Source: Alphaproteobacteria bacterium
GTDB lineage: Bacteria > Pseudomonadota > Alphaproteobacteria > JANQMY01
Direction of reading: 5' to 3'
Length of the DNA: 64,000 nucleotides
NCBI GenBank assembly: GCA_028289425.1
Contig: JANQPL010000003.1
Coordinates: 248,001 to 312,000 of the forward strand
Shown: one piece after another, positions 1-64,000 of the stretch
Numbering within the stretch: the stretch's first letter is position 1
How the letters are laid out: each line of letters begins with the position of its first letter
Program-made: the position numbers and the translations under genes
Notes under the pieces: model-generated
Database searches by the model: none
What the model saw: only the letters and a program-made list of their open reading frames with translations
What the model was told of the DNA's origin: nothing

Positions 1-1214
1 AACATGGCCATGCGCAGGCCCTCACCGGAATCACCTTGATTAAATGTCTCACTCAAGAAACCGATGATGAACGGCCCCAAGCCCAAGCCGATAAGGTTCA
101 AAATCAGTGTTTTGGTGGCAGCCGCCAGCGCCCTCATGCGCACCGGCGCCAGTCCCTGCACGACCGCGCCCGTCACACCGATGAAGGTGTTGCCGAGAAT
201 CATGGGAATGAAGTAAAGCGCAAAGGCCAGCGCCGACGACCCAGCGACAAGAGCGGCCGCCGTGAAGGGCGTGGCGATCGCCATGGACCAAGCGCACATC
301 CATAAATACCAGCGCCTGTCCCGGCGGGCGAGACGGTCGGCCAGCAGACCGCTGCCCACGGTGCCGATCAATCCGGCCAGCCCAAGCAATGGCCCCATGA
401 CCAGACCCACATCTTGGACGGAATAGTCATGTACACGGACAAAGAAGGACGGGAACCATTGAAGCGTGCCATAGGCCACCATGGCTTGCAGTCCGGCGCC
501 CACCGCCAAATGGCGGAACGATTTGAGGGTCCAGAGATAGGCGAAAGTCTCGCCGAGCTTTGGCGGCTCGCCGCTCTGGTCCATGTTTTCCGAAAGCCCG
601 CGTGGCGGTTCCTTAACCGTGAAATAGATCACCAAGGCGAGCAGAAGACCCGGCAGCCCCACCACCAAAAAGGCAGCGCGCCAACCAAGGTTCTCTGCGA
701 CAACCCCGCCAATCACCAGCCCTAGCATGACGCCCACCGGCACACCCATGGCGTAGACGGAAAGCGCCGTGGCCCGGTTTTCCGGCGGAAAATAGTCGGC
801 AATCATGGAATGGCAGATTGGCGCACCGCCGGACTCGCCTGCGCCGACACCGGCGCGCGCTGCTGCCAATTGCACAAAATTCTGCGCACCGCCACTCAAT
901 GCCGTCATCAAGCTCCACACGCTCAAGCAGATGGCGAGCATGGTTTTCCGTACCGTTTGGTCGGCCAATCGCGCTAAGGGAAGCGCCAAGCCCACATAAA
1001 ACAGAGTAAAGACCAACGACAGCGAGCCCACCTGGGAGTCATCCAAGCCAAAATCATTCTTGATGGGTTCCTGCAGGATTGACAGGATCTGCCGGTCGAT
1101 AAAGTTAAAGACTGCCGTGACAAAAATGATGACCAGCACGTAATAACGGTACCGCACCGGGAATTCTTGGGTGTCCAATCGGGAGCCCGTGGTGGGAATG
1201 TTGGCGGTTGCCAT
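1..1214 (-). CDS. MFS transporter, Spinster-like (3' end cut by window edge)
   Basis: The reverse strand reads from an ATG at 1214 through the left edge without a stop, giving about 404 residues of a roughly 12-helix major facilitator superfamily permease. Near the N-terminus are helix 1 followed by NFIDRQILSI, then the loop 2-3 signature region GLALPLARLADQ and the TM5-type run GVPVGVMLGLVIGG. This pattern fits the Spinster-like MFS group, inner-membrane proteins that move small organic acids or lipids; no substrate can be read from the sequence. It diverges from eutB over about 130 bp, so it could import a substrate of the catabolic genes to its right, but that is inference. The C-terminus lies outside the window. 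Confidence 0.85.
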   Translation of the reverse strand, partial: MATANIPTTGSRLDTQEFPVRYRYYVLVIIFVTAVFNFIDRQILSILQEPIKNDFGLDDSQVGSLSLVFTLFYVGLALPLARLADQTVRKTMLAICLSVWSLMTALSGGAQNFVQLAAARAGVGAGESGGAPICHSMIADYFPPENRATALSVYAMGVPVGVMLGLVIGGVVAENLGWRAAFLVVGLPGLLLALVIYFTVKEPPRGLSENMDQSGEPPKLGETFAYLWTLKSFRHLAVGAGLQAMVAYGTLQWFPSFFVRVHDYSVQDVGLVMGPLLGLAGLIGTVGSGLLADRLARRDRRWYLWMCAWSMAIATPFTAAALVAGSSALAFALYFIPMILGNTFIGVTGAVVQGLAPVRMRALAAATKTLILNLIGLGLGPFIIGFLSETFNQGDSGEGLRMAM

Positions 1215-1346
1215 GCGGCCGCGCGACCTTTTTGATGTTTTCTTGGGTCAGGCATCTTATCCGAAGAGCGCAGACTGAATAGAATGGTCGCTGGCGAGAG
1301 CACATATGTGATGACGGGGTCAGGGCCCACGGAAAGGATGTAAGCC

Positions 1347-2741
1347 TTGAGCTTTCACGCGGACATTGGCGGCACACGGTATGTCTTTAGCGATCTGCGG
1401 GATCTACTGGCGAAAGCAAGCCCGAACCGGTCCGGAGATCGGCTGGCGGGACTTGCGGCGGAGAGCGACGAAGAACGCGTGGCCGCCCGATTTGCCTTGG
1501 CGGATCTTCCGCTTACTCACTTTCTGAACGAAACCCTCGTGCCCTATGAAGCCGACGAGGTAACACGGCTGATTACAGACACCCATGACGGGCAAGCCTT
1601 TGCACCCATCGGCACCCTCACGGTCGGGGCGTTTCGTGATTGGCTTTTGTCGGACGCAGCCGATCAGGATGCTCTCAAAGCGGTGGCGGCAGGTATCACG
1701 CCGGAAATGGCGGCCGCCGTCTCAAAGCTCATGCGCAACCAAGACCTGATCGCGGTCGCCAAGAAATGCCGGGTGGTCACCCGGTTTCGCAACACGATGG
1801 GTCTTGAAGGCCGGCTTGCCGTGCGCCTGCAGCCCAATCATCCGACGGATGATGAGAAAGGGATCGTCGCCTCCATCCTAGATGGGCTCATGTATGGCTG
1901 CGGCGATGCGGTGATCGGTATTAATCCGGCAACGGACAGCCCGGCACAAACCGCCAAGCTGCTACACATCTTGGCGGAGATCATTGAGCGGCATCACATC
2001 CCCACCCAGTCCTGTGTGTTGGCCCATGTGACGACCACCCTTGACGTGATCAAGCAAGGCGCGCCGGTGGATTTAGTGTTTCAATCCATTGCGGGCACGG
2101 AAGCGGCCAATGAAAGCTTCGGTGTTTCCCTTTCCTTGTTAAAAGAAGCGCAACGCGCCGCCGTCGACTTGAAGCGAGGCACGGTCGGCAAAAACGTGAT
2201 GTACTTCGAAACCGGGCAAGGCAGCGCGCTGTCGGCGGATGCACATTACGGTTGCGATCAACAAACCATTGAAGCACGAGCATATGGCGTCGCGCGGGCA
2301 TTCGACCCCCTGCTCACGAACACGGTGGTCGGCTTTATCGGCCCGGAATATCTGTATGACGGCAAAGAGATATTGCGCGCAGGATTGGAAGATCACTTCT
2401 GCGGCAAACTGCTGGGCGTCCCCATGGGTTGCGATGTTTGCTACACAAATCACGCCGATGCCGATCAGGACGATATGGACACGCTGCTGACGGCCCTGGG
2501 TGTCGCCGGCTGCAATTTCGTGATGGGCGTTCCGGGTGCGGACGACATTATGTTGAATTATCAAAGCACCAGCTTTCACGACGCGCTCTACCTTCGCTCG
2601 GTGCTCGGCCTTAAACCGGCACCGGAATTTGAAACCTGGCTTGCCCAAATGAACATTCTTGATGCCAAGGGCCGTGTGCGGCCCCAATTGGCCGATGGAT
2701 CTGGCGCCGCAGCGCTGGTTGCACCGGACGCAGTCCGATGA
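1347..2741 (+). CDS. eutB: Ethanolamine ammonia-lyase large subunit EutB
   Basis: Catalytic subunit of adenosylcobalamin-dependent ethanolamine ammonia-lyase, which converts ethanolamine to acetaldehyde and ammonia. The 464 residues match the family length, and the known substrate-site residues are visible in context: the Arg and Gln of AVRLQPNHP (about residue 160), the Asn of IGINP (193), the Glu of YFETGQGS (about 287) and the Asp of GCDVCYTNHADAD (about 360). The start is TTG: an in-frame TAA stands two codons upstream, and AAGGA lies eight bases ahead of the TTG, so no longer reading is possible. The 3' end overlaps eutC by 4 bp (ATGA), a sign of translational coupling. No EutA reactivase, cobalamin adenosyltransferase or microcompartment shell gene is near, so the acetaldehyde is presumably handled in the cytosol by enzymes encoded elsewhere. 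Confidence 0.97.
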   Translation: MSFHADIGGTRYVFSDLRDLLAKASPNRSGDRLAGLAAESDEERVAARFALADLPLTHFLNETLVPYEADEVTRLITDTHDGQAFAPIGTLTVGAFRDWLLSDAADQDALKAVAAGITPEMAAAVSKLMRNQDLIAVAKKCRVVTRFRNTMGLEGRLAVRLQPNHPTDDEKGIVASILDGLMYGCGDAVIGINPATDSPAQTAKLLHILAEIIERHHIPTQSCVLAHVTTTLDVIKQGAPVDLVFQSIAGTEAANESFGVSLSLLKEAQRAAVDLKRGTVGKNVMYFETGQGSALSADAHYGCDQQTIEARAYGVARAFDPLLTNTVVGFIGPEYLYDGKEILRAGLEDHFCGKLLGVPMGCDVCYTNHADADQDDMDTLLTALGVAGCNFVMGVPGADDIMLNYQSTSFHDALYLRSVLGLKPAPEFETWLAQMNILDAKGRVRPQLADGSGAAALVAPDAVR

Positions 2742-3508
2742 CCGAACGCCCCGCCGACCCTTGGAGCGCGTTTCGGCGCTTCACCCAGGCACGCATCGCC
2801 TTGGGCCGTTCAGGGGACGGATTGCCCACACCGCATGTGCTCGATTTTCAACTGGCGCATGCCCAAGCGCGCGACGCGGTCCTCGGCCGGATGGATGTAG
2901 CGGTGCTGAGAGCTCAGCTCAAAGATACCGACTTGGCCGACCACCCCATCGTCACCGTTACAAGCCGCGCCGAAAATCGAAGCGCATTTCTTCAACGTCC
3001 CGATCTCGGCCGCCAATTGTCGGAAAGCGACGGTGACACACTTCGCGCTGCCCATACCAGCAAACCGCCGGACGTTGTTTTCGTGATTGGCGATGGATTG
3101 TCCGCATTGGCCATCGAGTCCTATGCAATAGAGGTGTTTTCAGACGCGATGAAGCAGATGCCGGACCTGTCCGTAGGCCCTTTAGTGATGGCACAGCAAG
3201 CCCGCGTTGCCCTGGGGGACGAAATCGCCGTTGCGCTGAACGCACAGGCCGTCATCATCCTGATTGGCGAACGGCCGGGCCTGTCTGCCGCCGATAGTTT
3301 AGGGGCATATCTCACCTATCGTCCGCGCATCGGGTCCCAAAACGCCGACCGAAATTGTATTTCAAACATCCGGAACGGCGGCTTATACCCGCGCGAAGCT
3401 GCCGCCCGCATCAACTACCTATTGCGGGCCGCGATCAAACAAGGGCAAAGTGGATTTCGATTGAAGGATCTTTCGGAAAACGAATTACTGACGTCTGAAG
3501 ATCCGTAG
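2738..3508 (+). CDS. eutC: Ethanolamine ammonia-lyase small subunit EutC
   Basis: Light subunit of ethanolamine ammonia-lyase, which helps hold adenosylcobalamin at the interface with EutB. The family signatures are clear: VIGDGLSA around residue 115, and the C-terminal run GERPGLSAADSLGAYLTY followed by RNCISNIRNGGL. At 256 residues it lacks the N-terminal extension of the enterobacterial protein, which is usual for compact EutC homologues. The ATG overlaps the eutB stop by 4 bp. The next gene, a metallophosphoesterase, starts 40 bp downstream and may share the transcript. Confidence 0.96.
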   Translation: MTERPADPWSAFRRFTQARIALGRSGDGLPTPHVLDFQLAHAQARDAVLGRMDVAVLRAQLKDTDLADHPIVTVTSRAENRSAFLQRPDLGRQLSESDGDTLRAAHTSKPPDVVFVIGDGLSALAIESYAIEVFSDAMKQMPDLSVGPLVMAQQARVALGDEIAVALNAQAVIILIGERPGLSAADSLGAYLTYRPRIGSQNADRNCISNIRNGGLYPREAAARINYLLRAAIKQGQSGFRLKDLSENELLTSEDP

Positions 3509-3548
3509 GGATTCGTCAGACGCTCCGGGCCAGAGCGGTACATGTCTC

Positions 3549-4382
3549 ATGAGTAGCTTTTCATTCATTGCTTTGGGCGATATGCCCTACCGCAAGAAGG
3601 ACCTTCCTGCCTTCGACAAACTCATTGCAGAGATTAATCACCGAAACCCACGCTTTGTCGTCCACCTGGGTGACATGAAGGGCGGACCCGGCGCCTTCAA
3701 AAAAGACCTGTATGTGGGGCGGCGCGAGATCTTCTCAGAAATCAAGGCGCCCTTCATTTACACCCCCGGAGACAATGATTGGGTAGACGGCCGAGTGACC
3801 GCCAAAGGCATGCGCACACCCGCCACGCGACTGAAGAAACTGCGCCAAGTGTTCTACGACGATGCAGAGAACACCATTGACTCGAAGCTGTGGATCATCC
3901 GTCAGGATACGTTTGTGGAAAACGCCTGGTGGACCATGAACGACATTTTGTTTCTTACGCTGCACACCATCGGGAAGAACAACAATCGTACCAACAACCG
4001 CACAGAATTCAACAAACGCAACAAAGCCAATCTGGAATGGTTGGCGAATTGCGTTGGTGAGGCACCACACCACGCTATCGTTGTTTTCACCCATGCCAAC
4101 CTATGGCATCCCGGCCGGAAGCGCCCGATCCAATCGGGATTTGCGGAGTTGATCGAGGCGATCGGTAAGCTCGCCGCCGATTTGAGCATCCCGGTTTTGG
4201 TCATGCATGGGGACAAGCACAAACTTCTCGTGGACAGTCCCAGCATCTCCGCCACCGCCTCTGCTCACATATCGTCGCTGACACGGGTGCAAGTCATGGG
4301 GGACGACCACATCGGTGCCGTCGAAGTCATGGTCCATGAAGACAGCTGCGTGCGTTTCGGATTTGAGACCCTGACTGTTTAG
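3549..4382 (+). CDS. Calcineurin-like metallophosphoesterase family protein
   Basis: A 277-residue soluble protein with the spaced metal-binding blocks of the calcineurin-like phosphoesterase fold: LGDMPY with Asp11, HLGDMKGG with Asp42, PGDNDW at 73-78 in place of the common GNHD, FTHANLWHP around residue 184, and MHGDKHK near 215. No signal peptide is seen, so a cytoplasmic dinuclear metallo-phosphatase or nuclease is the reasonable call. The substrate is unknown. It lies 40 bp after eutC on the same strand; whether it takes part in ethanolamine use, for example on a phosphorylated ethanolamine derivative, is speculation. The ribosome-binding site ahead of the ATG is weak. Confidence 0.75.
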   Translation: MSSFSFIALGDMPYRKKDLPAFDKLIAEINHRNPRFVVHLGDMKGGPGAFKKDLYVGRREIFSEIKAPFIYTPGDNDWVDGRVTAKGMRTPATRLKKLRQVFYDDAENTIDSKLWIIRQDTFVENAWWTMNDILFLTLHTIGKNNNRTNNRTEFNKRNKANLEWLANCVGEAPHHAIVVFTHANLWHPGRKRPIQSGFAELIEAIGKLAADLSIPVLVMHGDKHKLLVDSPSISATASAHISSLTRVQVMGDDHIGAVEVMVHEDSCVRFGFETLTV

Positions 4383-4531
4383 ACGGCTGCCGGTCCTTAC
4401 ACCATCTCCCGAGCAACTCCTTTAGTAGCACGTTGGTTTCTCCGGTTTTACTTCTGCCGTTTGATGCTGTTCGGCGGGCATTTGCTGGTCTAAGCTTTTC
4501 CCAACAAAAGAACATCAATGGGAGGATGCCC

Positions 4532-4900
4532 GTGCTGGTGATCTCAGCAATTTTGGAGTTTGCAAGCGAGGCCGATCGAAACAAAGCCGTGGCTTTGACG
4601 GCGCCCATACAGAAAGCGACCCGGGACGAAGAGGAAGGCTGTGTTGCCTATTGCTTTGCGCCTGACCCCTGCTATCCGACCAGAATTCAAGTGTTTGAGG
4701 AATGGGACAATGGCGCATGCCTCGCCGCCCATTTCAAACACCCCAATTACGATGCCATGGTGGAAGCGCTCGGCAGTGTGGGCATCGTCAATACATCGAA
4801 CAAACTTTATTTGATCGCCAAGACAGAGCCCGTGTACGGACCAAATGCAGAACGGCGCGAAGTTTTCTTTGACGGCGCCGAAGAGCCGAAGGTGAGCTGA
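4532..4900 (+). CDS. Antibiotic biosynthesis monooxygenase (ABM)-domain protein
   Basis: A small (about 122 aa) dimeric ferredoxin-like-fold protein of the ABM / quinol monooxygenase type. The visible pattern is LVISAILEFASEADRNKAV, then KATRDEEEGCVAY, then QVFEEWDNGACLAAHFKHPNY, which is the typical strand / helix / E-x-W / H-x-x-x-x-H-x layout. An ATG at 4526 directly abuts the GGGAGG sequence and is unlikely to initiate; the in-frame GTG at 4532 has a proper six-base gap to it and is chosen. The C-terminal 30 residues extend past the usual domain. The stop lies one base before the ATG of the next amidohydrolase, so the two are probably cotranslated. Members oxidise aromatic or quinol compounds without a cofactor, or act as stress factors; the substrate here is unknown. 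Confidence 0.75.
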   Translation: MLVISAILEFASEADRNKAVALTAPIQKATRDEEEGCVAYCFAPDPCYPTRIQVFEEWDNGACLAAHFKHPNYDAMVEALGSVGIVNTSNKLYLIAKTEPVYGPNAERREVFFDGAEEPKVS

Positions 4901-4901
4901 C

Positions 4902-5882
4902 ATGGCCGCGCCCCGCGTCATCGATTTACACGCCCATGTGGTAATCGAAGACGCCTACGGAAAGGCTGGACCCTACGGGCCGGAAATGGCGCAGGACGAA
5001 AAGGGCGTGCCCTATTTCCGCATCGGCAACTATCAAATGAAACCGATGCAATATAAGGGAACTGTGTTTACCGACGTGACAATGCGTCTGGAACAAATGG
5101 AAAAGGTCGGCATCGACCTTCAGCTCTTATCGCCCAATCCGCTGACCATGTTCCATTTGATCGATGCGGAAAACGCCATTCGATACTGCAAAACCCACAA
5201 CGATGCGATGGCAAAGCTGGTCTCCGACCATCCGGAGAAACTGCTCGGATCTGCAGCGCTGCCCATGCAAGATTTAGACGCCGCTATGTCGGAACTGGAG
5301 CGCTGCGTTAGGGACCTGGGCCTCAAGGTGGCCTATACCGGAACGGATTATGCCTATCCGCTGGACGATCCGTGCCTGGACGATTTCTATCGTACGCTCG
5401 TTGCATTGGATGTGCCTTTGTTCATGCACCCCGCCTCCACCGGCGGGGCGGAGGGTCCGGCGGACAAGCGCATGGAACGGTTCGACCTGGGTATTGTCTT
5501 TGGCTACGCGGTGGACGAGACCCTTGCCACTGCGTCCCTGATTTTGGGCGGAGTTCTAGACCGCCATCCCGCTCTCGACATCTGCATCTCCCATGGGGGA
5601 GGTACCATTCCCTTCGTGGCGGATCGGTTCGATGGCATGGCGGATTTTCGCGCGCGCATGACCGGCAAGCCGCGATCGCGCACCTTCCGAGAGCGATTGA
5701 AAGGGCTGTGGTTCGACGCCCATGTGGAAGGGGATGCGCCGCTGCACATGCTGGTCGATATGGTGGGCACGGAGAAACTTGTTTGGGGCACCAATTTTGG
5801 CGGATGGGATACGCCCCAGAAGGCCGATGATTTTGCCGCAAGCCTTACGGGAAATGCCGAAAGGCTATTGAGACTTGAATAA
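4902..5882 (+). CDS. Amidohydrolase, ACMSD-type (amidohydrolase 2 family)
   Basis: A 326-residue TIM-barrel metal-dependent hydrolase or decarboxylase of the 2-amino-3-carboxymuconate-6-semialdehyde decarboxylase group. Metal ligands are visible as IDLHAH (His10, His12), FMHPAS (about residue 175), ISHGGG (about 233) and the late Asp in NFGGWD near residue 304. Known relatives decarboxylate ring-cleavage products or hydroxylated aromatic acids. AAGGTGAG sits six bases ahead of the ATG, and the upstream ABM-domain gene ends one base before it, so the pair may act on one aromatic or enol substrate. The stop is followed by a strong hairpin before the next gene. Confidence 0.88.
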   Translation: MAAPRVIDLHAHVVIEDAYGKAGPYGPEMAQDEKGVPYFRIGNYQMKPMQYKGTVFTDVTMRLEQMEKVGIDLQLLSPNPLTMFHLIDAENAIRYCKTHNDAMAKLVSDHPEKLLGSAALPMQDLDAAMSELERCVRDLGLKVAYTGTDYAYPLDDPCLDDFYRTLVALDVPLFMHPASTGGAEGPADKRMERFDLGIVFGYAVDETLATASLILGGVLDRHPALDICISHGGGTIPFVADRFDGMADFRARMTGKPRSRTFRERLKGLWFDAHVEGDAPLHMLVDMVGTEKLVWGTNFGGWDTPQKADDFAASLTGNAERLLRLE

Positions 5883-5893
5883 TGCTGGACCAT

Positions 5894-5958
5894 CCCGCTC
5901 CCCCGTCCCAACCACCCCAAGGGTACCCTGGCTCGGGTCGTTGGGACGGGGGAGCGGG
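5894..5958 (+). promoter_or_regulatory. Perfect 19-bp inverted repeat between two amidohydrolase genes
   Basis: Bases 5894-5912 and 5940-5958 are exact reverse complements (19 of 19) around a 27-base loop that itself holds the palindrome GGGTACCC at 5921-5928. The stem is very GC-rich, and no T-run follows on either strand, so it is not a textbook intrinsic terminator. It starts 12 bases after the stop of the ACMSD-type gene and ends 42 bases before the next ATG, so it could protect or process the operon mRNA or set a ratio between the two genes. Confidence 0.7.
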
Positions 5959-6000
5959 CCGGCCCGGCAACCTGACAACTGACACACCAAGGAGGTCAGT

Positions 6001-7356
6001 ATGGCGACGCACACGCTGTTCACAACCGTCAATCTATTCACGGGTGTCGACGACGAAGTCATCCAACCTGGCGCCGTTTGGGTGGAAGACAATCTGATCC
6101 GATTTGCCGGTCCGGAAAGCGACGTGCCCAATCTGCCGGATACAACAACACGTGTGGACTTAGGCGGACAATTCGTCATGCCCGGCATGACCGAATCCCA
6201 CGCGCACATCTCCTACACGAACAATGGCCCGACAGAACTTGACAAAACGCCGGTGGAAGAGGCGATGGTGTCCTCCGTCGATAATGCGCGGCTGATGCTG
6301 GGTTCGGGGTTCACCTCGGCCATTAGCTTCGGATCGGTGCACCGCATTGATGTCTATTTGCGGGACGCTATCAACAAAGGTCAAATTCCCGGTCCCCGTT
6401 TGATTGCGTCCGGACGCGACGTGGGCGCCACTGCAAGCAACGCAGACCTTCATCCCGACTATGCCAGACCACAGATGGAAGGGCTGGGCATGCTGGTGGA
6501 TGGGCCTTGGGCAGTGCGCCGCGCCGTGCGTACCTTGCGCAAGAACCGCGCAAACATCATCAAAATCTTCCTCGATGGCGAAGGACTGTCGGACCACGCG
6601 CCACCCGGCGAACTGACCTACACGGATGATGAAGTGGCCGCCGCCGTCAACGAAGCGCACACGCGCAATATGCGGGTGGCTTGCCACTCCCGCTCGGCCG
6701 CCGCGGTCAAGCAAGCCGTGCGGCATGGCGTCGATGTCATCGGCCACGCCAATTTCCTGGATGATGAAGCCGTCGACATGCTGAAAAAAGCGCGCGACAG
6801 GCTGGCGGTGGGTCCCGCCATCGCCTGGGAAATTAAGTTTGTCGAGAATGCCGAACGCATGGGCTTTTCCATGAAAACGGTGGAAGCCCGAGGCTATCTC
6901 ACGGAAATCGAAGAAACGAAGAAAGCGGTCAAACGCCTGCGGGAAGCCGGCGTCCGTGTGCTGATCGGTGGGGACTATGGCCTCAACATCACGCCGCACG
7001 GCACCTATGCCAAAGACATTGAATATTTCGTGGACCATTTCGGTATGTCGAACACGGAGGCGTTGTTGTGCGCAACACGTGACGGCGGCGCGGTCGCGGA
7101 CCCCAGGGGCATGCTGGGTACGCTTGAAGAAGGCAAGCTGGCCGATCTGGTCATTGTCGACGGCAACCCCGTGGAAGAGGTGCGCGTGCTGCAAGATCAC
7201 AGCCGCATCACCGCGGTGATGAAGGACGGCAAAATCTATCGGGGCCTGACCAATGACAATCCGTACTTGGCGTCGTCCGAGGACTTGGTAACGGCCCGTG
7301 CCCAGTCGCCGAAGCGGCAAGCGTCTGTGGCGCCACTTCTTCAGACCGCTAATTAG
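6001..7356 (+). CDS. Metal-dependent amidohydrolase (imidazolonepropionase-like)
   Basis: A 451-residue cyclic amidohydrolase of the imidazolonepropionase / prolidase-like superfamily. It has a beta-sandwich part around the barrel (TLFTTVNLFTGVDDEVI at the N-terminus), the first metal pair in GMTESHAHIS (about residue 65), later ligands in RVACHSRSAAA and VIGHANFLDDE, and the late Asp in IGGDYG near residue 322. The C-terminal strand LGTLEEGKLADLVIVDGNP is the standard end of this family. AAGGAGGT at 5989-5996 is a near-perfect Shine-Dalgarno for the chosen ATG. Substrates of relatives are N-acyl amino acids, dipeptides and hydantoin-like rings; this one is not assigned. It shares a strand with the enoyl-CoA hydratase 36 bp later. 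Confidence 0.85.
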   Translation: MATHTLFTTVNLFTGVDDEVIQPGAVWVEDNLIRFAGPESDVPNLPDTTTRVDLGGQFVMPGMTESHAHISYTNNGPTELDKTPVEEAMVSSVDNARLMLGSGFTSAISFGSVHRIDVYLRDAINKGQIPGPRLIASGRDVGATASNADLHPDYARPQMEGLGMLVDGPWAVRRAVRTLRKNRANIIKIFLDGEGLSDHAPPGELTYTDDEVAAAVNEAHTRNMRVACHSRSAAAVKQAVRHGVDVIGHANFLDDEAVDMLKKARDRLAVGPAIAWEIKFVENAERMGFSMKTVEARGYLTEIEETKKAVKRLREAGVRVLIGGDYGLNITPHGTYAKDIEYFVDHFGMSNTEALLCATRDGGAVADPRGMLGTLEEGKLADLVIVDGNPVEEVRVLQDHSRITAVMKDGKIYRGLTNDNPYLASSEDLVTARAQSPKRQASVAPLLQTAN

Positions 7357-7392
7357 ATCAAACAACATCCTCAATCGGGGGGAATACACATT

Positions 7393-8181
7393 ATGCTGGA
7401 TGCCAAACAATTTGAAACCATCGATATCGACAAACGCGACAACGGCGTGGTGGTGGCCAGGCTTAACCGGCCCGATCGCCTCAATGCGGTCAATGGGCGG
7501 ATGCATACGGAGCTCGCCAACATCGCGCGGGAAGCCGACAATGACGACGACGTGCGGGTGCTTGTTCTGACAGGCGCTGGGCGGGCCTTTTGCGCCGGCG
7601 GCGATTTCAGTGGCGAAGGCGGCGCAATCATGGGTCGGCAGGGCCTCAAGGAAACACGCGAAATCGTCGACCATATGCTCGATTGCAGCATTCCGGTCAT
7701 TTCGGCGGTCAACGGATACGCCATGGGTCTGGGCGCGACCGTCGCCCTGCTTGCCGATATTGTGGTTGCGGGAAAATCCACCACCTTCGCCGACACCCAT
7801 GTGAAAATGGGTATTGGCGCCGGCGATGGCGGTCAGGTCATCTGGCCGTTGTTGATGGGCGTCAACCGCGCCAAATACTATTTGATGACAGGGGACCGTA
7901 TTAGCGGTGAAGAAGCGGAACGCGCGGGCCTCGTCAATTTTCTCGTGGAAGACGACGAGGTGCTGCCGAAGGCGATGGAAATTGCCGACCGGCTTGCGGC
8001 GGGACCGGGCCTTGCCATCTCGGCCTCTAAAGTGGGCATCAACCAATACATCAAGATGGTCTCCAATTTGGTGCTGCCCTACTCGTTCGGCGCTGAACTC
8101 CAAACGTTCAGAAGTGAAGATGCGAGAGAAGCCATCAAGGCGTTCCAGGAAAAGCGCGAACCGAACTTCAAGAGCAGATAA
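7393..8181 (+). CDS. Enoyl-CoA hydratase/isomerase family protein
   Basis: A 262-residue crotonase-fold enzyme. The first oxyanion-hole segment is GAGRAFCAGGDFSG (about residues 60-73), and the second is NGYAMGLGATVALLADIVV (about 107-125). An acidic residue follows in the THVKMGIGAGDGG region, where hydratases carry a catalytic Glu; here the local sequence is IGAGDGG, so classic hydratase activity is not certain. The C-terminal EKREPNFK tail is typical of the family. It sits between an amidohydrolase and a phytanoyl-CoA dioxygenase, which suggests that the catabolic substrate becomes a CoA thioester. GGGG precedes the ATG at a workable distance. Confidence 0.9.
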   Translation: MLDAKQFETIDIDKRDNGVVVARLNRPDRLNAVNGRMHTELANIAREADNDDDVRVLVLTGAGRAFCAGGDFSGEGGAIMGRQGLKETREIVDHMLDCSIPVISAVNGYAMGLGATVALLADIVVAGKSTTFADTHVKMGIGAGDGGQVIWPLLMGVNRAKYYLMTGDRISGEEAERAGLVNFLVEDDEVLPKAMEIADRLAAGPGLAISASKVGINQYIKMVSNLVLPYSFGAELQTFRSEDAREAIKAFQEKREPNFKSR

Positions 8182-8196
8182 AAGCTTGGACCAAGC

Positions 8197-9048
8197 ATGA
8201 CGCACCCTCTGATTACGGATGAAATGAAAGAGCAGTACAAGAAGGATGGAGTCGTCTTCTTGAAGCAGGCGCTTCATCCGGAATGGCTGATGCTCATTGA
8301 GCAGGGCCTTGCCCGCATCATGTCGAACAGCGCCCAAGCCAAGTTCAAATTCTACGAAGATCGGCCCGACCAGTTTCTGGAAACCGTACGCAATATGGAG
8401 GTCACGCCCGAGATCGCAACGCTGATTTATCACTCGCCCATTGCAGACATGATCGGGGCGCTGATCGGCTCGGAGAACGTTTGGTATTATTCGGACGAAT
8501 TCTTCATCAAGGATGCTGGCGGGGCCGGCCGCACGCCGTGGCATCAGGACATGCCTTACTTCCCCATCGAAGGGGAGCAGGTGGCGTCCATCTGGATATC
8601 GCTCGATCCCTTGCGCAAGGAAGAGTGCCTGGAGATGATTCCGGGCAGCCACCGCCAAACACGATATGACGGTTTCGACCCGACAGCCGTGAAGGAAGAT
8701 CCGAAGAAACCCTATTACGGCGAAGATTTGCCTCCCCTGCCGGATATCGAGGCCGAACGAAACAAATGGAACATTGTGTCTTTCGATATCAAGCCCGGAG
8801 ATGCCATTTTTCTGCATCCGGCCGTGCTTCATGGCGGCGGACCGACAGGCGCCAACGGGCGCAGGCGGGCACTCACCATTCGTCTGTATGGAGATGATAT
8901 TGTCTTTGGCGAGCGGCCGTCATCGAAACCCTATGCGCCTTATACGCCGGGTCTTTCCCAGTTACTCAAACCGGGCGCGCCCTTGCGCGGCCCATGGTAT
9001 CCGCGACTGCGTCCGCTGCCCCAACACATCCGCGACGTATATGTTTGA
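8197..9048 (+). CDS. Phytanoyl-CoA dioxygenase (PhyH) family protein
   Basis: A 283-residue Fe(II)/2-oxoglutarate-dependent oxygenase. The facial triad is visible as W-H116-Q-D118 and the distal His212 in PAVLHGGG, with a following basic cluster (GRRRAL) that would bind the 2-oxoglutarate carboxylate. Relatives hydroxylate CoA thioesters such as phytanoyl-CoA, or small metabolites and osmolytes. It begins 15 bp after the enoyl-CoA hydratase, so it probably belongs to the same operon and may hydroxylate the same acyl-CoA. Its stop is 50 bp from the 3' end of the convergent symporter gene; no clear terminator is visible in that gap. Confidence 0.9.
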   Translation: MTHPLITDEMKEQYKKDGVVFLKQALHPEWLMLIEQGLARIMSNSAQAKFKFYEDRPDQFLETVRNMEVTPEIATLIYHSPIADMIGALIGSENVWYYSDEFFIKDAGGAGRTPWHQDMPYFPIEGEQVASIWISLDPLRKEECLEMIPGSHRQTRYDGFDPTAVKEDPKKPYYGEDLPPLPDIEAERNKWNIVSFDIKPGDAIFLHPAVLHGGGPTGANGRRRALTIRLYGDDIVFGERPSSKPYAPYTPGLSQLLKPGAPLRGPWYPRLRPLPQHIRDVYV

Positions 9049-9097
9049 TCGGAGTGACGGCTTTTGAGGCCCCGCGGCGCTTCGAAATGGCTGAACT

Positions 9098-10684
9098 CTA
9101 GCTCGTGGCCGGGCCGAACATGCGATCCAGGTGATCCTGAGCGACCGGCTGGGTTCTCAGCGACACCGCGACCGTCACCAGTATGGAAACGATTTCGCCT
9201 ATCGCCGCACAAGAATAAGGGCTGGGCGCCTGATAAGCGAGCCAATCGGCGGCCACACGTAACGCGCCACTGTTACCAAACCACTCGGGATTGATGACTC
9301 CGCTATGGGTGATCATGAATGTCACCGCACCAGCGATAAAACCGGCAATGGCGCCATCCGCCGTCACGCCGCGCCACAGCGTGCCCAATACCAATGGTCC
9401 CGCTAGCGCCGCCATCATGCCGCCCACACCGACCCAGACCAGTAACGCCACATTCATGTTCATCAAAAACCAGGCGAGCAGCGCTGAAATGATCAGTGTG
9501 CCCATGGTCGCCCAGCGGCTGATACGCAGGGTCATGGCTTCAATGGCCGCCTCGCTCCAGCCTGCATGGATGCGATGCGCAAAGGTGCGCCGATAGAGAT
9601 CGTTGGCGATCACCTGGCTGGACGACACAACCAGGCCGTCTGCCGTGGACATTACCGCCGCCAAAATGCCCACACCCAGCAGCGCCGCCACCCATGTGGG
9701 AAAAATTTCGATGAACAAAGCCGGGATCGCTTCGTTGCTACTGGCGCCCGGTGCGTGAAGGGCATCGCCCAGCAGAGCCCGGGCAATCAACCCACCCAAT
9801 CCGATCGCCGGTAACATCATGCCCATCACAAAAACGATACGCATGAATTGCCAACGCTGGCCGGAACTCTTCAGCGCCCAGAGTTTGTTGCCGATATGAG
9901 GCAACAAGCCCAGCGGTGCATGCGAGGCTATGATGGCGAACACCGCCCACCAGGAGCCCACCAGCACACTGTCCGGGTTCAGCGTTTTGACCAGGTTGGC
10001 ATCTTGCTCTTTCAGGTTCGCGACAAGCCCCGACAATCCGCCCTCCACGCCGAACCCGGTGATGAACAGAATGAAGATCATGACAGCCAGCGCCAGCATC
10101 AGGATGCCTTGTGCGCCGTCCGTCAAAATGTCCGCATGGGCGCCGCCCGCCATCACATACATCATCAGCACACCGCAGGTGATGATGAGTGCCCAGCCTT
10201 CGGACAGTCCCAGCATGGTTTCGAACATGACGAGACCCGAGACCAGTTGGCCGGCCAAATAAAAGAACAGCATGAGCGAGAACACGGCGACCATGATGCG
10301 CAGCGTGTCCGATTGATAGCGGTCGCCAAGATATTCCGGGATCGTCCGGCTGCCGAAGGAATTGCCGGCCCGCGAAATCAGCGTCATGCACAGCATCACG
10401 CCCAGGTAAACGCCCACCGGATACAGGAAGACATACCACATGGAGGATAGGCCCACATCGTAGGCAATCCCCGGCAGCCCTAAAAAGGTGGCGCCGCTGG
10501 CGGTGGTGGCGGCAAAGGCAAAGGCAAGGAACCACGGGCCGTACCCGCCGCGCGCAGTGGCGAAATCATCCGCGGTTTTGACTTTCTGCTGACCCAGATA
10601 GCCGAAGGCGAGCATGCCGCCCACATACAGAACAAGAAATCCCCATGACCACCACAGCAGTCCCGAACTGATACTTTCCTGCAT
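9098..10684 (-). CDS. Sodium:solute symporter (SSS family)
   Basis: A 528-residue membrane protein with about 13 hydrophobic segments and SSS-family landmarks: an N-terminal helix followed by KTADDFATARGGYGPW, the TM2 region FAAATTASGATFLGLPG, and GILAAVMSTADGLVVSSSQVIANDLYRR near residue 340, the conserved sodium-site helix. Such proteins import carboxylates, amino acids, sugars or pantothenate with Na+. It is transcribed toward the amidohydrolase / hydratase set and probably together with the nitroreductase just upstream. It is a candidate uptake system for the substrate of that set; the actual solute is unknown. Confidence 0.93.
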   Translation of the reverse strand: MQESISSGLLWWSWGFLVLYVGGMLAFGYLGQQKVKTADDFATARGGYGPWFLAFAFAATTASGATFLGLPGIAYDVGLSSMWYVFLYPVGVYLGVMLCMTLISRAGNSFGSRTIPEYLGDRYQSDTLRIMVAVFSLMLFFYLAGQLVSGLVMFETMLGLSEGWALIITCGVLMMYVMAGGAHADILTDGAQGILMLALAVMIFILFITGFGVEGGLSGLVANLKEQDANLVKTLNPDSVLVGSWWAVFAIIASHAPLGLLPHIGNKLWALKSSGQRWQFMRIVFVMGMMLPAIGLGGLIARALLGDALHAPGASSNEAIPALFIEIFPTWVAALLGVGILAAVMSTADGLVVSSSQVIANDLYRRTFAHRIHAGWSEAAIEAMTLRISRWATMGTLIISALLAWFLMNMNVALLVWVGVGGMMAALAGPLVLGTLWRGVTADGAIAGFIAGAVTFMITHSGVINPEWFGNSGALRVAADWLAYQAPSPYSCAAIGEIVSILVTVAVSLRTQPVAQDHLDRMFGPATS

Positions 10685-10720
10685 AAAGCTCCCGGGCCCT
10701 TATTTTGTTCTGCGGGCGGA

Positions 10721-11401
10721 TTACGCCCAGTTCCCCGGGTCAGTATTATCCCAAGAATCGAAATAGGTCACGCCGGCCGCCGGTTTGCGTGTCACGGGAC
10801 CGAAATTGCCCATGGGCCAGCCGATGGGCATGGAAACCACCACGCCATAGCTCTCCGGAATCTTGAAGTGCACATGCAGGTCATCTTCGAACACCTGATG
10901 CATGGTGGTGAGCGCTGCCCCCAGCCCTAACGACCGGCATGCGAGCAAGATATTCTGTACACAGGGATAAACCGCGCCATAGTTTGGCGGCGCGAGCCCC
11001 ACGCGATCTTCTTGCGCCACTTTGAACGGCCAATCCCGCTTGCCCGCCACCAACAAGATCATCGGAGATTCATGCATGTGATCGCATTGATATTTCACGG
11101 CACGCATTTGCCGGGCAAGCGATGAAGTGTCATCCTCTTTCAGCCGGTCGAAGCCGCCAAAGCGCGTTTCGATGGCATTGGCATAACGCTCCTGAAACCA
11201 TCTCTTTTCTTCCGGGGAGTGAATGAGCAGAAACGCCCAAGGCTGCGTGTTCTGACCGGACGGCGCTTGGACGCCCGCTTCCAACACTTTGCGGATGGTG
11301 GCCAAGGGCACCAGATCGGGCTTTAGCCGCCGCATCGCGCGAACCTGGCTTACCACATCGAAAAAGGGAGGGTTGTCGGAAAGGGTGTTGTTGTTTGGCA
11401 T
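10721..11401 (-). CDS. Nitroreductase family FMN-dependent oxidoreductase
   Basis: A 226-residue flavoprotein of the nitroreductase superfamily. The N-terminal FMN-phosphate site is VRAMRRLKPD, and the isoalloxazine-side segment is AGVQAPSGQNTQPWAFLLI (about residues 40-58); LACRSLGLGAALTT is the second conserved helix. The ATG at 11401 has AGGA eight bases upstream and is preferred over an in-frame GTG at 11428. It lies 36 bp ahead of the symporter gene on the same strand. Family members reduce nitroaromatics, quinones or enones, or act as dehydrogenases or dehalogenases; the physiological role here is not assignable. Confidence 0.88.
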   Translation of the reverse strand: MPNNNTLSDNPPFFDVVSQVRAMRRLKPDLVPLATIRKVLEAGVQAPSGQNTQPWAFLLIHSPEEKRWFQERYANAIETRFGGFDRLKEDDTSSLARQMRAVKYQCDHMHESPMILLVAGKRDWPFKVAQEDRVGLAPPNYGAVYPCVQNILLACRSLGLGAALTTMHQVFEDDLHVHFKIPESYGVVVSMPIGWPMGNFGPVTRKPAAGVTYFDSWDNTDPGNWA

Positions 11402-11526
11402 TGGATCTGTCCTGTTCCCAAAGACCACATAGCTGAACTTTACGCATCCCGTTTCGGCATGACCACCGCGGTCTTCCCTTCGCCGGGCGTTTGGACGATA
11501 CTTATGCGTGCAGGGGGTCGAAGGTC

Positions 11527-13677
11527 ATGACAGTGGACGTTTTAAAGCCAAGCCGAAGAACTGTGCTTGCCGGCGCATGTGCCACCAGCGGCGCACTGTT
11601 AGTGGGCGTGCCCGGCCTGTCGTTGGCCGCCAGCGACAAGGAACCCACCGGGGACATCACCACCTGGGTGCGCATTACGCCGGACGAAACGGTCACGATC
11701 CAATTCGTCAAAGCGGAAATGGGCCAAGGCATTCACACCGCCATGACCATGATCGTTGCCGAAGAGCTGGGCGTGGATTGGGATCAGGTGGTTGTGGAGA
11801 CGGCGCCAACGGCACCGCTCGAAATCAACCCGGCTCCGGAACCCGGCATGCGCGCCACGGGCGGTAGCACGGCCGTCCGGTTCAATTACAAGTTTCACGC
11901 CATGGCAGGCGCCACTGCGCGCGAAATGCTGAAGCAGGCGGCAGCCGCACGTTGGAACATTCCAGTCAACGACTGCGTCGTGGCCAACGGCCATGTGGTG
12001 AATGGACAAGGACAGTCCCTGTCCTATGGCACGCTGGCGGAAGAAGCCGCCACTCAAACATTGGAAGGTGAGCCGGCCCTGCGCGCCTATGGCGATTGGC
12101 AGATGCTCGGCAAATCGCTTCCCCGCAAGGACGTGCCTTCGAAAGTGGATGGCAGCGCCGTCTTTGGCATCGATGTGGACGTTCCGGGCATGCTCATCGG
12201 CGCCATTCGGCACTGCCCCACCATGGGCGGCACACTGCAAAGCGTCGACGAACGACCGGCCTATGGCGTCAAGGGTGTTGAGGCGGTGGTGAAACTGGAT
12301 GACGCGGTCATCGTCATTGCAAATTCCTATTGGCAGGCCAAGAAAGGTGTCGACGCCCTGGAGCCTGTGTGGGACGTGGGCGAACAAGCCGATCTTACCC
12401 AAGATGGCTATCTCGACTATTTGAAATCGACTTTGGAGGGGCCAACCATTCGTGTACTGAATGAAGGCGAACCTGAATTCGACGAAAATGCCTATGAGGC
12501 GGAGTTTGTCTTGCCGTTCCTGGCACACGCCACCATGGAGCCGATGAATGCCACGGCCTATGTGGATTTCGAGCATGCGGAATTGTGGGTGCCCACACAA
12601 TCGCCGGACTCCCTGCAGCTCGAATTGTCAGAGCGGCTGGGACTTGACCGCAACCTGATTAATGTGAACACCACATTTCTTGGCGGCGGCTTCGGCCGGC
12701 GTGCCGAAAAGGACTTCGTCTATCCCGCCATCGCCGCGTCACTTGAAACCGGACGGCCCGTCAAAGTGATCTGGTCGCGCGAAGAAGACATGCAGCATGA
12801 TTTCTACCGGCCCATGGCCTACGCCCGGGTGAAAGCGCAGCTCGACCGCAGCGGCATGATCAGCGATTGGCACATGGATCACACCTCCGCATCGCCCACC
12901 GCCCGCATACTGCCGCGGTTCATTCGGGACAATGTGGATATCTTCGCGATTGAGGGCGCCGTCGATTATCCGTATACGGTGCCAAACCGAACGATGGATT
13001 ACGTCATGGCGGAGCCCCATGTGCCGGTGGGGCCCTGGCGGTCCGTAGGGCACAGCCTGAACCAGTTCATCGTGGAGACGGTCGTCGACGAATTGGCGGC
13101 ACAGCGGCAGGAGGACCCCGCCGTGTTCCGCCGCCGGCATTTGCAAGAACAACCACTTTGGCTCGCCGTTCTGGACGATGTGGTCGCCAAGTCGGGATGG
13201 AACACGCCCGCTCCAGAGGGTCGCTTCCGTGGCTTGGCCATCGGCAAACCATTTGGTTCCATCGTGGCTCAAGTGGTGGAACTGTCGGTGGAAAACGACA
13301 CAGACATGCATCTCCACAAGATTACCGCGTCGGTCGATTGCGGCTGGGCGGTCAACCCCGATACCATCGAAGCGCAACTCCAAAGCGGCATTCTCTACGC
13401 GCTGACGGCTGCGGCCTTTGGCGAAATCACGTTGACAAACGGACAAGTGGACCAGGGAAACTTCGATACTTACGAAATGACCCACCTGGCGCACATACCG
13501 CAAATCGACGTGTCGATCTTGGAAAGCCGGCAAGAAATGGGCGGCATCGGCGAAGTGGGCACGCCGGCTTTGTTCCCTGCCCTGACGAATGCCTTGTTCG
13601 CGGCAACCGGCAAGCGCATGCGCTCACTGCCGATTTCGAAGCACGGGTTTACGCTGTCGACGCGCAAAAAAGCCTAA
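11527..13677 (+). CDS. Molybdopterin-binding aldehyde dehydrogenase / isoquinoline 1-oxidoreductase-type large subunit, Tat-exported
   Basis: A 716-residue single-chain molybdenum-cofactor subunit of the xanthine oxidase family, closest in layout to isoquinoline 1-oxidoreductase beta. A twin-arginine signal (SRRTVLAG at residues 9-16, then a hydrophobic stretch ending LSLAAS) predicts folded export. Then come a first Moco-binding part with FVKAEMGQGIHTAMTMI, the hammerhead domain around VPGMLIGAIRHCPTMGG, the GGGFGRR loop near residue 390, and the catalytic-Glu region GGIGEVGTPA near the C-terminus. The ATG at 11527 puts the Tat motif at the right distance; an earlier TTG would bury it. The usual [2Fe-2S] alpha subunit is not adjacent on either side, so the electron partner is unknown. 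Confidence 0.88.
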   Translation: MTVDVLKPSRRTVLAGACATSGALLVGVPGLSLAASDKEPTGDITTWVRITPDETVTIQFVKAEMGQGIHTAMTMIVAEELGVDWDQVVVETAPTAPLEINPAPEPGMRATGGSTAVRFNYKFHAMAGATAREMLKQAAAARWNIPVNDCVVANGHVVNGQGQSLSYGTLAEEAATQTLEGEPALRAYGDWQMLGKSLPRKDVPSKVDGSAVFGIDVDVPGMLIGAIRHCPTMGGTLQSVDERPAYGVKGVEAVVKLDDAVIVIANSYWQAKKGVDALEPVWDVGEQADLTQDGYLDYLKSTLEGPTIRVLNEGEPEFDENAYEAEFVLPFLAHATMEPMNATAYVDFEHAELWVPTQSPDSLQLELSERLGLDRNLINVNTTFLGGGFGRRAEKDFVYPAIAASLETGRPVKVIWSREEDMQHDFYRPMAYARVKAQLDRSGMISDWHMDHTSASPTARILPRFIRDNVDIFAIEGAVDYPYTVPNRTMDYVMAEPHVPVGPWRSVGHSLNQFIVETVVDELAAQRQEDPAVFRRRHLQEQPLWLAVLDDVVAKSGWNTPAPEGRFRGLAIGKPFGSIVAQVVELSVENDTDMHLHKITASVDCGWAVNPDTIEAQLQSGILYALTAAAFGEITLTNGQVDQGNFDTYEMTHLAHIPQIDVSILESRQEMGGIGEVGTPALFPALTNALFAATGKRMRSLPISKHGFTLSTRKKA

Positions 13678-13692
13678 CTCCAGCGTACTTTG

Positions 13693-13795
13693 ACCGTCAT
13701 TGCGAGCCCGCGGAGCGGGCGCGGCAATCCAGCGCGACAAGCCGCCAACAAGCGGCTCTGGATCACTTCGTCGCTTTCGCTCCTCGTGATGACGG
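13693..13795. repeat. REP/BIME-like palindromic intergenic element
   Basis: The ends are ACCGTCATTGCGAG (13693-13706) and CTCGTGATGACGGT (13782-13795), reverse complements with two mismatches. Inside are a GC-rich mini-hairpin (CCCGC/GCGGG) and a nested pair ATCCAG / CTGGAT enclosing AGCCGC / GCGGCT. It fills the gap between two convergent genes. Palindromes ending in CGTCATTGCGAG are widespread in alphaproteobacterial intergenic DNA, so this is likely one copy of a dispersed non-autonomous family; it may also serve as the bidirectional end for both transcripts. Confidence 0.75.
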
Positions 13796-13804
13796 TACAG
13801 ATGT

Positions 13805-14587
13805 CTAATACTGCGCGGTGCCGCCGTCGACGCTGAGGGAAGCGCCCGTAATGCCGCCACCCTCGTCAGACGCCAGCAACAAAGCAACCGCCGCCACTTC
13901 TTCGACGGTGTTCGGCCGTTTGATTGCCGAATCCTGAGCAAACATATCCACCATTTCATCGAACGTGATGCCCATGGCCTTTGCGGTTTCCGGACCATTA
14001 TTTTTCACAATGTCGGTGATTACGAGACCCGGGCAAATCGCGTTGACGGTTATGCCTTGGGTGCCCACGTCTTGAGCGGCGGATTTGGTCATGCCGATGA
14101 CCGCGTGTTTGGCTGCAGTATACGCACTAAATACCGGCTTACCGTGCTTGCCTTCCACCGACGAAATGTTGATGACCCGGCCCCATTGCTTTGCCGTCAT
14201 GGTTTTGAGCGCGCGCCGGGTGGCCCAAAAGGTGGAATAGACATTCCACTTCATGGCGTCATCGAACGCTTCATCCGACAAATCGACCAGGGGCTGGAGG
14301 TCGCCGGCGCCGCCGGCATTATTGACCAAGATGTCGATGGTCCCGAATTGCGCGACGGTCTTGTCCACAAAGCCTTCCACATCGGCTTGCGCCGTCACGT
14401 CGCCGGCGAAAAAGACGCAGCGCTCGCCCACCCCGATTTCATCGAGCACTTTTTTAGCCTTCTCTTCATTGCGCGCCATCAGCGCAACGAACGCCCCTTC
14501 CTTAAGGTAAGCTTCTGCGATGCTGCGCCCGATGCCGGCGGTCCCGCCCGTAATGGCGGCCACCTTGCCTTCCAGTTTCATCTTCAT
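13805..14587 (-). CDS. Short-chain dehydrogenase/reductase (3-oxoacyl-ACP reductase-like)
   Basis: A 260-residue classical SDR. The Rossmann nucleotide motif is TGGTAGIG (13-20), NNAGG follows at about 89, and the catalytic set is Ser142/Ser143 with Y156-TAA-K160. The C-terminal LLASDEGGGITGASLSVDGG is the usual end of the fold. It probably oxidises or reduces a hydroxyacyl or alcohol substrate with NAD(P). It is followed upstream (same strand) by a luciferase-like oxidoreductase and a TetR regulator, forming a leftward set that diverges from the atu-like operon; an AtuB/AtuG-like alcohol or hydroxyacyl-CoA dehydrogenase role in that pathway is plausible but inferred. Confidence 0.92.
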   Translation of the reverse strand: MKMKLEGKVAAITGGTAGIGRSIAEAYLKEGAFVALMARNEEKAKKVLDEIGVGERCVFFAGDVTAQADVEGFVDKTVAQFGTIDILVNNAGGAGDLQPLVDLSDEAFDDAMKWNVYSTFWATRRALKTMTAKQWGRVINISSVEGKHGKPVFSAYTAAKHAVIGMTKSAAQDVGTQGITVNAICPGLVITDIVKNNGPETAKAMGITFDEMVDMFAQDSAIKRPNTVEEVAAVALLLASDEGGGITGASLSVDGGTAQY

Positions 14588-14611
14588 CCTCCCAAGCGGA
14601 TTTGTTCCGTC

Positions 14612-15637
14612 TTATCGGTTCAGTATTATTTCTGCATACTGATTGAGTTGATCCGGATTCTGCGCGCCGACCAGAATGGTCGTCACCGGACTATCGTCGA
14701 ACGCCTGCAACCGGTCGCGAATGCGATCGGTAGACCCGGACAGGCTGATTTCGTCGGCCAGCGCGTCGGGAACGGCGGCAGCGGCTTCCATCTTCTTGCC
14801 ATCCAGGTACAGATCTTGGATTTTCTTGGCGTCTTCCTCGAACCCCATGCGGGCAACCAGCTCGTTGTGGAAGTTGCGGTCTTTGGCGCCCATGCCGCCC
14901 ACGTAAAGGGCGAGCACGTGCTTCACCGGCATCAATGCCTGTTCCAGATCATCATTCACGTTGATCATCAGCGGATACGCGACTTCAAAATCCTTCGGCC
15001 GATTGGACAAAGACTCTTTGTAAACGTCCTGGCGATAGGGCGAGTAATAGAGCGGGAACCAGCCATCGCAGATTTCCGTTGCCATGCGCACATTCTTCGG
15101 CCCTTCAGCGCCCAGATAGATCGGCACGTCCGCGCGCAATGGATGTGTGATGGGCTTCAGCGGTTTGCCCAACCCCCAGCTGCCTTTGGCATCTTCCGGA
15201 TAGGGCAATGGATAGTGTTCGCCACCGTTTGCCACGGGCTCTTCCCGACGCAGCACCTGACGAATGATGTCGATGTATTCGCGACTGCGGGACAGCGGCT
15301 TGGCAAAGGGTTGGCCATACCACCCTTCCACCACTTGGGGACCGGAAACACCTAAGCCCAATATCACGCGCCCCTTGGTCAGGTGATCGAGCGTGAGCGT
15401 ATGCATCGCCGTGGAGGTGGGCGTCCGCGCCGACATTTGCACAATGGCCGTGCCCAGTTTTATTTTTTCCGTATGGGATCCAACCCATGCAAGCGGCGTA
15501 AACGCATCCGACCCATAGGCTTCCGCGGTAAAGAATCCCCAATAGCCCAGTTTTTCGGCTTGTTGCGCGGTACCGATCAGATCCTTCGGCGGTTTTGCCC
15601 CCCAATAACCCGTCATCATACCAAGTTTTACAGCCAT
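14612..15637 (-). CDS. LLM-class oxidoreductase, Rv3520c-like (F420- or FMN-dependent)
   Basis: A 341-residue luciferase-like TIM-barrel oxidoreductase. The N-terminus (MTGYWGAKPP, then AEKLGYWGFFTAEAYGSDAF), the middle LTKGRVILGLGVSGPQVVEGWYG and the C-terminal TDRIRDRLQAFDDSPVTTIL resemble the subfamily annotated as F420-dependent in actinobacteria (Rv3520c type). Which flavin it uses cannot be decided from sequence alone. It sits 24 bp upstream of the SDR and 24 bp downstream of the TetR regulator, all leftward, so the three genes probably form one transcript. A role in oxidising an isoprenoid or steroid-like side chain is possible. Confidence 0.88.
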   Translation of the reverse strand: MAVKLGMMTGYWGAKPPKDLIGTAQQAEKLGYWGFFTAEAYGSDAFTPLAWVGSHTEKIKLGTAIVQMSARTPTSTAMHTLTLDHLTKGRVILGLGVSGPQVVEGWYGQPFAKPLSRSREYIDIIRQVLRREEPVANGGEHYPLPYPEDAKGSWGLGKPLKPITHPLRADVPIYLGAEGPKNVRMATEICDGWFPLYYSPYRQDVYKESLSNRPKDFEVAYPLMINVNDDLEQALMPVKHVLALYVGGMGAKDRNFHNELVARMGFEEDAKKIQDLYLDGKKMEAAAAVPDALADEISLSGSTDRIRDRLQAFDDSPVTTILVGAQNPDQLNQYAEIILNR

Positions 15638-15661
15638 GTTTCTTCCCTCACCTGTGATCGT

Positions 15662-16369
15662 TCAGTCATCACTTGTTCTAGGGCGCATTTGCGGCGCGAC
15701 AAGCTCTATAAAGCGCGTAACCACTTTTTCCAGGTCCTGCGCGTCGTCAGAATACTGATATTGCACCAGCATGCCACGCATAAATACACGCTGCATGATT
15801 CCGAGGATCCGCACGTCTTCATCATCGCGCTCCGTGGATTCATAAAGATCGACAGAGTTCTGTTCGATTGTCTTGTTCCAATTTTTGAGCGTCGCTGAAA
15901 TTCGTTTTTTGAGCCGTTGGTCGGTGCGAGACGCGATCAGTATCTCCAAAAGGGCTCGGTACTCTTTCGTATTGACCAGCCGATCCCACAGAAACCGCAT
16001 CTGCAACGAGACTTGCTCGGTCTCATCGATGTTTTCATTGCGCCGTTTTTTGTGTTCGGGTCGTACCGTCCTTTGGAGCAGTCGGTCGGCGGTTTCGGTG
16101 ATCAGATCTTCTTTGTTGGGGAAATGATGCTGCAGGGCTCCTCGCGAAACGCCCGCCTCTTCCACGATCCGATTGATCGTGGTTTCGGCATATCCGTATT
16201 TTTCGAGGCAGGTGATCGTCGCTTCGCATATCAGCGCGCGCGCCCGCAAAGACTGCGCCTCTTTCTTATTCGACGGGGATTGATCAGGACCGGAATCTGA
16301 AACTTTTGCGTCCAAGCGCCTCACCTTGCATTTTTTTCGATCGGATCTTCCGAATTGGCTTGCCGCCAT
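15662..16369 (-). CDS. TetR/AcrR family transcriptional regulator (likely regulator of the atu-like operon)
   Basis: A 235-residue TetR-type repressor. The N-terminal HTH lies around residues 42-90 (RARALICEATITCLEKYGY, then TTINRIVEEAGVSRGALQHHF), followed by a helical ligand-binding part. The first 35 residues are charged and variable; an in-frame GTG at 16321 would remove about 16 of them, and no strong Shine-Dalgarno decides between them. It diverges from the AtuA-like gene with 89 bp between the start codons, and a dyad in that gap is a candidate operator. By analogy with AtuR and similar TetR regulators, an acyl-CoA intermediate could be the inducer; that is inference. Confidence 0.88.
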   Translation of the reverse strand: MAASQFGRSDRKKCKVRRLDAKVSDSGPDQSPSNKKEAQSLRARALICEATITCLEKYGYAETTINRIVEEAGVSRGALQHHFPNKEDLITETADRLLQRTVRPEHKKRRNENIDETEQVSLQMRFLWDRLVNTKEYRALLEILIASRTDQRLKKRISATLKNWNKTIEQNSVDLYESTERDDEDVRILGIMQRVFMRGMLVQYQYSDDAQDLEKVVTRFIELVAPQMRPRTSDD

Positions 16370-16384
16370 TTTTAAAACACTTTA

Positions 16385-16408
16385 TACAAACAATACGTAC
16401 GGCTTGTA
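16385..16408. promoter_or_regulatory. Candidate TetR operator between the regulator and the atu-like operon
   Basis: A 24-base dyad with TACAA at one end, TTGTA at the other and TACGTA at its centre; 9 of 12 position pairs are complementary. It lies 15 bp upstream of the regulator's start codon and about 50 bp upstream of the AtuA-like gene, where it could block both promoters. Confidence 0.5.
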
Positions 16409-16458
16409 AAGAACAATGATTTGACCAAAAGAGCCGATCTCACAGCGCGAGGAACGTC

Positions 16459-18258
16459 ATGGCGAAAGATGTCATCCGCATTGGTGGTGCCAGTGGATAT
16501 TGGGGCGAGTCGGCCATGGCCACGCCTCAACTGTTGGAGGCCGGAAATCTCGACTACATCGTCTACGACTATTTGGCTGAGATCACCATGTCGATCATGG
16601 CACGCGCCCGGGCGAAAGACCCGACCAAAGGCTATGCCACTGACTTCATCACAGCGGTTCTCAAACCGAACCTGGTTGAGATTGCACGCCAGGGCGTGAA
16701 AATTCTAAGCAATGCCGGCGGCGTGAACCCGTCAGCCTGCGGAGAGGCAGCGCGTGCAGTCATTAAGGATCTTGGCCTCGATTTAAAAGTGGCAGTGGTG
16801 ACCGGGGACGACCTCATCGGTCGGGCCAAAGACTTGGCCGCAAACCCGCCCGCCGAGATGTTCTCGGGCGATGAATTTCCGGATGCGGACAAACTTGCCA
16901 GCATCAATGCATATTTAGGCGGGTTCCCCGTGGCAGCTGCTTTGGCGGAAGGGGCCGACATTGTCATCACCGGCCGCAGTGTGGACAGCGCCGTGACGTT
17001 AGGTGCCTGCATTCATGCCTTTGGGTGGGGACCGGAAGAGTGGGACAAACTCGCCGGCGGCAGCCTGGCCGGACACATACTCGAATGCGGCCCGCAGGCC
17101 ACGGGCGGCAATTTCACCGATTGGCAGCTGGTTGCGAACACGATCGAAAAGATCGGATATCCCATCGCAGAAGTTTCCGCAGATGGAAGTTTCGTGACGA
17201 CAAAGCCGGACGGCACAGGCGGTATCGTCAATGTGGGCACGGTTTCGGAACAGATGCTCTATGAAATCGGCGATCCGCAAGCCTATATGCTGCCGGACGT
17301 GGTGTGCGATTTTTCCGACGTCGAGATCGTGGAAGAAGCACCTAATCGGGTCCGGGTAAGCGGTACCAAGGGTCATCCGGCACCTGATACTTACAAGGTG
17401 AGCGCGACCTATGCGGATGGATTCCGCGGCGGTTCGGTGATGACATTCTATGGCATGGACGCCGACAAAAAGGCAGAGGCCTATACATCCGCAGCGATTG
17501 CCCGTGCCCGTAGCGCATTGCGCGCCCTCAACCTGCCCGACTTCACCGAAACCAGCGTGGAGGTCATCGGGGCGGAAAGCCAGTACGGCGCCGCCCGCCA
17601 GGTCGGCAGCGTGCGCGAAGTGGCCGTGAAAATGGCCGCCAAGCATCCGGACGCCGCCGGCATCGGCATCCTCTTGAAAGAATCCACCGGCCTCGGACTG
17701 GCCACCCCACCTGGCCTGTCAGGATTTGCCGGCGCTCGGTCGAAACCGTCGCCCGTGGTTCGGCTGTTTTCGTTTGTGATCCCGAAGAAAGACGTCCCCA
17801 TCGAGATTGATGTGGACGGCAAGACCATTCCTTTTGAAAGCTCGAAAGGTCTGGCCTTCGACCCCGCAGCTCTGGAGCGTCCGGCACCCCCGACGCAACC
17901 TGAGTCAGGCGGGTCTATGACCGAGGTGCCGCTGGTGAAACTGGCCTGGGGCCGCAGCGGTGACAAAGGTAACAAAGCCAATGTGGGGATCATTGCGCGG
18001 AAAAAGGAATACGTGCCCTACATTTGGGCGGCACTTTCAGAGAAAGCCGTCGGTGACTATTACGCCCATTTTCTGGAGGGCGACGTGCACCGCTTTTATA
18101 TGCCCGGTTCCAACGCTATCAACTTCTTGATGGACGACATTCTGGGCGGCGGTGGTATTGCCAGCTTGCGCAACGACCCGCAAGGCAAAGGCTACGCACA
18201 GCTTTTGCTTGATTATCCCATCCCGGTGCCTGCTGACATCGCGAAGGAAGTGGCGTAA
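16459..18258 (+). CDS. AtuA-like (acyclic terpene utilisation, DUF1446) protein
   Basis: A 599-residue protein with the N-terminal AtuA core (IRIGGASGYWGES at 5-17, VYDYLAEITMSIMAR, LSNAGGVNPSACG, VITGRSVDSA) and, after a Pro-rich linker near 480, a separate ferredoxin-fold-like C-terminal domain (VPLVKLAWGRSGDKGNKANVG through YAQLLLDYPIPVP). In pseudomonads AtuA is encoded with geranyl-CoA carboxylase and is needed for growth on acyclic terpenes, but its reaction is not established. Here it is the first gene of an operon with two carboxyltransferases, an acyl-CoA dehydrogenase, an enoyl-CoA hydratase and a biotin carboxylase. GAGGAA is five bases ahead of the ATG. Confidence 0.93.
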   Translation: MAKDVIRIGGASGYWGESAMATPQLLEAGNLDYIVYDYLAEITMSIMARARAKDPTKGYATDFITAVLKPNLVEIARQGVKILSNAGGVNPSACGEAARAVIKDLGLDLKVAVVTGDDLIGRAKDLAANPPAEMFSGDEFPDADKLASINAYLGGFPVAAALAEGADIVITGRSVDSAVTLGACIHAFGWGPEEWDKLAGGSLAGHILECGPQATGGNFTDWQLVANTIEKIGYPIAEVSADGSFVTTKPDGTGGIVNVGTVSEQMLYEIGDPQAYMLPDVVCDFSDVEIVEEAPNRVRVSGTKGHPAPDTYKVSATYADGFRGGSVMTFYGMDADKKAEAYTSAAIARARSALRALNLPDFTETSVEVIGAESQYGAARQVGSVREVAVKMAAKHPDAAGIGILLKESTGLGLATPPGLSGFAGARSKPSPVVRLFSFVIPKKDVPIEIDVDGKTIPFESSKGLAFDPAALERPAPPTQPESGGSMTEVPLVKLAWGRSGDKGNKANVGIIARKKEYVPYIWAALSEKAVGDYYAHFLEGDVHRFYMPGSNAINFLMDDILGGGGIASLRNDPQGKGYAQLLLDYPIPVPADIAKEVA

Positions 18259-18266
18259 GCCCCGCC

Positions 18267-19889
18267 ATGACCGTCTTCAAATCCAAGATTAATCCGAACT
18301 CGGAGAGCTTTGCGGAGAACCGCAAAGATATGCTGGAGCTCATCGCCAAGCTTGATGAGCTGAACGGGCGTGGCCCCGCGCTCTCTGAACAAAAGAAGGA
18401 AAGGTTCCGCAGCCGGGGTCAGCTGACGCCGCGCGAACGGTTGTCCCAATTGCTCGACCCGGGCATGCCGTTTCTCACCATTTGCAATGTCGCCGGCTAT
18501 TTGTTTGACGGGGCGCCGGAAGAAAAGTCCATTCCCGGCAGCACCATCATTACCGGTATCGGCTTCATCAAGGGTGTGCGCTGTATGATTGCCGTGGACG
18601 ACAGCGGTATCCGCGCCGGTGCCATGATGGGCGCGACCGGCCACAAAATCATCCGCACGCTGGAAATCGCCCGAGAAAAGAAATTGCCTTTCGTTCATTT
18701 GGTGGAAAGTGCAGGCGGCGATTTGATCAACTACCGGGTCGAAGGCTTTACACGCGGCGGCACACTGTTTGCCAATCAGGCGCGCATGAGCAAAGCCGGC
18801 GTGCCCGTGATATCAATCCTGCACGGGTCCTCAACGGCGGGCGGTGCCTACATGCCGGGCATGAGCGATTATGTGATTGCCGTGAAGGGGCGCGGGAAAG
18901 CGTTTTTGGCGGGCCCTCCCCTGCTCAAGGCCGCCACTGGAGAAATCGCGTCCGATGAAGAATTGGGTGGCGCCGAAATGCACGCCACCGTGTCCGGGCT
19001 TGCGGAATATTTGGCGGACGACGACGGCGAAGGCGTGCTGCTGGCACGCGAAGTGATCGAACGGCTCGATTGGAATTCGCGCTGCCCGACCGCGCCGGCA
19101 AGAGAGTACGCTCCGCCGGTTTATGACCCGGATGAAATCGCGGGCGTGGTGCCCGTGGATTACAAGAAGCCATACGATGTACGCGAAGTGGTCGCCCGTG
19201 TGGTGGACGGTTCCGACTTCTCCGACTTCAAGCCGCGCTACGGTGTTTCCACCGTGTGCATTCAAGCCGAAGTATATGGCCAGCGTTGCGGCATCATCGG
19301 CAATAACGGCCCCATCGATCCGGACGGGGCCACCAAAGCCACGCAGTTCATGCAGTTATGCGATCAAGCCGGCACACCGGTCGTCTTCCTTCAAAACACT
19401 ACGGGCTACATCGTCGGCAAGGAATACGAACGCGCCGGCATGATCAAACACGGATCGAAAATGATCCAGGCCGTCACGAACATCGAAGTGCCCCGCCTCA
19501 CTTTCATGATCGGCGCAAGCTTCGGCGCCGGCAATTACGGCATGTGCGGTCAAGGGTACGATCCTGATTTCATCTTTTCGTGGCCGAACACGGCAACCGG
19601 TGTCATGGGAGGCGAACAAGCGGCAAAAGTCATGTCGATCGTCGCGGAAGGCGCTGCAGAGCGCACTGGGCAGCCCGTCGACCGCGAAGCCCTCGACAAG
19701 CAAGAAGCCTTCTTGGTCGATCACTACAACAAACAAGCGGGCGGCTTCTATACATCCGGCTACATGATGGATGACGGCATGATCGACCCACGCGATACCC
19801 GAAAGACCCTCGGCTTCCTTCTGGAAACAGTATGGGAAGCCAAACACCGCGAAGTGCGCCCCAACAGCTTCGGCGTCGCGCGCATGTGA
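18267..19889 (+). CDS. Acyl-CoA carboxylase carboxyltransferase (beta) subunit, copy 1
   Basis: A 540-residue carboxyltransferase of the methylcrotonyl-/geranyl-/propionyl-CoA carboxylase type, which moves CO2 from carboxybiotin to an acyl-CoA. Family blocks are RGQLTPRERL near residue 50, STAGGAYMPGMSDYVI near 190 (acyl-CoA oxyanion site), GIIGNNGPIDPDGATKATQF near 350, NTTGYIVGKEYERAGMIKHG, and GASFGAGNYGMCG followed by NTATGVMGGEQAA. It starts 8 bp after the AtuA-like gene. The next gene is a close full-length paralogue, while only one biotin-carrying subunit is present downstream, so the two beta subunits may share it, give different substrate ranges, or form a mixed hexamer. Confidence 0.93.
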   Translation: MTVFKSKINPNSESFAENRKDMLELIAKLDELNGRGPALSEQKKERFRSRGQLTPRERLSQLLDPGMPFLTICNVAGYLFDGAPEEKSIPGSTIITGIGFIKGVRCMIAVDDSGIRAGAMMGATGHKIIRTLEIAREKKLPFVHLVESAGGDLINYRVEGFTRGGTLFANQARMSKAGVPVISILHGSSTAGGAYMPGMSDYVIAVKGRGKAFLAGPPLLKAATGEIASDEELGGAEMHATVSGLAEYLADDDGEGVLLAREVIERLDWNSRCPTAPAREYAPPVYDPDEIAGVVPVDYKKPYDVREVVARVVDGSDFSDFKPRYGVSTVCIQAEVYGQRCGIIGNNGPIDPDGATKATQFMQLCDQAGTPVVFLQNTTGYIVGKEYERAGMIKHGSKMIQAVTNIEVPRLTFMIGASFGAGNYGMCGQGYDPDFIFSWPNTATGVMGGEQAAKVMSIVAEGAAERTGQPVDREALDKQEAFLVDHYNKQAGGFYTSGYMMDDGMIDPRDTRKTLGFLLETVWEAKHREVRPNSFGVARM

Positions 19890-19899
19890 GAGCAAAACC

Positions 19900-21525
19900 A
19901 TGGCAGTGTTTCAAACCAAAATCGACATAAACTCGGCCGCATTTGCGGAAAATCGTTCGGATATGCTGGCACTGATTGATCAGCTCCGCGAGCTGAACAA
20001 TCGGGCGGAAAAAGTATCCGAAAAACGGCGCGCCCGATTTGAAGAACGCGGTCAGTTGACGCCGCGGGAACGGCTCCACCGCATTCTCGATCCGGGCATG
20101 CCGTTTCTCGAACTGCACAATCTTGCCAACTACTTGGTGCAAGACACCGACCGGGACACAAGCCTGCCCGGCGCCAGTTCCATCGCCGGCATCGGCTTCA
20201 TCAGCGGCGTGCGCTGTATGATCGTGTCGGACGACAGCGGGATCAATGCGGGCGCCGCGACGCCCAAAACATTTGTCAAAGTCATCGATTGCCAAAAGAT
20301 CGCCCTCGACAAAAAACTGCCCTTTGTCCATCTGGTGGAAAGCGCCGGCGCCAATCTCGTGAAATACGAGGTGGAACACTGGGCCTATGGCGGCGAAAGC
20401 TTCTTTATGCTGGCAAGATTAAGTGCGGCCGGCGTTCCCACCATCGTGGTTTTGCATGGACCGTCGACGGCGGGCGGCGCTTACATGCCCGGCATGAGCG
20501 ATTATGTGATCGGCATTAAAGGTCGCGGCAGCGCTGCGCTGGGCGGCGCCGCCTTGGTGCGCGCCGCGACGGGCGAAGTGTCGACCGATGAGGAGTTGGG
20601 CGGTGCAGAAATGCATGCCTCCACCACTGGCCTGGTGGAGTATCTCGCCGAAGACGATACCCAAGGGCTAGTGATGGCGCGGGATCTGGTGCGCCGCCTT
20701 GATTGGAACACACATTGCCACCACCCGGAAAAGCAAGTGGATTACGATCCGCCCAAATACGATATCGAAGACTTGGTGGGCGTGGTGCCGACGGACTACC
20801 GGAAACCCTATGACGTGCACGAAGTGATCGCGCGCATAGTGGATGGGTCGGATTTTGTGGATTTCAAACCCCGCTTCGGACCGTCAACGATCTGTGTCCA
20901 AGCCGAAATCTTCGGCCATGCGGTGGGCATCATCGGCAATAATGGACCCATCGATCCTGCAGGCGCAAACAAGGCAACCCACTTCTTCCAGCTCTGCGAT
21001 CAGGCGAACACGCCCATCGTGTTTCTCAACAACACGACCGGCTACATGGTGGGCAAGGAATACGAACAGGGCGGCATGATCAAACACGGATCGAAAATGA
21101 TCCAAGCCGTCTCGAACCTCCGTGTGCCGAAGATTACGCTCTACATCGGCGCCAGTTTCGGTGCCGGCAATTACGGTATGTGCGGGCTTTCCTACAAGCC
21201 TGACTTTCTGTTTGCCTGGCCCAACGCCACCACCGGCGTGATGGGTGGCGAACAGGCGGCCCGAACCATGACTCAAGTCATGACCCTCGCCGCCCAGCGG
21301 CGGGGGCAAGACATTGACGAAAGCGCCTTCGCCGATCAAGAGAAACAGATCATCGATATTTTCGATTCCCAATCCGACGCCTTCTACACATCGGGCCGCA
21401 TGCTGGACCAAGGAGTCATCGACCCCCGCGACACACGCAAAGTGGTCGGCTTCTGCCTGGAAACCTGTTGGGAAGCCAAGCACCGGACTGTCCAGCCGAA
21501 CGCCTTCGGCATCGCACGGGCCTGA
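19900..21525 (+). CDS. Acyl-CoA carboxylase carboxyltransferase (beta) subunit, copy 2
   Basis: A 541-residue paralogue of the preceding gene, alignable end to end: both open with a V-F-x-x-K-I-x-x-N-S pattern, share RGQLTPRERL, STAGGAYMPGMSDYVI, GIIGNNGPIDP and NTTGY-V-GKEYE, and end with KH-R-V-PN-FG-AR. All catalytic blocks are intact, so it is not a decaying copy. Differences gather around residues 70-110 and 230-290, regions where acyl-CoA specificity could differ. It starts 10 bp after copy 1 and 10 bp before the acyl-CoA dehydrogenase. Confidence 0.93.
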   Translation: MAVFQTKIDINSAAFAENRSDMLALIDQLRELNNRAEKVSEKRRARFEERGQLTPRERLHRILDPGMPFLELHNLANYLVQDTDRDTSLPGASSIAGIGFISGVRCMIVSDDSGINAGAATPKTFVKVIDCQKIALDKKLPFVHLVESAGANLVKYEVEHWAYGGESFFMLARLSAAGVPTIVVLHGPSTAGGAYMPGMSDYVIGIKGRGSAALGGAALVRAATGEVSTDEELGGAEMHASTTGLVEYLAEDDTQGLVMARDLVRRLDWNTHCHHPEKQVDYDPPKYDIEDLVGVVPTDYRKPYDVHEVIARIVDGSDFVDFKPRFGPSTICVQAEIFGHAVGIIGNNGPIDPAGANKATHFFQLCDQANTPIVFLNNTTGYMVGKEYEQGGMIKHGSKMIQAVSNLRVPKITLYIGASFGAGNYGMCGLSYKPDFLFAWPNATTGVMGGEQAARTMTQVMTLAAQRRGQDIDESAFADQEKQIIDIFDSQSDAFYTSGRMLDQGVIDPRDTRKVVGFCLETCWEAKHRTVQPNAFGIARA

Positions 21526-21534
21526 GGAGCGATC

Positions 21535-22677
21535 ATGCGAAACCCCTTCGAAACCGAAGAACGCCGCGCCTTTCGCGAGTCCGTCCGCAAGCTGGTGGAA
21601 ACGGAGATCAAACCCTATTGCGACCAATGGGACGAAGAAGGATCGATCCCCCGTGAACTTCACGAAAAAGTCGGCGCGCTGGGGGCCTTCGGCTTCGGCA
21701 TCGACGAAAAATACGGCGGTCTTGGCTTTGACGACTGCTTCATGCGCGTGGCTTACGGCGAGGAGCTGGCCATGTGCGGTGCCAACGGCGTTCCGGCGGC
21801 GCTGGGCGGCCGGTCGATCTCACTTGCGCCAATTCAGAGCCTGGCATCCGAAGAGATAAAGCAACGGGTGTTGCCGGAGGTTGTCGCGGGACGCAAAGGA
21901 TCGTGCCTTGCCATCACAGAGCCGGGCGGCGGCTCCGATGTGGCCAACATGCAAACCAAAGCCCACAAAGACGGTAACCATTGGGTGATCAATGGATCGA
22001 AGACCTTCATCACCGGATCGATCTACGGCGACTACTTTGTTGTCGGTGCACGCACCGGCGGCGAAGGCCTGAAGGGCATCTCCCTCTTCTTTATTGAAAA
22101 AGGCACGCCGGGTTTCACCCTCACCCCACTCGACCGAAAAATGGGGTGGTGGTGTTCCGATCAAGCCACGTTGTACTTTGACGATTGCCAGGTGCCCGCC
22201 GAGAACCTTATGGGCGAGGAAAACGAAGGATTCCTCGCCATCATGGAAAACTTCAATCTGGAGCGGGTCGCCCTGATCGCCCAAGCGCTGGGCATGATGA
22301 AAATGTGCTTGGCTGAAAGCATCGATTGGGCCCAAGAACGCAAAACATTCGGCAAACCATTGGTGCAACATCAAGTGATCCGCCACAAGATCGCCGAGAT
22401 GTCCGCCCGCATTGACGTTGTCGAAGCCTATCTCAACCAAATCTGTTTCGAGGTGAACGAGGGCAACATGCCGGTGGCGGAAATCTGTAAGGCGAAATTC
22501 TTCAGCACCAAGGCACTCGAATATGTGGCCAGCGAAGCCATGCAGATCTTCGGCGGCGCTGCCTATCTGCGCGGCAACTTGGTGGAACGCGCCTATCGGG
22601 AAGTGAAAGTGGTCGCCATTGGCGGCGGCTCCGAAGAAATCATGCGGGACCTGGCGGTCCGGCAAATGGGACTGTAG
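21535..22677 (+). CDS. Acyl-CoA dehydrogenase (AtuD/citronellyl-CoA dehydrogenase-like)
   Basis: A 380-residue FAD-dependent acyl-CoA dehydrogenase. The substrate/FAD signature is CLAITEPGGGSDVANMQTKA (about 122-141), the FAD segment is FITGS, and the C-terminal signature region is MQIFGGAAYLRGNLVERAYREVK followed by IGGGSEEIMRD. The usual Y-E-G-T stretch with the catalytic Glu is replaced by G-G-G-S, as in subfamilies that place the base on another helix and often accept branched or bulky acyl chains. Within the operon it would make the alpha,beta-unsaturated acyl-CoA that the carboxylase acts on. Confidence 0.92.
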   Translation: MRNPFETEERRAFRESVRKLVETEIKPYCDQWDEEGSIPRELHEKVGALGAFGFGIDEKYGGLGFDDCFMRVAYGEELAMCGANGVPAALGGRSISLAPIQSLASEEIKQRVLPEVVAGRKGSCLAITEPGGGSDVANMQTKAHKDGNHWVINGSKTFITGSIYGDYFVVGARTGGEGLKGISLFFIEKGTPGFTLTPLDRKMGWWCSDQATLYFDDCQVPAENLMGEENEGFLAIMENFNLERVALIAQALGMMKMCLAESIDWAQERKTFGKPLVQHQVIRHKIAEMSARIDVVEAYLNQICFEVNEGNMPVAEICKAKFFSTKALEYVASEAMQIFGGAAYLRGNLVERAYREVKVVAIGGGSEEIMRDLAVRQMGL

Positions 22678-22698
22678 ACCACATCTGAGGAAACGATC

Positions 22699-23511
22699 AT
22701 GCCAAATCTACCGTCTACGGAATATGTCTTGACCGATTTTGACGCCGGCTGGCTGACGATTTGGTTTAATCGGCCGGAAGCGCGCAATGCTCTGTCGTCG
22801 GAACTTACGGACGACTTGCGCGCCGTACTGGACGCCGTGAGGGACGACCGAACCGTGCGGGGAATCACATTGCGCGGCAAAGGCGGCGTGTTTTGTGCGG
22901 GCGGTGATCTGAAGGGCTTCAAATCCAATTTCCAGGGCGGTGTTCAATCCGTAGCGGATGTGGCGGCCACAAGCCGGCAAGGCGGCGAACTGTTCGGCAT
23001 GATCAACACCATGCCGCAAGTGGTCGTCATGCTGGTGGAAGGCGCTGCCATGGCCGGCGGTCTGGGCATCGTTTGTACCGGCGATGTGGTCGTCGTCACC
23101 GAGGACGCCAAATTCGCCCTTACGGAAACCACGCTGGGTATTCCGCCCGCACAAATCGCGCCCTTTGTGGTGCAGCGCTTGGGCATGACCGTCTCTCGCC
23201 GGCTCATGCTGACAGCGGCGCGATTTACCGGAGCCGATGCGGGAAATCTAGGCCTCGCCGATTTTGTCGCCAAGGATGTGGCCGACATGGAACGGATCGA
23301 GGCCGATATCCGCAAACAAGTGATGAAATGCGCGCCCGGCGCCAATGCCGTGACCAAAGAGATCGTTTTGGCGGCCCCCAAACTGGAACGGGATGCCATG
23401 CTCGACCTGGCCGCGAAGGGATTTGCGGAATGCATGTTGGGTGACGAAGGCAAAGAAGGTGTGGCGGCCTTTCTCGAAAAACGCAAACCGAATTGGACAC
23501 AACAAGCATGA
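22699..23511 (+). CDS. Enoyl-CoA hydratase (AtuE-like)
   Basis: A 270-residue crotonase-fold protein with oxyanion-hole segments GKGGVFCAGGDLKGF (about 56-70) and VEGAAMAGGLGIVCTGDVVVV (about 113-133), the downstream acidic stretch FALTETTLGIPPAQIAPF, and the C-terminal EKRKPNW typical of hydratases. In atu and liu pathways this step hydrates the glutaconyl-type product of the carboxylase, and its place next to the carboxylase genes suits an isohexenylglutaconyl-CoA or methylglutaconyl-CoA hydratase. The TGA overlaps the ATG of the next gene (ATGA). Confidence 0.9.
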   Translation: MPNLPSTEYVLTDFDAGWLTIWFNRPEARNALSSELTDDLRAVLDAVRDDRTVRGITLRGKGGVFCAGGDLKGFKSNFQGGVQSVADVAATSRQGGELFGMINTMPQVVVMLVEGAAMAGGLGIVCTGDVVVVTEDAKFALTETTLGIPPAQIAPFVVQRLGMTVSRRLMLTAARFTGADAGNLGLADFVAKDVADMERIEADIRKQVMKCAPGANAVTKEIVLAAPKLERDAMLDLAAKGFAECMLGDEGKEGVAAFLEKRKPNWTQQA

Positions 23512-25508
23512 GCAGCTCATTTCGCAGCATACTGATCGCCAATCGCGGGGAAATAGCCGTCCGTGTTATCCGAACGGCCCAAAGCCTAGGCTACCGGACG
23601 ATCGCGGTTTATTCCGAGGCAGATGCGGAAGCCCCCCATGTGCAACTGGCCGACGAAGCCATGCTGATCGGGCCGCCCCCGGTCGGTGAGTCCTACTTAG
23701 ACATGGATCGCATACTGAAGGCGGCAAAAGACTCCGGCGCTGAAGCCGTTCATCCGGGTTATGGCTTTCTGTCTGAAAACGCCGACTTTGCACGCGCTTG
23801 CGATAAGGCAGGGCTCGTCTTCATTGGACCTACCGCCGACGCCATCGACCTGATGGGCAACAAGGCTGCCGCCAAACGGCGCATGATTGAGGCGAGCGTG
23901 CCTTGCGTGCCCGGCTATGAAGGCAAGGACCAAGATGACGCCACACTGACGGCGGCGGCCAATGATATCGGCTATCCGCTGATGGTGAAAGCAGCCGCCG
24001 GCGGTGGGGGGCGCGGCATGCGTCTTGTGGGGAAAGCCGACGATTTGGCGAACGCCATCTCCACGGCTCGTTCGGAAGCGGAAAACGCTTTCGGCTCAGG
24101 CGAGCTTATTCTCGAAAAGGCGATCATCCGGCCACGCCACGTGGAAGTTCAAGTGTTCGCCGACACCCACGGTAACACCATTCATTTGGGCGAGCGGGAT
24201 TGTTCGGTGCAGCGCCGCCACCAAAAGGTGGTCGAAGAAGCGCCCTGCCCGGTCATGACCGATGATTTGCGGGCGCGCATGGGGGCCGCGGCCGTGGACG
24301 CGGCCAAGAGCATCGATTATCGCGGTGCCGGGACTGTCGAGTTTCTTTTGGATGAAAGCGGTGAGTTTTATTTTCTGGAAATGAACACACGGCTGCAGGT
24401 GGAACATCCGGTGACGGAAATGATCACCGGGCTTGATTTGGTCGCTCTGCAAATTCAAGTCGCCCAAGGTCAACCGTTGGGCCTGAACCAAGAGGACATC
24501 ACCCTTAACGGACATGCCATCGAGGTTCGTCTTTACGCAGAAGATCCCGCGCAAGACTTTCTGCCCGTTACCGGCAAGGTCGATCTTTGGTCACCGGCGG
24601 TCGGCGATGGCGTTCGCATCGATGGTGGCATCGCCACAGGGCTTGAGATTTCAACCTTCTATGACCCGATGGTGGCCAAGGTTATTGCGTGGGGGAACTC
24701 GCGCGAAACAGCGCGCCATCGATTAATCGATGCGCTCAAGGAAACAATCCTATTCGGCTCCACGACGAACAAAAAGTTTTTGATCGATGTACTTGAGAAA
24801 GACTCGTTTGCGGCGGGCCAAGCCACCACGGCGTTTATTGGTGCTGAGTTTACCGATGCCGACCTATCCGACGGCAATCCCGGGTTGACGGAAGCAGCGA
24901 TCGCCGCCGTGCTACAATACACGCTCGAGAGCGAAGCCGCCTTTGCCAACAGCGTCGCCGTGTCGCCTGAACTGATGGATTGGTCCAGCACCAATGCGCT
25001 GGTGACGCGCTATCAATATGCCTTCGGCGAAATCCTGTTCGACCTCACGGTGTCCCCCGACGGCGCCGGGGCTTATCAGGTCTCCGACGGAGAGACGGCC
25101 CTGCACGTTGATCTGTTAGACATCGATGACGAGGAAGCACGCCTGGGCGTTGATGGCAAACGCATCACCGTCTTCTTCCACGAACAGTCTAACGGCCAAC
25201 TCTACATTTCCGTTGAGGGGCGTAGCCTGTTCTTCCGCAACCGGATAGCTTTTGCGGGCGCGGCGGAAGAAGAAGGCGCGGGCGGCGGCCGCATTGTGGC
25301 ACCCATGCATGGGGCGTTGTTGGAAGTGCTCGTGAAGGAAGGCGATGCGGTTACCAAGGGTACGCGCTTGGCCGTGCTGGAAGCCATGAAAATGCAACAT
25401 GACATTCTGGCCGAGGTGGACGGCACAGTGTCCAACATCGCCGCCGAGGCGGGTAAACAAGTCGCCGCCGATGACTTGCTGATTGAAATAGAGGTTTCCG
25501 AGGAATAG
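23508..25508 (+). CDS. Acyl-CoA carboxylase alpha subunit (biotin carboxylase + biotin carrier)
   Basis: A 666-residue biotin-dependent subunit. The N-terminal biotin carboxylase domain shows ILIANRGEIAVRVIRTA, the ATP-grasp loop KAAAGGGGRGMR near 165, and FLEMNTRLQVEHPVTE near 293. The middle is a carboxyltransferase-interaction domain, and the last 75 residues are a biotinyl-lipoyl domain with the biotinylated Lys in EAMKM near residue 630. The ATG at 23508 overlaps the previous stop; an upstream TTG is unlikely. It must serve one or both of the two carboxyltransferase subunits encoded upstream, the usual AtuC/AtuF or MccB/MccA relation. Confidence 0.95.
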   Translation: MSSSFRSILIANRGEIAVRVIRTAQSLGYRTIAVYSEADAEAPHVQLADEAMLIGPPPVGESYLDMDRILKAAKDSGAEAVHPGYGFLSENADFARACDKAGLVFIGPTADAIDLMGNKAAAKRRMIEASVPCVPGYEGKDQDDATLTAAANDIGYPLMVKAAAGGGGRGMRLVGKADDLANAISTARSEAENAFGSGELILEKAIIRPRHVEVQVFADTHGNTIHLGERDCSVQRRHQKVVEEAPCPVMTDDLRARMGAAAVDAAKSIDYRGAGTVEFLLDESGEFYFLEMNTRLQVEHPVTEMITGLDLVALQIQVAQGQPLGLNQEDITLNGHAIEVRLYAEDPAQDFLPVTGKVDLWSPAVGDGVRIDGGIATGLEISTFYDPMVAKVIAWGNSRETARHRLIDALKETILFGSTTNKKFLIDVLEKDSFAAGQATTAFIGAEFTDADLSDGNPGLTEAAIAAVLQYTLESEAAFANSVAVSPELMDWSSTNALVTRYQYAFGEILFDLTVSPDGAGAYQVSDGETALHVDLLDIDDEEARLGVDGKRITVFFHEQSNGQLYISVEGRSLFFRNRIAFAGAAEEEGAGGGRIVAPMHGALLEVLVKEGDAVTKGTRLAVLEAMKMQHDILAEVDGTVSNIAAEAGKQVAADDLLIEIEVSEE

Positions 25509-25522
25509 GAGGAGGAAAGACT

Positions 25523-26656
25523 ATGCGCTCTCCGATTTGTGACATGCTGGGCATTGAATTTCCGCTGATCGCGTTCAGTCACTGCCGCGACGTGGTGGCT
25601 GCCGTGTCGAACGCCGGCGGCATGGGTGTGTTGGGCGCCGTCAATTTGGGCCCCGACCGCCTGCGCGAGGTACTGTCTTGGATCGACGATCACACCAACG
25701 GCAAGCCCTATGGCATTGACCTGATTGTGCCGAACAAATTTGAAGGCAAAGGCGAGCAACGGGATGCGGACAAGATCGTCGGTTCCGTTCCTCAAGAACA
25801 TATCGATTTCGCAAACGACATCCTGCACAAACACGACATCGACACGGACGATCTGAATTCAACACGGAAGAAGAGCCTTAACTTCGGAAACAATTTGCAG
25901 GTGGATAACGCCACCAAATCTCTAGAGGCGGCATTCGAATTCCCCATCAAGCTGGTGGCGAACGCCTTGGGCGTGCCGCCAAAAATCATGCTGGAGATGG
26001 GTAAGGAAAAAGGCGTGGCGGTTGCGGCGCTGGTGGGCGCTAAAGAACACGCCATCGCTCAAGTGAATGCAGGCGTGGACATTCTGGTCGTTGCCGGCGG
26101 CGAAGCGGGCGGCCACTGCGGGGATGTGTCTACCATGGTGCTGGTGCCGGAAGTCTATCAAGCCATCCAACCGATCAAGGATGTGCCGATCTTGGCGGCC
26201 GGCGGCATCGTTACCGGCGCTCAAATGGCGGCCTGCATGGCCATGGGCGCATCGGGCGCGTGGACCGGGTCCGTCTGGCTGACCACCGCGGAAGCCGAAA
26301 CCAACCCGGTTGTGAAAGAAAAGATGCTGGCGGCGAGTTCGCGCGACACCGTGAGATCTCGCAGCCGCACGGGTAAGCATTCCCGCCAACTGCGCTCACC
26401 TTGGACGGACGCATGGGAAAAAGAAGGTCCCGTTCCGCTTCCCATGCCGCTGCAATCATTGGTCAGCGAGCCTGCATTGGGCAAAGTGGACAAGCTTTCC
26501 CAAGGCGGCCATGAAGGGGCGAAGGAACTGGCCACCTATTGGGTTGGCCAAGGGGTCGGCTTAATGAATCAAAGCATGTCCGCCGGCGCGGTCGTGCAGG
26601 AATTCAAAGAAGATTTCATTCGGGCTTACGAACGGCTCAATGACAATCTAAGCTGA
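25523..26656 (+). CDS. Nitronate monooxygenase family protein (2-nitropropane dioxygenase-like)
   Basis: A 377-residue FMN-dependent TIM barrel of the NMO / 2-nitropropane dioxygenase / enoyl reductase II superfamily. Visible blocks are FPLIAFSHCRDVVAAVSNAGGMGVLGAV (phosphate and entry loop), LVVAGGEAGGHCGD near 190 and AAGGIVTGAQMAACMAMGASGAW near 225, where FMN phosphate binds. A strong purine-rich site (AGGAGGAGGAAAG) precedes the ATG, 14 bp after the carboxylase alpha gene. The His usually tied to nitronate oxidation is followed by a Cys-Gly-Asp here, and such proteins often act on CoA or acyl substrates in catabolic operons, so nitronate need not be the substrate. Confidence 0.85.
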   Translation: MRSPICDMLGIEFPLIAFSHCRDVVAAVSNAGGMGVLGAVNLGPDRLREVLSWIDDHTNGKPYGIDLIVPNKFEGKGEQRDADKIVGSVPQEHIDFANDILHKHDIDTDDLNSTRKKSLNFGNNLQVDNATKSLEAAFEFPIKLVANALGVPPKIMLEMGKEKGVAVAALVGAKEHAIAQVNAGVDILVVAGGEAGGHCGDVSTMVLVPEVYQAIQPIKDVPILAAGGIVTGAQMAACMAMGASGAWTGSVWLTTAEAETNPVVKEKMLAASSRDTVRSRSRTGKHSRQLRSPWTDAWEKEGPVPLPMPLQSLVSEPALGKVDKLSQGGHEGAKELATYWVGQGVGLMNQSMSAGAVVQEFKEDFIRAYERLNDNLS

Positions 26657-26679
26657 CCCGAACAATTAGGGAGAGCCAG

Positions 26680-27477
26680 ATGCTGCAACAAGCCATTGAT
26701 TTCCGCGAGGAAAGCGACTCGCTTTACAACCTTCTTGCGGGAACGGACGACAGCCGGTTCGACGAAAAAACCCAATTCAAGGACTGGACCGTCAATGAAG
26801 TGCTGCATCATCTGCACATGTGGAATTACGCGGCCGATCTGTCCCTGGTTGATGAGCCGGCCTTCGTCGACCTTCTCAACGAAGTCATGAACAGCGGTGC
26901 GACCGGTGGCATGCGCCCCTTTGAAGCCAAGTGGTGCAAAGGCGTGAAAGGACGGGAGATGCTTGAAACTTGGCGCGGCTTCTACTCGGAGATGTCCGAC
27001 CGGTTCAAAGAAGCGGACCCAAAGAAGAGACTGAAATGGGCAGGCCCCGATATGAGCGTGCGCTCCAGCATTACGGCGCGCCTCATGGAAACCTGGGCGC
27101 ATGGTCAAGAAGTGTTCGACCATTTGGGCGTGGAGCGCAAAGAAGCAGACCGCATCAAGAATGTGGCCGTCATCGGCATGAACACCTTCGGCTGGACATT
27201 CGTCAATCGGCAGATGGATGTGCCAACCGACGTGCCTTATGTGCGGCTGACCGCCCCCTCCGGCGAGATCTGGGAATGGAATGACCCAAGCGATCAGAAC
27301 AAAGTTGAGGGCAACGCGGTCGATTTCTGCCGGGTGGTCACCCAAGTGCGCAACATCAAGGACACGGATCTGAACGTGGTGGGGGATACGGCCACCACAT
27401 GGATGTCGATTGCCCAGTGCTTTGCCGGACCGCCTGAAAACCCGCCCGCCCCTGGCACGCGGTTCACGCGCTCCTAA
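26680..27477 (+). CDS. DinB-fold metal-binding protein of the TIGR03084 / maleylpyruvate-isomerase-like type
   Basis: A 265-residue protein with the four-helix DinB-like fold of mycothiol-dependent maleylpyruvate isomerase relatives. Likely metal ligands are the His pair in VNEVLHHLHMWNYAADLS (about 44-61) and His in METWAHGQEVFDHLGV (about 138). The C-terminal part (VRLTAPSGEIWEWNDPS, then AVDFCRVVTQVRNI) is the SCP2-like region of the TIGR03084 group, which is best known in actinobacteria. GGGAGA sits five bases ahead of the ATG. As last gene of the atu-like operon it may act as a thiol- or metal-dependent isomerase or hydrolase; its reaction is not known. Confidence 0.75.
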   Translation: MLQQAIDFREESDSLYNLLAGTDDSRFDEKTQFKDWTVNEVLHHLHMWNYAADLSLVDEPAFVDLLNEVMNSGATGGMRPFEAKWCKGVKGREMLETWRGFYSEMSDRFKEADPKKRLKWAGPDMSVRSSITARLMETWAHGQEVFDHLGVERKEADRIKNVAVIGMNTFGWTFVNRQMDVPTDVPYVRLTAPSGEIWEWNDPSDQNKVEGNAVDFCRVVTQVRNIKDTDLNVVGDTATTWMSIAQCFAGPPENPPAPGTRFTRS

Positions 27478-27483
27478 CGGGAT

Positions 27484-28407
27484 TCAACCGAACACAGACC
27501 AACCGGTACGAGCCGCCAATCGCTCCAGAGCTTGCGAGCCCGTCCAAGACGTGCCGGACCGGTTAAGGCGGGGGGACCAGACAGCGATCGACGCTTCACC
27601 TGGCACAATAGCTAAAATTCCTCCGCCCACACCGCTTTTGCCAGGAAACCCAACGCGAAATGCGAAATCGCCAGAACCATCATAGTGCCCACAGGTCATC
27701 ATGACCGCATTGATGCGCCGACACTGGTCCGGCGCCACCACCATCTCATCCGTTTGGGGATCGCGGCCCTTATTGGCCAGGAAAAGGCCTGCCTGGGCTA
27801 GTTGCCTGCAGGACAAGGCCAGCGCGCATTGACGGAAATAGGCCGACAGCACCGTTTCGACCGGATTTCGCAGGTTCGAAAACGATGCCATGAAATGAGC
27901 CAAGCTTCGATTGCGCGACCCTGTTTCGGATTCGGATCGTGCCACTTGCTGATCCACGCCTATGCTATTGCTGCCGCTGCGCGCCCGCATAAACGCGACC
28001 AGCCGGTCGACCGCATCATCCGCGGAGCTGCCGCCAATCAAATGATCGGTGACCACAATGGCGCCGGCATTAATGAGCGGATTGCGCGGCACGCCGGATT
28101 CATGCTCAAGCTGAACGATGGAGTTGAAAGGCGTGCCGGACGGTTCCCGGCCCACCCGATCCCATACCAATGGTCCACGTCCGCTCAACACCATGGCAAG
28201 GGTGAACACTTTTGAGATGCTTTGGATAGAGAACGGCTGGTCGGCGTCGCCCACCGAAGCGTGACGTCCGTCAAGACACGCAATGGCCAGCCCGAATTGG
28301 TTGGGCGGAACCTGGGCAAGCGCCGGAATGTAGTCAGCCACTTTGCCGGTCCCCAAGGACTGACGGACGTCATCCGCCACGTCCTGCAGCAATCGCTCCA
28401 TATCCAT
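27484..28407 (-). CDS. glsA: Glutaminase (GlsA type)
   Basis: A 307-residue glutaminase of the serine beta-lactamase-like fold, hydrolysing L-glutamine to glutamate and ammonia. Catalytic motifs are visible: QSISKVF (Ser-x-x-Lys, about residue 63), NPLINAGAI near 105, the Y-F segment AYFRQCALALSCRQLA, and the Lys-Ser-Gly strand GFPGKSGVGGGILA near 255. The ATG at 28407 has GGGGAAA about seven bases upstream and is preferred to an in-frame TTG at 28425. It converges with the TIGR03084-like gene (6 bp between stops). Relatives support acid resistance or glutamine use. Confidence 0.95.
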   Translation of the reverse strand: MDMERLLQDVADDVRQSLGTGKVADYIPALAQVPPNQFGLAIACLDGRHASVGDADQPFSIQSISKVFTLAMVLSGRGPLVWDRVGREPSGTPFNSIVQLEHESGVPRNPLINAGAIVVTDHLIGGSSADDAVDRLVAFMRARSGSNSIGVDQQVARSESETGSRNRSLAHFMASFSNLRNPVETVLSAYFRQCALALSCRQLAQAGLFLANKGRDPQTDEMVVAPDQCRRINAVMMTCGHYDGSGDFAFRVGFPGKSGVGGGILAIVPGEASIAVWSPRLNRSGTSWTGSQALERLAARTGWSVFG

Positions 28408-28534
28408 ATATGATTTCCCCAACAATCACGTCGTTCGAAATTCAACTTCTCTATAAGTTAGTGCGTTTCCGGAATATATTGAATCACAGCCACAGAATGA
28501 TTTAGTGACCGACAAACAAAAAGGGACGGCGCCC

Positions 28535-29620
28535 ATGAGTGATCTTATGAAGGAAATCGGTTTTTACACCCTGGCGGGCGCACCCAAATCGCCACGTGAG
28601 CTGATCGACGAAGTGCAAGATGCCGAGGCGATGGGCATCGGCAATTGCTTTATCTCGGAGCGGTTCAATATCAAAGAGGCGGCGACGCTTTCCGGCGCGG
28701 CCGGGGCGATCTCCAAAGATATCGGCATTGCGACGGCAGCCACCAATCACAACACCCGACACCCCATGGTGACAGGTGCCTTCGCCAGCACCATGCATTT
28801 CATGACCGGCGGCCGCTTTTCGCTAGGCTTGGGACGCGGCATCGACATGCTGTTCGACGCCATGGGTCTGCCGCGCATCAAGACGGCCCAGCTTGAGGAC
28901 TTCGTCGGCATCATGCGACGCTTGTGGCGGGGAGAAACCATTCTTGGCCACGATGGACCGTGCGGCAAATACCCCATGCTGCGCCTTGACCCCGGCTTTG
29001 ACGAACACATCCCCATTACGTTTACGGCATTCGGTCCCAACTCGCTCGCCTTCGGTGGACGCGCGTGCGACGCCGTGGTGCTGCACACATTTTTTACGGA
29101 CGAAACCACAGAGCGATGCGTGCGAACAGTGAAGGAGGCGGCCGAGAAAGCCGGGCGTAATCCGGATGAGGTGCGGGTGTGGTCCTGTTTCGCGACCATT
29201 GGCGATCACTTACCCCACCCGGTGCGGCTCAAAAAAACGGTCGGACGCATGGCCACTTATCTGCAGGCGTATGGGGATTTGATGGTGCGGACAAATAATT
29301 GGGATCCGGAAGTGCTCAAGAAGTTTCGCGAAGCGCCAATTGTTGCAAATTTCCAGGGTGCTATTGACCAAAAGGCATCGACGGAAGAGCTTGAGCAGAT
29401 TGCCGAACTCATCCCTGAAGACTGGTTGGCCCCAGCGGCAAGCGGCAGCCCAGAACAATGCGTTGGCGCCATCAACGCCCAATTCGACCGGGGTGTCGAC
29501 AGCGTCATTCTGCACGGGGCTTCGCCGACGGATCTCAAGCCGATTGTCGAGGCTTACAAAAAGGCGCGAAATCCGAAGAAATTCGGGGATTTTCCAGCAC
29601 ATCCCGGCGGTATTCGCTAG
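28535..29620 (+). CDS. LLM-class oxidoreductase, TIGR03857 / MSMEG_2249-like
   Basis: A 361-residue luciferase-like TIM-barrel oxidoreductase. The N-terminal block IGFYTLAGAPKSPRELIDEV, then GIGNCFISERFNIKEAATLSGA and GGRFSLGLGRGID, resembles a subfamily named for F420 use in mycobacteria. AGGGA lies about eight bases ahead of the ATG at 28535; an in-frame GTG at 28505 would add ten residues without a visible ribosome-binding site. It stands alone, divergent from glutaminase. Together with the Rv3520c-like gene it makes two actinobacterial-type luciferase-like enzymes in this window. Confidence 0.82.
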   Translation: MSDLMKEIGFYTLAGAPKSPRELIDEVQDAEAMGIGNCFISERFNIKEAATLSGAAGAISKDIGIATAATNHNTRHPMVTGAFASTMHFMTGGRFSLGLGRGIDMLFDAMGLPRIKTAQLEDFVGIMRRLWRGETILGHDGPCGKYPMLRLDPGFDEHIPITFTAFGPNSLAFGGRACDAVVLHTFFTDETTERCVRTVKEAAEKAGRNPDEVRVWSCFATIGDHLPHPVRLKKTVGRMATYLQAYGDLMVRTNNWDPEVLKKFREAPIVANFQGAIDQKASTEELEQIAELIPEDWLAPAASGSPEQCVGAINAQFDRGVDSVILHGASPTDLKPIVEAYKKARNPKKFGDFPAHPGGIR

Positions 29621-29738
29621 GGGGCACCGTTCCCGCCAATCATTTGTCGGTTCAAAAAAACCGCGGTATGGTTAACCGAATGAGACCGGGGCGGCTCATG
29701 GCCGGAGTGGTCGGTATCCATTGGAGAGGGGGGTTCCG

Positions 29739-30113
29739 ATGGCACGCATTTCCGTCTTTCAGTTTAAGGTCGACCCTGGCGCGGGCGACCTCGTCATCAC
29801 CCTGCAGTCCTTCGGCGCCCACCCCATGCAGGGGATCATGTCGACGCTTACCCAAGAAGTCATCGCGCCCCAGCCGCAAACCGATCCCACATTGGTGACC
29901 TGGAAACTGCCGCCGGTGGAAAAACGCTATGTGGTGTATGGCGTGATTACACCCCTCAACCGGCTAATGCTGAGCCCCTCTTACCAACGCACTGTGTGGC
30001 AGGCCGGCGATGAGCTGGCGGGTCGGAAGAACCCCGCCAAAATCACGGCGCGCAAATCGAACGCCGGCGAATATGTGGGCAACCCCGAACTTATCAGTAT
30101 AAAGATAAAATGA
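29739..30113 (+). CDS. Hypothetical protein, unrecognised (first gene of a two-gene unit)
   Basis: A 124-residue protein that I do not recognise. It is soluble, beta-rich in appearance (ISVFQFKVDPGAGDLVITLQ; LVTWKLPPVEKRYVVYGVITPL) and has no signal peptide or Cys. A strong GGAGAGGGGGG five bases upstream fixes the ATG at 29739. Its TGA overlaps the ATG of the following outer-membrane-like gene (ATGA), so the two are translationally coupled and probably work together. Nothing in the residues shows an enzyme site. Confidence 0.7.
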   Translation: MARISVFQFKVDPGAGDLVITLQSFGAHPMQGIMSTLTQEVIAPQPQTDPTLVTWKLPPVEKRYVVYGVITPLNRLMLSPSYQRTVWQAGDELAGRKNPAKITARKSNAGEYVGNPELISIKIK

Positions 30114-31327
30114 GGTCGCTCGCCAAACATATCATCGTCTGGTGCGCTGCGACCGCGATGCTATTGCCCGGAGTTGTTGCGCATGCCGATGAAGAAGCTG
30201 CGTTGCCGCCGGAAACGGCCGCTCAAGCAGAAGATCGCAAACGGTTTCAAAGCGCTGATAGTTTCGACATTGATTTGTTCGCGCCCGTCGCGCCGGCTCT
30301 CATTTCGTTGGGCGTTTCCCCCAGAAACGTGTCCGACCCCGGTGCGATTCAGGACTTCGACTACGACATCGCGAGTGTCGGCGGGAATTTGAGCAGCGGC
30401 ATTGGCGCCGCCATCAGCATCAATCCCTATTGGGTCGGCGCGCAGCCGATCACGCTAAACGAATACCAACAACAGTCTTGGCCAAAACGCGTTTGGGCGC
30501 GGACACAACTGAGTTTCGGCGCCGCGCGTGCGGGGACGGAAAATTTGGACGCCATCGTCATTGGTGTCGGCGTGCAAACCCAATTGTTGGATGCGCAGGA
30601 TCATCGTTTCGACAAAGAAAGCTATGCCTGCATCGACCGAATCTGGAACCAGTACCGGCGGGCGGACCGGGAGCGGCAGCTCCAAGATGCGATCGGCGAC
30701 AACTATGATGATCTGGCAACGGCCGAGGACGGCGACACTGTGGAAATCGATATTCCAGGGTTCGATACGCCACAAACGGCAGCGGAAGACGCCAACCTTG
30801 AAACGTTTCTTGCCCACAGGCGCAGTTGCCGGGACGGCGCCATCTCGCGCCTGCTCGCAAATCCGTCTTGGAAGTTCGGCGGGGGCACCGGCATTCGCTC
30901 TGAAGAAGGATCACTCGGCAATTTTGATTACAATGGCGGGTCTTTGTGGACCTCCTACCGGCAGCCGATTGATGACCGCGGACGCTTTGCCGTCTTTGGA
31001 TTTCTAAGGGGCGACAAGGATGTTGTCGTCGATATGGAAAACGATCTGCAAGCAGAAGCGGACGCCTATCTCGCGGGCATCGGCCTTGCGCATCAGCGGA
31101 CTTGGCTGCGCATCGACGCATCGGTGTCGTTCAACCATCGGGAGTTCGAGGACTTTATCGCCAGTAATGACGACTTTCTGACCTACGCAGGCACGGTTGA
31201 TGTTCGGCTGCGGGAAGGCATTTGGGTTGGCCTCGGCGGCGGCGCGTTTAGCGGCTCACGCTTTACCGATGGCGGCTTCTACTCTGCCCGCCTGCGTGTG
31301 GCCTACGAAAATTTCTCGCCATTCTAA
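30110..31327 (+). CDS. Putative exported outer-membrane beta-barrel protein, unrecognised
   Basis: A 405-residue protein with an N-terminal signal peptide (positive n-region, hydrophobic core, likely cut after VVAHA-D at about residue 26). Alternating amphipathic strands rich in aromatic residues occur near 100-160 and 260-405, and the last residue is Phe in AYENFSPF, the classic signal for outer-membrane barrel assembly. A charged, acidic insert (about 180-245) with two Cys (YACIDR; HRRSCRDG) interrupts the barrel-like part and may be a periplasmic or surface domain. It overlaps the upstream 124-aa gene by 4 bp. No family assigned. Confidence 0.65.
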   Translation: MRSLAKHIIVWCAATAMLLPGVVAHADEEAALPPETAAQAEDRKRFQSADSFDIDLFAPVAPALISLGVSPRNVSDPGAIQDFDYDIASVGGNLSSGIGAAISINPYWVGAQPITLNEYQQQSWPKRVWARTQLSFGAARAGTENLDAIVIGVGVQTQLLDAQDHRFDKESYACIDRIWNQYRRADRERQLQDAIGDNYDDLATAEDGDTVEIDIPGFDTPQTAAEDANLETFLAHRRSCRDGAISRLLANPSWKFGGGTGIRSEEGSLGNFDYNGGSLWTSYRQPIDDRGRFAVFGFLRGDKDVVVDMENDLQAEADAYLAGIGLAHQRTWLRIDASVSFNHREFEDFIASNDDFLTYAGTVDVRLREGIWVGLGGGAFSGSRFTDGGFYSARLRVAYENFSPF

Positions 31328-31358
31328 ATTTGGTGGCCCTGGATTACCCGGTAAGCCA

Positions 31359-31389
31359 GGTCACTTCTATGGATTTAATAGAAGTGACC
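31359..31389. terminator. Bidirectional hairpin between convergent genes
   Basis: GGTCACTTCTAT (31359-31370) and ATAGAAGTGACC (31378-31389) form a perfect 12-bp stem with a 7-base loop, 31 bp after the outer-membrane-like gene and 103 bp from the 3' end of the leftward amidohydrolase. The T-tract is short, so termination efficiency is uncertain. Confidence 0.6.
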
Positions 31390-31491
31390 CCGGTCTTTGT
31401 TGCTCGCGTTTCCGGACGGTGAACCGGTACCCAATTCACCTGGAAACGCTCTGGCAAGTCCGGGTCATCCATTCTGAATCCGTTGGTGAAA

Positions 31492-32910
31492 CTAATGCTG
31501 TGGTTCCACTGCAAGCGTCTTGCGGAATTCCGCGACGCGCTGGGTCACACGCCCCCACTCTTCTTGATGTTTCTCCATATCCACATTGACGAGCCTGCGG
31601 TCTTCCACCACCAGCGCGCCGTTCACAATGGTGGTCACCACATCGGAGGGATAGGCCGAATGGGCAATGGTGGCGTAAACATCATAATTGGGCTGCATAT
31701 GGGGCGCCGACAGATCGAGGATGATCATGTCGGCAAGCTTTCCCACTTCCAGCGAGCCGATCTTGTCTTCCATGTCGAGCGCCCGCGCGCCGCCCATGGT
31801 GGCCAGGTCCACAAGTTCGAGCGGCGTAAACGCCGTCGGGTCTTGGTAGCGCAGCCGCGCAATTCGGGCGGTGAAGGGGATGACATTAAAAATGTCGAGT
31901 TGGTTGGACGACATGGGGCCGTCCGTGCCCAGCCCAATGCCCAGGCCTTGCCGGTACATCTTCCATGCAGGCGCCAGCCCCATATTATATTTCGTGTTGG
32001 ATTTTGGGTTGTGGCCCACACCGACACCGCGCTCTTTCAGGATTTGAATGTCGCCCTCGTCCGCGTAGATCACATGAGCCGCGACGAGATTAGGCGCCAA
32101 CACCCCCACCCGATCGAGATACTGAATGATGGTTTCGCCATCCTCCATGGATTGAAAGCGTTCTTGGATCAGCTCTTTCTCATTAGGAAACTCCGCCATG
32201 TGCATGAGCAGCGGCACGCCATGTTTCTCCGACAAGGCGCGGGCTTCGCGCAGTTTTTCCGGAGATACGGTGTAAGGCGCGTGCGGCGCCACGGCAGGGA
32301 TGATGAGCGGATCGTCTTTATACGCCTTAATGAAGTCCTCAGCATAGGCAAGGCCGCCATAAGGGTCAGGCGCGTCGACCACCGGAAAACCGATCACGCT
32401 TTCGCCCAACACGCCACGAATGCCGACTTCCTTGGTGCCCCGCGCCACCTCGTCTTCGTGATAGTACATGTCGGTAACAAGGGTGACGCCGCCAAGCGCC
32501 AGCTCCATCGCCGCGTGGCGCGCCGCCACATAGATGAGCTCGCGGTTGAGGAGTTCTTTTTCGAGCGGGAACATCACATCGAACAGAATGTTCGCGACCG
32601 CATATTCGCCCATGCCCCGAAAGGCCACCATGGGGGTGTGATTGTGCAGGCTGATCATGCCCGGCATGAGGATATTGCCACCGGCATCGATGACCTTTGG
32701 TGCGCTGTATTGATCCGCCAACGCCGCCTCGCCGATGGCGGCGATTTCGGTGTCCTTCACCACCAGAACACCCTTTCGGACGATCCGGTGCTGCTGATCC
32801 ATGGTGACGATATTGGCATTTTTGATGATGAGTGATGCTTCTTCGCCCGCACTGGTTGGGATGGGGCCGACCAGGAACAAAGACAACAAAACAAATAACG
32901 AAAAGCGCAT
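31492..32910 (-). CDS. Exported amidohydrolase (MtaD/AtzA-like fold)
   Basis: A 472-residue metal-dependent hydrolase of the chlorohydrolase / MTA-SAH-deaminase group, with an unusual N-terminal signal peptide (MRFSLFVLLSLFLVGPIPTSAG) that predicts export to the periplasm. The metal site shows ISLHNHTPM (about residue 85), LLMHMAEF near 229, VAAHVIYADE near 265 and the Asp of LGTDGPMSSN near 315. The C-terminal KLADMIILDLS strand is standard. Relatives deaminate or dechlorinate aminated rings such as adenosine derivatives or triazines; the substrate here is not fixed. Most known relatives of this group are cytoplasmic, so the signal peptide is notable. Confidence 0.87.
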   Translation of the reverse strand: MRFSLFVLLSLFLVGPIPTSAGEEASLIIKNANIVTMDQQHRIVRKGVLVVKDTEIAAIGEAALADQYSAPKVIDAGGNILMPGMISLHNHTPMVAFRGMGEYAVANILFDVMFPLEKELLNRELIYVAARHAAMELALGGVTLVTDMYYHEDEVARGTKEVGIRGVLGESVIGFPVVDAPDPYGGLAYAEDFIKAYKDDPLIIPAVAPHAPYTVSPEKLREARALSEKHGVPLLMHMAEFPNEKELIQERFQSMEDGETIIQYLDRVGVLAPNLVAAHVIYADEGDIQILKERGVGVGHNPKSNTKYNMGLAPAWKMYRQGLGIGLGTDGPMSSNQLDIFNVIPFTARIARLRYQDPTAFTPLELVDLATMGGARALDMEDKIGSLEVGKLADMIILDLSAPHMQPNYDVYATIAHSAYPSDVVTTIVNGALVVEDRRLVNVDMEKHQEEWGRVTQRVAEFRKTLAVEPQH

Positions 32911-33058
32911 GGAAGCTCCAATTGAGGCGGGATTTGCTCGAGCCTAGGCCAATTCCGCCGATTGTGGCAAATGACGCTCTGGATCAGCGCTCACCAAGGC
33001 GGTAAAAGTTGCGCAACCAAATTGGGACATCTTTATCGTCACCCGGAAGGACGCGCAC

Positions 33059-33463
33059 ATGAATAAAGCAGTTGAAACCTGGCACTCGATATTAGAGTCG
33101 CGCGACGTCACGAGGCTGAGTGAGTTGATCGCCGACGATGCGGTGTTTCACTCACCCATCGTGCACACGCCCCAGAAGGGCAAGGACTTGGTCATACTCT
33201 ATTTGACCGGTGCCTTTCACGTGTTGTCCAGCGATTCATTCCAATATGTGCGCGAGGTGGTCGCGGACAACGAAGCAGTGCTGGAGTTCGAATGTGACGT
33301 GGACGGCATTCATGTCAATGGTGTCGATCTGATCCGCTCCAACGATGCGGGCCAGATTGTCGATTTCAAAGTATTGATCCGCCCTCTGAAGGCCGTCAAC
33401 AAGCTCCACGAGAAAATGGGGCAGATGCTGGAAGAACTCGCACCGAACAAGGCCGCGTCTTAG
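33059..33463 (+). CDS. NTF2/SnoaL-like fold protein
   Basis: A 134-residue cone-shaped alpha+beta-barrel protein of the SnoaL / NTF2-like superfamily: an N-terminal helix (VETWHSILESRDVTRLSELI), then ADDAVFHSPIVHTPQKGK and strands VLEFECDVDGIHVNGVDLI and GQIVDFKVLIRPLKAV. It could be an isomerase, a dehydratase or a ligand binder; no catalytic set is decisive. It ends 5 bp before trhO and likely shares its transcript. Confidence 0.75.
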   Translation: MNKAVETWHSILESRDVTRLSELIADDAVFHSPIVHTPQKGKDLVILYLTGAFHVLSSDSFQYVREVVADNEAVLEFECDVDGIHVNGVDLIRSNDAGQIVDFKVLIRPLKAVNKLHEKMGQMLEELAPNKAAS

Positions 33464-33468
33464 TCCCC

Positions 33469-34416
33469 ATGCCGCAATTTGTTGTTTCCGCATTTTATCA
33501 TTTCACGCCGTTTCCTGATTTCGAAGCTCTTCAGGAACCGATCCAATCCATTCTTGGAGAACAAGGCGTGCTGGGCACCGTACTGCTCGCGGCTGAAGGC
33601 ATTAACGGCACGATCGCGGGATCCCGCGCCGGGATTGACAACGTCATGGACTATTTGCGGACGCTGCCGGGATGCCGCGACCTAGAGCACAAGGAATCGA
33701 CTGCATCGGAGATGCCGTTCTACCGGTTGAAGGTGCGTCTTAAGAAAGAAGTGGTGGCGATGGGGGTGCCGGAAGCCGACCCAACCAAAATGGTGGGCAC
33801 CTATGTAGACCCGCAGGATTGGAACGATCTCATTTCGGAATCGGACGTGGTGGTGATCGACACGCGGAACGACTACGAGGTAAGCATCGGCGCGTTTAAG
33901 GGGGCCACCAACCCCGAAACAAGGTCCTTCCGTGACTTCCCACAATGGTTTTACGAGAATCGAGGAGCGCTCGACGGCAAGAAAGTTGCCATGTATTGCA
34001 CCGGCGGCATTCGATGCGAAAAGGCAACGTCCCTGCTGAAACTCGAAGGGATTGAGGATGTCTTCCACCTAAAGGGCGGCATTCTCAAATATCTAGAGAC
34101 AGTTCCCGAAAGCGAAAGCAAGTATCACGGCGAATGCTTTGTGTTCGACCACCGCGTTTCGGTAGGACACGGATTAAAGCAAGGCACATATGACATGTGC
34201 CATGCCTGTCGCCGGCCCATCACCGAAGAGGATAAGAAATCCAAGTATTACATAGAGGGTGTTTCTTGCGATCACTGTTACGACAGAAGCAATGACGATC
34301 AAAAAGCGCGCTACGCCCAACGCCAGAGGCAAATGGAACTTGCCGAAGCCCGCGGCGAACCACATATCGGTGTGGTGCAAAAGACGAAAAAGAAAGAACC
34401 GTTCGAAGAGTTTTGA
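33469..34416 (+). CDS. trhO: tRNA uridine(34) hydroxylase TrhO (rhodanese-domain, YceA)
   Basis: A 315-residue TrhO/YceA homologue, which in other bacteria performs oxygen-dependent hydroxylation of U34 in tRNA toward 5-methoxyuridine-type modifications. An N-terminal acylphosphatase-like domain (FYHFTPF to about 95) is followed by a rhodanese domain (about 120-220) with active-site Cys in YCTGGIRCEKA near residue 183. A C-terminal Cys-rich segment contains CHACRRP and CDHCYD, a likely zinc site. The TGA overlaps the start of the GST gene by one base (TGATG). Confidence 0.95.
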   Translation: MPQFVVSAFYHFTPFPDFEALQEPIQSILGEQGVLGTVLLAAEGINGTIAGSRAGIDNVMDYLRTLPGCRDLEHKESTASEMPFYRLKVRLKKEVVAMGVPEADPTKMVGTYVDPQDWNDLISESDVVVIDTRNDYEVSIGAFKGATNPETRSFRDFPQWFYENRGALDGKKVAMYCTGGIRCEKATSLLKLEGIEDVFHLKGGILKYLETVPESESKYHGECFVFDHRVSVGHGLKQGTYDMCHACRRPITEEDKKSKYYIEGVSCDHCYDRSNDDQKARYAQRQRQMELAEARGEPHIGVVQKTKKKEPFEEF

Positions 34417-35066
34417 TGAGCCAGCCCCTGCCCATCCTCTATTCCTTCCGCCGCTGCCCTTATGCCATGCGGGCGCGGATGGCGCTGACCGTCAGCGGCC
34501 AGACTTGCGCCTTGCGAGAGGTGGTTCTGCGCAACAAGCCGCAGGAGATGATCGACGTTTCCCCCAAAGCGACGGTGCCGGTGTTGGTGTTGCCCGATGG
34601 GGAGGTGCTGGATGAAAGCTACGCCATCATGGCGTGGGCACTTGCAAGGAGCGACCCCGACCGTTGGCTCGAGCCCGAAGGAGGAAGTCGTGCGGACATG
34701 GACGCCCTGGTCGCGGAAAATGACGGACCCTTCAAGACCCATTTGGACCGCTACAAATACCCCAACCGCTATGAAGGGGCGGACCCGCTGCACCACCGTA
34801 GCGAAGGCCTCTCGTTCCTGGGAACGCTGGACACTCGGCTGAGCGAGCACCGCTACTTTTTCGGCGAACGCATATCATTGGCCGACATAGCCATCCTCCC
34901 CTTCGTTCGCCAATTTGCCAACACAGACCGTCAATGGTTCGACACTGTAGATTTCAAATTCTTGCACAACTGGCTCGGCACATTATTGGAATCGGACTTA
35001 TTCACCAGCATCATGAAGAAATATCCAGCCTGGGCAACCGGAGACGATGAACCCCTCTTCCCGTAG
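34416..35066 (+). CDS. Glutathione S-transferase
   Basis: A 216-residue GST with a thioredoxin-like N-terminal domain whose active site is RRCPYAMRAR (Cys13 in my count, CPYA), then KATVPVLVLPDGEVLDES with the cis-Pro and Glu-Ser that bind glutathione, and an all-helical C-terminal domain. Cys-containing CPYA types resemble beta or omega GSTs, which reduce or transfer glutathione. The ATG at 34416 shares its A with the TGA of trhO; that one-base overlap decides the start over a TTG at 34413. Confidence 0.92.
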   Translation: MSQPLPILYSFRRCPYAMRARMALTVSGQTCALREVVLRNKPQEMIDVSPKATVPVLVLPDGEVLDESYAIMAWALARSDPDRWLEPEGGSRADMDALVAENDGPFKTHLDRYKYPNRYEGADPLHHRSEGLSFLGTLDTRLSEHRYFFGERISLADIAILPFVRQFANTDRQWFDTVDFKFLHNWLGTLLESDLFTSIMKKYPAWATGDDEPLFP

Positions 35067-35126
35067 CCCAACGCCAAGTGATACATCTGGCAAGTCAAAC
35101 TGACCGATCAGGGAGAGGAAGGCGTC

Positions 35127-35498
35127 ATGTCGAACACCGATATCGTTTTGTCATTCATCAAGGCTTGGGAGAACCGGGATACCCAAACCATCTTGGACAC
35201 GCTCACACCCGATGCCTTCTATCACAACATCCCCATGGATCCGCTGGTCGGCACCGAGGCCATCAAGCAGTTCGTCGCGCCCTTCTTAGAGACGGCGGAG
35301 AAAGTGGTGTGGGAAGTCCATCACATTGCTGAGAATGATCAGGGTACGGTCTTGACGGAACGCACGGACAACTTTCATCTGGCCGGCGGCAAGAAACTCT
35401 CTGTACGCGTCATGGGCACTTTCGAGCTCAAAGGCGGCAAGATCACCCATTGGCGGGACTATTTTGATCTAGCGGAATTCCAAAGCCAAATGGCCTAA
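35127..35498 (+). CDS. Limonene-1,2-epoxide hydrolase-like protein
   Basis: A 123-residue NTF2-fold protein that keeps the epoxide hydrolase triad of the limonene-epoxide hydrolase family: Arg and Asp in TERTDNF (about residues 72-75) and the second Asp in HWRDYFD (about 112). Relatives hydrolyse terpene epoxides or act on polyketides. This fits a terpene-using organism, given the atu-like operon, but the genes are 8 kb apart. GGGAGAGG precedes the ATG. The stop overlaps the stop of the convergent HupE-like gene (shared CTAA). Confidence 0.85.
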   Translation: MSNTDIVLSFIKAWENRDTQTILDTLTPDAFYHNIPMDPLVGTEAIKQFVAPFLETAEKVVWEVHHIAENDQGTVLTERTDNFHLAGGKKLSVRVMGTFELKGGKITHWRDYFDLAEFQSQMA

Positions 35499-36499
35499 AC
35501 GCTGACGACGCCAAAAAGCGACGCACTTCTTTCGACGGTCCAAAAAGCGCCGGCAATGCCCGCCGCGTAAAGCGCAGCCTGCCTGGTGACGACATGATAG
35601 CGCGTGCCCATAAGCCGGACGAGAAACAAAACTGAAAGCAGCACGCCCACAAAAGCGATCTGCCCCATTTCCACACCAATATTGAAAAACAGAAGGGCGG
35701 GCACGATGGCGTCTTGAGGCAGCCCAGCACTGGTCAGCGCCCCAGCAAATCCCAGCCCGTGTAGTAGGCCGAATGCAAACGCGATGGCCCAGGGCTGTCG
35801 GCGTGCCAGCGTCGGGCGCACGGCTTGATTCTTGAGGGCTTCGGCCGCTACGAAAACGATACTCAGTGCAATGAGCGCTTCCACCAAACCGCTGGGCACT
35901 GAAACGACACCTAACACCGCCAAGCCCAGCGTGATACTGTGCGCCACCGTAAAGCTCGTCACCGCAAGAATCATCTGGCGGACCGAGTCGATGAGCAGCA
36001 AGAGCGCGACCAAGAACAACAGATGATCGATCCCCAGCCAAATATGGGTCACCCCAAATGGCACATAGCTGCGCGCCACATCTGCAACGGTGGTTTGAGC
36101 CGCGACGACAAACGCGTTTTCGCCGCCGGTCAGACGGACGTTCTGTGGCGGTCGATCAAGCCAATCGATCCGCGCGATGGTTTCGACAGCCATGGTTTCG
36201 AGGCCCGAAACGACGATGGTTTCACCCGCGAGGTCGCTGTCGCAGCGCACCCGCCACTGTTTCACCACCGCCGCCGCGCTGCGCACGTGTGTGTGGGGCG
36301 AAAGGGCGGCGCATACGGAAGGCAACTGAGCGTCCAACTTCAAGACTGCCGCACCGCGGGCCGGCACTTTCCACAAGACGGAAAACTCATATTCTGCTTC
36401 TTGGGAAAGGTGCAGGAATGCGGGCCGTACTTCATGCGCCTCAGCAACCGCACCGCAGAGGAAAATGGCGAGCGTTGCGGTGATCAGCCAGCGAAACAT
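35495..36499 (-). CDS. HupE/UreJ family membrane protein
   Basis: A 334-residue inner-membrane protein. A signal peptide (MFRWLITATLAIFLCGAVAEA) is followed by a mature N-terminus beginning H-E-V-R-P-A, a beta-rich periplasmic part to about residue 150, and six or seven C-terminal helices with the family signature HIWLGIDHLLFLVALLLL and GLLHGLGFAGAL. HupE/UreJ proteins are nickel or cobalt permeases, but this longer type with an N-terminal periplasmic domain is not well characterised. GGAG nine bases upstream supports the ATG at 36499, whose upstream neighbour gene ends at 36504. It follows a parvulin-like gene and a DUF3604 gene in the same direction. Confidence 0.85.
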   Translation of the reverse strand: MFRWLITATLAIFLCGAVAEAHEVRPAFLHLSQEAEYEFSVLWKVPARGAAVLKLDAQLPSVCAALSPHTHVRSAAAVVKQWRVRCDSDLAGETIVVSGLETMAVETIARIDWLDRPPQNVRLTGGENAFVVAAQTTVADVARSYVPFGVTHIWLGIDHLLFLVALLLLIDSVRQMILAVTSFTVAHSITLGLAVLGVVSVPSGLVEALIALSIVFVAAEALKNQAVRPTLARRQPWAIAFAFGLLHGLGFAGALTSAGLPQDAIVPALLFFNIGVEMGQIAFVGVLLSVLFLVRLMGTRYHVVTRQAALYAAGIAGAFWTVERSASLFGVVSV

Positions 36500-36503
36500 C
36501 TTG

Positions 36504-37343
36504 TCAATCTCCATCCGCAGCGATGGGATCGATGTCGATGCGATAGCGGCCCCGTACATCATCGTAATAGGCCTGCCGCAGCTTGAGCCGTTCCGCATCA
36601 CGCCAGTCCCGCTCCAGTGCTTCCCGAATTTCCGATAGCGGTGGCACGCGTGCATCGACGCGCTTGCTCACCAAGACAAAATGATCGCCGAACGAAGAAC
36701 GGATAGGGCCGTGCCATTCGTCTAGCGTGGCTTTGGCGACCAATTCCGCAAATCCCTCGCCGAAAGTTGCTGTGATCTGTTGGTTGGTCGCATCATCAAG
36801 TTGGACGGGCAAAAGCGTTCGGTCCCCTATCTCGTCCGGATCTGCCGTCGAGGTCAGTGCACGCCGAATTTCGGCAACGCGTTGGTCGTGGTCGGTGCCG
36901 TCGGATGCTGGGTGAATGAACACGTGGCGAAAGGTCGTGCGAGTGCCTAACCGATAGCGGTCGGGTTTCTCTTTCAGAAAGCTTTCCAGATCTTCCGTAT
37001 CGGGCGTAAGGCGCGCGGCCAGATCGTCCGACAGAAACTCCAGCTTTTGCGCAAGCCGTTTTCGGACGACAGCGTCGCCATCGCTCAACCCCAAAGCAAT
37101 CGCCTCTCGGGAAAGGACTTCTTCCCGAATGCGCGCCGCAATCAGACCCTTCTGTTCTTCTGGTGTGGGCGGGCGCCCCCAAGTGCGTTCGAACAGGGCC
37201 GCAATGTTGCGCTGCTGCGCCGCCGTTATGTGAATGCGGTTCGGCTCGCTCTGTTCCTCCGGCCCGATCGCCAGGTACAGCAAGAACAGAACCAATCCGG
37301 CACCCAAAAACTGAAAGAGGGGTTCGCGGCGTACCCAGGCCAC
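36504..37343 (-). CDS. Parvulin-type peptidyl-prolyl isomerase, membrane anchored
   Basis: A 279-residue protein with one N-terminal transmembrane helix (PLFQFLGAGLVLFLLYLAIG), a SurA/PpiD-like helical chaperone part (about 35-120), and a PpiC/parvulin-like domain (about 125-235; TFRHVFIHPAS, LLPVQLDDATNQQI, GFAELVAKATLDEWHGPIRSSFGDHFVLV). It would face the periplasm and fold secreted clients. The start is GTG at 37343 with AAGGA just upstream. It ends 5 bp before the HupE-like start codon and begins 43 bp after the DUF3604 stop, so the three genes appear to be one transcript. Confidence 0.87.
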   Translation of the reverse strand: MAWVRREPLFQFLGAGLVLFLLYLAIGPEEQSEPNRIHITAAQQRNIAALFERTWGRPPTPEEQKGLIAARIREEVLSREAIALGLSDGDAVVRKRLAQKLEFLSDDLAARLTPDTEDLESFLKEKPDRYRLGTRTTFRHVFIHPASDGTDHDQRVAEIRRALTSTADPDEIGDRTLLPVQLDDATNQQITATFGEGFAELVAKATLDEWHGPIRSSFGDHFVLVSKRVDARVPPLSEIREALERDWRDAERLKLRQAYYDDVRGRYRIDIDPIAADGD

Positions 37344-37386
37344 AGTTCCTTTACCCCCCTACACTCGTTGAGATTGCCTAAAACCG

Positions 37387-39306
37387 TCAGCCCTTCGGCG
37401 TGTACCAAATCGGCGACGTATACGCCCGGTCCTGCACGGCAACCGGGGCCCCTTCAGGAATGGGGACACCAAAATGTTTCGCATCATAAGTAGACCAACG
37501 CGGCGTCGGGATTTCGATCACGCGGGCATAATAAAACGCACGCTGGCTGACGTCGAACTCAGGATCGTTCCACACAGCCCCAAGTTCCGCTGCACCGATC
37601 GTATTTGTCCACGTGGCATTTACCACATCCACCGTCGACCCCACCGGCGGCAACACCCCGTCTGTACCTTGTTGACGGCCGTCTGACCAAACCACATCGA
37701 AGACTTTCTCTTGCGGGTTCCCATCCACATCGAGCCACCCTTTGACGATCTGTATACGGTCGAGATTGGCGCCCATGGCATCCCGGATGGCGTAAATCAA
37801 GAAGGATGGGGCGGCGATGTCCGCTGGCTTGTCGGCGAGGTCACCTCCCATAGGGACGCCCTTGTCATACCCGACACGCGCAAGGTAGCGGCTGTTGAGG
37901 TCCGCGGGATCGAAAGACCACCCCCCAAAGAAGCGAACCCGCAGGCGGCTGCCGGTGGTGGCATAAACTTCCTTACGGGCCATAGCATCGAACAAGCCTT
38001 CGCGGGTGTTTTCTTTTGCCCAGACCGCCGCCAATCCCGAGGCAACATAATTCCATTTGTACAACGAGCGAGCGGCCCCCAGGCTTAACGGTCCCACCAT
38101 GCGTTTGGGCGACGGCTCCACACCCGTATGTTTGCCCCAGAAATTGTCTTCCTGAGGCGTTGCCAGCGATGTGTGGCTGTCGGTGGAACCAATCATGCCG
38201 AACTTGTAGGGGTTGGTGCCCAGTTTGGCTTCCAAGGCGAGTCCTTGTTTCAATGCTTCGCGAGCATATTCAAAACGCAGCATTTCCTGCGTTTTGGGTT
38301 GAGATTGATCGAGATTAGCCACATCCCAGTTCTCGAAATCCGCAAAGGAGTCATCCGGCGACAAGAAGGGGTGTGCTTCGCCGTCCCCCTTGATTTGGGT
38401 CACCTCGTAAACCGGCTCCCACTCGGCGCGCTGGTCCACATAGGCTTTGTCGATGGCCACGCCGTCATACTGTTTGTCGATCGGAAACATAATACCGTTG
38501 GACAGATTGCCATTATGCGCAAATGCCATGACCTGTCCGCCCAGCGTGGCTTCATAGTTTGCAAGCCATTTCCAAAGGTCGCGTGGATTGGGGCTGCCAT
38601 GAGGCGGCGTCGCGGTAAAAGGCACCATTTGACCCGCCACATCCGCACCGTCGCGGTAGATTACGACCCGGTGCAGATTGTTGCCGAGAATGAGCGACGT
38701 CCATTCATAGCCGATGAAAGCGCTGAACTTGCCAGGATCGTTGTATTCGTCAGCCAACCGCACGGTTGTTGCCCACGCGGCTTGGTATGCCGGCGAGTCC
38801 GGCGAATAGGTCAATCCTTCCGGCATCTTGCCCTGGGAGAAAAGCCCGATAATTTCGCGGGCAACGCCCACAGCGCTTTGACCACCCTGGTTGATGCGCT
38901 CGTGCCAATCCTTGCCTTCGGGAACCGCAAGAATGTTCGGCGTGCCCGCGATGAGGTCGGGAATGAATCCCATACCGTCGGAATGATCCGCCACCACAAG
39001 AAAATCGAGCGGCCTGGATAACTGCACCTGCTGGCCGGTGGTGGCCGTTACTTGTTCGCCGCGGGCAAACTTGTACGCTTCCGCAATATCGAGCCGGTTG
39101 CCGAAGGCCCCCGCATCCCCAGAGAATGACGTGTGCAGGTGGGTGTCGCCGAAGAAAACCTGGGTCGGATATTCCCGATCCGCATACGGAGAATATGCCG
39201 TCGTCTCCTCTTCTGCCGCTGCGGGTACCAGCGCTAAACCGACCGCAATGACAACGGCCGCCAGTTGAGAGCCTTTAAACGGTTGCGTCGACGTCGCTCG
39301 AAACAT
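37387..39306 (-). CDS. DUF3604 domain protein, exported, PHP-like metal site
   Basis: A 639-residue exported protein (signal peptide through about residue 32, VGLALVPAAAEE). DUF3604 proteins resemble the PHP phosphoesterase superfamily: here FFGDTHLHTSFSGDAG (about 51-66), FLVVADHSDGMGF near 105, FIGYEWTS near 200, MAFAHNGNLSNG near 265 and IGSTDSHTSLA near 375 carry His/Asp metal ligands. No reaction is established for the family. It precedes a parvulin and a HupE-like protein, a set that may act on or around metals in the envelope. Its leader can fold into a hairpin that covers the ribosome-binding site. Confidence 0.88.
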   Translation of the reverse strand: MFRATSTQPFKGSQLAAVVIAVGLALVPAAAEEETTAYSPYADREYPTQVFFGDTHLHTSFSGDAGAFGNRLDIAEAYKFARGEQVTATTGQQVQLSRPLDFLVVADHSDGMGFIPDLIAGTPNILAVPEGKDWHERINQGGQSAVGVAREIIGLFSQGKMPEGLTYSPDSPAYQAAWATTVRLADEYNDPGKFSAFIGYEWTSLILGNNLHRVVIYRDGADVAGQMVPFTATPPHGSPNPRDLWKWLANYEATLGGQVMAFAHNGNLSNGIMFPIDKQYDGVAIDKAYVDQRAEWEPVYEVTQIKGDGEAHPFLSPDDSFADFENWDVANLDQSQPKTQEMLRFEYAREALKQGLALEAKLGTNPYKFGMIGSTDSHTSLATPQEDNFWGKHTGVEPSPKRMVGPLSLGAARSLYKWNYVASGLAAVWAKENTREGLFDAMARKEVYATTGSRLRVRFFGGWSFDPADLNSRYLARVGYDKGVPMGGDLADKPADIAAPSFLIYAIRDAMGANLDRIQIVKGWLDVDGNPQEKVFDVVWSDGRQQGTDGVLPPVGSTVDVVNATWTNTIGAAELGAVWNDPEFDVSQRAFYYARVIEIPTPRWSTYDAKHFGVPIPEGAPVAVQDRAYTSPIWYTPKG

Positions 39307-39315
39307 GGCGCACCT

Positions 39316-39346
39316 CTCCCTGTCTTATTTTTGTTATAACAGGGAG
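39316..39346 (-). promoter_or_regulatory. Leader hairpin overlapping the Shine-Dalgarno of the DUF3604 gene
   Basis: CTCCCTGT and ACAGGGAG (39339-39346 and 39316-39323 on the reverse strand reading) form a perfect 8-bp stem around a 15-base AT-rich loop. The 3' arm carries AGGGAG of the ribosome-binding site, which ends about 10 bases before the ATG at 39306, so folding would hide it. TATAAC in the loop could instead mark a promoter -10 box. Confidence 0.45.
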
Positions 39347-39412
39347 ACTACACCATGCGGCTAGGCGCGCACAATGCGCCTAATTGGCATCATGCCGATG
39401 TGGCGCGAACGT

Positions 39413-40153
39413 CTATTGCTCCGCTTGGGGCATATTCCCCTGCATGATACTGCCCAGATCCGGCACTTCGGTGAAGGTAATGTTTTCGGGCACCACATAG
39501 TCTGCATCGGCGCCGCCATTGCTGCGGTCAATCTTTGTTGCTTTCTTGACCATCCCGGCAATGTCCGTTTCCAACGTAAGGCCGTCTTCAGTCATGCACA
39601 TGGTGCCCATGCCGCTTGCGAGGACATTGCATGTTTCGCCCGCGATCTCTTTCGTCTCACCGTTGGGCGAGAAGCCCATGGCGGCGATCATTTGATCGGC
39701 GAATTGCTTCGGGTCGGACTCGGCCGCCTGAGCGAAGGAATCATAATATGGATTGTCCATCTTTGTGCCCTGATTGGTTTGAGCATCAAAGGTGACAATG
39801 GTCTTACCTTGCGTAATGGAACGTTGATTTTGCGTTTGGCTAAACGCGCCCATACTGATCGTGGTGTTTTCCCAGCGCGTTTGTTCCATGCCCCATTCCC
39901 GGATGCATTCCTTCGACGTGCCCGACTGCATGGCACCGGAGTGCTCGTATTCGATGCAGTATTCTTCGACAACATGGAGTCTCGCCGGCTTGGCGCCGCC
40001 ACCATCGTCGTTGGTCGTGTCGTTCGCTTCTCCGGTAAGCACCGCGACATCCGAATTTTGCGGCGCGTCCCCTGAACTGTCGGCGGCATCATCCGAGCAC
40101 GCGGTCAACAATGCGATTGCGGCAACCCCTGCCAAAACCTTTCCATAAGTCAT
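39413..40153 (-). CDS. Putative lipoprotein of unknown function
   Basis: A 246-residue exported lipoprotein: signal peptide with lipobox LTAC (Cys19), then an acidic, Ser/Asp-rich linker (SDDAADSSGD) and a soluble domain of about 190 residues containing four Cys (EYCIEYEH, SKECIREW, GETCNVLA, GTMCMTE) that could form two disulfides. The C-terminal part FTEVPDLGSIMQGNMPQAEQ is Met/Gln-rich. I cannot assign a family. It lies upstream of DUF3604 on the same strand with a 107-bp gap holding the leader hairpin, so cotranscription is uncertain. Confidence 0.8.
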   Translation of the reverse strand: MTYGKVLAGVAAIALLTACSDDAADSSGDAPQNSDVAVLTGEANDTTNDDGGGAKPARLHVVEEYCIEYEHSGAMQSGTSKECIREWGMEQTRWENTTISMGAFSQTQNQRSITQGKTIVTFDAQTNQGTKMDNPYYDSFAQAAESDPKQFADQMIAAMGFSPNGETKEIAGETCNVLASGMGTMCMTEDGLTLETDIAGMVKKATKIDRSNGGADADYVVPENITFTEVPDLGSIMQGNMPQAEQ

Positions 40154-40327
40154 TTGACTCTCCCCTCATGCGACTTGGTCGCGGAGACCCTGGCCCAAAG
40201 TGGCAGCTCACGCAAGTTTTAGCGGGCTAACTTGTGCGATCCGTCACGATTTGCCTTAAATGGTGCCGATAACACGGTCGACTGCTGTTATGTTAGGCGC
40301 CACGAATCATAAGGGGGGAGTCGGCTT

Positions 40328-42214
40328 ATGACCATTTGGCGCTTGATCACACTTATAAGCATGTGCAGTTGGATCAGCGTCAGTGCGGCCGGCGCCGAGG
40401 TCGCTGCGCAACATCAACCGGACAAGTTCTATGTGATCTATGACAGCTCCAACTCCATGTGGGGAGCATTGTCGGATGAGTCGCGCAAATATGAATCCGG
40501 ACGAAAAGCCCTTTCTGCATTTCTGTCGCAAGATTTTGAGGGTCGGCAAATCGCCTTTCGCGCCTATGGACACCGGGAAAAAACAGATTGCCGCGACTCT
40601 GAATTGATTGTTCCGTTTACGGATTCAACGAACGCAAAAGACAAGATCTCTGACGCCGTCGCACGCATCCGACCCACCGGTAAGACACCCATCTCCTTTA
40701 GCCTGCAGGAAGCATTGAAGGATTTTGGCGAAAGCTCCGGCGACATTCTGTTGGTGAGCGATGGCATCGAAACCTGTGAAAGCGACCCATGCGATTTAGT
40801 GCGCGCCTGGCAGGCGTCAAACGTAAACATTCGCGTGCATGTGGTAGGTGTGGGACTGTCGGACTACCAGCGGGAAGCCATGGCCTGCATTGCAGACGCG
40901 TCCGGCGGAAAATACTTTGATGCGGATTCCGAAGAACGGTTCGCCGAGGCTCTCATCGGGGCAGGCAGCGCCATAGCGGCGCCTAAACCCAAACCTGAAG
41001 AAGTTGAAACGGCGCAGGGGTATGAGTTGCGGATTGTGGCGAACGACGAAAGCGGCCGTTCCTATGTGGTTGCAGGTACGCTTTCGCAAGAGGGATCGGA
41101 GTCCGTCGAAGTCCGCAGCCATCGCCGAAATGTCCTGAAAGGACCCGGAGACTACACGATCCAAGTGGGCCCCGTGCTCGCGGACAACACCACGTATGAG
41201 CCCGTCACCAAAAAATTTCGGGTTGAAGAACCTGGCGCCACCACGGTAGAGGTAACGGTTCAAGCACCGGCGATCGTCAGTGCGCAATTTCTGGAAGAAG
41301 GCGCTGAGCACCCCGGAGCGCTCGTCACTGCTTTTGTAAATGATGTTGAGGCATTTCGGTTTCGCGCCTTCGACGAAGCTTTAGCGCGGCCCGGCGCATA
41401 CGAGTTTAGAACCGAACCAAACAAAGACAACGAGCTCACCCAGGCCGGAACGTTGGTGGCGGGCGAACACACTGAACTGCTCTTTGAACTGACAAAAACG
41501 ATCAACTTCTTCATCGTGTTTCGATTGCCGAACGGCGAGATCATTCGCCGCAACTCTACATTGATGCGCGGCGGCGAAACGGTCTATCAAGTCCATGGTC
41601 AAAATGGCGGCTGGGCGCGTCCCGGAACCTATGAAGTCAGCTCGCCCGACCCGATGCTACCTCTGCCACCAACAACCGTCGACATCAGGAATGACGGCGG
41701 CACGATCACCCTGCCCCTTGACGCAGGCTTCGTTGAAGTTTCTTACGCGCCTTCAGACGACTCCTATCTGAGTACGGCGGATCGAGCGTTCATCGAGCCA
41801 GTCGACCGCAATGGATCACGCAGTTTTATAAGACCTGGCGATGAAATAGCGCTTACCCCGGGCGCATACGATGTGATCCCGCAGGAAGCCGCCGGCTATT
41901 TCGAGCCGCAGCAGATCACAGTAGAGAATGGCCAAACACACGCCGTCCTTTTTGAACCAAAACCACTCGGCCGGGTGATCATCACCTATGCGCCGTCGGA
42001 CCAATATAAGACAGACCCCGATCGTGCCTTTGTCGAAGCGCTTGATGGGCAAGACTTGAAGAAAGGGTTCGTTCGGCCCGGCGCGCCGCTGAAGCTGTTG
42101 CCAGGACGCTACAAAGTGAATGGCTGGCGCGCCGCCGGAACGATCCCCGCGCAAGAGTTCACGGTCACGCCCCACGAGACTGTCAATGTCGTGCTAAGGC
42201 CCACGGTACCATAA
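40328..42214 (+). CDS. Secreted von Willebrand factor type A protein with C-terminal beta repeats
   Basis: A 628-residue exported protein. The signal peptide ends near SAAGAEV (residue 24), followed by a VWA domain (about 33-215) with a complete MIDAS: D39-S-S41-N-S43, Thr in PTGKTPIS and Asp in LVSDGIETCESD. The Cys pair CESDPCD and another Cys near MACIAD suggest disulfides. From about 230 on, several beta-sandwich units follow; two at about 475-540 and 555-615 are clear tandem repeats sharing Y-A-P-S-D, D-R-A-F-x-E, F-x-R-P-G and P-G-x-Y. It likely binds a partner or surface through Mg2+. It diverges from the lipoprotein gene. Confidence 0.85.
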   Translation: MTIWRLITLISMCSWISVSAAGAEVAAQHQPDKFYVIYDSSNSMWGALSDESRKYESGRKALSAFLSQDFEGRQIAFRAYGHREKTDCRDSELIVPFTDSTNAKDKISDAVARIRPTGKTPISFSLQEALKDFGESSGDILLVSDGIETCESDPCDLVRAWQASNVNIRVHVVGVGLSDYQREAMACIADASGGKYFDADSEERFAEALIGAGSAIAAPKPKPEEVETAQGYELRIVANDESGRSYVVAGTLSQEGSESVEVRSHRRNVLKGPGDYTIQVGPVLADNTTYEPVTKKFRVEEPGATTVEVTVQAPAIVSAQFLEEGAEHPGALVTAFVNDVEAFRFRAFDEALARPGAYEFRTEPNKDNELTQAGTLVAGEHTELLFELTKTINFFIVFRLPNGEIIRRNSTLMRGGETVYQVHGQNGGWARPGTYEVSSPDPMLPLPPTTVDIRNDGGTITLPLDAGFVEVSYAPSDDSYLSTADRAFIEPVDRNGSRSFIRPGDEIALTPGAYDVIPQEAAGYFEPQQITVENGQTHAVLFEPKPLGRVIITYAPSDQYKTDPDRAFVEALDGQDLKKGFVRPGAPLKLLPGRYKVNGWRAAGTIPAQEFTVTPHETVNVVLRPTVP

Positions 42215-42220
42215 AGCGAG

Positions 42221-42733
42221 CTAGCCGAAACTGTACCAAGGATCCTCTGGGAAGCGGCTCCCACGGGTCCTCAATTGGCCATACAATCCAGCTTCCCATT
42301 CCGCGGTGGCGGCCATGTTTTGGTTCCAATCCATCACATAAACGCGCTTTAAGATCTTCCATTTAGCGGACCTTTTCTCGAACAGATCCAGATAGCGGCC
42401 GCCTACGATCATGTCTTGAACACCGTCGTCGCCATTCAGATGGTGATAGGCAACGCAATACGTTTCTGCCTTTGCGCGATCACCGGCGAGTTCGATGTAA
42501 ACATTGCTGATGAGATGCATGGTCTGGCGCATCTGTTTCAGCGCGGGAATGACATACTCGCAGAATTCATGGGCATTGCCGTTGAATGAGCCGTGATCGT
42601 CTGTCGCTTCCGGCCAATAGACGGACTTCAGTGCTTCCATGTCGCATCGGTCGATACCCCGGCAATAGGTCACCAGCGTGTGCTCAATGGCCTGGCGGTC
42701 GTGAAGCTCCTGAAGGTCTTCTTGAGATATCAT
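42221..42733 (-). CDS. SnoaL-like polyketide cyclase / dehydratase-fold protein
   Basis: A 170-residue NTF2-fold protein of the SnoaL_4 type: helix LQELHDRQAIEHTLVTYCRGIDRCD (residues 7-31), then ALKSVYWPEATDDHGSFNG, strands AETYCVAYHHLNGDDG and MIVGGRYLDLFEKRSAKWKIL. The YCRGIDR-x-D and DDHG positions are typical of this group, which includes bile-acid dehydratase and scytalone-dehydratase-like enzymes. It lies 28 bp downstream of the SDR that shares its strand, so it may act after that SDR. Confidence 0.82.
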   Translation of the reverse strand: MISQEDLQELHDRQAIEHTLVTYCRGIDRCDMEALKSVYWPEATDDHGSFNGNAHEFCEYVIPALKQMRQTMHLISNVYIELAGDRAKAETYCVAYHHLNGDDGVQDMIVGGRYLDLFEKRSAKWKILKRVYVMDWNQNMAATAEWEAGLYGQLRTRGSRFPEDPWYSFG

Positions 42734-42760
42734 CGGGCACCTTTTCGGGTAACTTGGGTT

Positions 42761-43546
42761 TTATGCGGGCACAAATCCGCTCGTCACCGACATGGTGTTG
42801 TCGACCACGATGCGCGTGCCATTGATGAATTTGGATTCGTCAGACGCCAGAAATACCACCGCATTGCCCACATCGTCCGGCTCGCCCAGCCGCGTTTCTC
42901 CGCTCGGCTGTGTTGCCGGAGGCTGGAAGCCCTGCTCCATGGCTTTCGCCACCTTGCCCGGCACGTCGGCAACCATCGGTGTTTGGATGCCCGCGGGGTG
43001 TATTGAGTTGCAGCGAATGTTGTATTTCATCTGCGCACAATGAACTGCTACGGCGCGGGTCAGGGCTTCAACCGCTCCTTTTGCCGCGCAATAGGCCGTA
43101 AACATCGCTTCGCCTTGAAGAGAGGCCAGCGACGCCATGTTGATGATCGAACCGCCGCCGCTTTCTTTCATTGCCTTCACGCCATGTTTGCAGCCGAAGA
43201 AGGTACCGTCGGCGCTGACCGCATTGACAAACCGCCATTCATCCGTCGTCTGAGACTCTATGCTGCCGACCTCGACAACGCCTGCATTGTTGACCAACAC
43301 GTCGAGCTTCCCGAAACGTGAAACGGCTTCGCCGACCACATCGGCCCATTCGTTTTCATTGCGCACGTCATGTTTCAGAAAGATGGCGTTGTCACCCAAG
43401 TCGCGGGCAACCGCGTCGCCGGCCGCTTGATCCACATCTGTCAGCACGACTTTCGCGCCTTCCCTGACAAACAGGCGCGCATCCGCCTCTCCCAATCCTT
43501 TTGCGGCGCCGGTGATGATCGCCACTTTGTTGTCGAGGCGTCCCAT
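42761..43546 (-). CDS. Short-chain dehydrogenase/reductase
   Basis: A 261-residue classical SDR: ITGAAKGLGEADARLF (8-23), NNAGVV near 85, the catalytic Ser in NMASLASLQGE, the Tyr in AYCAAKGAVE (Y-x-x-x-K intact), and a C-terminal FLASDESKFINGTRIVVDN. The start at 43546 has GGGAGA at a good distance; an upstream start would add 11 residues of non-family sequence. It probably forms an operon with the SnoaL-like gene. Function is a NAD(P)-dependent alcohol or hydroxysteroid-like dehydrogenase; substrate unknown. Confidence 0.92.
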   Translation of the reverse strand: MGRLDNKVAIITGAAKGLGEADARLFVREGAKVVLTDVDQAAGDAVARDLGDNAIFLKHDVRNENEWADVVGEAVSRFGKLDVLVNNAGVVEVGSIESQTTDEWRFVNAVSADGTFFGCKHGVKAMKESGGGSIINMASLASLQGEAMFTAYCAAKGAVEALTRAVAVHCAQMKYNIRCNSIHPAGIQTPMVADVPGKVAKAMEQGFQPPATQPSGETRLGEPDDVGNAVVFLASDESKFINGTRIVVDNTMSVTSGFVPA

Positions 43547-43726
43547 AATGTGATCTCCCTGTGATGGCTGTTTGGGCACGCATTATTGCGCTGCCCCAGT
43601 CGCAAATCAAAGGCCTTGCGGCAGGAATCGAACGGATTCATTCGACCGAACTGAATGCCCGCCGACGGAAGATCACCAATATGGATGCTTATGCAGAATT
43701 GCTCTGCGAACGGCCAATGTACTAAA

Positions 43727-44815
43727 TCATACGGCAGCGGCCGCAGGATGCGACCCCGCAAGTCTCGTTCTGGCCAATGTGTCGGCCACGTGATTGGTGG
43801 ACTGATGACGCCAATTGCTTTCTTCAAAGATCTGCTGCAACGACATGGGAATCATGCCAATCCGCTCTTCGACCATGTCCGATGACAGACCCAGATACTC
43901 CGCGGCCACCTGGATGATGCCTCCCGCATTAATGACATAGTCCGGCGCGTACAGAATGCCACGCAAGCGCATCAGTTCACCCACTTGGTCTGAAGACAAC
44001 TGATTATTTGCCGCGCCCGCGACGATCTTTGCGTTCAGCCGGCTCACATTTTCTTTCGTCAACACGCCACCCAGAGCACATGGTGCAACCACATCGACGG
44101 GCTCAAACAAGATGTCGGGAGCTCTTACCACACGAGCGTGAAACTTTTCGGCGGCAGCGCGTACCTTTGCCTCATCGATGTCGGCAACGACAAGCTCGGC
44201 TCCCGCTCTGTGCAATTCCTCGCACAAATGAAAGCCGACACTTCCCAACCCTTGAACGGCCACCCGCAAGCCCTTCATGTCGCTTCGAGACAGCGCAAAC
44301 TTGACCGCCGCGCCGATCCCCAGAAACACGCCATGGGCCGTTTTGGGTGATGGATCGCCTCCCGGCTGGCCTTCCTGTGCCGGCAATCCGGACACAAAAG
44401 ACGTTTCGGCAGAGACGGCAACCATGTCTTCAATACGTGTCCCTACATCCTCTGCGGTGACGTATTGACCCTTCAACGTTTCGACCGCGCGGCCGAATGC
44501 GCGGAAGAAAGACGTGCGATCAATGTCCCCACGCTCTGCCCACACCACGGCTTTGCCGCCGCCCAAGGGCAGACCCGCCATGGCGTTTTTGAAACTCATC
44601 GCTTTGGAGAGACGCAGTACATCCGACAATGCTTCCGCACGATTACCGTAGGTCCAAAAACGGCACCCACCGGCGCCGGGCCCAAGCGCCGTATCGTGGA
44701 CCGCAATAAATCCCTCGAGACCGGTTTCGACGTCCGAAATCGAATAGACCGCTTCGTGATGATCGAACCCGTCGCAAGCCACGAGTTCTTCCGTTGTCAG
44801 GCGCAATACTTTCAT
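43727..44815 (-). CDS. Leu/Val/Phe dehydrogenase family protein
   Basis: A 362-residue amino acid dehydrogenase of the Glu/Leu/Phe/Val group. The N-terminal substrate domain shows ALGPGAGGCRFW (phosphate- and glycine-rich loop), KNAMAGLPLGGGKAV with the catalytic Lys near residue 92, and TAEDVGTRIEDM. The NAD domain carries VQGLGSVGFHLCEEL near 188. Reversible oxidative deamination of branched-chain or aromatic amino acids to 2-oxo acids is expected. It could feed branched acyl-CoA into the atu/liu-like operon, though the genes are far apart. Confidence 0.92.
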   Translation of the reverse strand: MKVLRLTTEELVACDGFDHHEAVYSISDVETGLEGFIAVHDTALGPGAGGCRFWTYGNRAEALSDVLRLSKAMSFKNAMAGLPLGGGKAVVWAERGDIDRTSFFRAFGRAVETLKGQYVTAEDVGTRIEDMVAVSAETSFVSGLPAQEGQPGGDPSPKTAHGVFLGIGAAVKFALSRSDMKGLRVAVQGLGSVGFHLCEELHRAGAELVVADIDEAKVRAAAEKFHARVVRAPDILFEPVDVVAPCALGGVLTKENVSRLNAKIVAGAANNQLSSDQVGELMRLRGILYAPDYVINAGGIIQVAAEYLGLSSDMVEERIGMIPMSLQQIFEESNWRHQSTNHVADTLARTRLAGSHPAAAAV

Positions 44816-45022
44816 CGTCTCCTCGACGGGGCATTCTCTAACAGCATGAAGATGGTAGTTTCTCCGGCACGAAATTGGCTTGCGTTATGGCCCCGAAACA
44901 GTTTCACAAAATTCGGTTGATGATTTGTTTGCACAAGATTCGTGACACAGGCTGGAAAACCGCCAAAAATCGAGCAAAATTGGCGGGAATGGGAGACGAT
45001 CCAAGAAAAGGTGATGAACTCA

Positions 45023-45619
45023 ATGGACGCAATCGAGGCCATGGAAACCTGTATCGCCATGCGGTACCTGAAAGAAGATCCTCTGCCGCAGGACGTTCTG
45101 GAACGGCTGATCTATGCCGCCACCCGCGCTTCCAGCGCCGGTAACAGCCAAGGCTGGGAGTTTGTGGTGCTGACCGACGGCCCCATAAAAGAAAAAGTGG
45201 GCGCGCACGTCCGCGAGGCCATGGCGCCCGTCTTCGAGAACAAGCCGCAAGGGCTCGATGCCTCTCAGACCAAAATGTATGACGGCGCGCAATACCTTGC
45301 CGAAAACTTCGCCAAGGTGCCGGCATGGATCTTCGGCTGCGGACGAAAAGCCTACCCGCCGCAAGACCCTCAGGAAGTGTTCATGTATGCGTCTGTCTAC
45401 CCTGCCGCGCAAAACCTGATTGTCGCGGCCCGGTCAATGGGTATCGGCACGGCGTTCACCACATTTCACATGATGGCGGAACCTTTAATCCGTGAGCTGA
45501 TCGGTATTCCCGAAGACGTACAATTATGTGTTTCGATTGCCGCGGGCTATCCGGAACGCCAGTTCAAGAAAGTGAACCGGCGCCCCGTCAAAGACGTTAT
45601 GCACCTCAATCGATGGTGA
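45023..45619 (+). CDS. Nitroreductase family protein
   Basis: A 198-residue FMN-dependent oxidoreductase: METCIAMRYLKEDPLP at the N-terminus, AATRASSAGNSQGWEFVVLTD (about 34-54) for the flavin ring, and NLIVAARSMGIGTAFTT near 137. The ATG at 45023 has AAAGGTGA eight bases upstream; ATG at 45014 and a long upstream extension are less likely. It is separate in sequence from the nitroreductase at 11 kb. Likely a quinone, enone or nitro-compound reductase; the substrate cannot be told. Confidence 0.87.
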   Translation: MDAIEAMETCIAMRYLKEDPLPQDVLERLIYAATRASSAGNSQGWEFVVLTDGPIKEKVGAHVREAMAPVFENKPQGLDASQTKMYDGAQYLAENFAKVPAWIFGCGRKAYPPQDPQEVFMYASVYPAAQNLIVAARSMGIGTAFTTFHMMAEPLIRELIGIPEDVQLCVSIAAGYPERQFKKVNRRPVKDVMHLNRW

Positions 45620-45640
45620 CAACGGCCTATCCGCCGAATG

Positions 45641-46072
45641 TTACGACGCCATGGTTCCGGCGAGGAAATAGATCAAATAGGCCCCAAGGGCCACGCCCGA
45701 GAGCATTGTGCCGAAAGCGCCGAGGGCCCTCATGGTACGGAATATGGCGCCGCCATCCGCCAGGTGCGATCCCGAAAGAGACCCCATCCCGAGCGCATGA
45801 AAAATGCGCGCGCCGACAAATACGGCGCCGAACGCCATAACGATCTGTTGGGGCGTGCCCAACATTTCGGCTAGTGCGAGGGTCGCAATAAAGAGGGCTG
45901 CGTTTTCCGCCAGATTGCCATGGCGTCTAATTTTTCTTTCTAGATTCTGGTCATCGCCGAAGCCAACGCCGATGCTGGCGCGCGCCCGATGTATGCCGAC
46001 AGTGAACATAAGCAATCGTTGCAGGATGATGATCGTCGCCGCGACAACGGCCGTAATGATCGGAGCAGTCAC
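45641..46072 (-). CDS. MAPEG family membrane protein
   Basis: A 143-residue four-helix membrane protein of the MAPEG family (membrane-associated proteins in eicosanoid and glutathione metabolism). Typical features are the loop GIHRARASIGVGFGDDQNLERKIRRHGNLAENAALFIATL after helix 1 and ARIFHALGM near residue 100. The start is GTG at 46072, supported by AAGGAG six bases upstream; a TTG 51 bp earlier lacks such a site. Bacterial MAPEGs may be glutathione transferases or peroxidases. It diverges from a LysR regulator. Confidence 0.85.
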   Translation of the reverse strand: MTAPIITAVVAATIIILQRLLMFTVGIHRARASIGVGFGDDQNLERKIRRHGNLAENAALFIATLALAEMLGTPQQIVMAFGAVFVGARIFHALGMGSLSGSHLADGGAIFRTMRALGAFGTMLSGVALGAYLIYFLAGTMAS

Positions 46073-46352
46073 CTTGTTCTCCTTCAGATAGCCTTGCTGA
46101 ATGGATTCGACGAGGGCGAACAAAGCAGTAATCCGGACGAACGAGTTCGAAAGCTCCGGAACGCAACCAACCGTCCGTAGCTTGTCGTTCTGATCCGGTT
46201 TCTCCCATCTTTCTCCGCCATCGCAGCCATTCCGCGATTACCGCATGATTGCGTTGCAAAAATGCATATGTCTACGGTGGGTTGCGCGCCTTGATGTTGC
46301 GAAAATTAGCCACATTTGTTGTGATGTGTCGTTGGAAAATACGGAGGGGCGC

Positions 46353-47291
46353 GTGAGCAGCATTCGGGATCTGGACTGGGAAGACGTCAAAACATTCGCT
46401 GAAGTCGCAGGGGCACGGACGGTGCGCAGTGCTGCAAAGTCTCTGGGCGTTCATCATTCGACTGTGAGCCGACGAATCGAACGTCTCGAAGAGAATACCG
46501 GCGTCCGATTGTTCGACCGGCGGCCGGAAGGGTATGCCCTAACAGAAGCCGGTGAGGATCTGGTGGCGGTGGCACGCTCTTTTGCCGACGAACTTAATGA
46601 GGTGGAACGGCAAATCGCCGGGCGGGACAATGTGCTTACCGGAAAAATCAGTGCCACCATGTCGGAACCGATCGCGTCAATTGCCTTCGGACCTCGGCTG
46701 GTTGAGTTTACCGAGCGCTATCCCGGACTCGACTTGGAGATCATCGTTACTCATGACTTTCTGGATGTGGCACGCCGGGAAGCGGATGTGGCCATTCGGA
46801 TGGACAATAATCCGCCGCAGAGTTTGGTCGGCAAACGCGTTTTCCAATACCACTCGACCATTTACGCAACCCCCGCCTATTTGGACACGCATGATTTAAT
46901 CAACAATCCCGATGACGGCCGCTGGATCGGTTGGGACGACGCGGATGGTCTGTATCCCGGATGGACACAGGATACGGAGTTCGCTCGTGTACCCGCTTGG
47001 GGGGCATTCCTTGATCTAAGACTTCAGCTCTCCGCCGCGAAGGCCGGTCTTGGGCTTGCGATGTTGCCCTGTTTCATCGCGGATCGTGAGGAAAAATTGG
47101 TGCGCGCGACGGACCGAAAACCATTCCCGTCGCGCGACGTTTGGATTCTCACACACTCTGACCTGAGGCGCACGGCGCGCGTCCGCGCCTTCATGGAATT
47201 TGCCGAACAGGTCTTACGCTCGCACAAGAAAGAGTTTATCGGCGACCTCGAAGGGCTACATCAAAAGAAGCCCCACCGCGAACGTGTTTAG
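46353..47291 (+). CDS. LysR family transcriptional regulator
   Basis: A 312-residue LysR-type regulator with an N-terminal winged HTH (WEDVKTFAEVAGARTVRSAAKSLGVHHSTVSRRIERLEENTG, about residues 8-50) and a C-terminal periplasmic-binding-protein-like effector domain. The GTG at 46353 is preferred because GGAGG lies just upstream and the HTH begins at the usual distance; an ATG at 46245 would add 36 residues of foreign sequence. Its 3' end overlaps the convergent membrane-protein gene by 36 bp. The likely target is the divergent MAPEG gene or its own promoter. Confidence 0.9.
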   Translation: MSSIRDLDWEDVKTFAEVAGARTVRSAAKSLGVHHSTVSRRIERLEENTGVRLFDRRPEGYALTEAGEDLVAVARSFADELNEVERQIAGRDNVLTGKISATMSEPIASIAFGPRLVEFTERYPGLDLEIIVTHDFLDVARREADVAIRMDNNPPQSLVGKRVFQYHSTIYATPAYLDTHDLINNPDDGRWIGWDDADGLYPGWTQDTEFARVPAWGAFLDLRLQLSAAKAGLGLAMLPCFIADREEKLVRATDRKPFPSRDVWILTHSDLRRTARVRAFMEFAEQVLRSHKKEFIGDLEGLHQKKPHRERV

Positions 47292-47687
47292 AATAAACAG
47301 GATCGTTGCACCGAACACATTCGTGTCCACTTCGCGCACTTTGCCCCCGATGTTGAATTTGAATGGCTTGATACCGTTAACGTCCTTGAGCGCACCGTCA
47401 TACATCTTCATGCTGGAAATGGTCATGATGAACGTGGCCATCCAATTGTAGTTGAGGATTGCGGCCATCCAGAGGTGAAGTGGGCTTGGATAAACCCACA
47501 ACAATGCCAAAACGAAGACCGACACACCTGTTTGGGTCAGCACCTGCCACACCACATGAAAGCGCGCATGGGGCGGCCACAAGGGATTGGTGGCATGGGT
47601 TGCATTGAAGTCGGCGCGCATGGGGCCAACCCCCATGGCAATCGCCACAAGCGACAAAATGATCTTTGCGGTGAAGACGGGATCCAT
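47256..47687 (-). CDS. Small four-helix membrane protein (DUF6640-like)
   Basis: A 143-residue inner-membrane protein with about four hydrophobic helices. A polar signature sits between helices 1 and 2: ADFNATHATNPLWPPHARFHVVWQ (about 25-48), rich in His, Asn and Trp, which recalls DUF6640-type proteins. No function is known to me. Its last 12 codons overlap the 3' end of the LysR gene on the other strand. It follows the SDR at 47704-48483 by 16 bp, so it is probably the last gene of the FAD monooxygenase / SDR operon. Confidence 0.72.
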   Translation of the reverse strand: MDPVFTAKIILSLVAIAMGVGPMRADFNATHATNPLWPPHARFHVVWQVLTQTGVSVFVLALLWVYPSPLHLWMAAILNYNWMATFIMTISSMKMYDGALKDVNGIKPFKFNIGGKVREVDTNVFGATILFILNTFAVGLLLM

Positions 47688-47703
47688 CTAACTAATCCTT
47701 CCT

Positions 47704-48483
47704 TTAAATCAAGCCCGGATAGCTGCCGCCATCCAATTGCAAATTCTGTCCCGAAATGAATCCGGCCTGAGCGCTACACAAAAAAGCGCAAGCATCACCA
47801 AATTCCTTTGGGTCACCCATGCGCTTCGCGGCGATCGACTCCGCGATTTCCGCGCGCGCTTCCTCCATGGTGATTTTTTTGAATGCGACCGCCAGTTCGG
47901 CCATTTGCTTTTGGCGGTCCGTATCGAACCGCTCCGGCAATAGATTGTTAATGGTCACATTGTCTTTGGCCACATCTTGCGAAAGCCCCTTGCACATGGC
48001 GGTAAGCCCCGACCGGGCCGTGGTCGACAAACCCATGGGCGAGCGGGGCGACTTCACCATGGCGGACGTGATGTTGACGATGCGCCCGAATTTACGCTCT
48101 TGCATTCCCGGCAAAACCGCTTTGATTAGCAAGATGGGCGCCAAGAGATTGGACTGCAGAGCTTCGACCCAGTCCCGTTCACCCCACTGCGCAAACGCAC
48201 CGGGCGGCGGTCCGCCATTATTGTTCACCAGAATGTCCGGCGCCGGACACGCATCAAGGAGAGCCTGTCGGCCCTCTTCCGTATCAATATCAGCGACAAC
48301 AGGCGTGACGGCGACATTTGTCTGGGTGCGGATTTCGTCCGCTGTCGCCATCAACGTTTCTTCGTCACGGCCATTGATCGCGACCGCCACACCTTCGGAT
48401 GCAAGCGACAGTGCACAGGCTTTACCGAGGCCACGCGATGACGCGCAGACAATGGCGCTGCGGTCCTTGAGTCCTAGATCCAT
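47704..48483 (-). CDS. SDR family protein with altered catalytic tetrad
   Basis: A 259-residue Rossmann-fold protein with CASSRGLGKACALSL (13-27) and NNNGGPPPGAF near 88, similar to 3-oxoacyl-ACP reductase-like SDRs. The catalytic Ser region reads NITSAMVKSPRSPMGLSTTARSGLTAM: the Tyr-x-x-x-Lys pair is replaced by Ser and Arg (S-TTA-R). Such atypical SDRs occur as a subfamily and may use another residue or act as non-redox proteins. The 5' end abuts the FAD monooxygenase gene (stop at 48484, start at 48483), so the two are cotranslated. Confidence 0.87.
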   Translation of the reverse strand: MDLGLKDRSAIVCASSRGLGKACALSLASEGVAVAINGRDEETLMATADEIRTQTNVAVTPVVADIDTEEGRQALLDACPAPDILVNNNGGPPPGAFAQWGERDWVEALQSNLLAPILLIKAVLPGMQERKFGRIVNITSAMVKSPRSPMGLSTTARSGLTAMCKGLSQDVAKDNVTINNLLPERFDTDRQKQMAELAVAFKKITMEEARAEIAESIAAKRMGDPKEFGDACAFLCSAQAGFISGQNLQLDGGSYPGLI

Positions 48484-50130
48484 CTAACCCTCCCGTCCGA
48501 GAATTTTGTTGAGATCGTTTTTGACTGTGTCGCCGCGCAGGGCGCCCGCGTTAGCGTAGCGCGCAGCGATATGACCATCGGGTCGGATCAGCAAAGCACC
48601 CGTTCCACTAACACCTGCCCGTTCCTCCCAACCTGCCGGCCCCTCTACGATATGGAGGTCGTCGAACTCACATTGCGGCGGCTGACTGGATGAGGCGCAA
48701 ATCAGTGTGAAACGATCATGGGCGAGGCGCGACAGTATCGATTGCTTTTCCCCATCGACCATTATCCATTCGTGCGGCAGTAAGGCACCCACATCGTAGG
48801 ACGGGGTGTATTGGCTGATATCGTCATCCGCAGGCGGCTCAATGGCAGCCGATCCCTTCAATGCTTCCGAGTGATAGCGATACCCAAGCTGGAGCTGGAT
48901 GCTGTCGAAATGCGGCTTTTGCGCATTGATGGCTGCTTGAAGGGCCTCGTTTTCCTGTGGTCTTTCACAGGCCTTCAAAAAATGTTCGGACAGCTTCGCC
49001 GGATCGTCCCCATACAGCGCAGAAAAAACCTCAACAATTTTGGCCGCATTGGTCATGCTCTGCGTGCTGTTGTTGACAGCAACGGGTCTGCGCTCCACTT
49101 CATAAGTGTCGAGCAAAGATTCCAATGCCTGCCCCTTCAATACATGCGCAATTTTCCAGCAGACGTTTTGTGCATCACCGACGCCTGTGTTGAGACCCAG
49201 ACCACCCGTCGGCGGGAACCGGTGGGCGGCGTCGCCAATCAGAAACACGCGCCCGCTGCGATAGTGCTCCGCTATTTGGGCGCTCATCGTCCAGGGGCTA
49301 ATGTTACGCACCGAAAAATCGACCGTGTCGGAGCCAATCGCGTTGATCACTTCGCGACGGCAACGTTCTTCATCAAAGGCATCCGCCGATTCAACCGCCG
49401 GGTCGTAGGATTTCATGAAGACCCACGACTTGGTGTCGTCGTAAATGATGAAAGCTCCACCGGCGTCCGGATGAAAGTTGAAGTAGAGAACGCCGGGACG
49501 GTGATCGATAAACGCACCGAGGTCACCTTCGCAGTGAATCATCACATAGTTCTGCAGCGCCTCGGGTCCTTCCATCTTAATGCCTAGGCGATCGCGTGTG
49601 CGCGAGCCCGCACCGTCTGCAGCCAGAACATAGTTTGCTGCGATCTCGATGGGCGCATCTACGCCGCGCAGCAGGACATGCGCGGTGACACCATCAGCCG
49701 TCTCCTCGAGGCGGTTGGCCTCTGCCCCCCGAAGGATGCAGACATTGTCTTTCTTCTGGAGCTCGCTGGCGACCAACTGCTCGAACCGAGGCTGCGAAAT
49801 ATTGATGAGCGGAAAGGGGGTGATGGCCAGCGTCTCGTCGGTTTGACGCTCATATGTAAGGGCACCGAACTCGACACTGGCGAGTTTTGACACAAACCGC
49901 ACCCAACCCGCTTTCTCAGGCGGCGTGCCGTGCGACCGGATGAGATCGCCGGAAACGCCCGCTTGATCGCAGATTTCGATCGTTCGGCAATTGACTGCAT
50001 GCGCTTTTGGCGCGGTCATTCTTTCAAGCCGCCGCTCGACGATGATCGAAGAGATGCCTTGATTTGAAAGGAGCAGCGCGGCCATAAGGCCCACGGGTCC
50101 GGCACCGATAATCAGCACTTGTGTTTTCAT
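48484..50130 (-). CDS. FAD-dependent monooxygenase (PheA/TfdB-like aromatic hydroxylase)
   Basis: A 548-residue class A flavoprotein hydroxylase. The FAD-binding Rossmann motif is IIGAGPVGLMAALLL (5-20), the DG motif is LAADGAGSRTRDRLG near 170, and GDAAHRFPPTGGLGLNTGVGDAQNVCWKIA near 290 is the second FAD signature. The C-terminal 150 residues form the thioredoxin-like domain of this group (ALLIRPDGHIAARYAN). It hydroxylates an aromatic or polycyclic substrate with NAD(P)H and O2. It diverges from a TetR regulator across a large palindrome, and its downstream genes are an atypical SDR and a small membrane protein. Confidence 0.92.
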   Translation of the reverse strand: MKTQVLIIGAGPVGLMAALLLSNQGISSIIVERRLERMTAPKAHAVNCRTIEICDQAGVSGDLIRSHGTPPEKAGWVRFVSKLASVEFGALTYERQTDETLAITPFPLINISQPRFEQLVASELQKKDNVCILRGAEANRLEETADGVTAHVLLRGVDAPIEIAANYVLAADGAGSRTRDRLGIKMEGPEALQNYVMIHCEGDLGAFIDHRPGVLYFNFHPDAGGAFIIYDDTKSWVFMKSYDPAVESADAFDEERCRREVINAIGSDTVDFSVRNISPWTMSAQIAEHYRSGRVFLIGDAAHRFPPTGGLGLNTGVGDAQNVCWKIAHVLKGQALESLLDTYEVERRPVAVNNSTQSMTNAAKIVEVFSALYGDDPAKLSEHFLKACERPQENEALQAAINAQKPHFDSIQLQLGYRYHSEALKGSAAIEPPADDDISQYTPSYDVGALLPHEWIMVDGEKQSILSRLAHDRFTLICASSSQPPQCEFDDLHIVEGPAGWEERAGVSGTGALLIRPDGHIAARYANAGALRGDTVKNDLNKILGREG

Positions 50131-50133
50131 GAC

Positions 50134-50175
50134 GCATCCTCCATAATTGAGAGTACTCTCATTTTTGAAGGATGC
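50134..50175. promoter_or_regulatory. Large nested palindromic operator between FAD monooxygenase and TetR regulator
   Basis: Two dyads share one centre at 50154.5: a perfect 14-base core TGAGAGTACTCTCA (50148-50161) and outer arms GCATCCT (50134-50140) and AGGATGC (50169-50175). Counted over the whole 42 bases, 18 of 21 position pairs match. The site ends 37 bp before the TetR start and begins 3 bp beyond the monooxygenase start, which suits repression of both genes. Confidence 0.7.
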
Positions 50176-50212
50176 AAGTATTTTCTTGAATTTTTTTTGA
50201 GCCGCGTTCAGA

Positions 50213-50875
50213 ATGTCACTCCGGTCGAGACTAAATTCAAGAAAGGGCCGCGCCTTGCGCCACTATTTTCAGGACAAGTCGGTCAATCTCAGCAAGCGGG
50301 AACGAACACGCTCGCTCCTCATCGACGGGGCCATTAGCGCCATTGCCGAACATGGGCTTGAGGGGGCATCCATCAAAGAAATCACCACCATTGCCGGCCT
50401 TTCGAACGGCACGTTCTACAATCACTTCGAAGATCGAGAGGAAGTCTTTCGGCTGGCGACGATGTCCATTGCACAAGAGCTCGCCGACGATATTGCTGAG
50501 ATGGTGGCCGATGTGGATGACGGCATTGCGCGCATCGTCATTTCCACGAACACTTTCATCGAACGCGCGGTATCCGCCTCGGATTGGGGCGCCATGATCG
50601 TCGATGCGGTCCACTATTTGGGTGATGTGCGCCAGGATGTGGCAACACATTTGCGTGCCGACATTGCCCTTGCCATGAAACGGGGCGACATTTCGGAAAT
50701 GCCGGATCGATTTCAAATCCACCAGATTGTCGCGCTCATAGCGCTCGCCATCGAGGCGCAGCTTGATGGTGGCAAGAGCAAATCGATCAATTTCCGGACC
50801 TGCGAAGCCGTGCTGCGCCTTCTTGGACTATCACCGACGAAGGCCCAAAGGGCCGTCGCCGCACACCTTACCTAG
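50213..50875 (+). CDS. TetR/AcrR family transcriptional regulator
   Basis: A 220-residue TetR regulator. After a basic N-terminal arm, the HTH domain lies at about 32-80 (LLIDGAISAIAEHGLEGASIKEI, then GLSNGTFYNHFEDREEVF), followed by helices for ligand binding. It diverges from the FAD monooxygenase operon, and the 42-bp palindrome lies between them, so it likely represses that operon and itself until an aromatic ligand appears. Confidence 0.9.
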   Translation: MSLRSRLNSRKGRALRHYFQDKSVNLSKRERTRSLLIDGAISAIAEHGLEGASIKEITTIAGLSNGTFYNHFEDREEVFRLATMSIAQELADDIAEMVADVDDGIARIVISTNTFIERAVSASDWGAMIVDAVHYLGDVRQDVATHLRADIALAMKRGDISEMPDRFQIHQIVALIALAIEAQLDGGKSKSINFRTCEAVLRLLGLSPTKAQRAVAAHLT

Positions 50876-50931
50876 AGCAACGTGCGCTCAAACCGACCCA
50901 CACAGGGTTGGTTTGAGCGCACAAAGTTGCT
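50876..50931. repeat. Long bulged hairpin, palindromic repeat (terminator side of TetR gene)
   Basis: An 18-bp stem (50882-50899 with 50905-50922, one G-U pair, 5-base loop) is extended by AGCAAC / GTTGCT (50876-50881 and 50926-50931) beyond an AAA bulge. It starts at the TetR stop and may act as terminator, though its shape is shared with the next repeat. Confidence 0.65.
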
Positions 50932-50946
50932 GTATTTTGTAGATGT

Positions 50947-51009
50947 AGATCATCTTTATGCGATCAACTGGATCGTCGAAGGTGAGTCCAGTTGATCGCA
51001 TGATGATCT
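50947..51009. repeat. Second bulged hairpin, same design in opposite orientation
   Basis: ATGCGATCAACTGGA (50958-50972) pairs perfectly with 50987-51001, and AGATCATC (50947-50954) pairs with GATGATCT (51002-51009) beyond a TTT bulge. Read on the reverse strand, it has the same stem / AAA bulge / outer-stem layout as the hairpin at 50876-50931. It covers the 3' end of the leftward 111-aa gene. Confidence 0.65.
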
Positions 51010-51343
51010 AGACACCATTGGCTAAAAACCGGAAGGAACCGTCTGGTTCGGCCAAGCAAATACGGTCTCTCGTTCGTCCGTTTAGTTTGACCTTAATTGG
51101 CACCGCAACGCCGCCTAGGCTCGATTTATACCTGGCCTGCCTTCTTTCGTTGAGCGCGACTTCATCCCTTTCCACCCGATAGTGTTCGGCAGCAGCGGAA
51201 AGGCAGGTTGCTGGCGCCAGTGCCATAAGGTCGGCGCGGCTCATGTCATCCGCGTACGCCATTGAGGAAGTTGCCAGCCCCGCAGCCATGGCAAACAGAT
51301 ATGTGGATATCCCACGTTTCGTCCTATTACAGATGATCGGCAT
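51008..51343 (-). CDS. Small exported protein, unrecognised
   Basis: A 111-residue protein with a signal peptide (TKRGISTYLFAMAAGLATSSMAYA, cut near residue 28), leaving a mature 83-residue protein with two Cys (PATCLSAAAEHY; RDRICLAEPDG) that could form one disulfide. It ends SFRFLANGV. AAGGGAGA seven bases upstream supports the ATG at 51343; the reading frame stays open further upstream, but that part looks non-coding. No family recognised. It diverges from the asparagine-synthetase-like / beta-hydroxylase pair, so a substrate or partner relation is possible but unproven. Confidence 0.65.
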   Translation of the reverse strand: MPIICNRTKRGISTYLFAMAAGLATSSMAYADDMSRADLMALAPATCLSAAAEHYRVERDEVALNERRQARYKSSLGGVAVPIKVKLNGRTRDRICLAEPDGSFRFLANGV

Positions 51344-51639
51344 GATTAATCTCCCTTGCCCTCTTGAACACCCTGTGCCGAGCACGAGGCCGTCGCACGG
51401 TTTGGCGGCACGATAGGTAGGTGGGCATGGAGTAGCTCTGATTCGACGTGTGAATTCGCAACGGCGTGTCGCGATTTCACACCGCACAACGGCTTGATTT
51501 TGGCTTGGGATGCGGCGCCAAACGAACGGCGCTCAAACCGATTTTTAACCCTGGTTACGTAAGACTAACTTTGCTGGCGCATTGTCCGGACAATCCGGAA
51601 TGTAGAGAGTACAGTGTCGGTTGCCGGGAAACCCACTCA
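51344..51639. other. Intergenic region between the divergent small secreted protein and ligase genes
   Basis: About 296 bases. The forward frame of the ligase stays open back to a GTG at 51466, so part of this may be coding if translation starts early. I looked for a short precursor-peptide gene on both strands: the only forward ATG (about 51426) runs into a stop after two codons. No tRNA, strong hairpin or T-rich terminator is visible. Confidence 0.4.
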
Positions 51640-53157
51640 GTGTCGATTAAGCCACACCGTAAACAATTCCTGATTGCCCCGCGCCCAATCGAGCTGGGCG
51701 ACGACTGGTCTTGCATGAGTTTCGGTGACAAGTACCTCTGCCACCAAGAGGACCTAAACGTCTCCAAGGCAGTGGATGCGGACGGGCGGCCTTGGATACT
51801 GCTCGGACGTGCCATTGAGGTGGAGGCAGACCGCTCTGGCGCGCGGGAGGCCCTGCAATCTGCGCGCACATCCGATGTGCCGCGCCTGTCGCAAAGCTGG
51901 GCAGGCCGTTGGTTGCTCATTGAGCCCGATCACATTTTTACCGACGCGTGCGGCCTTCTTGGGTGCCTCTACACAACCGACCCTGAGGGAGCGCTGTGGG
52001 TATCAAGCAGTCCAATGCTGTTGGCCGAGCATGCCTTCGATGGAACCCCAAAAATACTTGATGACCGTCGTCTCAAACATGAGCTTGGCATTTCCTGGTT
52101 TCCCCCACCACGCACCAGATATGACGCCATCAGACGATTGCTGCCCAGCCAAACACTGTCGCTCAAGAGCAGCGACGTGGCGCCTCGCCCATTGCTGCCC
52201 GACATCGGCGAAACGAAAAATTACGGTCAAGCATTAGACTGGCTGACCAGTTGTCTCCAAACTGTCATGGCGCGGCTTCGGCAAGAGGTGGCGGGCCCCC
52301 TGTGGCTTGGACTTACCGCCGGTTACGATTCTCGGCTGATGCTTGCGATTGCGGCAAAATCCGGCATCGATATCCAGCCCTATACGCGGCTCACACCTCG
52401 CATGCTGGTTGCGGACCGCATGTTGCCGCCGGAGCTTTGCAAACTGGCGGGATATCGTCACCACACCATGATCGACCAGCGCACGGCCGTCGATCGCCTC
52501 GATCAACTGAAGCGGCACGCAGGCGACAATGTGGCTTTGCACGACGCCACCCCTTTTCTCTCGGGCGTGCGGTCGGCGATGAGCGGGCTGACATTCGGCG
52601 GACACGGGTTTGCTCTTGCCGGTGGCTTCGGCAACTGGCGGCAGTTGCCGTCTCAATTGCCCGGCCCTGGCGACGCAACGCGGTTGTTCCTTCAGCAATG
52701 CCAAGAACCGTTGGACTCCCCAGCCGCTTTCGGCCTTCGACAATGGTTTGAGTGGATCGAAGAACATCCTCAGCCTCACCTGGACTGGCGCGACCGCCTG
52801 TTTCTCGAGCAACGTCAGACCGGCTGGCTTGCGGCAAAAGAACAAATCTATGACATGGAAACGCTGGAGCGGTTTCCAATTCTCAATTGCGCCCAGATCT
52901 ATGCTTGTTTGTTGGCGATCGACACGGATAAGCGCGTGGGATCTCTCATACAGGAAGACATGATAAGGCTTTTGTCGCCAGATTTGGCCGCGCTGCCGTT
53001 CAACCCACCCGACAGAAGTTATCTCACACGAGCCCCGCATCGCGTGTTTCAGCGCCGCTGGTTCTTTCTTTCGCGACGCGCGGCACGCCGGCTGGAGCAG
53101 ACTCCGGCCACACATCGCGCTCAATTGCAGCAGACCAAGGATATGAAAGATGCTTGA
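51640..53157 (+). CDS. Asparagine-synthetase-like ATP-dependent ligase/cyclase
   Basis: About 505 residues from the GTG at 51640. The C-terminal half is an asparagine-synthetase-type ATP pyrophosphatase domain with the P-P-loop GLTAGYDSRL (about 224-233) and later blocks GHGFALAGGFGNW and YDMETLERFPILN. The N-terminal half looks like a degenerate class II glutamine amidotransferase (WAGRWLLIEPDHIFTDACGLLGCLYTTD; WVSSSPMLLAE), without the N-terminal catalytic Cys, so it would not use glutamine in the usual way. That layout is shared by beta-lactam synthetase and lasso-peptide cyclases, which adenylate a carboxylate for intramolecular amide formation. The true start is uncertain (GTG at 51466 adds 58 residues). 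It overlaps the next gene by 8 bp. Confidence 0.78.
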   Translation: MSIKPHRKQFLIAPRPIELGDDWSCMSFGDKYLCHQEDLNVSKAVDADGRPWILLGRAIEVEADRSGAREALQSARTSDVPRLSQSWAGRWLLIEPDHIFTDACGLLGCLYTTDPEGALWVSSSPMLLAEHAFDGTPKILDDRRLKHELGISWFPPPRTRYDAIRRLLPSQTLSLKSSDVAPRPLLPDIGETKNYGQALDWLTSCLQTVMARLRQEVAGPLWLGLTAGYDSRLMLAIAAKSGIDIQPYTRLTPRMLVADRMLPPELCKLAGYRHHTMIDQRTAVDRLDQLKRHAGDNVALHDATPFLSGVRSAMSGLTFGGHGFALAGGFGNWRQLPSQLPGPGDATRLFLQQCQEPLDSPAAFGLRQWFEWIEEHPQPHLDWRDRLFLEQRQTGWLAAKEQIYDMETLERFPILNCAQIYACLLAIDTDKRVGSLIQEDMIRLLSPDLAALPFNPPDRSYLTRAPHRVFQRRWFFLSRRAARRLEQTPATHRAQLQQTKDMKDA

Positions 53158-54001
53158 AAAGATCCGCAGCTTGTCCCGACACTTTTCACGACTGATGAAG
53201 GCGGCCCCGGTTCTTAGGCGCCATCGCCGGGACCTCGATCTCAAGCGGGTCATGAGATCCTATTCAGGCGCCGTACCTTTGTGTTTGTTTTCGGAACCGT
53301 TTCTTTGGGTACGTATGCTGATTAATTCGAAGAATAGGTATAGGCGGCCGGACCAACGGCCCCACGCGTTTTACATGCCGGAGTTGCCGGCACGCCCCTT
53401 CGGCGAACCGGATGCAACGTCTCATCTGCTGGCGTCCCATGCAGAAGAAATCGTGCGTGAATTCACGGCGATTGTCCCCGAAGAAGTGACGTCGCCGTCA
53501 ATCGGACTCACCTCGGGTGGCAATTGGAACACTTTTCCGCTGGTCAGAGCGGCAAAGCGCTTTGATGACAATATCCGCACCTGCCCCAAAACTTGGTCCG
53601 TGGTCGAACAATGTCCGTTGCCCAAAGACGTGCGCGGTGGCGTGTATTTCTCCGTCCTCGATCCTGGCACGAAAATCGAACCTCATTGCGGTCCGTCGAA
53701 CCTGAAATACCGCTACCATGTAACGGTGAAAGCATCCGAAGGCGCGCGCATCAGATCGGGGCCGGAGTGGCGCACCTGGGAAGCCGGCCAATGCCTCATT
53801 CTGGACGACTCTTTCGATCATGAGGTGGAACACAATGGGGCTGAGCGCCGGGTTGTCCTCATTGTCGATTGCTGGCACCCAGACCTCACCGACCGCGAGC
53901 GCGCCTTCCTTACCGAACTGCACCAATGCTGGAATAACGAACATTCAGAAACGCCGAATTCGGCGGACAACTTCCAACTTGCAGAAAACGTCATGTCGTA
54001 A
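53150..54001 (+). CDS. Aspartyl/asparaginyl beta-hydroxylase family protein
   Basis: A 283-residue Fe(II)/2-oxoglutarate dioxygenase of the ASPH type, which hydroxylates the beta-carbon of Asp or Asn in peptides or free substrates. Iron ligands are His179 in EPHCGPSNLKYRYH and His224 in DDSFDHEVEHNG; the Arg pair in GAERRVVLIVDCWHP would hold 2-oxoglutarate. The N-terminal 60 residues are basic (LSRHFSRLMKAAPVLRRHRRD), with a hydrophobic patch near CLFSEPFLWVRMLI that could attach it to the membrane. Its ATG lies inside the end of the ligase gene, so the two products are made together and may act on one substrate. Confidence 0.88.
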   Translation: MLEKIRSLSRHFSRLMKAAPVLRRHRRDLDLKRVMRSYSGAVPLCLFSEPFLWVRMLINSKNRYRRPDQRPHAFYMPELPARPFGEPDATSHLLASHAEEIVREFTAIVPEEVTSPSIGLTSGGNWNTFPLVRAAKRFDDNIRTCPKTWSVVEQCPLPKDVRGGVYFSVLDPGTKIEPHCGPSNLKYRYHVTVKASEGARIRSGPEWRTWEAGQCLILDDSFDHEVEHNGAERRVVLIVDCWHPDLTDRERAFLTELHQCWNNEHSETPNSADNFQLAENVMS

Positions 54002-54151
54002 AGAAACGGCAAACAGTCGGTCAATGAAGCGCGATCTGCCCATGGCAGGCGCTTGACAGGCTATTGGCAGGGGCCGGTCTTATCAGTTTCTTATTCACAT
54101 CCCACTACTCTAGCGGTGAGTTTCCTGGATTTGCCACCGCGAGTAGGAATG

Positions 54152-55759
54152 ATGACCGCAGAAACGCCCAGTATCCCCAAATCAAAAAAGCAGGCTGCCG
54201 AGACCCTGCTCCAGGAGCGTTTGGCGAACGTCAATCATGCAATCTTGGTTGTCGACGAAACAGGCATTTCGATCGGGGCAAATGACGCCTTCTTCGAGAC
54301 CACCCACCTTCCGCCCAATCACGTTCTTGGTCGCCCCATGGGCGACTTCGTTACCAACGGCGAAAATTCCGACAGCGAGGAACTTGGCGCTGCGGCCGAC
54401 GGCATTATCCGGATCATAGGGGAAAATGAAGCGGCGGCAGAATTTGCCTTGCGCCGAATCCCTTTCGAAGTTCACGATGGTGTGGTTTGGCATGTGTGCG
54501 AGTTCAAACCGACCGTCGCCCTCGCCGATGACTTCGAGGCCGAAGACCGGGTTCAGGCCCTTAAGCTGATAAACATTGCCACATCGGCGCCAGGCCCCAC
54601 CCAATGTTCCACCTTCCGCTTCGTTTCGCGCGACAATCTGCAAAAACGGCTTGAGAGCAAATGGGACGACTTTTCCCAGTTACTCGACAATTTGGCGAAT
54701 GACGTGCTCAGCGACGGCATTGAAGCCGGCGACATTCTGACCAAGACAGACAACAACGATTTTGTGGTCGCCTTCGAAGATCAGTCTCCGGAAGAAATCC
54801 GCGAAAAGACGCAAGACCTTTCCACACGAATTCATACGGCGGTCTTGAGCGAGGCATTCGAGACCAAATGTGCCGCCCTGGACCTTGGCGACGGCGTGCT
54901 GGAGACGGCGGCCAAGGTCAAGACAGCAACATTTGACGTAAATCTGTCGCGTGGATTTGGCGTGGCCAAATCACTTTCTGCCTTTTTTGGCGAGCAGATC
55001 GCAAACGCGCAGAAGAAGATCATCGAAACCTTTCGCTCCAACGTTTCAACAATTGTTCAGTCTACTGATTGGAAAGCGTCTACTTTCGTCACGCCGGACG
55101 GGTCGGCGACCGACATTCAGGGGTTTGCCTATTGCGGTAACGCCATTGATCTTTCGGCGCTGGACATTGTGGAAGTCGACGAGCTTGCGGCAATCCATTT
55201 TGACCTCGACTTGGCCCATCTATCCAAGACGCCCGACATTATTGAATTCATGCGCGACACGCGGGCACCACTGATGGTGGATGTCCATTTTTCGACTTTG
55301 AGAAGCCCGAAATTTAGACAGGCCTATATTGGCCAATGTGAAGTGGTGCGCGAGAAGATCGGCAAAAATCTAGCCTTTAACATGCAAGAAATACCCGACG
55401 GGACGGACCCCCAGGACATTTTGGGCGCTGTGGCAACGCTGAAACCGTTTAGCAAATATTGCTCGGTCGAAGGCGAACCAATGGCGGCGACGCCGTTTGG
55501 GGGACACATTTCATTGATCACTTGGTCGTACGGATCCCTCATGGCGCACCTGGCGCGCGGAGGCCAATTGGCGAACCGGATCGAACGGGTTCATCAGCAC
55601 GAGGCGAGGATTGTCGTTAAGGACGTACCAAATACCGAAGCAGCAAAGCGTCTCCGACGTTTCAATATCGACCTTGTACGATTTGATAGCCGAAGTGCGG
55701 ATGCTGGATCTTTGTCATTCGACAAAAAGGATCGCATGTCCTTCCGTCAGTCTGGGTGA
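54152..55759 (+). CDS. PAS / degenerate EAL-like signalling protein (hypothetical)
   Basis: About 535 residues. Residues 20-135 look like a PAS sensor (HAILVVDETGISIGANDAFFETTHLPPNHVLGRPMGDFV, then VWHVCEFKPTVAL). A charged middle region with helices follows. From about 330 a part resembles an EAL fold in strand order (DELAAIHFDLDLAHLSKTPDIIEF, then PLMVDVHFSTLRSPKFRQAYI, IGKNLAFNMQEIPDGTDPQDI, KYCSVEGEPMAATPF), but I see no E-A/V-L signature or metal ligands, so no phosphodiesterase activity is expected. It might bind a nucleotide or only a protein. ATG 54149 or 54152 follows GTAGGA closely. It is separate from the upstream pair by 150 bp. Confidence 0.6.
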   Translation: MTAETPSIPKSKKQAAETLLQERLANVNHAILVVDETGISIGANDAFFETTHLPPNHVLGRPMGDFVTNGENSDSEELGAAADGIIRIIGENEAAAEFALRRIPFEVHDGVVWHVCEFKPTVALADDFEAEDRVQALKLINIATSAPGPTQCSTFRFVSRDNLQKRLESKWDDFSQLLDNLANDVLSDGIEAGDILTKTDNNDFVVAFEDQSPEEIREKTQDLSTRIHTAVLSEAFETKCAALDLGDGVLETAAKVKTATFDVNLSRGFGVAKSLSAFFGEQIANAQKKIIETFRSNVSTIVQSTDWKASTFVTPDGSATDIQGFAYCGNAIDLSALDIVEVDELAAIHFDLDLAHLSKTPDIIEFMRDTRAPLMVDVHFSTLRSPKFRQAYIGQCEVVREKIGKNLAFNMQEIPDGTDPQDILGAVATLKPFSKYCSVEGEPMAATPFGGHISLITWSYGSLMAHLARGGQLANRIERVHQHEARIVVKDVPNTEAAKRLRRFNIDLVRFDSRSADAGSLSFDKKDRMSFRQSG

Positions 55760-56025
55760 GCCGCTTGCTGGGGCCCCGATGAAAATCAGCGGCTGCGATT
55801 GCACGTCCGCTTGATCGCCCCAATTTCCGAATGCGTTGCCAGACAAGCGTGACAAGGATCCGCCTGCGCTAAAGCTTCGGCGGACGGGCGAGATCTCACA
55901 CTAGATATTACATTCGCCTTGCCGCCCGAAGCCGGAGGCGGGAGCCCCTCGCGGGCGCTGGGGCATTCTCACCTAAAATCGATCCACTGGATCGATTTTC
56001 CGGTGCGCCGCACCGTCGGCTCGAA
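55760..56025. other. Intergenic region before tRNA-Val
   Basis: About 265 bases between the PAS/EAL-like gene and the tRNA. Besides the 25-base palindrome at 55975-55999 and the hairpin at 56001-56015, it holds GC-rich sequence with small inverted repeats (GCGGGAGCCCCTCGCGGGC area) and no open reading frame with family features. Confidence 0.5.
55975..55999. terminator. 25-base palindrome ending in A/T runs, downstream of tRNA-Val
   Basis: AAAATCGATCCA, one central base, TGGATCGATTTT: a perfect 12-bp inverted repeat. On the reverse strand it lies 27 bp past the tRNA and ends in T, so it could stop the tRNA transcript. A second hairpin, CGGTGC-GCC-GCACCG (56001-56015), stands between. The GATCCACTGGATC core is also typical of dispersed palindromes in this class. 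Confidence 0.55.
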
Positions 56026-56100
<75 letters not shown>

Positions 56101-56220
56101 TTACCATCGATGGCCCGGCGAAACGCCGAGGTATCAAACGAAGGAGGGACGATATAGCGGCTCAGCCATCGTCCCGCAAGCTTTCCGCGCCTTCCGCCCC
56201 GGTATCCGGGCGGCGTTTGG

Positions 56221-56580
56221 CTACGCCGCCATAATGCGGTCGACCTCATCCACCAAATCTCTCAAGTGGAACGGCTTAGACAGCACTTTGGCCGATTTGG
56301 GCGCTTCCGAATTGGGATTAAGCGCCACTGCCGCAAATCCTGTGATGAACATGATCTTGAGCTTGGGGTCCAATTGGGCCGCCCGCCGCGCCAGTTCGAT
56401 CCCGTCCATGACCGGCATTACGATATCGGTCAACAGCAAGTCGAAATAGTCAGCTTCCAGCCGCTCCAAGGCATGGTCGCCTTGACCGAAGGAGTCGACC
56501 TTGTGGCCTGCTTTTTCCAAAGCAGCCGCCAGAAACCGGCGCATAGATTCGTCGTCTTCCGCAAGTAGTATTTTGGCCAT
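56221..56580 (-). CDS. cpdR: Response regulator CpdR (single receiver domain)
   Basis: A 119-residue stand-alone receiver domain: acidic pocket Asp9-Asp10 (LLAEDDESMRRF), phosphoacceptor Asp52 in LLLTDIVMPVMDG, Thr/Ser region MFITGFAA, and Lys in VLSKPFHLRDL near 102. There is no output domain. In Caulobacter and rhizobia CpdR, controlled by phosphorylation through CckA-ChpT, directs ClpXP to degrade cell-cycle regulators. GGGGG precedes the ATG at 56580; an upstream TTG would add 14 odd residues. Its divergent neighbour, N-formylglutamate amidohydrolase, and the nearby tRNA-Val match the usual gene order of cpdR. Confidence 0.92.
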   Translation of the reverse strand: MAKILLAEDDESMRRFLAAALEKAGHKVDSFGQGDHALERLEADYFDLLLTDIVMPVMDGIELARRAAQLDPKLKIMFITGFAAVALNPNSEAPKSAKVLSKPFHLRDLVDEVDRIMAA

Positions 56581-56779
56581 TGGGAAGCCCCCATTTCCCC
56601 CAGAGCAATAATTTTCTAACACAAATCCAAGGAATCACCCTGATTTGCGCCTATTATTGAACAAGGAAAGGGTTAAACACAGTTTAAGCATATTAAAGAT
56701 TGGCCGCGGCCGGCGCCTACACACCAAAGTTGACCGCTAAAGCTTGATCCAGAACCCGCCCAATGTTCCACTGTTTTCG

Positions 56780-57727
56780 ATGACTTTGATTGACTCGCAC
56801 TCTCAGCAAAAAACCGCCTTGGCGGAGCGCCAAGAGGCGCCCGACGGGCAACCCGACGGCACATTCCACCCGCCCTTTGACGTGCTTCTGCCCGACCAAG
56901 TCCGCCTGCCGATTGTGTTGAATTCGCCCCATAGCGGACGGAACTATCCTTCCGAATTTTTGGCCGCGTCGGCTCTCGATTCCCTGTCCATTCGGCGTTC
57001 GGAAGACAGTTTTGTGGACGAATTGTTCGAAGGCGCCGTTTCACAGGGCGCGCCGCTGCTTCGGGCCCATTTCCCGCGCGCCTATTTGGACGTCAACCGC
57101 GAACCTTTCGAGCTCGACCCCACAATGTTCGACGGTTCCTTGCCGCCCCACGTGAACACCACAAGCCTGAGGGTTTCCGGCGGGCTTGGCACCATTGCGA
57201 AGATTGTTGGGGACGGCTCGGAGATCTACCGCACCAAACTTACCTTTGCCGATGCGAGTGAGCGCATCGAGACGCTTTACAAGCCCTATCACGCCAAACT
57301 GCGGGGCCTCCTCAGCCAGGCTCACAAAGCCCATAAATGTGCCGTTCTCATCGATTGCCATTCCATGCCGTCGATCGGTGGCGTGATGGACCAGGACCCG
57401 GGCGCGGATCGGCCCGATGTGGTGTTGGGAGACCGCTATGGCACCGCCTGTGCGCCGGTTCTGATGCACACGGCCGAGCAGACATTACGGAGCCTGGGCT
57501 ACAAAGTAACGCGCAACAACCCTTACGCGGGCGGCTTCAACACGGAACAATACGGCCGTCCCGCCCAAGGGTGGCACGCGCTTCAAATCGAACTCAATCG
57601 CAGCCTCTATATGGATGAGCAAACCGTGGAGCGGCGAGATGGATTGGCGCGCGTCCGCGAGCACATGTCCACGCTGATCGGGGCGCTCGCCCAAATCAAT
57701 CACCGCTACCTGAAATCCCCCATCTGA
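56780..57727 (+). CDS. N-formylglutamate amidohydrolase
   Basis: A 315-residue zinc-dependent amidohydrolase of the HutG family, which releases formate and glutamate from N-formylglutamate in histidine breakdown, or acts on related N-acyl amino acids. Conserved parts: PIVLNSPHSGRNYP near 45 (His), RSEDSFVDELFEGA, FPRAYLDVNREPFELDP (Arg, Asp), LIDCHSMPS near 190 (metal ligands), and NNPYAGGFNTEQYGRP near 245. ATG at 56780 is chosen; an earlier start adds a Pro-rich tail. No other hut gene is seen near it. Confidence 0.92.
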   Translation: MTLIDSHSQQKTALAERQEAPDGQPDGTFHPPFDVLLPDQVRLPIVLNSPHSGRNYPSEFLAASALDSLSIRRSEDSFVDELFEGAVSQGAPLLRAHFPRAYLDVNREPFELDPTMFDGSLPPHVNTTSLRVSGGLGTIAKIVGDGSEIYRTKLTFADASERIETLYKPYHAKLRGLLSQAHKAHKCAVLIDCHSMPSIGGVMDQDPGADRPDVVLGDRYGTACAPVLMHTAEQTLRSLGYKVTRNNPYAGGFNTEQYGRPAQGWHALQIELNRSLYMDEQTVERRDGLARVREHMSTLIGALAQINHRYLKSPI

Positions 57728-57771
57728 CGGGAAAGGGCCGCCTGGCGGAAGGGCGCCTACCTACTCTCAAG

Positions 57772-57895
57772 AAAAAAGGGCTGCGACCACAATGTGGAAG
57801 CAGCCCAAGTCTAGGGAGGAAACGCCCAGGAAGGGCCCAACGCCATTCCCCTCAGGGAATGACGCGGTGCAAAAACCTTCGCACTGCGTCGCACA
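57772..57895 (-). ncRNA. MmgR/alpha-r8-like small RNA candidate
   Basis: On the reverse strand this gap reads as a compact sRNA: a hairpin with arms GACGC / GCGTC and GTGC / GCAC, a short hairpin ATTCCC / GGGAAT, a GCCC-TTCCT-GGGC element, then the single-stranded motif UUUCCUCCCU (57813-57822), and finally a stem GGGCTGC / GCAGCCC (57800-57806 with 57778-57784) with a U-run from AAAAAA at 57772-57777. Motif and terminator match the alpha-r8 family, whose S. meliloti member MmgR limits polyhydroxybutyrate accumulation. The 5' end is approximate. Confidence 0.6.
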
Positions 57896-58124
57896 TAAAT
57901 CAACCTGTTTTTTTAAATTTTTTTGAGACATTGTGTCACTAATGCGACGTTTCGCCGCCGTTTTCTGCCAAATTAGGCACGGTGCACGATAATTGTGCAG
58001 TGCGTGCTAATTTCGTGTTGCAAGCGATAATTAACAATTTAAAGCGACACTCGGCGGGCCGATTCCAGAAGGACGATTTCTGAGAGGCGCATTGCAGTTT
58101 CTTACTGCATTGACGCTAACATGT
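57896..58124. other. AT-richer divergent promoter region of the sRNA and lytic transglycosylase
   Basis: About 230 bases with poly-T stretches (57908-57914, 57920-57925), the inverted pair TGCACGATAATTGTGCA (57971-57987), and TTAACAATTTAAA near 58030-58043. The T-rich and AT-rich blocks suit promoters for the leftward sRNA and the rightward gene; no start site can be fixed. Confidence 0.4.
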
Positions 58125-59183
58125 ATGCCGCACAAACCGACCCGCTCAGCCAATGCAATACGCTTCCTCGGCAGCGTCTGCCTCATGATTGCGGCCGCCG
58201 GGGCGACAGCGGCATCGGCGGCAGACGGGCCGCCGCCTTATGATTGGTACGCCTGCGAGGACGAGGCTCGCCGGCTCGAGCTCCAAGAAAAAATCCCCAA
58301 ACTATTGCTCACGGCGGTCACTTACACCGAGACCGGCCGACGTGGCCCGCAAGGCCAAAAAATCATGTCTTGGCCTTGGACACTTCATGCCGAGGGCAAG
58401 AGTCTACATTTCCGCACCAAGGAAGACGCCGTAAACGCTGTTCGAGCCCTGATGGACCGCGGTGTCCGGAACATCGATGTCGGCTGTATGCAGATCAATC
58501 TGCGCTACCATCCGCAAGCCTTCACAAGCGTCGAAGAAGCACTCGATCCGCTGGCCAATCTGTCTTATGGCGTCGCATTCCTGAAACGCCTGCAAGCGCG
58601 CCATAAAGGGTGGCCGGCCGCCATTCAAAACTATCATTCCGCGAACAAATCCGTGAACCAGGTCTATCGCAAAAAAGTGTTCTCGATCTGGGATCAGCTT
58701 CGGCGGCGCTCGGAGCGCGATCGGGCCCGAAACGACGTTTCGGCACTACCGCCGCCGACCCACCAAAACGAAATCGCATTTAGCGACCGAGCGCGCTCTG
58801 CAAGAGGAGAAACGCTGCTTGGTCGGCGTGAAAACCGAAAGGCTTGGACGTTACAAAATCCGGGCTTGAACGATCAGCCGCCCATTAGAGAATCCATGCG
58901 TCGCCGCCCGCTAGAGCCCCTTCCGTTTCATACGCAGCTTCCACACGCGCAATTTGTCATTGCGCTCGCACCGCAACGTTTTGAACCCAGGACAGAAGAG
59001 GCTATCGCGCGGGCGGACAATCCGGTTCGACTGACAGCCGACGATGATGGCCGCCTAACACTGTCGCATTTGGTCCGAATCACCAAAAAGGGTAGGCCCC
59101 ACGCGGAGGCGACCAGGACAGCTCCGTTGGAAGCCTTGACCCCAGCTGCTGGGGTGCGTATGCAAGATAATGGCAGTTTTTAA
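58125..59183 (+). CDS. Lytic transglycosylase (SLT domain), exported
   Basis: A 352-residue exported protein. The signal peptide ends near ASAADG (residue 36), and an SLT-like domain (about 45-195) contains the catalytic Glu in TYTETGRRG, the GCMQINLRYHP motif near 125 and NYHSANKSVNQVY near 175. It cleaves peptidoglycan glycan strands to form 1,6-anhydro-MurNAc. A basic, low-complexity C-terminal 150 residues follows. The ATG at 58125 gives a normal signal peptide; a TTG at 58092 with GAGAGG upstream would give an overlong one. Confidence 0.87.
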   Translation: MPHKPTRSANAIRFLGSVCLMIAAAGATAASAADGPPPYDWYACEDEARRLELQEKIPKLLLTAVTYTETGRRGPQGQKIMSWPWTLHAEGKSLHFRTKEDAVNAVRALMDRGVRNIDVGCMQINLRYHPQAFTSVEEALDPLANLSYGVAFLKRLQARHKGWPAAIQNYHSANKSVNQVYRKKVFSIWDQLRRRSERDRARNDVSALPPPTHQNEIAFSDRARSARGETLLGRRENRKAWTLQNPGLNDQPPIRESMRRRPLEPLPFHTQLPHAQFVIALAPQRFEPRTEEAIARADNPVRLTADDDGRLTLSHLVRITKKGRPHAEATRTAPLEALTPAAGVRMQDNGSF

Positions 59184-59348
59184 GGGATTTCCGATAACCA
59201 ACCAAATGGGTCGGCAGAGAATCATAAAAACGACACCTATTTTGAAGATAGTCCGGAAAATCCTGCGGGGGGTGGGCCAAACGGCCGGATCCAGGAGCGT
59301 TGCTTTCAGACTAGCGTAAGATGCACAGACTCAAGAACCGGCGAGCCA

Positions 59349-60278
59349 ATGGCCCTTTTCGAATCGTCTAAGCAGAAATTCCGTACCGCGATGGTTACGG
59401 GCAAATCGCCCGTCGCCGACAAGCTCAAAAACGCGGCATTGTCCCGCCTTAAAAAAACACCAAAAGAGCCTCCCCCCGGCCCCGACAAACCGCGCACAAC
59501 ACTAGACCACCGCACCATATTCATTTCGGACACACATCTGGGCACACGCGGCTGCAAGGCCGAGCTGCTGGCCGATTTCCTGCGGCACAATGAATGCAAA
59601 ACGCTCTACCTGGTAGGCGATATCATCGATGGCTGGCGGCTACAGCGGTCCTGGTATTGGCCCCAGTCGCACAATGATGTGGTGCAGGAATTGCTCAAGA
59701 AGGCGCGCAAAGGGACGAAGGTCGTCTACATCCCCGGAAACCACGACGAAGCGTTGCGTGAATATGCCGATCTGAGTTTTGGCGACATCGACATGCGCAA
59801 TGAAGACATATTCGAATGCGCCGACGGGCGACGGTTTCTGGTGTTGCATGGCGACCACTTTGACGGTGTCGTCAAATATGCCAAATGGCTCGCAGTATTG
59901 GGCGACTGGGCCTATACCTCTGCCATGGTGTTGAGTGACGGCGTGAATGTGGTGCGCCGAAATTTCGGATTGCCCTATTGGTCTTTGTCCGCATACCTCA
60001 AACACAAAGTGAAAAACGCCGTCGAATATATCGGCAATTATGAAACCGCATTGGCCCGCGAGGCCCGCGCACGCAATGTGGACGGCGTGATCTGCGGCCA
60101 TATCCACCATGCGGAGATCAGGCCGATCGGCGACATCCTGTACTGCAACGATGGCGACTGGGTTGAAAGTTGCACGGCGCTTGTGGAAGATAAGGAGGGC
60201 AGCCTTTCGATCATGCGTTGGACCAAGCTTGGCGGCGCAGTCGAAGAGAGTACGGAAGAAAGCCAAGCCGCCGCCTAG
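59349..60278 (+). CDS. LpxH-like UDP-2,3-diacylglucosamine diphosphatase family protein
   Basis: A 309-residue calcineurin-type metallophosphatase: TIFISDTHLGTRG near 56 (DxH), YLVGDIIDGWR near 83 (GD), PGNHDEALR near 120 (GNHD), VLHGDHFDGV near 150, and GHIHHAEIRP near 242. The layout suits LpxH-type enzymes cleaving UDP-2,3-diacylglucosamine in lipid A synthesis, but a longer form with a basic N-terminus occurs beside a GT4 glycosyltransferase in alphaproteobacteria, and its substrate may be another nucleotide-linked lipid. The glycosyltransferase starts 27 bp downstream. Confidence 0.87.
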   Translation: MALFESSKQKFRTAMVTGKSPVADKLKNAALSRLKKTPKEPPPGPDKPRTTLDHRTIFISDTHLGTRGCKAELLADFLRHNECKTLYLVGDIIDGWRLQRSWYWPQSHNDVVQELLKKARKGTKVVYIPGNHDEALREYADLSFGDIDMRNEDIFECADGRRFLVLHGDHFDGVVKYAKWLAVLGDWAYTSAMVLSDGVNVVRRNFGLPYWSLSAYLKHKVKNAVEYIGNYETALAREARARNVDGVICGHIHHAEIRPIGDILYCNDGDWVESCTALVEDKEGSLSIMRWTKLGGAVEESTEESQAAA

Positions 60279-60304
60279 GCGAGCGGGCGTGTTGATGTAG
60301 CGAC

Positions 60305-61390
60305 ATGACGATCACGGAATTTTCCCAGGCAAAATGGACACCGGACAGCCGGTCTCAGAATGGACACCGCAAGAGACGGGTCTTGGTGGCGACCGATGCG
60401 TGGAAGCCGCAAATCAATGGTGTTGTCCGCACCCTTGATATCTTGGGCAAAGAGCTCGAGAAGATCGACATCGAGATCAAATATCTCGAGCCCGGATTGT
60501 TCAGCACACTGCCGTTACCGTCTTATCCCGAAATCAAGCTGGCCCTGAACCCGTGGTGGCACACGCCCGACATTATTCGGGAGTTTGGTCCGGATGCGAT
60601 CCATATCGCAACCGAAGGGCCTATTGGATTGGCAGCGCGCCGGTACTGCCTTCAAAATGGCCGCGCCTTCACCACGTCGTTTCATACGCGGTTCCCCGAA
60701 TACATCCACGCGCGCACCGGCCTGCCGCCCCATTGGTTTTACAAATATCTCCAATGGTTTCACGGGCCGACGTCCGGGCTCATGGTGACCACAAGCACCC
60801 TCATGAAAGAATTGGAAGGCTATGGCTTTGCGAACCTTCGCCTGTGGGAGCGGGGGGTCGATCTTGACCTGTTTCGGCCGCAGGATAAGTCCTGGCTCAA
60901 ATTGTCCCGGCCGATATGGTCTTATGTGGGCCGCGTGGCAGTTGAAAAGAACCTTGAAGCGTTCCTCGATCTCGATTTGCCGGGGTCAAAGATGATTGTG
61001 GGCGACGGCCCCCAATTGGCCAGCTTGAAAGAGCAATACCCGCACGTCCATTTCACGGGGCCGAAGACCGGTCAGGAGCTGAGCGCGTACTACGCCGCAA
61101 GCGATTGTTTCGTTTTTCCCAGCAAAACCGACACTTTTGGTCTGGTGATCCTTGAGGCCCTGGCCAGCGGTGTGCCGGTCGCCGCCTATCCGGTCCAGGG
61201 CCCCAACAACATTATCGGCGACCGCCCTGTGGGCGCACTGAATGAAGATTTGCGCGCCGCCTGCATGGCCGCGCTTCAAATCGACCCGGCCCGCTGCCGC
61301 GAATACGCATTGCGCTTCTCGTGGAGTGCATGTACAGAGCAGTTCGTCGGCAATCTGGCTTTCCAGGAAAGCAGTGCCCGCGCGGCCTAA
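60305..61390 (+). CDS. GT4-family glycosyltransferase
   Basis: A 361-residue GT-B glycosyltransferase. The N-terminal domain has VLVATDAWKPQINGVVRTL (about 27-45) and IHIATEGPIGLAARRY, typical of alpha-mannosyltransferase (MgtA/PimB-like) relatives; the nucleotide-binding C-terminal domain shows YVGRVAVEKNLEAFL near 205 and the acidic E-x7-E region PSKTDTFGLVILEALASGVPVAAYPVQGP near 280. It probably transfers a sugar from a nucleotide donor to a diacylglycerol-like lipid. It belongs with the LpxH-like gene. Confidence 0.92.
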   Translation: MTITEFSQAKWTPDSRSQNGHRKRRVLVATDAWKPQINGVVRTLDILGKELEKIDIEIKYLEPGLFSTLPLPSYPEIKLALNPWWHTPDIIREFGPDAIHIATEGPIGLAARRYCLQNGRAFTTSFHTRFPEYIHARTGLPPHWFYKYLQWFHGPTSGLMVTTSTLMKELEGYGFANLRLWERGVDLDLFRPQDKSWLKLSRPIWSYVGRVAVEKNLEAFLDLDLPGSKMIVGDGPQLASLKEQYPHVHFTGPKTGQELSAYYAASDCFVFPSKTDTFGLVILEALASGVPVAAYPVQGPNNIIGDRPVGALNEDLRAACMAALQIDPARCREYALRFSWSACTEQFVGNLAFQESSARAA

Positions 61391-61433
61391 CGCCGCCTTT
61401 TTCAGAACTCGTTACAGTAAGGCGCTCCATCGC

Positions 61434-63278
61434 ATGGACTTGCGGAATATTGCCATTATCGCGCATGTGGATCATGGCAAGACCACACTCGTCGATCAGC
61501 TGCTCAAACAGAGCGGGACCTTTCGCGAAAACCAAACGGTTGCGGAACGCGCGATGGATTCCAACGATCTGGAGCGCGAGCGCGGCATCACCATTCTGGC
61601 AAAATGCACCAGTGTGGAATGGGCCGGCACCGGGACACCGACACGCATCAACATTGTCGACACGCCGGGGCATGCGGATTTTGGCGGCGAAGTGGAACGC
61701 ATCCTGTCCATGGTGGACGGCGTTATTCTCTTAGTAGATGCCGCTGAAGGCCCCATGCCGCAAACCAAATTCGTCACATCTAAAGCGTTGCGCCTGGGTC
61801 TCAAACCAATCGTTGTCATCAACAAGATCGACCGCCAAGACGCGCGCCCCGACGAAGTGCATGAAGAGGTCTTTGATCTTTTTGCCGCCTTGGACGCAGA
61901 TGAAGAACAGCTGGACTTCCCTCTGCTTTATGCATCCGGGCGGGACGGATGGGCCACCACAGACCTGCAACACGCAAACAATGATCTAGCACCGCTGTTC
62001 GCCTGCATAATCGAAAACGTGCCGCCGCCTCGCCTGATTGAGCGCGCGACGGAGGCGCCGTTCCGAATGTTGGCGACAACGGTTGAACGCGACCCGTATC
62101 TGGGGCGGGTCCTTACCGGCCGGATCGATCAAGGAATCGTGAAGCCAAACCAAACAATCAAGGCACTGAGTATTTCGGGTGAGCAAATCGAAACAGGGCG
62201 GGTCACGCGCGTCCTCGCATTTCGTGGACTTACGCGACAGCCCATTGAGGAAGGAGACGCGGGTGACATTGTCGCCATTGCCGGTCTGTCCGAGGCCACC
62301 GTGGCCCATACGCTGTGCGATCCGGCCGTCACGGAGACAATAGCTGCAAATCCTATCGATCCGCCGACCCTCGCGGTAACTTTTTCGATCAACGACTCGC
62401 CGCTGGCCGGTCGCGACGGCAGCAAAGTGCAGTCCCGCGTCATCGAAGAGCGACTAATGCGCGAAGCAGAAGGGAATGTAGCCATTCAGGTGACGCGTAC
62501 GGAAGAAAAGGATGCCTTCGAAGTCTCCGGCCGCGGTGAACTGCAGATCGGCATATTGGTCGAAACCATGCGGCGCGAAGGCTTTGAGCTTTCCATCAGC
62601 CGGCCGCGGGTCATCTTTCGAAAGGACCCGAAAACGGGCAAGCGCCTTGAGCCGATCGAAGAGGTCGTCATTGATGTAGATGACGATTACACCGGCGTGA
62701 TCATCGAAAAGCTCACCGCGCGCAAAGGCAGCTTGGAAGACATGCGTCCCACCGGTGGCGGGAAGACCAGGTTGACGCTTCACGTCCCCTCCCGCGGTCT
62801 GGTGGGATATCACGGGGAATTCCTAACCGATACCCGCGGTACAGGCGTGATGAACCGGCTATTCCATTCTTACGATGTATATCGCGGCCCAATCAGCGGT
62901 CGCACCAATGGCGTTCTCGTCTCTAAGGAACAGGGAAAGGCGGTTCCCTATGCTCTGTGGAACTTGGAAGAAAGGGGCACGATGTTCATTGCTCCGGGTA
63001 CAGATGTCTATCAGGGCATGATTATTGGCGAGAATGCCCGCTCGAATGATCTGGACGTGAATCCGTTAAAGGCGAAACAACTGACCAATATTCGCGCGGC
63101 CGGTAAAGACGACGCCGTGCGGGTGACACCTCCCCGACTGCTGGCCCTGGAAGAGGCCATTGCCTATGTGGCGGATGATGAGCTGGTCGAAGTGACACCA
63201 AACTTCGTCCGTTTAAGGAAGCGCGAATTGCTGCCCCACATGCGAAAACGCGCCCAGAAGGAAGAAGCCGCAAGCTAA
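61434..63278 (+). CDS. typA: Translational GTPase TypA/BipA
   Basis: A 614-residue ribosome-associated GTPase of the EF-G superfamily. G1 is [16 protein letters not shown] (7-22), G2/switch ERGITILAK near 50, G3 [12 protein letters not shown] near 80, G4 NKIDR near 133, followed by domains II, III and V ([23 protein letters not shown]) and the BipA-specific C-terminal domain. It helps ribosome assembly and stress adaptation. The ATG at 61434 places G1 at the usual distance; an ATG at 61242 would overlap the glycosyltransferase gene. Confidence 0.97.
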
Positions 63279-63466
63279 ACCTGACAAGCAGCGCGGCAAG
63301 GGCGATAACCTAAAAGAGTTACCAATAATCATTCTATTTTGAGTTGATCCTCGGCGAATGATTGGTGTAGGTATGGCGACCAATTGCGTTGCCCGGCGTG
63401 TTCACCCCACGCGTCATCGATTGATTTTGGGGCAACTCCTGTCCTTTTCCGTGGAGACTCGTGCTT

Positions 63467-63856
63467 ATGGTTCATCCGGTGGACGCATTTGTTGGGCAGA
63501 AGCTGCGCAATCGTCGATGGATGATGGGGCTCACCCAGCAAAAACTTGCGGATATGGTGGGCGTCCGGTTTCAGCAAATCCAGAAATATGAGAGCGGGGT
63601 CAACCGGGTCAGCGCAAGCCGTTTGTGGGATCTGAGTCAAGCATTGGATGTTTCGGTCGGGTTCTTCTTTGACGGATATCAGGGCGACATGCCTGGCGAA
63701 AACCCTGATGCGGCCATACCGGAAGCGGGCATCATGAATCATAAAGAGACGATAGATTTGGTGCGTGCCTATTATGGGATTGATCCCCCTGCCCGCTCCT
63801 GTCTTCTTGAACTCATGAAGACCTTAACCGCGGATCAGAACCAGCAGATGGCTTGA
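63467..63856 (+). CDS. XRE-family helix-turn-helix regulator
   Basis: A 129-residue protein with an HTH_XRE domain at about 8-63 (VGQKLRNRRWMMGLTQQKLADMVGVRFQQIQKYESGVNRVSASRLWDLSQALDVSVGFFF) and a C-terminal tail with a possible coiled helix (HKETIDLVRAYYGIDPPARSCLLELMKTL). This form is common in alphaproteobacteria. The ATG at 63467 is preferred over an adjacent GTG at 63461. It precedes the HisN-like gene by 62 bp; its targets are not known. Confidence 0.87.
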   Translation: MVHPVDAFVGQKLRNRRWMMGLTQQKLADMVGVRFQQIQKYESGVNRVSASRLWDLSQALDVSVGFFFDGYQGDMPGENPDAAIPEAGIMNHKETIDLVRAYYGIDPPARSCLLELMKTLTADQNQQMA

Positions 63857-63918
63857 GCTTGTTGGGGGAATAAGGCAGGGTCGTACAACCAATCGCAACG
63901 CCCTGAGATATTCGCAAT

Positions 63919-64000
63919 ATGACAACTCATGCCTCGTTCGCGGCATTCGCTGAAACCCTCGCCGACGCTGCGCGGGAAAAGACGCTTCCCCATTTTCGAA
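63919..64000 (+). CDS. Inositol monophosphatase / HisN-like gene, 5' end only (cut by window edge)
   Basis: The ATG at 63919 opens a frame to the window end (27 codons) reading as FAAFAETLADAAREKTLPHFR, the usual helix at the start of HisN-type histidinol-phosphatases and other inositol monophosphatase family enzymes. Only this N-terminal helix is visible, so the exact substrate class is inferred. Confidence 0.55.
   Translation, partial: MTTHASFAAFAETLADAAREKTLPHFR

Follow-up and report, generated by a model that had tools for sequence, protein, structure and literature searches.

An AsnB-like ligase gene with an altered second motif overlaps an ASPH-type hydroxylase gene in an alphaproteobacterial genome

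Within the 64,000-nucleotide stretch of alphaproteobacterial DNA analysed here (the window), two genes on the forward strand, predicted to encode an AsnB-like ligase and an ASPH-type Fe/2-oxoglutarate (2OG) dioxygenase, overlap by 8 bp. What is novel is the rarity of this pairing and the altered motif of the ligase subfamily; no system is demonstrated thereby. We tentatively read the pair, with a probability of roughly one in three, as a two-gene tailoring unit in which an amide ligase of glycan-cluster ancestry and an ASPH-type beta-hydroxylase would act on one surface conjugate. The features on which the argument draws are the following.

51008–51343, reverse strand: small exported protein of 111 aa with a signal-peptide-like start; no conserved link to the pair.
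51640–53157, forward strand: AsnB-like ligase, 505 aa from GTG 51640 (the probable start), with a degenerate glutaminase-like N-terminal half and no Cys2.
52309–52335, forward strand: GLTAGYDSR (residues 224–232), the variant PP-loop of the synthetase domain.
52597–52614, forward strand: GGHGFA (residues 320–325), at the position of the second AsnB motif, where the alignment places Ala instead of the conserved acid of the family.
53150–53157, forward strand: 8-bp overlap of the ligase end and the hydroxylase start, ATGCTTGA.
53150–54001, forward strand: ASPH-type Fe/2OG dioxygenase of 283 aa, with H179 and H224 (iron) and R188, H190 and R234 (2OG side).
54053–55759, forward strand: PAS-domain protein with a likely start near 54149; missing from the sister species.
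56026–56100, reverse strand: tRNA-Val(GAC), its 3' end towards the variable block, of which it forms the boundary.

The longest ORF of the ligase starts at 51466 and would yield 563 aa, with the N-terminus MSRFHTAQ. Homology to the relatives starts only at GTG 51640, and they do not share the longer N-terminus, so that this GTG is probably the true start. An MCG start, which would place the catalytic Cys at the N-terminus, is absent from both the 505-aa frame and the longest ORF; the working Cys that the earlier note had asked to be sought in a longer frame is therefore missing, and its description of a degenerate glutaminase half in an AsnB-derived ligase is borne out. Searches of Pfam with the single sequence and of the PDB by sequence returned zero matches, and since no Pfam family was matched by the protein on its own, the fold call rests on profile-profile comparison. 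The profile of the ligase and its relatives aligned by hhalign to that of canonical AsnB with a probability of 98.3% (E 1.5e-14) over 198 columns, which include the PP-loop and extend beyond it, and the profile of the window subfamily alone reached 97.8%; the identity of the window ligase to canonical AsnB is about 21–22% over the aligned part. These comparisons make the protein a remote homologue of AsnB within the AsnB-type synthetase superfamily. That it belongs to a real protein family, and is not a chance ORF, follows from its two close relatives, which are 53% identical to it over the full length. An AlphaFold model built from three sequences (pLDDT 36) was too poor for use.

The GLTAGYDSR loop, previously taken as intact, is indeed encoded at 52309–52335, but it is a variant in which TAG replaces SGG (LTAGYDSR). 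The PP-loop Asp is retained across the LTAGxDSR family, except in L037, which has Asn, and none of the 12 aligned members shows an MCG start. At the second acidic motif, which is GEGSDE or GxGGE in AsnB-type synthetases, the window ligase reads GGHGFALA and its two close relatives (L074 and L075) read GGHGFAIA, GGHGFA being invariant across the three and devoid of the acid. The other nine members aligned all have the acid, which is D in L094 and E in the rest, in an alignment that is moderate at the second motif and less certain there than at the PP-loop. The substitution by Ala of an otherwise conserved acid renders the ligase activity of the window subfamily uncertain. Comparison of the L074 and L075 ligases yielded a dN of 0.030 and a dS of 0.170, that is, a dN/dS of 0.18, which points to purifying selection, so that the motif-changed subfamily is presumably functional. 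Shared superfamily membership is what speaks for an ordinary asparagine synthetase, a reading we consider highly improbable given the absent N-terminal Cys, the altered loop and the missing acid, and given that the host genome carries C19 and C20, two further AsnB-family genes whose length is ordinary.

Close relatives of the ligase were recovered at only two loci, both from metagenome-assembled genomes, when about 85,000 species genomes were scanned with two short peptide patterns, an approach that can miss members. In both L074 and L075 (the same locus as L072, in genome G528), the ligase gene directly follows that of a Wzx-type flippase and precedes that of an M48-like peptidase, named by reading its sequence; in L072, a GT2 and a Poly_export gene also lie upstream. 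The 3.4-kb L074 contig (JANQQD010000023.1) is labelled Anaerolineae and is probably misbinned, since an alphaproteobacterial MAG has a near-identical flippase-ligase-peptidase segment. The wider LTAGxDSR family is likewise rare, with matches in 4 of 398 genomes (family profile, E 1e-20). One member, annotated as asparagine synthase-related, lies at 6095–8440 of L091, a capsule locus with a UDP-ManNAc dehydrogenase on the E. coli plasmid pCE1537-B. Outside the window, and with L075 and L072 taken as one, exopolysaccharide or capsule loci account for 8 of the 12 family loci (L037, L038, L039, L075/L072, L074, L090, L091 and L099); a single glycosyltransferase adjoins the family member in L094, and a glycan character is not clear for L092, L073 and L093. 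The best reading of these gene neighbourhoods is that the ligase descends from an AsnB-like family of exopolysaccharide and capsule loci that lost the glutaminase nucleophile. No glycan cluster lies beside the pair within the window; in favour of a surface-conjugate role, the host genome does carry one Poly_export gene elsewhere.

The product of the overlapping gene matched Pfam PF05118 at 2.7e-40 and human ASPH structures at about 1e-29 (alignment to 5apa). Its identity to the sampled relatives is mostly about 35% or less. The roles of the iron and 2OG positions in ASPH are well established; in the alignment to ASPH, H179 and H224 fall in the former and R188, H190 and R234 in the latter, consistent with the ASPH-type enzyme with both iron-binding His proposed before. 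The PF05118 domain and these residues are common to ASPH, OlsC and LpxO; unlike ASPH, the window dioxygenase has no TPR part and its gene overlaps that of a ligase. The best NCBIfam match was OlsC (3.6e-20, 72 of 450 bits), followed by LpxO (35 of 500 bits), both below the cut-off. That these two families top the list, OlsC falling far below its cut-off, would accord with lipid tailoring, in which an OlsC/LpxO-like dioxygenase hydroxylates an aminolipid or lipid A on its acyl chain, with the ligase building or amidating an aminoacyl lipid head. We regard this second-ranking rival as unlikely: the dioxygenase scores better against human ASPH than against OlsC, in searches that differ in kind, the ligase relatives reside in glycan and not in lipid loci, and no acyltransferase adjoins the pair.

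Both the ORF coordinates and the exact 8-bp overlap (53150–53157) agree with those first reported for the pair, and this arrangement on the same strand suggests translational coupling of ligase and hydroxylase. The pairing does not recur. A ligase of this family was found in none of nine loci, mostly around the nearest relatives of the hydroxylase, examined over about 5–10 kb on each side, contig permitting. No hydroxylase gene adjoins the close ligase relatives, and the best match to the window hydroxylase across the whole G528 genome, at 24% identity, lies on a different contig. Thus, among the genomes searched, no relative of either gene is paired with the other; the co-occurrence that the earlier note had proposed to look for came out negative for these two subfamilies, nor does the facing secreted gene form a conserved trio with them.

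The surroundings of the pair vary between species. In the one sister genome compared (G001), the same backbone is found on both sides, and a block of about 5 kb from TetR to tRNA-Val(GAC) (window 50826–56023) is missing from the corresponding locus (L040, contig C394), the interval from TetR to tRNA-Val holding no ligase, hydroxylase or PAS gene. The PAS protein, which has a long C-terminal part without Pfam match, has no match elsewhere in that genome either. The 111-aa protein facing the pair does have the exported, two-Cys character ascribed to it, with a signal-peptide-like start and three Cys, of which one lies in the leader and two in the part predicted to be mature. Apart from a stub in the sister species, it has no relative among 96 related genomes, and no further one among the 289 class genomes searched. 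This stub, between TetR and tRNA-Val on the same G001 contig, is an in-frame C-terminal remnant of about 33 residues (55% identity, E 4e-10 within that contig), which points to an ancestor with the intact small gene and to a deletion with one end inside that gene. The pair may either have been lost from the sister species by that deletion or have arrived later in the window lineage. A foreign origin of the block was considered and gained no support from GC content, which equals that of the host, so that the block is not obviously a recent arrival. Neither an integrase nor att repeats were seen at tRNA-Val; comparisons with viral contigs, phages, PHROGs and PADLOC were uninformative, no regulatory RNA was found, and no sigma-70-like promoter rose above chance.

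These observations bear on the weightiest of the rivals, which we nonetheless hold to be improbable, namely that the two genes are chance or evolving neighbours, with a dead or repurposed ligase and an overlap produced only by local rearrangement in a variable spot next to tRNA-Val. The uniqueness of the pair among the genomes searched, the absence of the block from the sister species and the acid-less second motif would all fit such a history, whereas the same-strand overlap with its suggested coupling, the purifying selection on the ligase subfamily elsewhere and the host-like GC argue against it.

ASPH-type and AsnB-type genes do meet in other clusters. Among 80 genomes of the family of G174, at least two ASPH matches sit about 3 kb from an Asn_synthase gene, in the sphingomonad loci L087 (G756) and L088 (G784). 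Each encodes a short, divergent ASPH (PF05118 at 1e-8 to 1e-11), an AsnB-like protein bearing a GATase_7 domain, a putative sulfotransferase (named by reading) and a PqqD-like protein, which Pfam identifies as PqqD in L087; an ASPH, sulfotransferase, PqqD and AsnB-like gene set is also listed for Pontixanthobacter (PMC10040529). The two clusters look like an uncharacterised RiPP-type pathway. They are a distant parallel to the window, with both enzyme types in one cluster, in other subfamilies and with partners absent from the window: their ASPH is not of the window type, their ligase is SGGLDS-type with GATase_7, and neither PqqD nor sulfotransferase accompanies the window pair.

Beta-lactam synthetase, carbapenam synthetase and the lasso cyclase McjC combine the AsnB fold with a dead glutaminase half, as the window ligase probably does; it differs from them in its PP-loop, its missing acid and its lack of pathway partner genes; PDB sequence searches detected no match between them and the ligase. 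The kinship with beta-lactam synthetase and lasso cyclases suggested earlier holds only at the superfamily level; the relatives point to exopolysaccharide loci. In lasso biosynthesis, PqqD/RRE (B1), a B2 protease and a precursor lie beside the cyclase, and none of them lies beside the window ligase. A RiPP-type role, in which the ligase would cyclise or amidate a peptide and the ASPH-type enzyme would hydroxylate its Asp, ranks third among the rivals and appears quite unlikely. The sphingomonad gene sets lend it some plausibility, as do a weak NCBIfam alignment of the ligase to macrolactam cyclases (8e-5, far from the cut-off) and the precedent of CanE, which acts on the lasso peptide canucin by beta-hydroxylating its C-terminal Asp (PMC8498205). 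Against it, the block, gaps included, contains no PqqD/RRE, B2 protease, transporter or convincing precursor ORF, both window proteins belong to subfamilies other than those of L087 and L088, and the small protein encoded opposite, itself exported, persists as a stub in a sister species that lacks the pair.

Among known systems in glycan loci, WbpS and WbqG (eps_aminotran_1, TIGR03108) are likewise AsnB-derived and convert uronic acids of glycans to uronamides (PMC7468200). They hydrolyse glutamine, whereas the window ligase has no Cys2, and they are located in glycan loci, as are the relatives of the window ligase but not the window ligase itself. The b-Cool locus, with its gene for a putative asparagine synthase, also makes uronamide sugars (PMC12407052), and exopolysaccharides are known in which amino acids are joined to uronic acids by amide bonds (PMC4663550).

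For the tailoring unit that we favour, the ligase would use ATP to activate a carboxylate for coupling to some amine, e.g. an amino acid or an amino sugar, in place of glutamine-derived ammonia. With the glutaminase lost, a non-glutamine amine is the simplest nucleophile, and beta-lactam synthetase and lasso cyclases use such amines. The acceptor would be a surface-glycan or glycolipid precursor, and the ASPH-type dioxygenase, translated in overlap, would place a hydroxyl on the same conjugate, in its amino-acid or acyl part, before or after amide formation. The substrates of the ASPH family are Asp/Asn in proteins or the acyl chains of lipids, and we know of no member that acts on glycan-linked amino acids. 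We infer the shared substrate, its chemistry and a ligase activity that persists despite the altered second motif. What endures of the modification system put forward in the earlier note is a ligase without usable glutaminase beside a plausible Fe/2OG beta-hydroxylase, in a pair that is not conserved. It is conceivable, if doubtful, that the two enzymes perform a previously undescribed modification in which amide formation by the glutaminase-less ligase with its rebuilt second motif is combined with beta-hydroxylation of the attached residue by the ASPH-type enzyme; the product would be a glycan, lipid or small molecule bearing a hydroxylated amino-acid amide.

To our knowledge, the enzymes that amide-link amino acids to surface sugars are poorly assigned, and the glutaminase-less AsnB-like family of exopolysaccharide and capsule loci provides a candidate set for this linkage. 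The overlapping hydroxylase would make the chemistry of the window ligase traceable by mass shift, and the acid-less subfamily offers a test of how far AsnB-type catalysis can be rebuilt.
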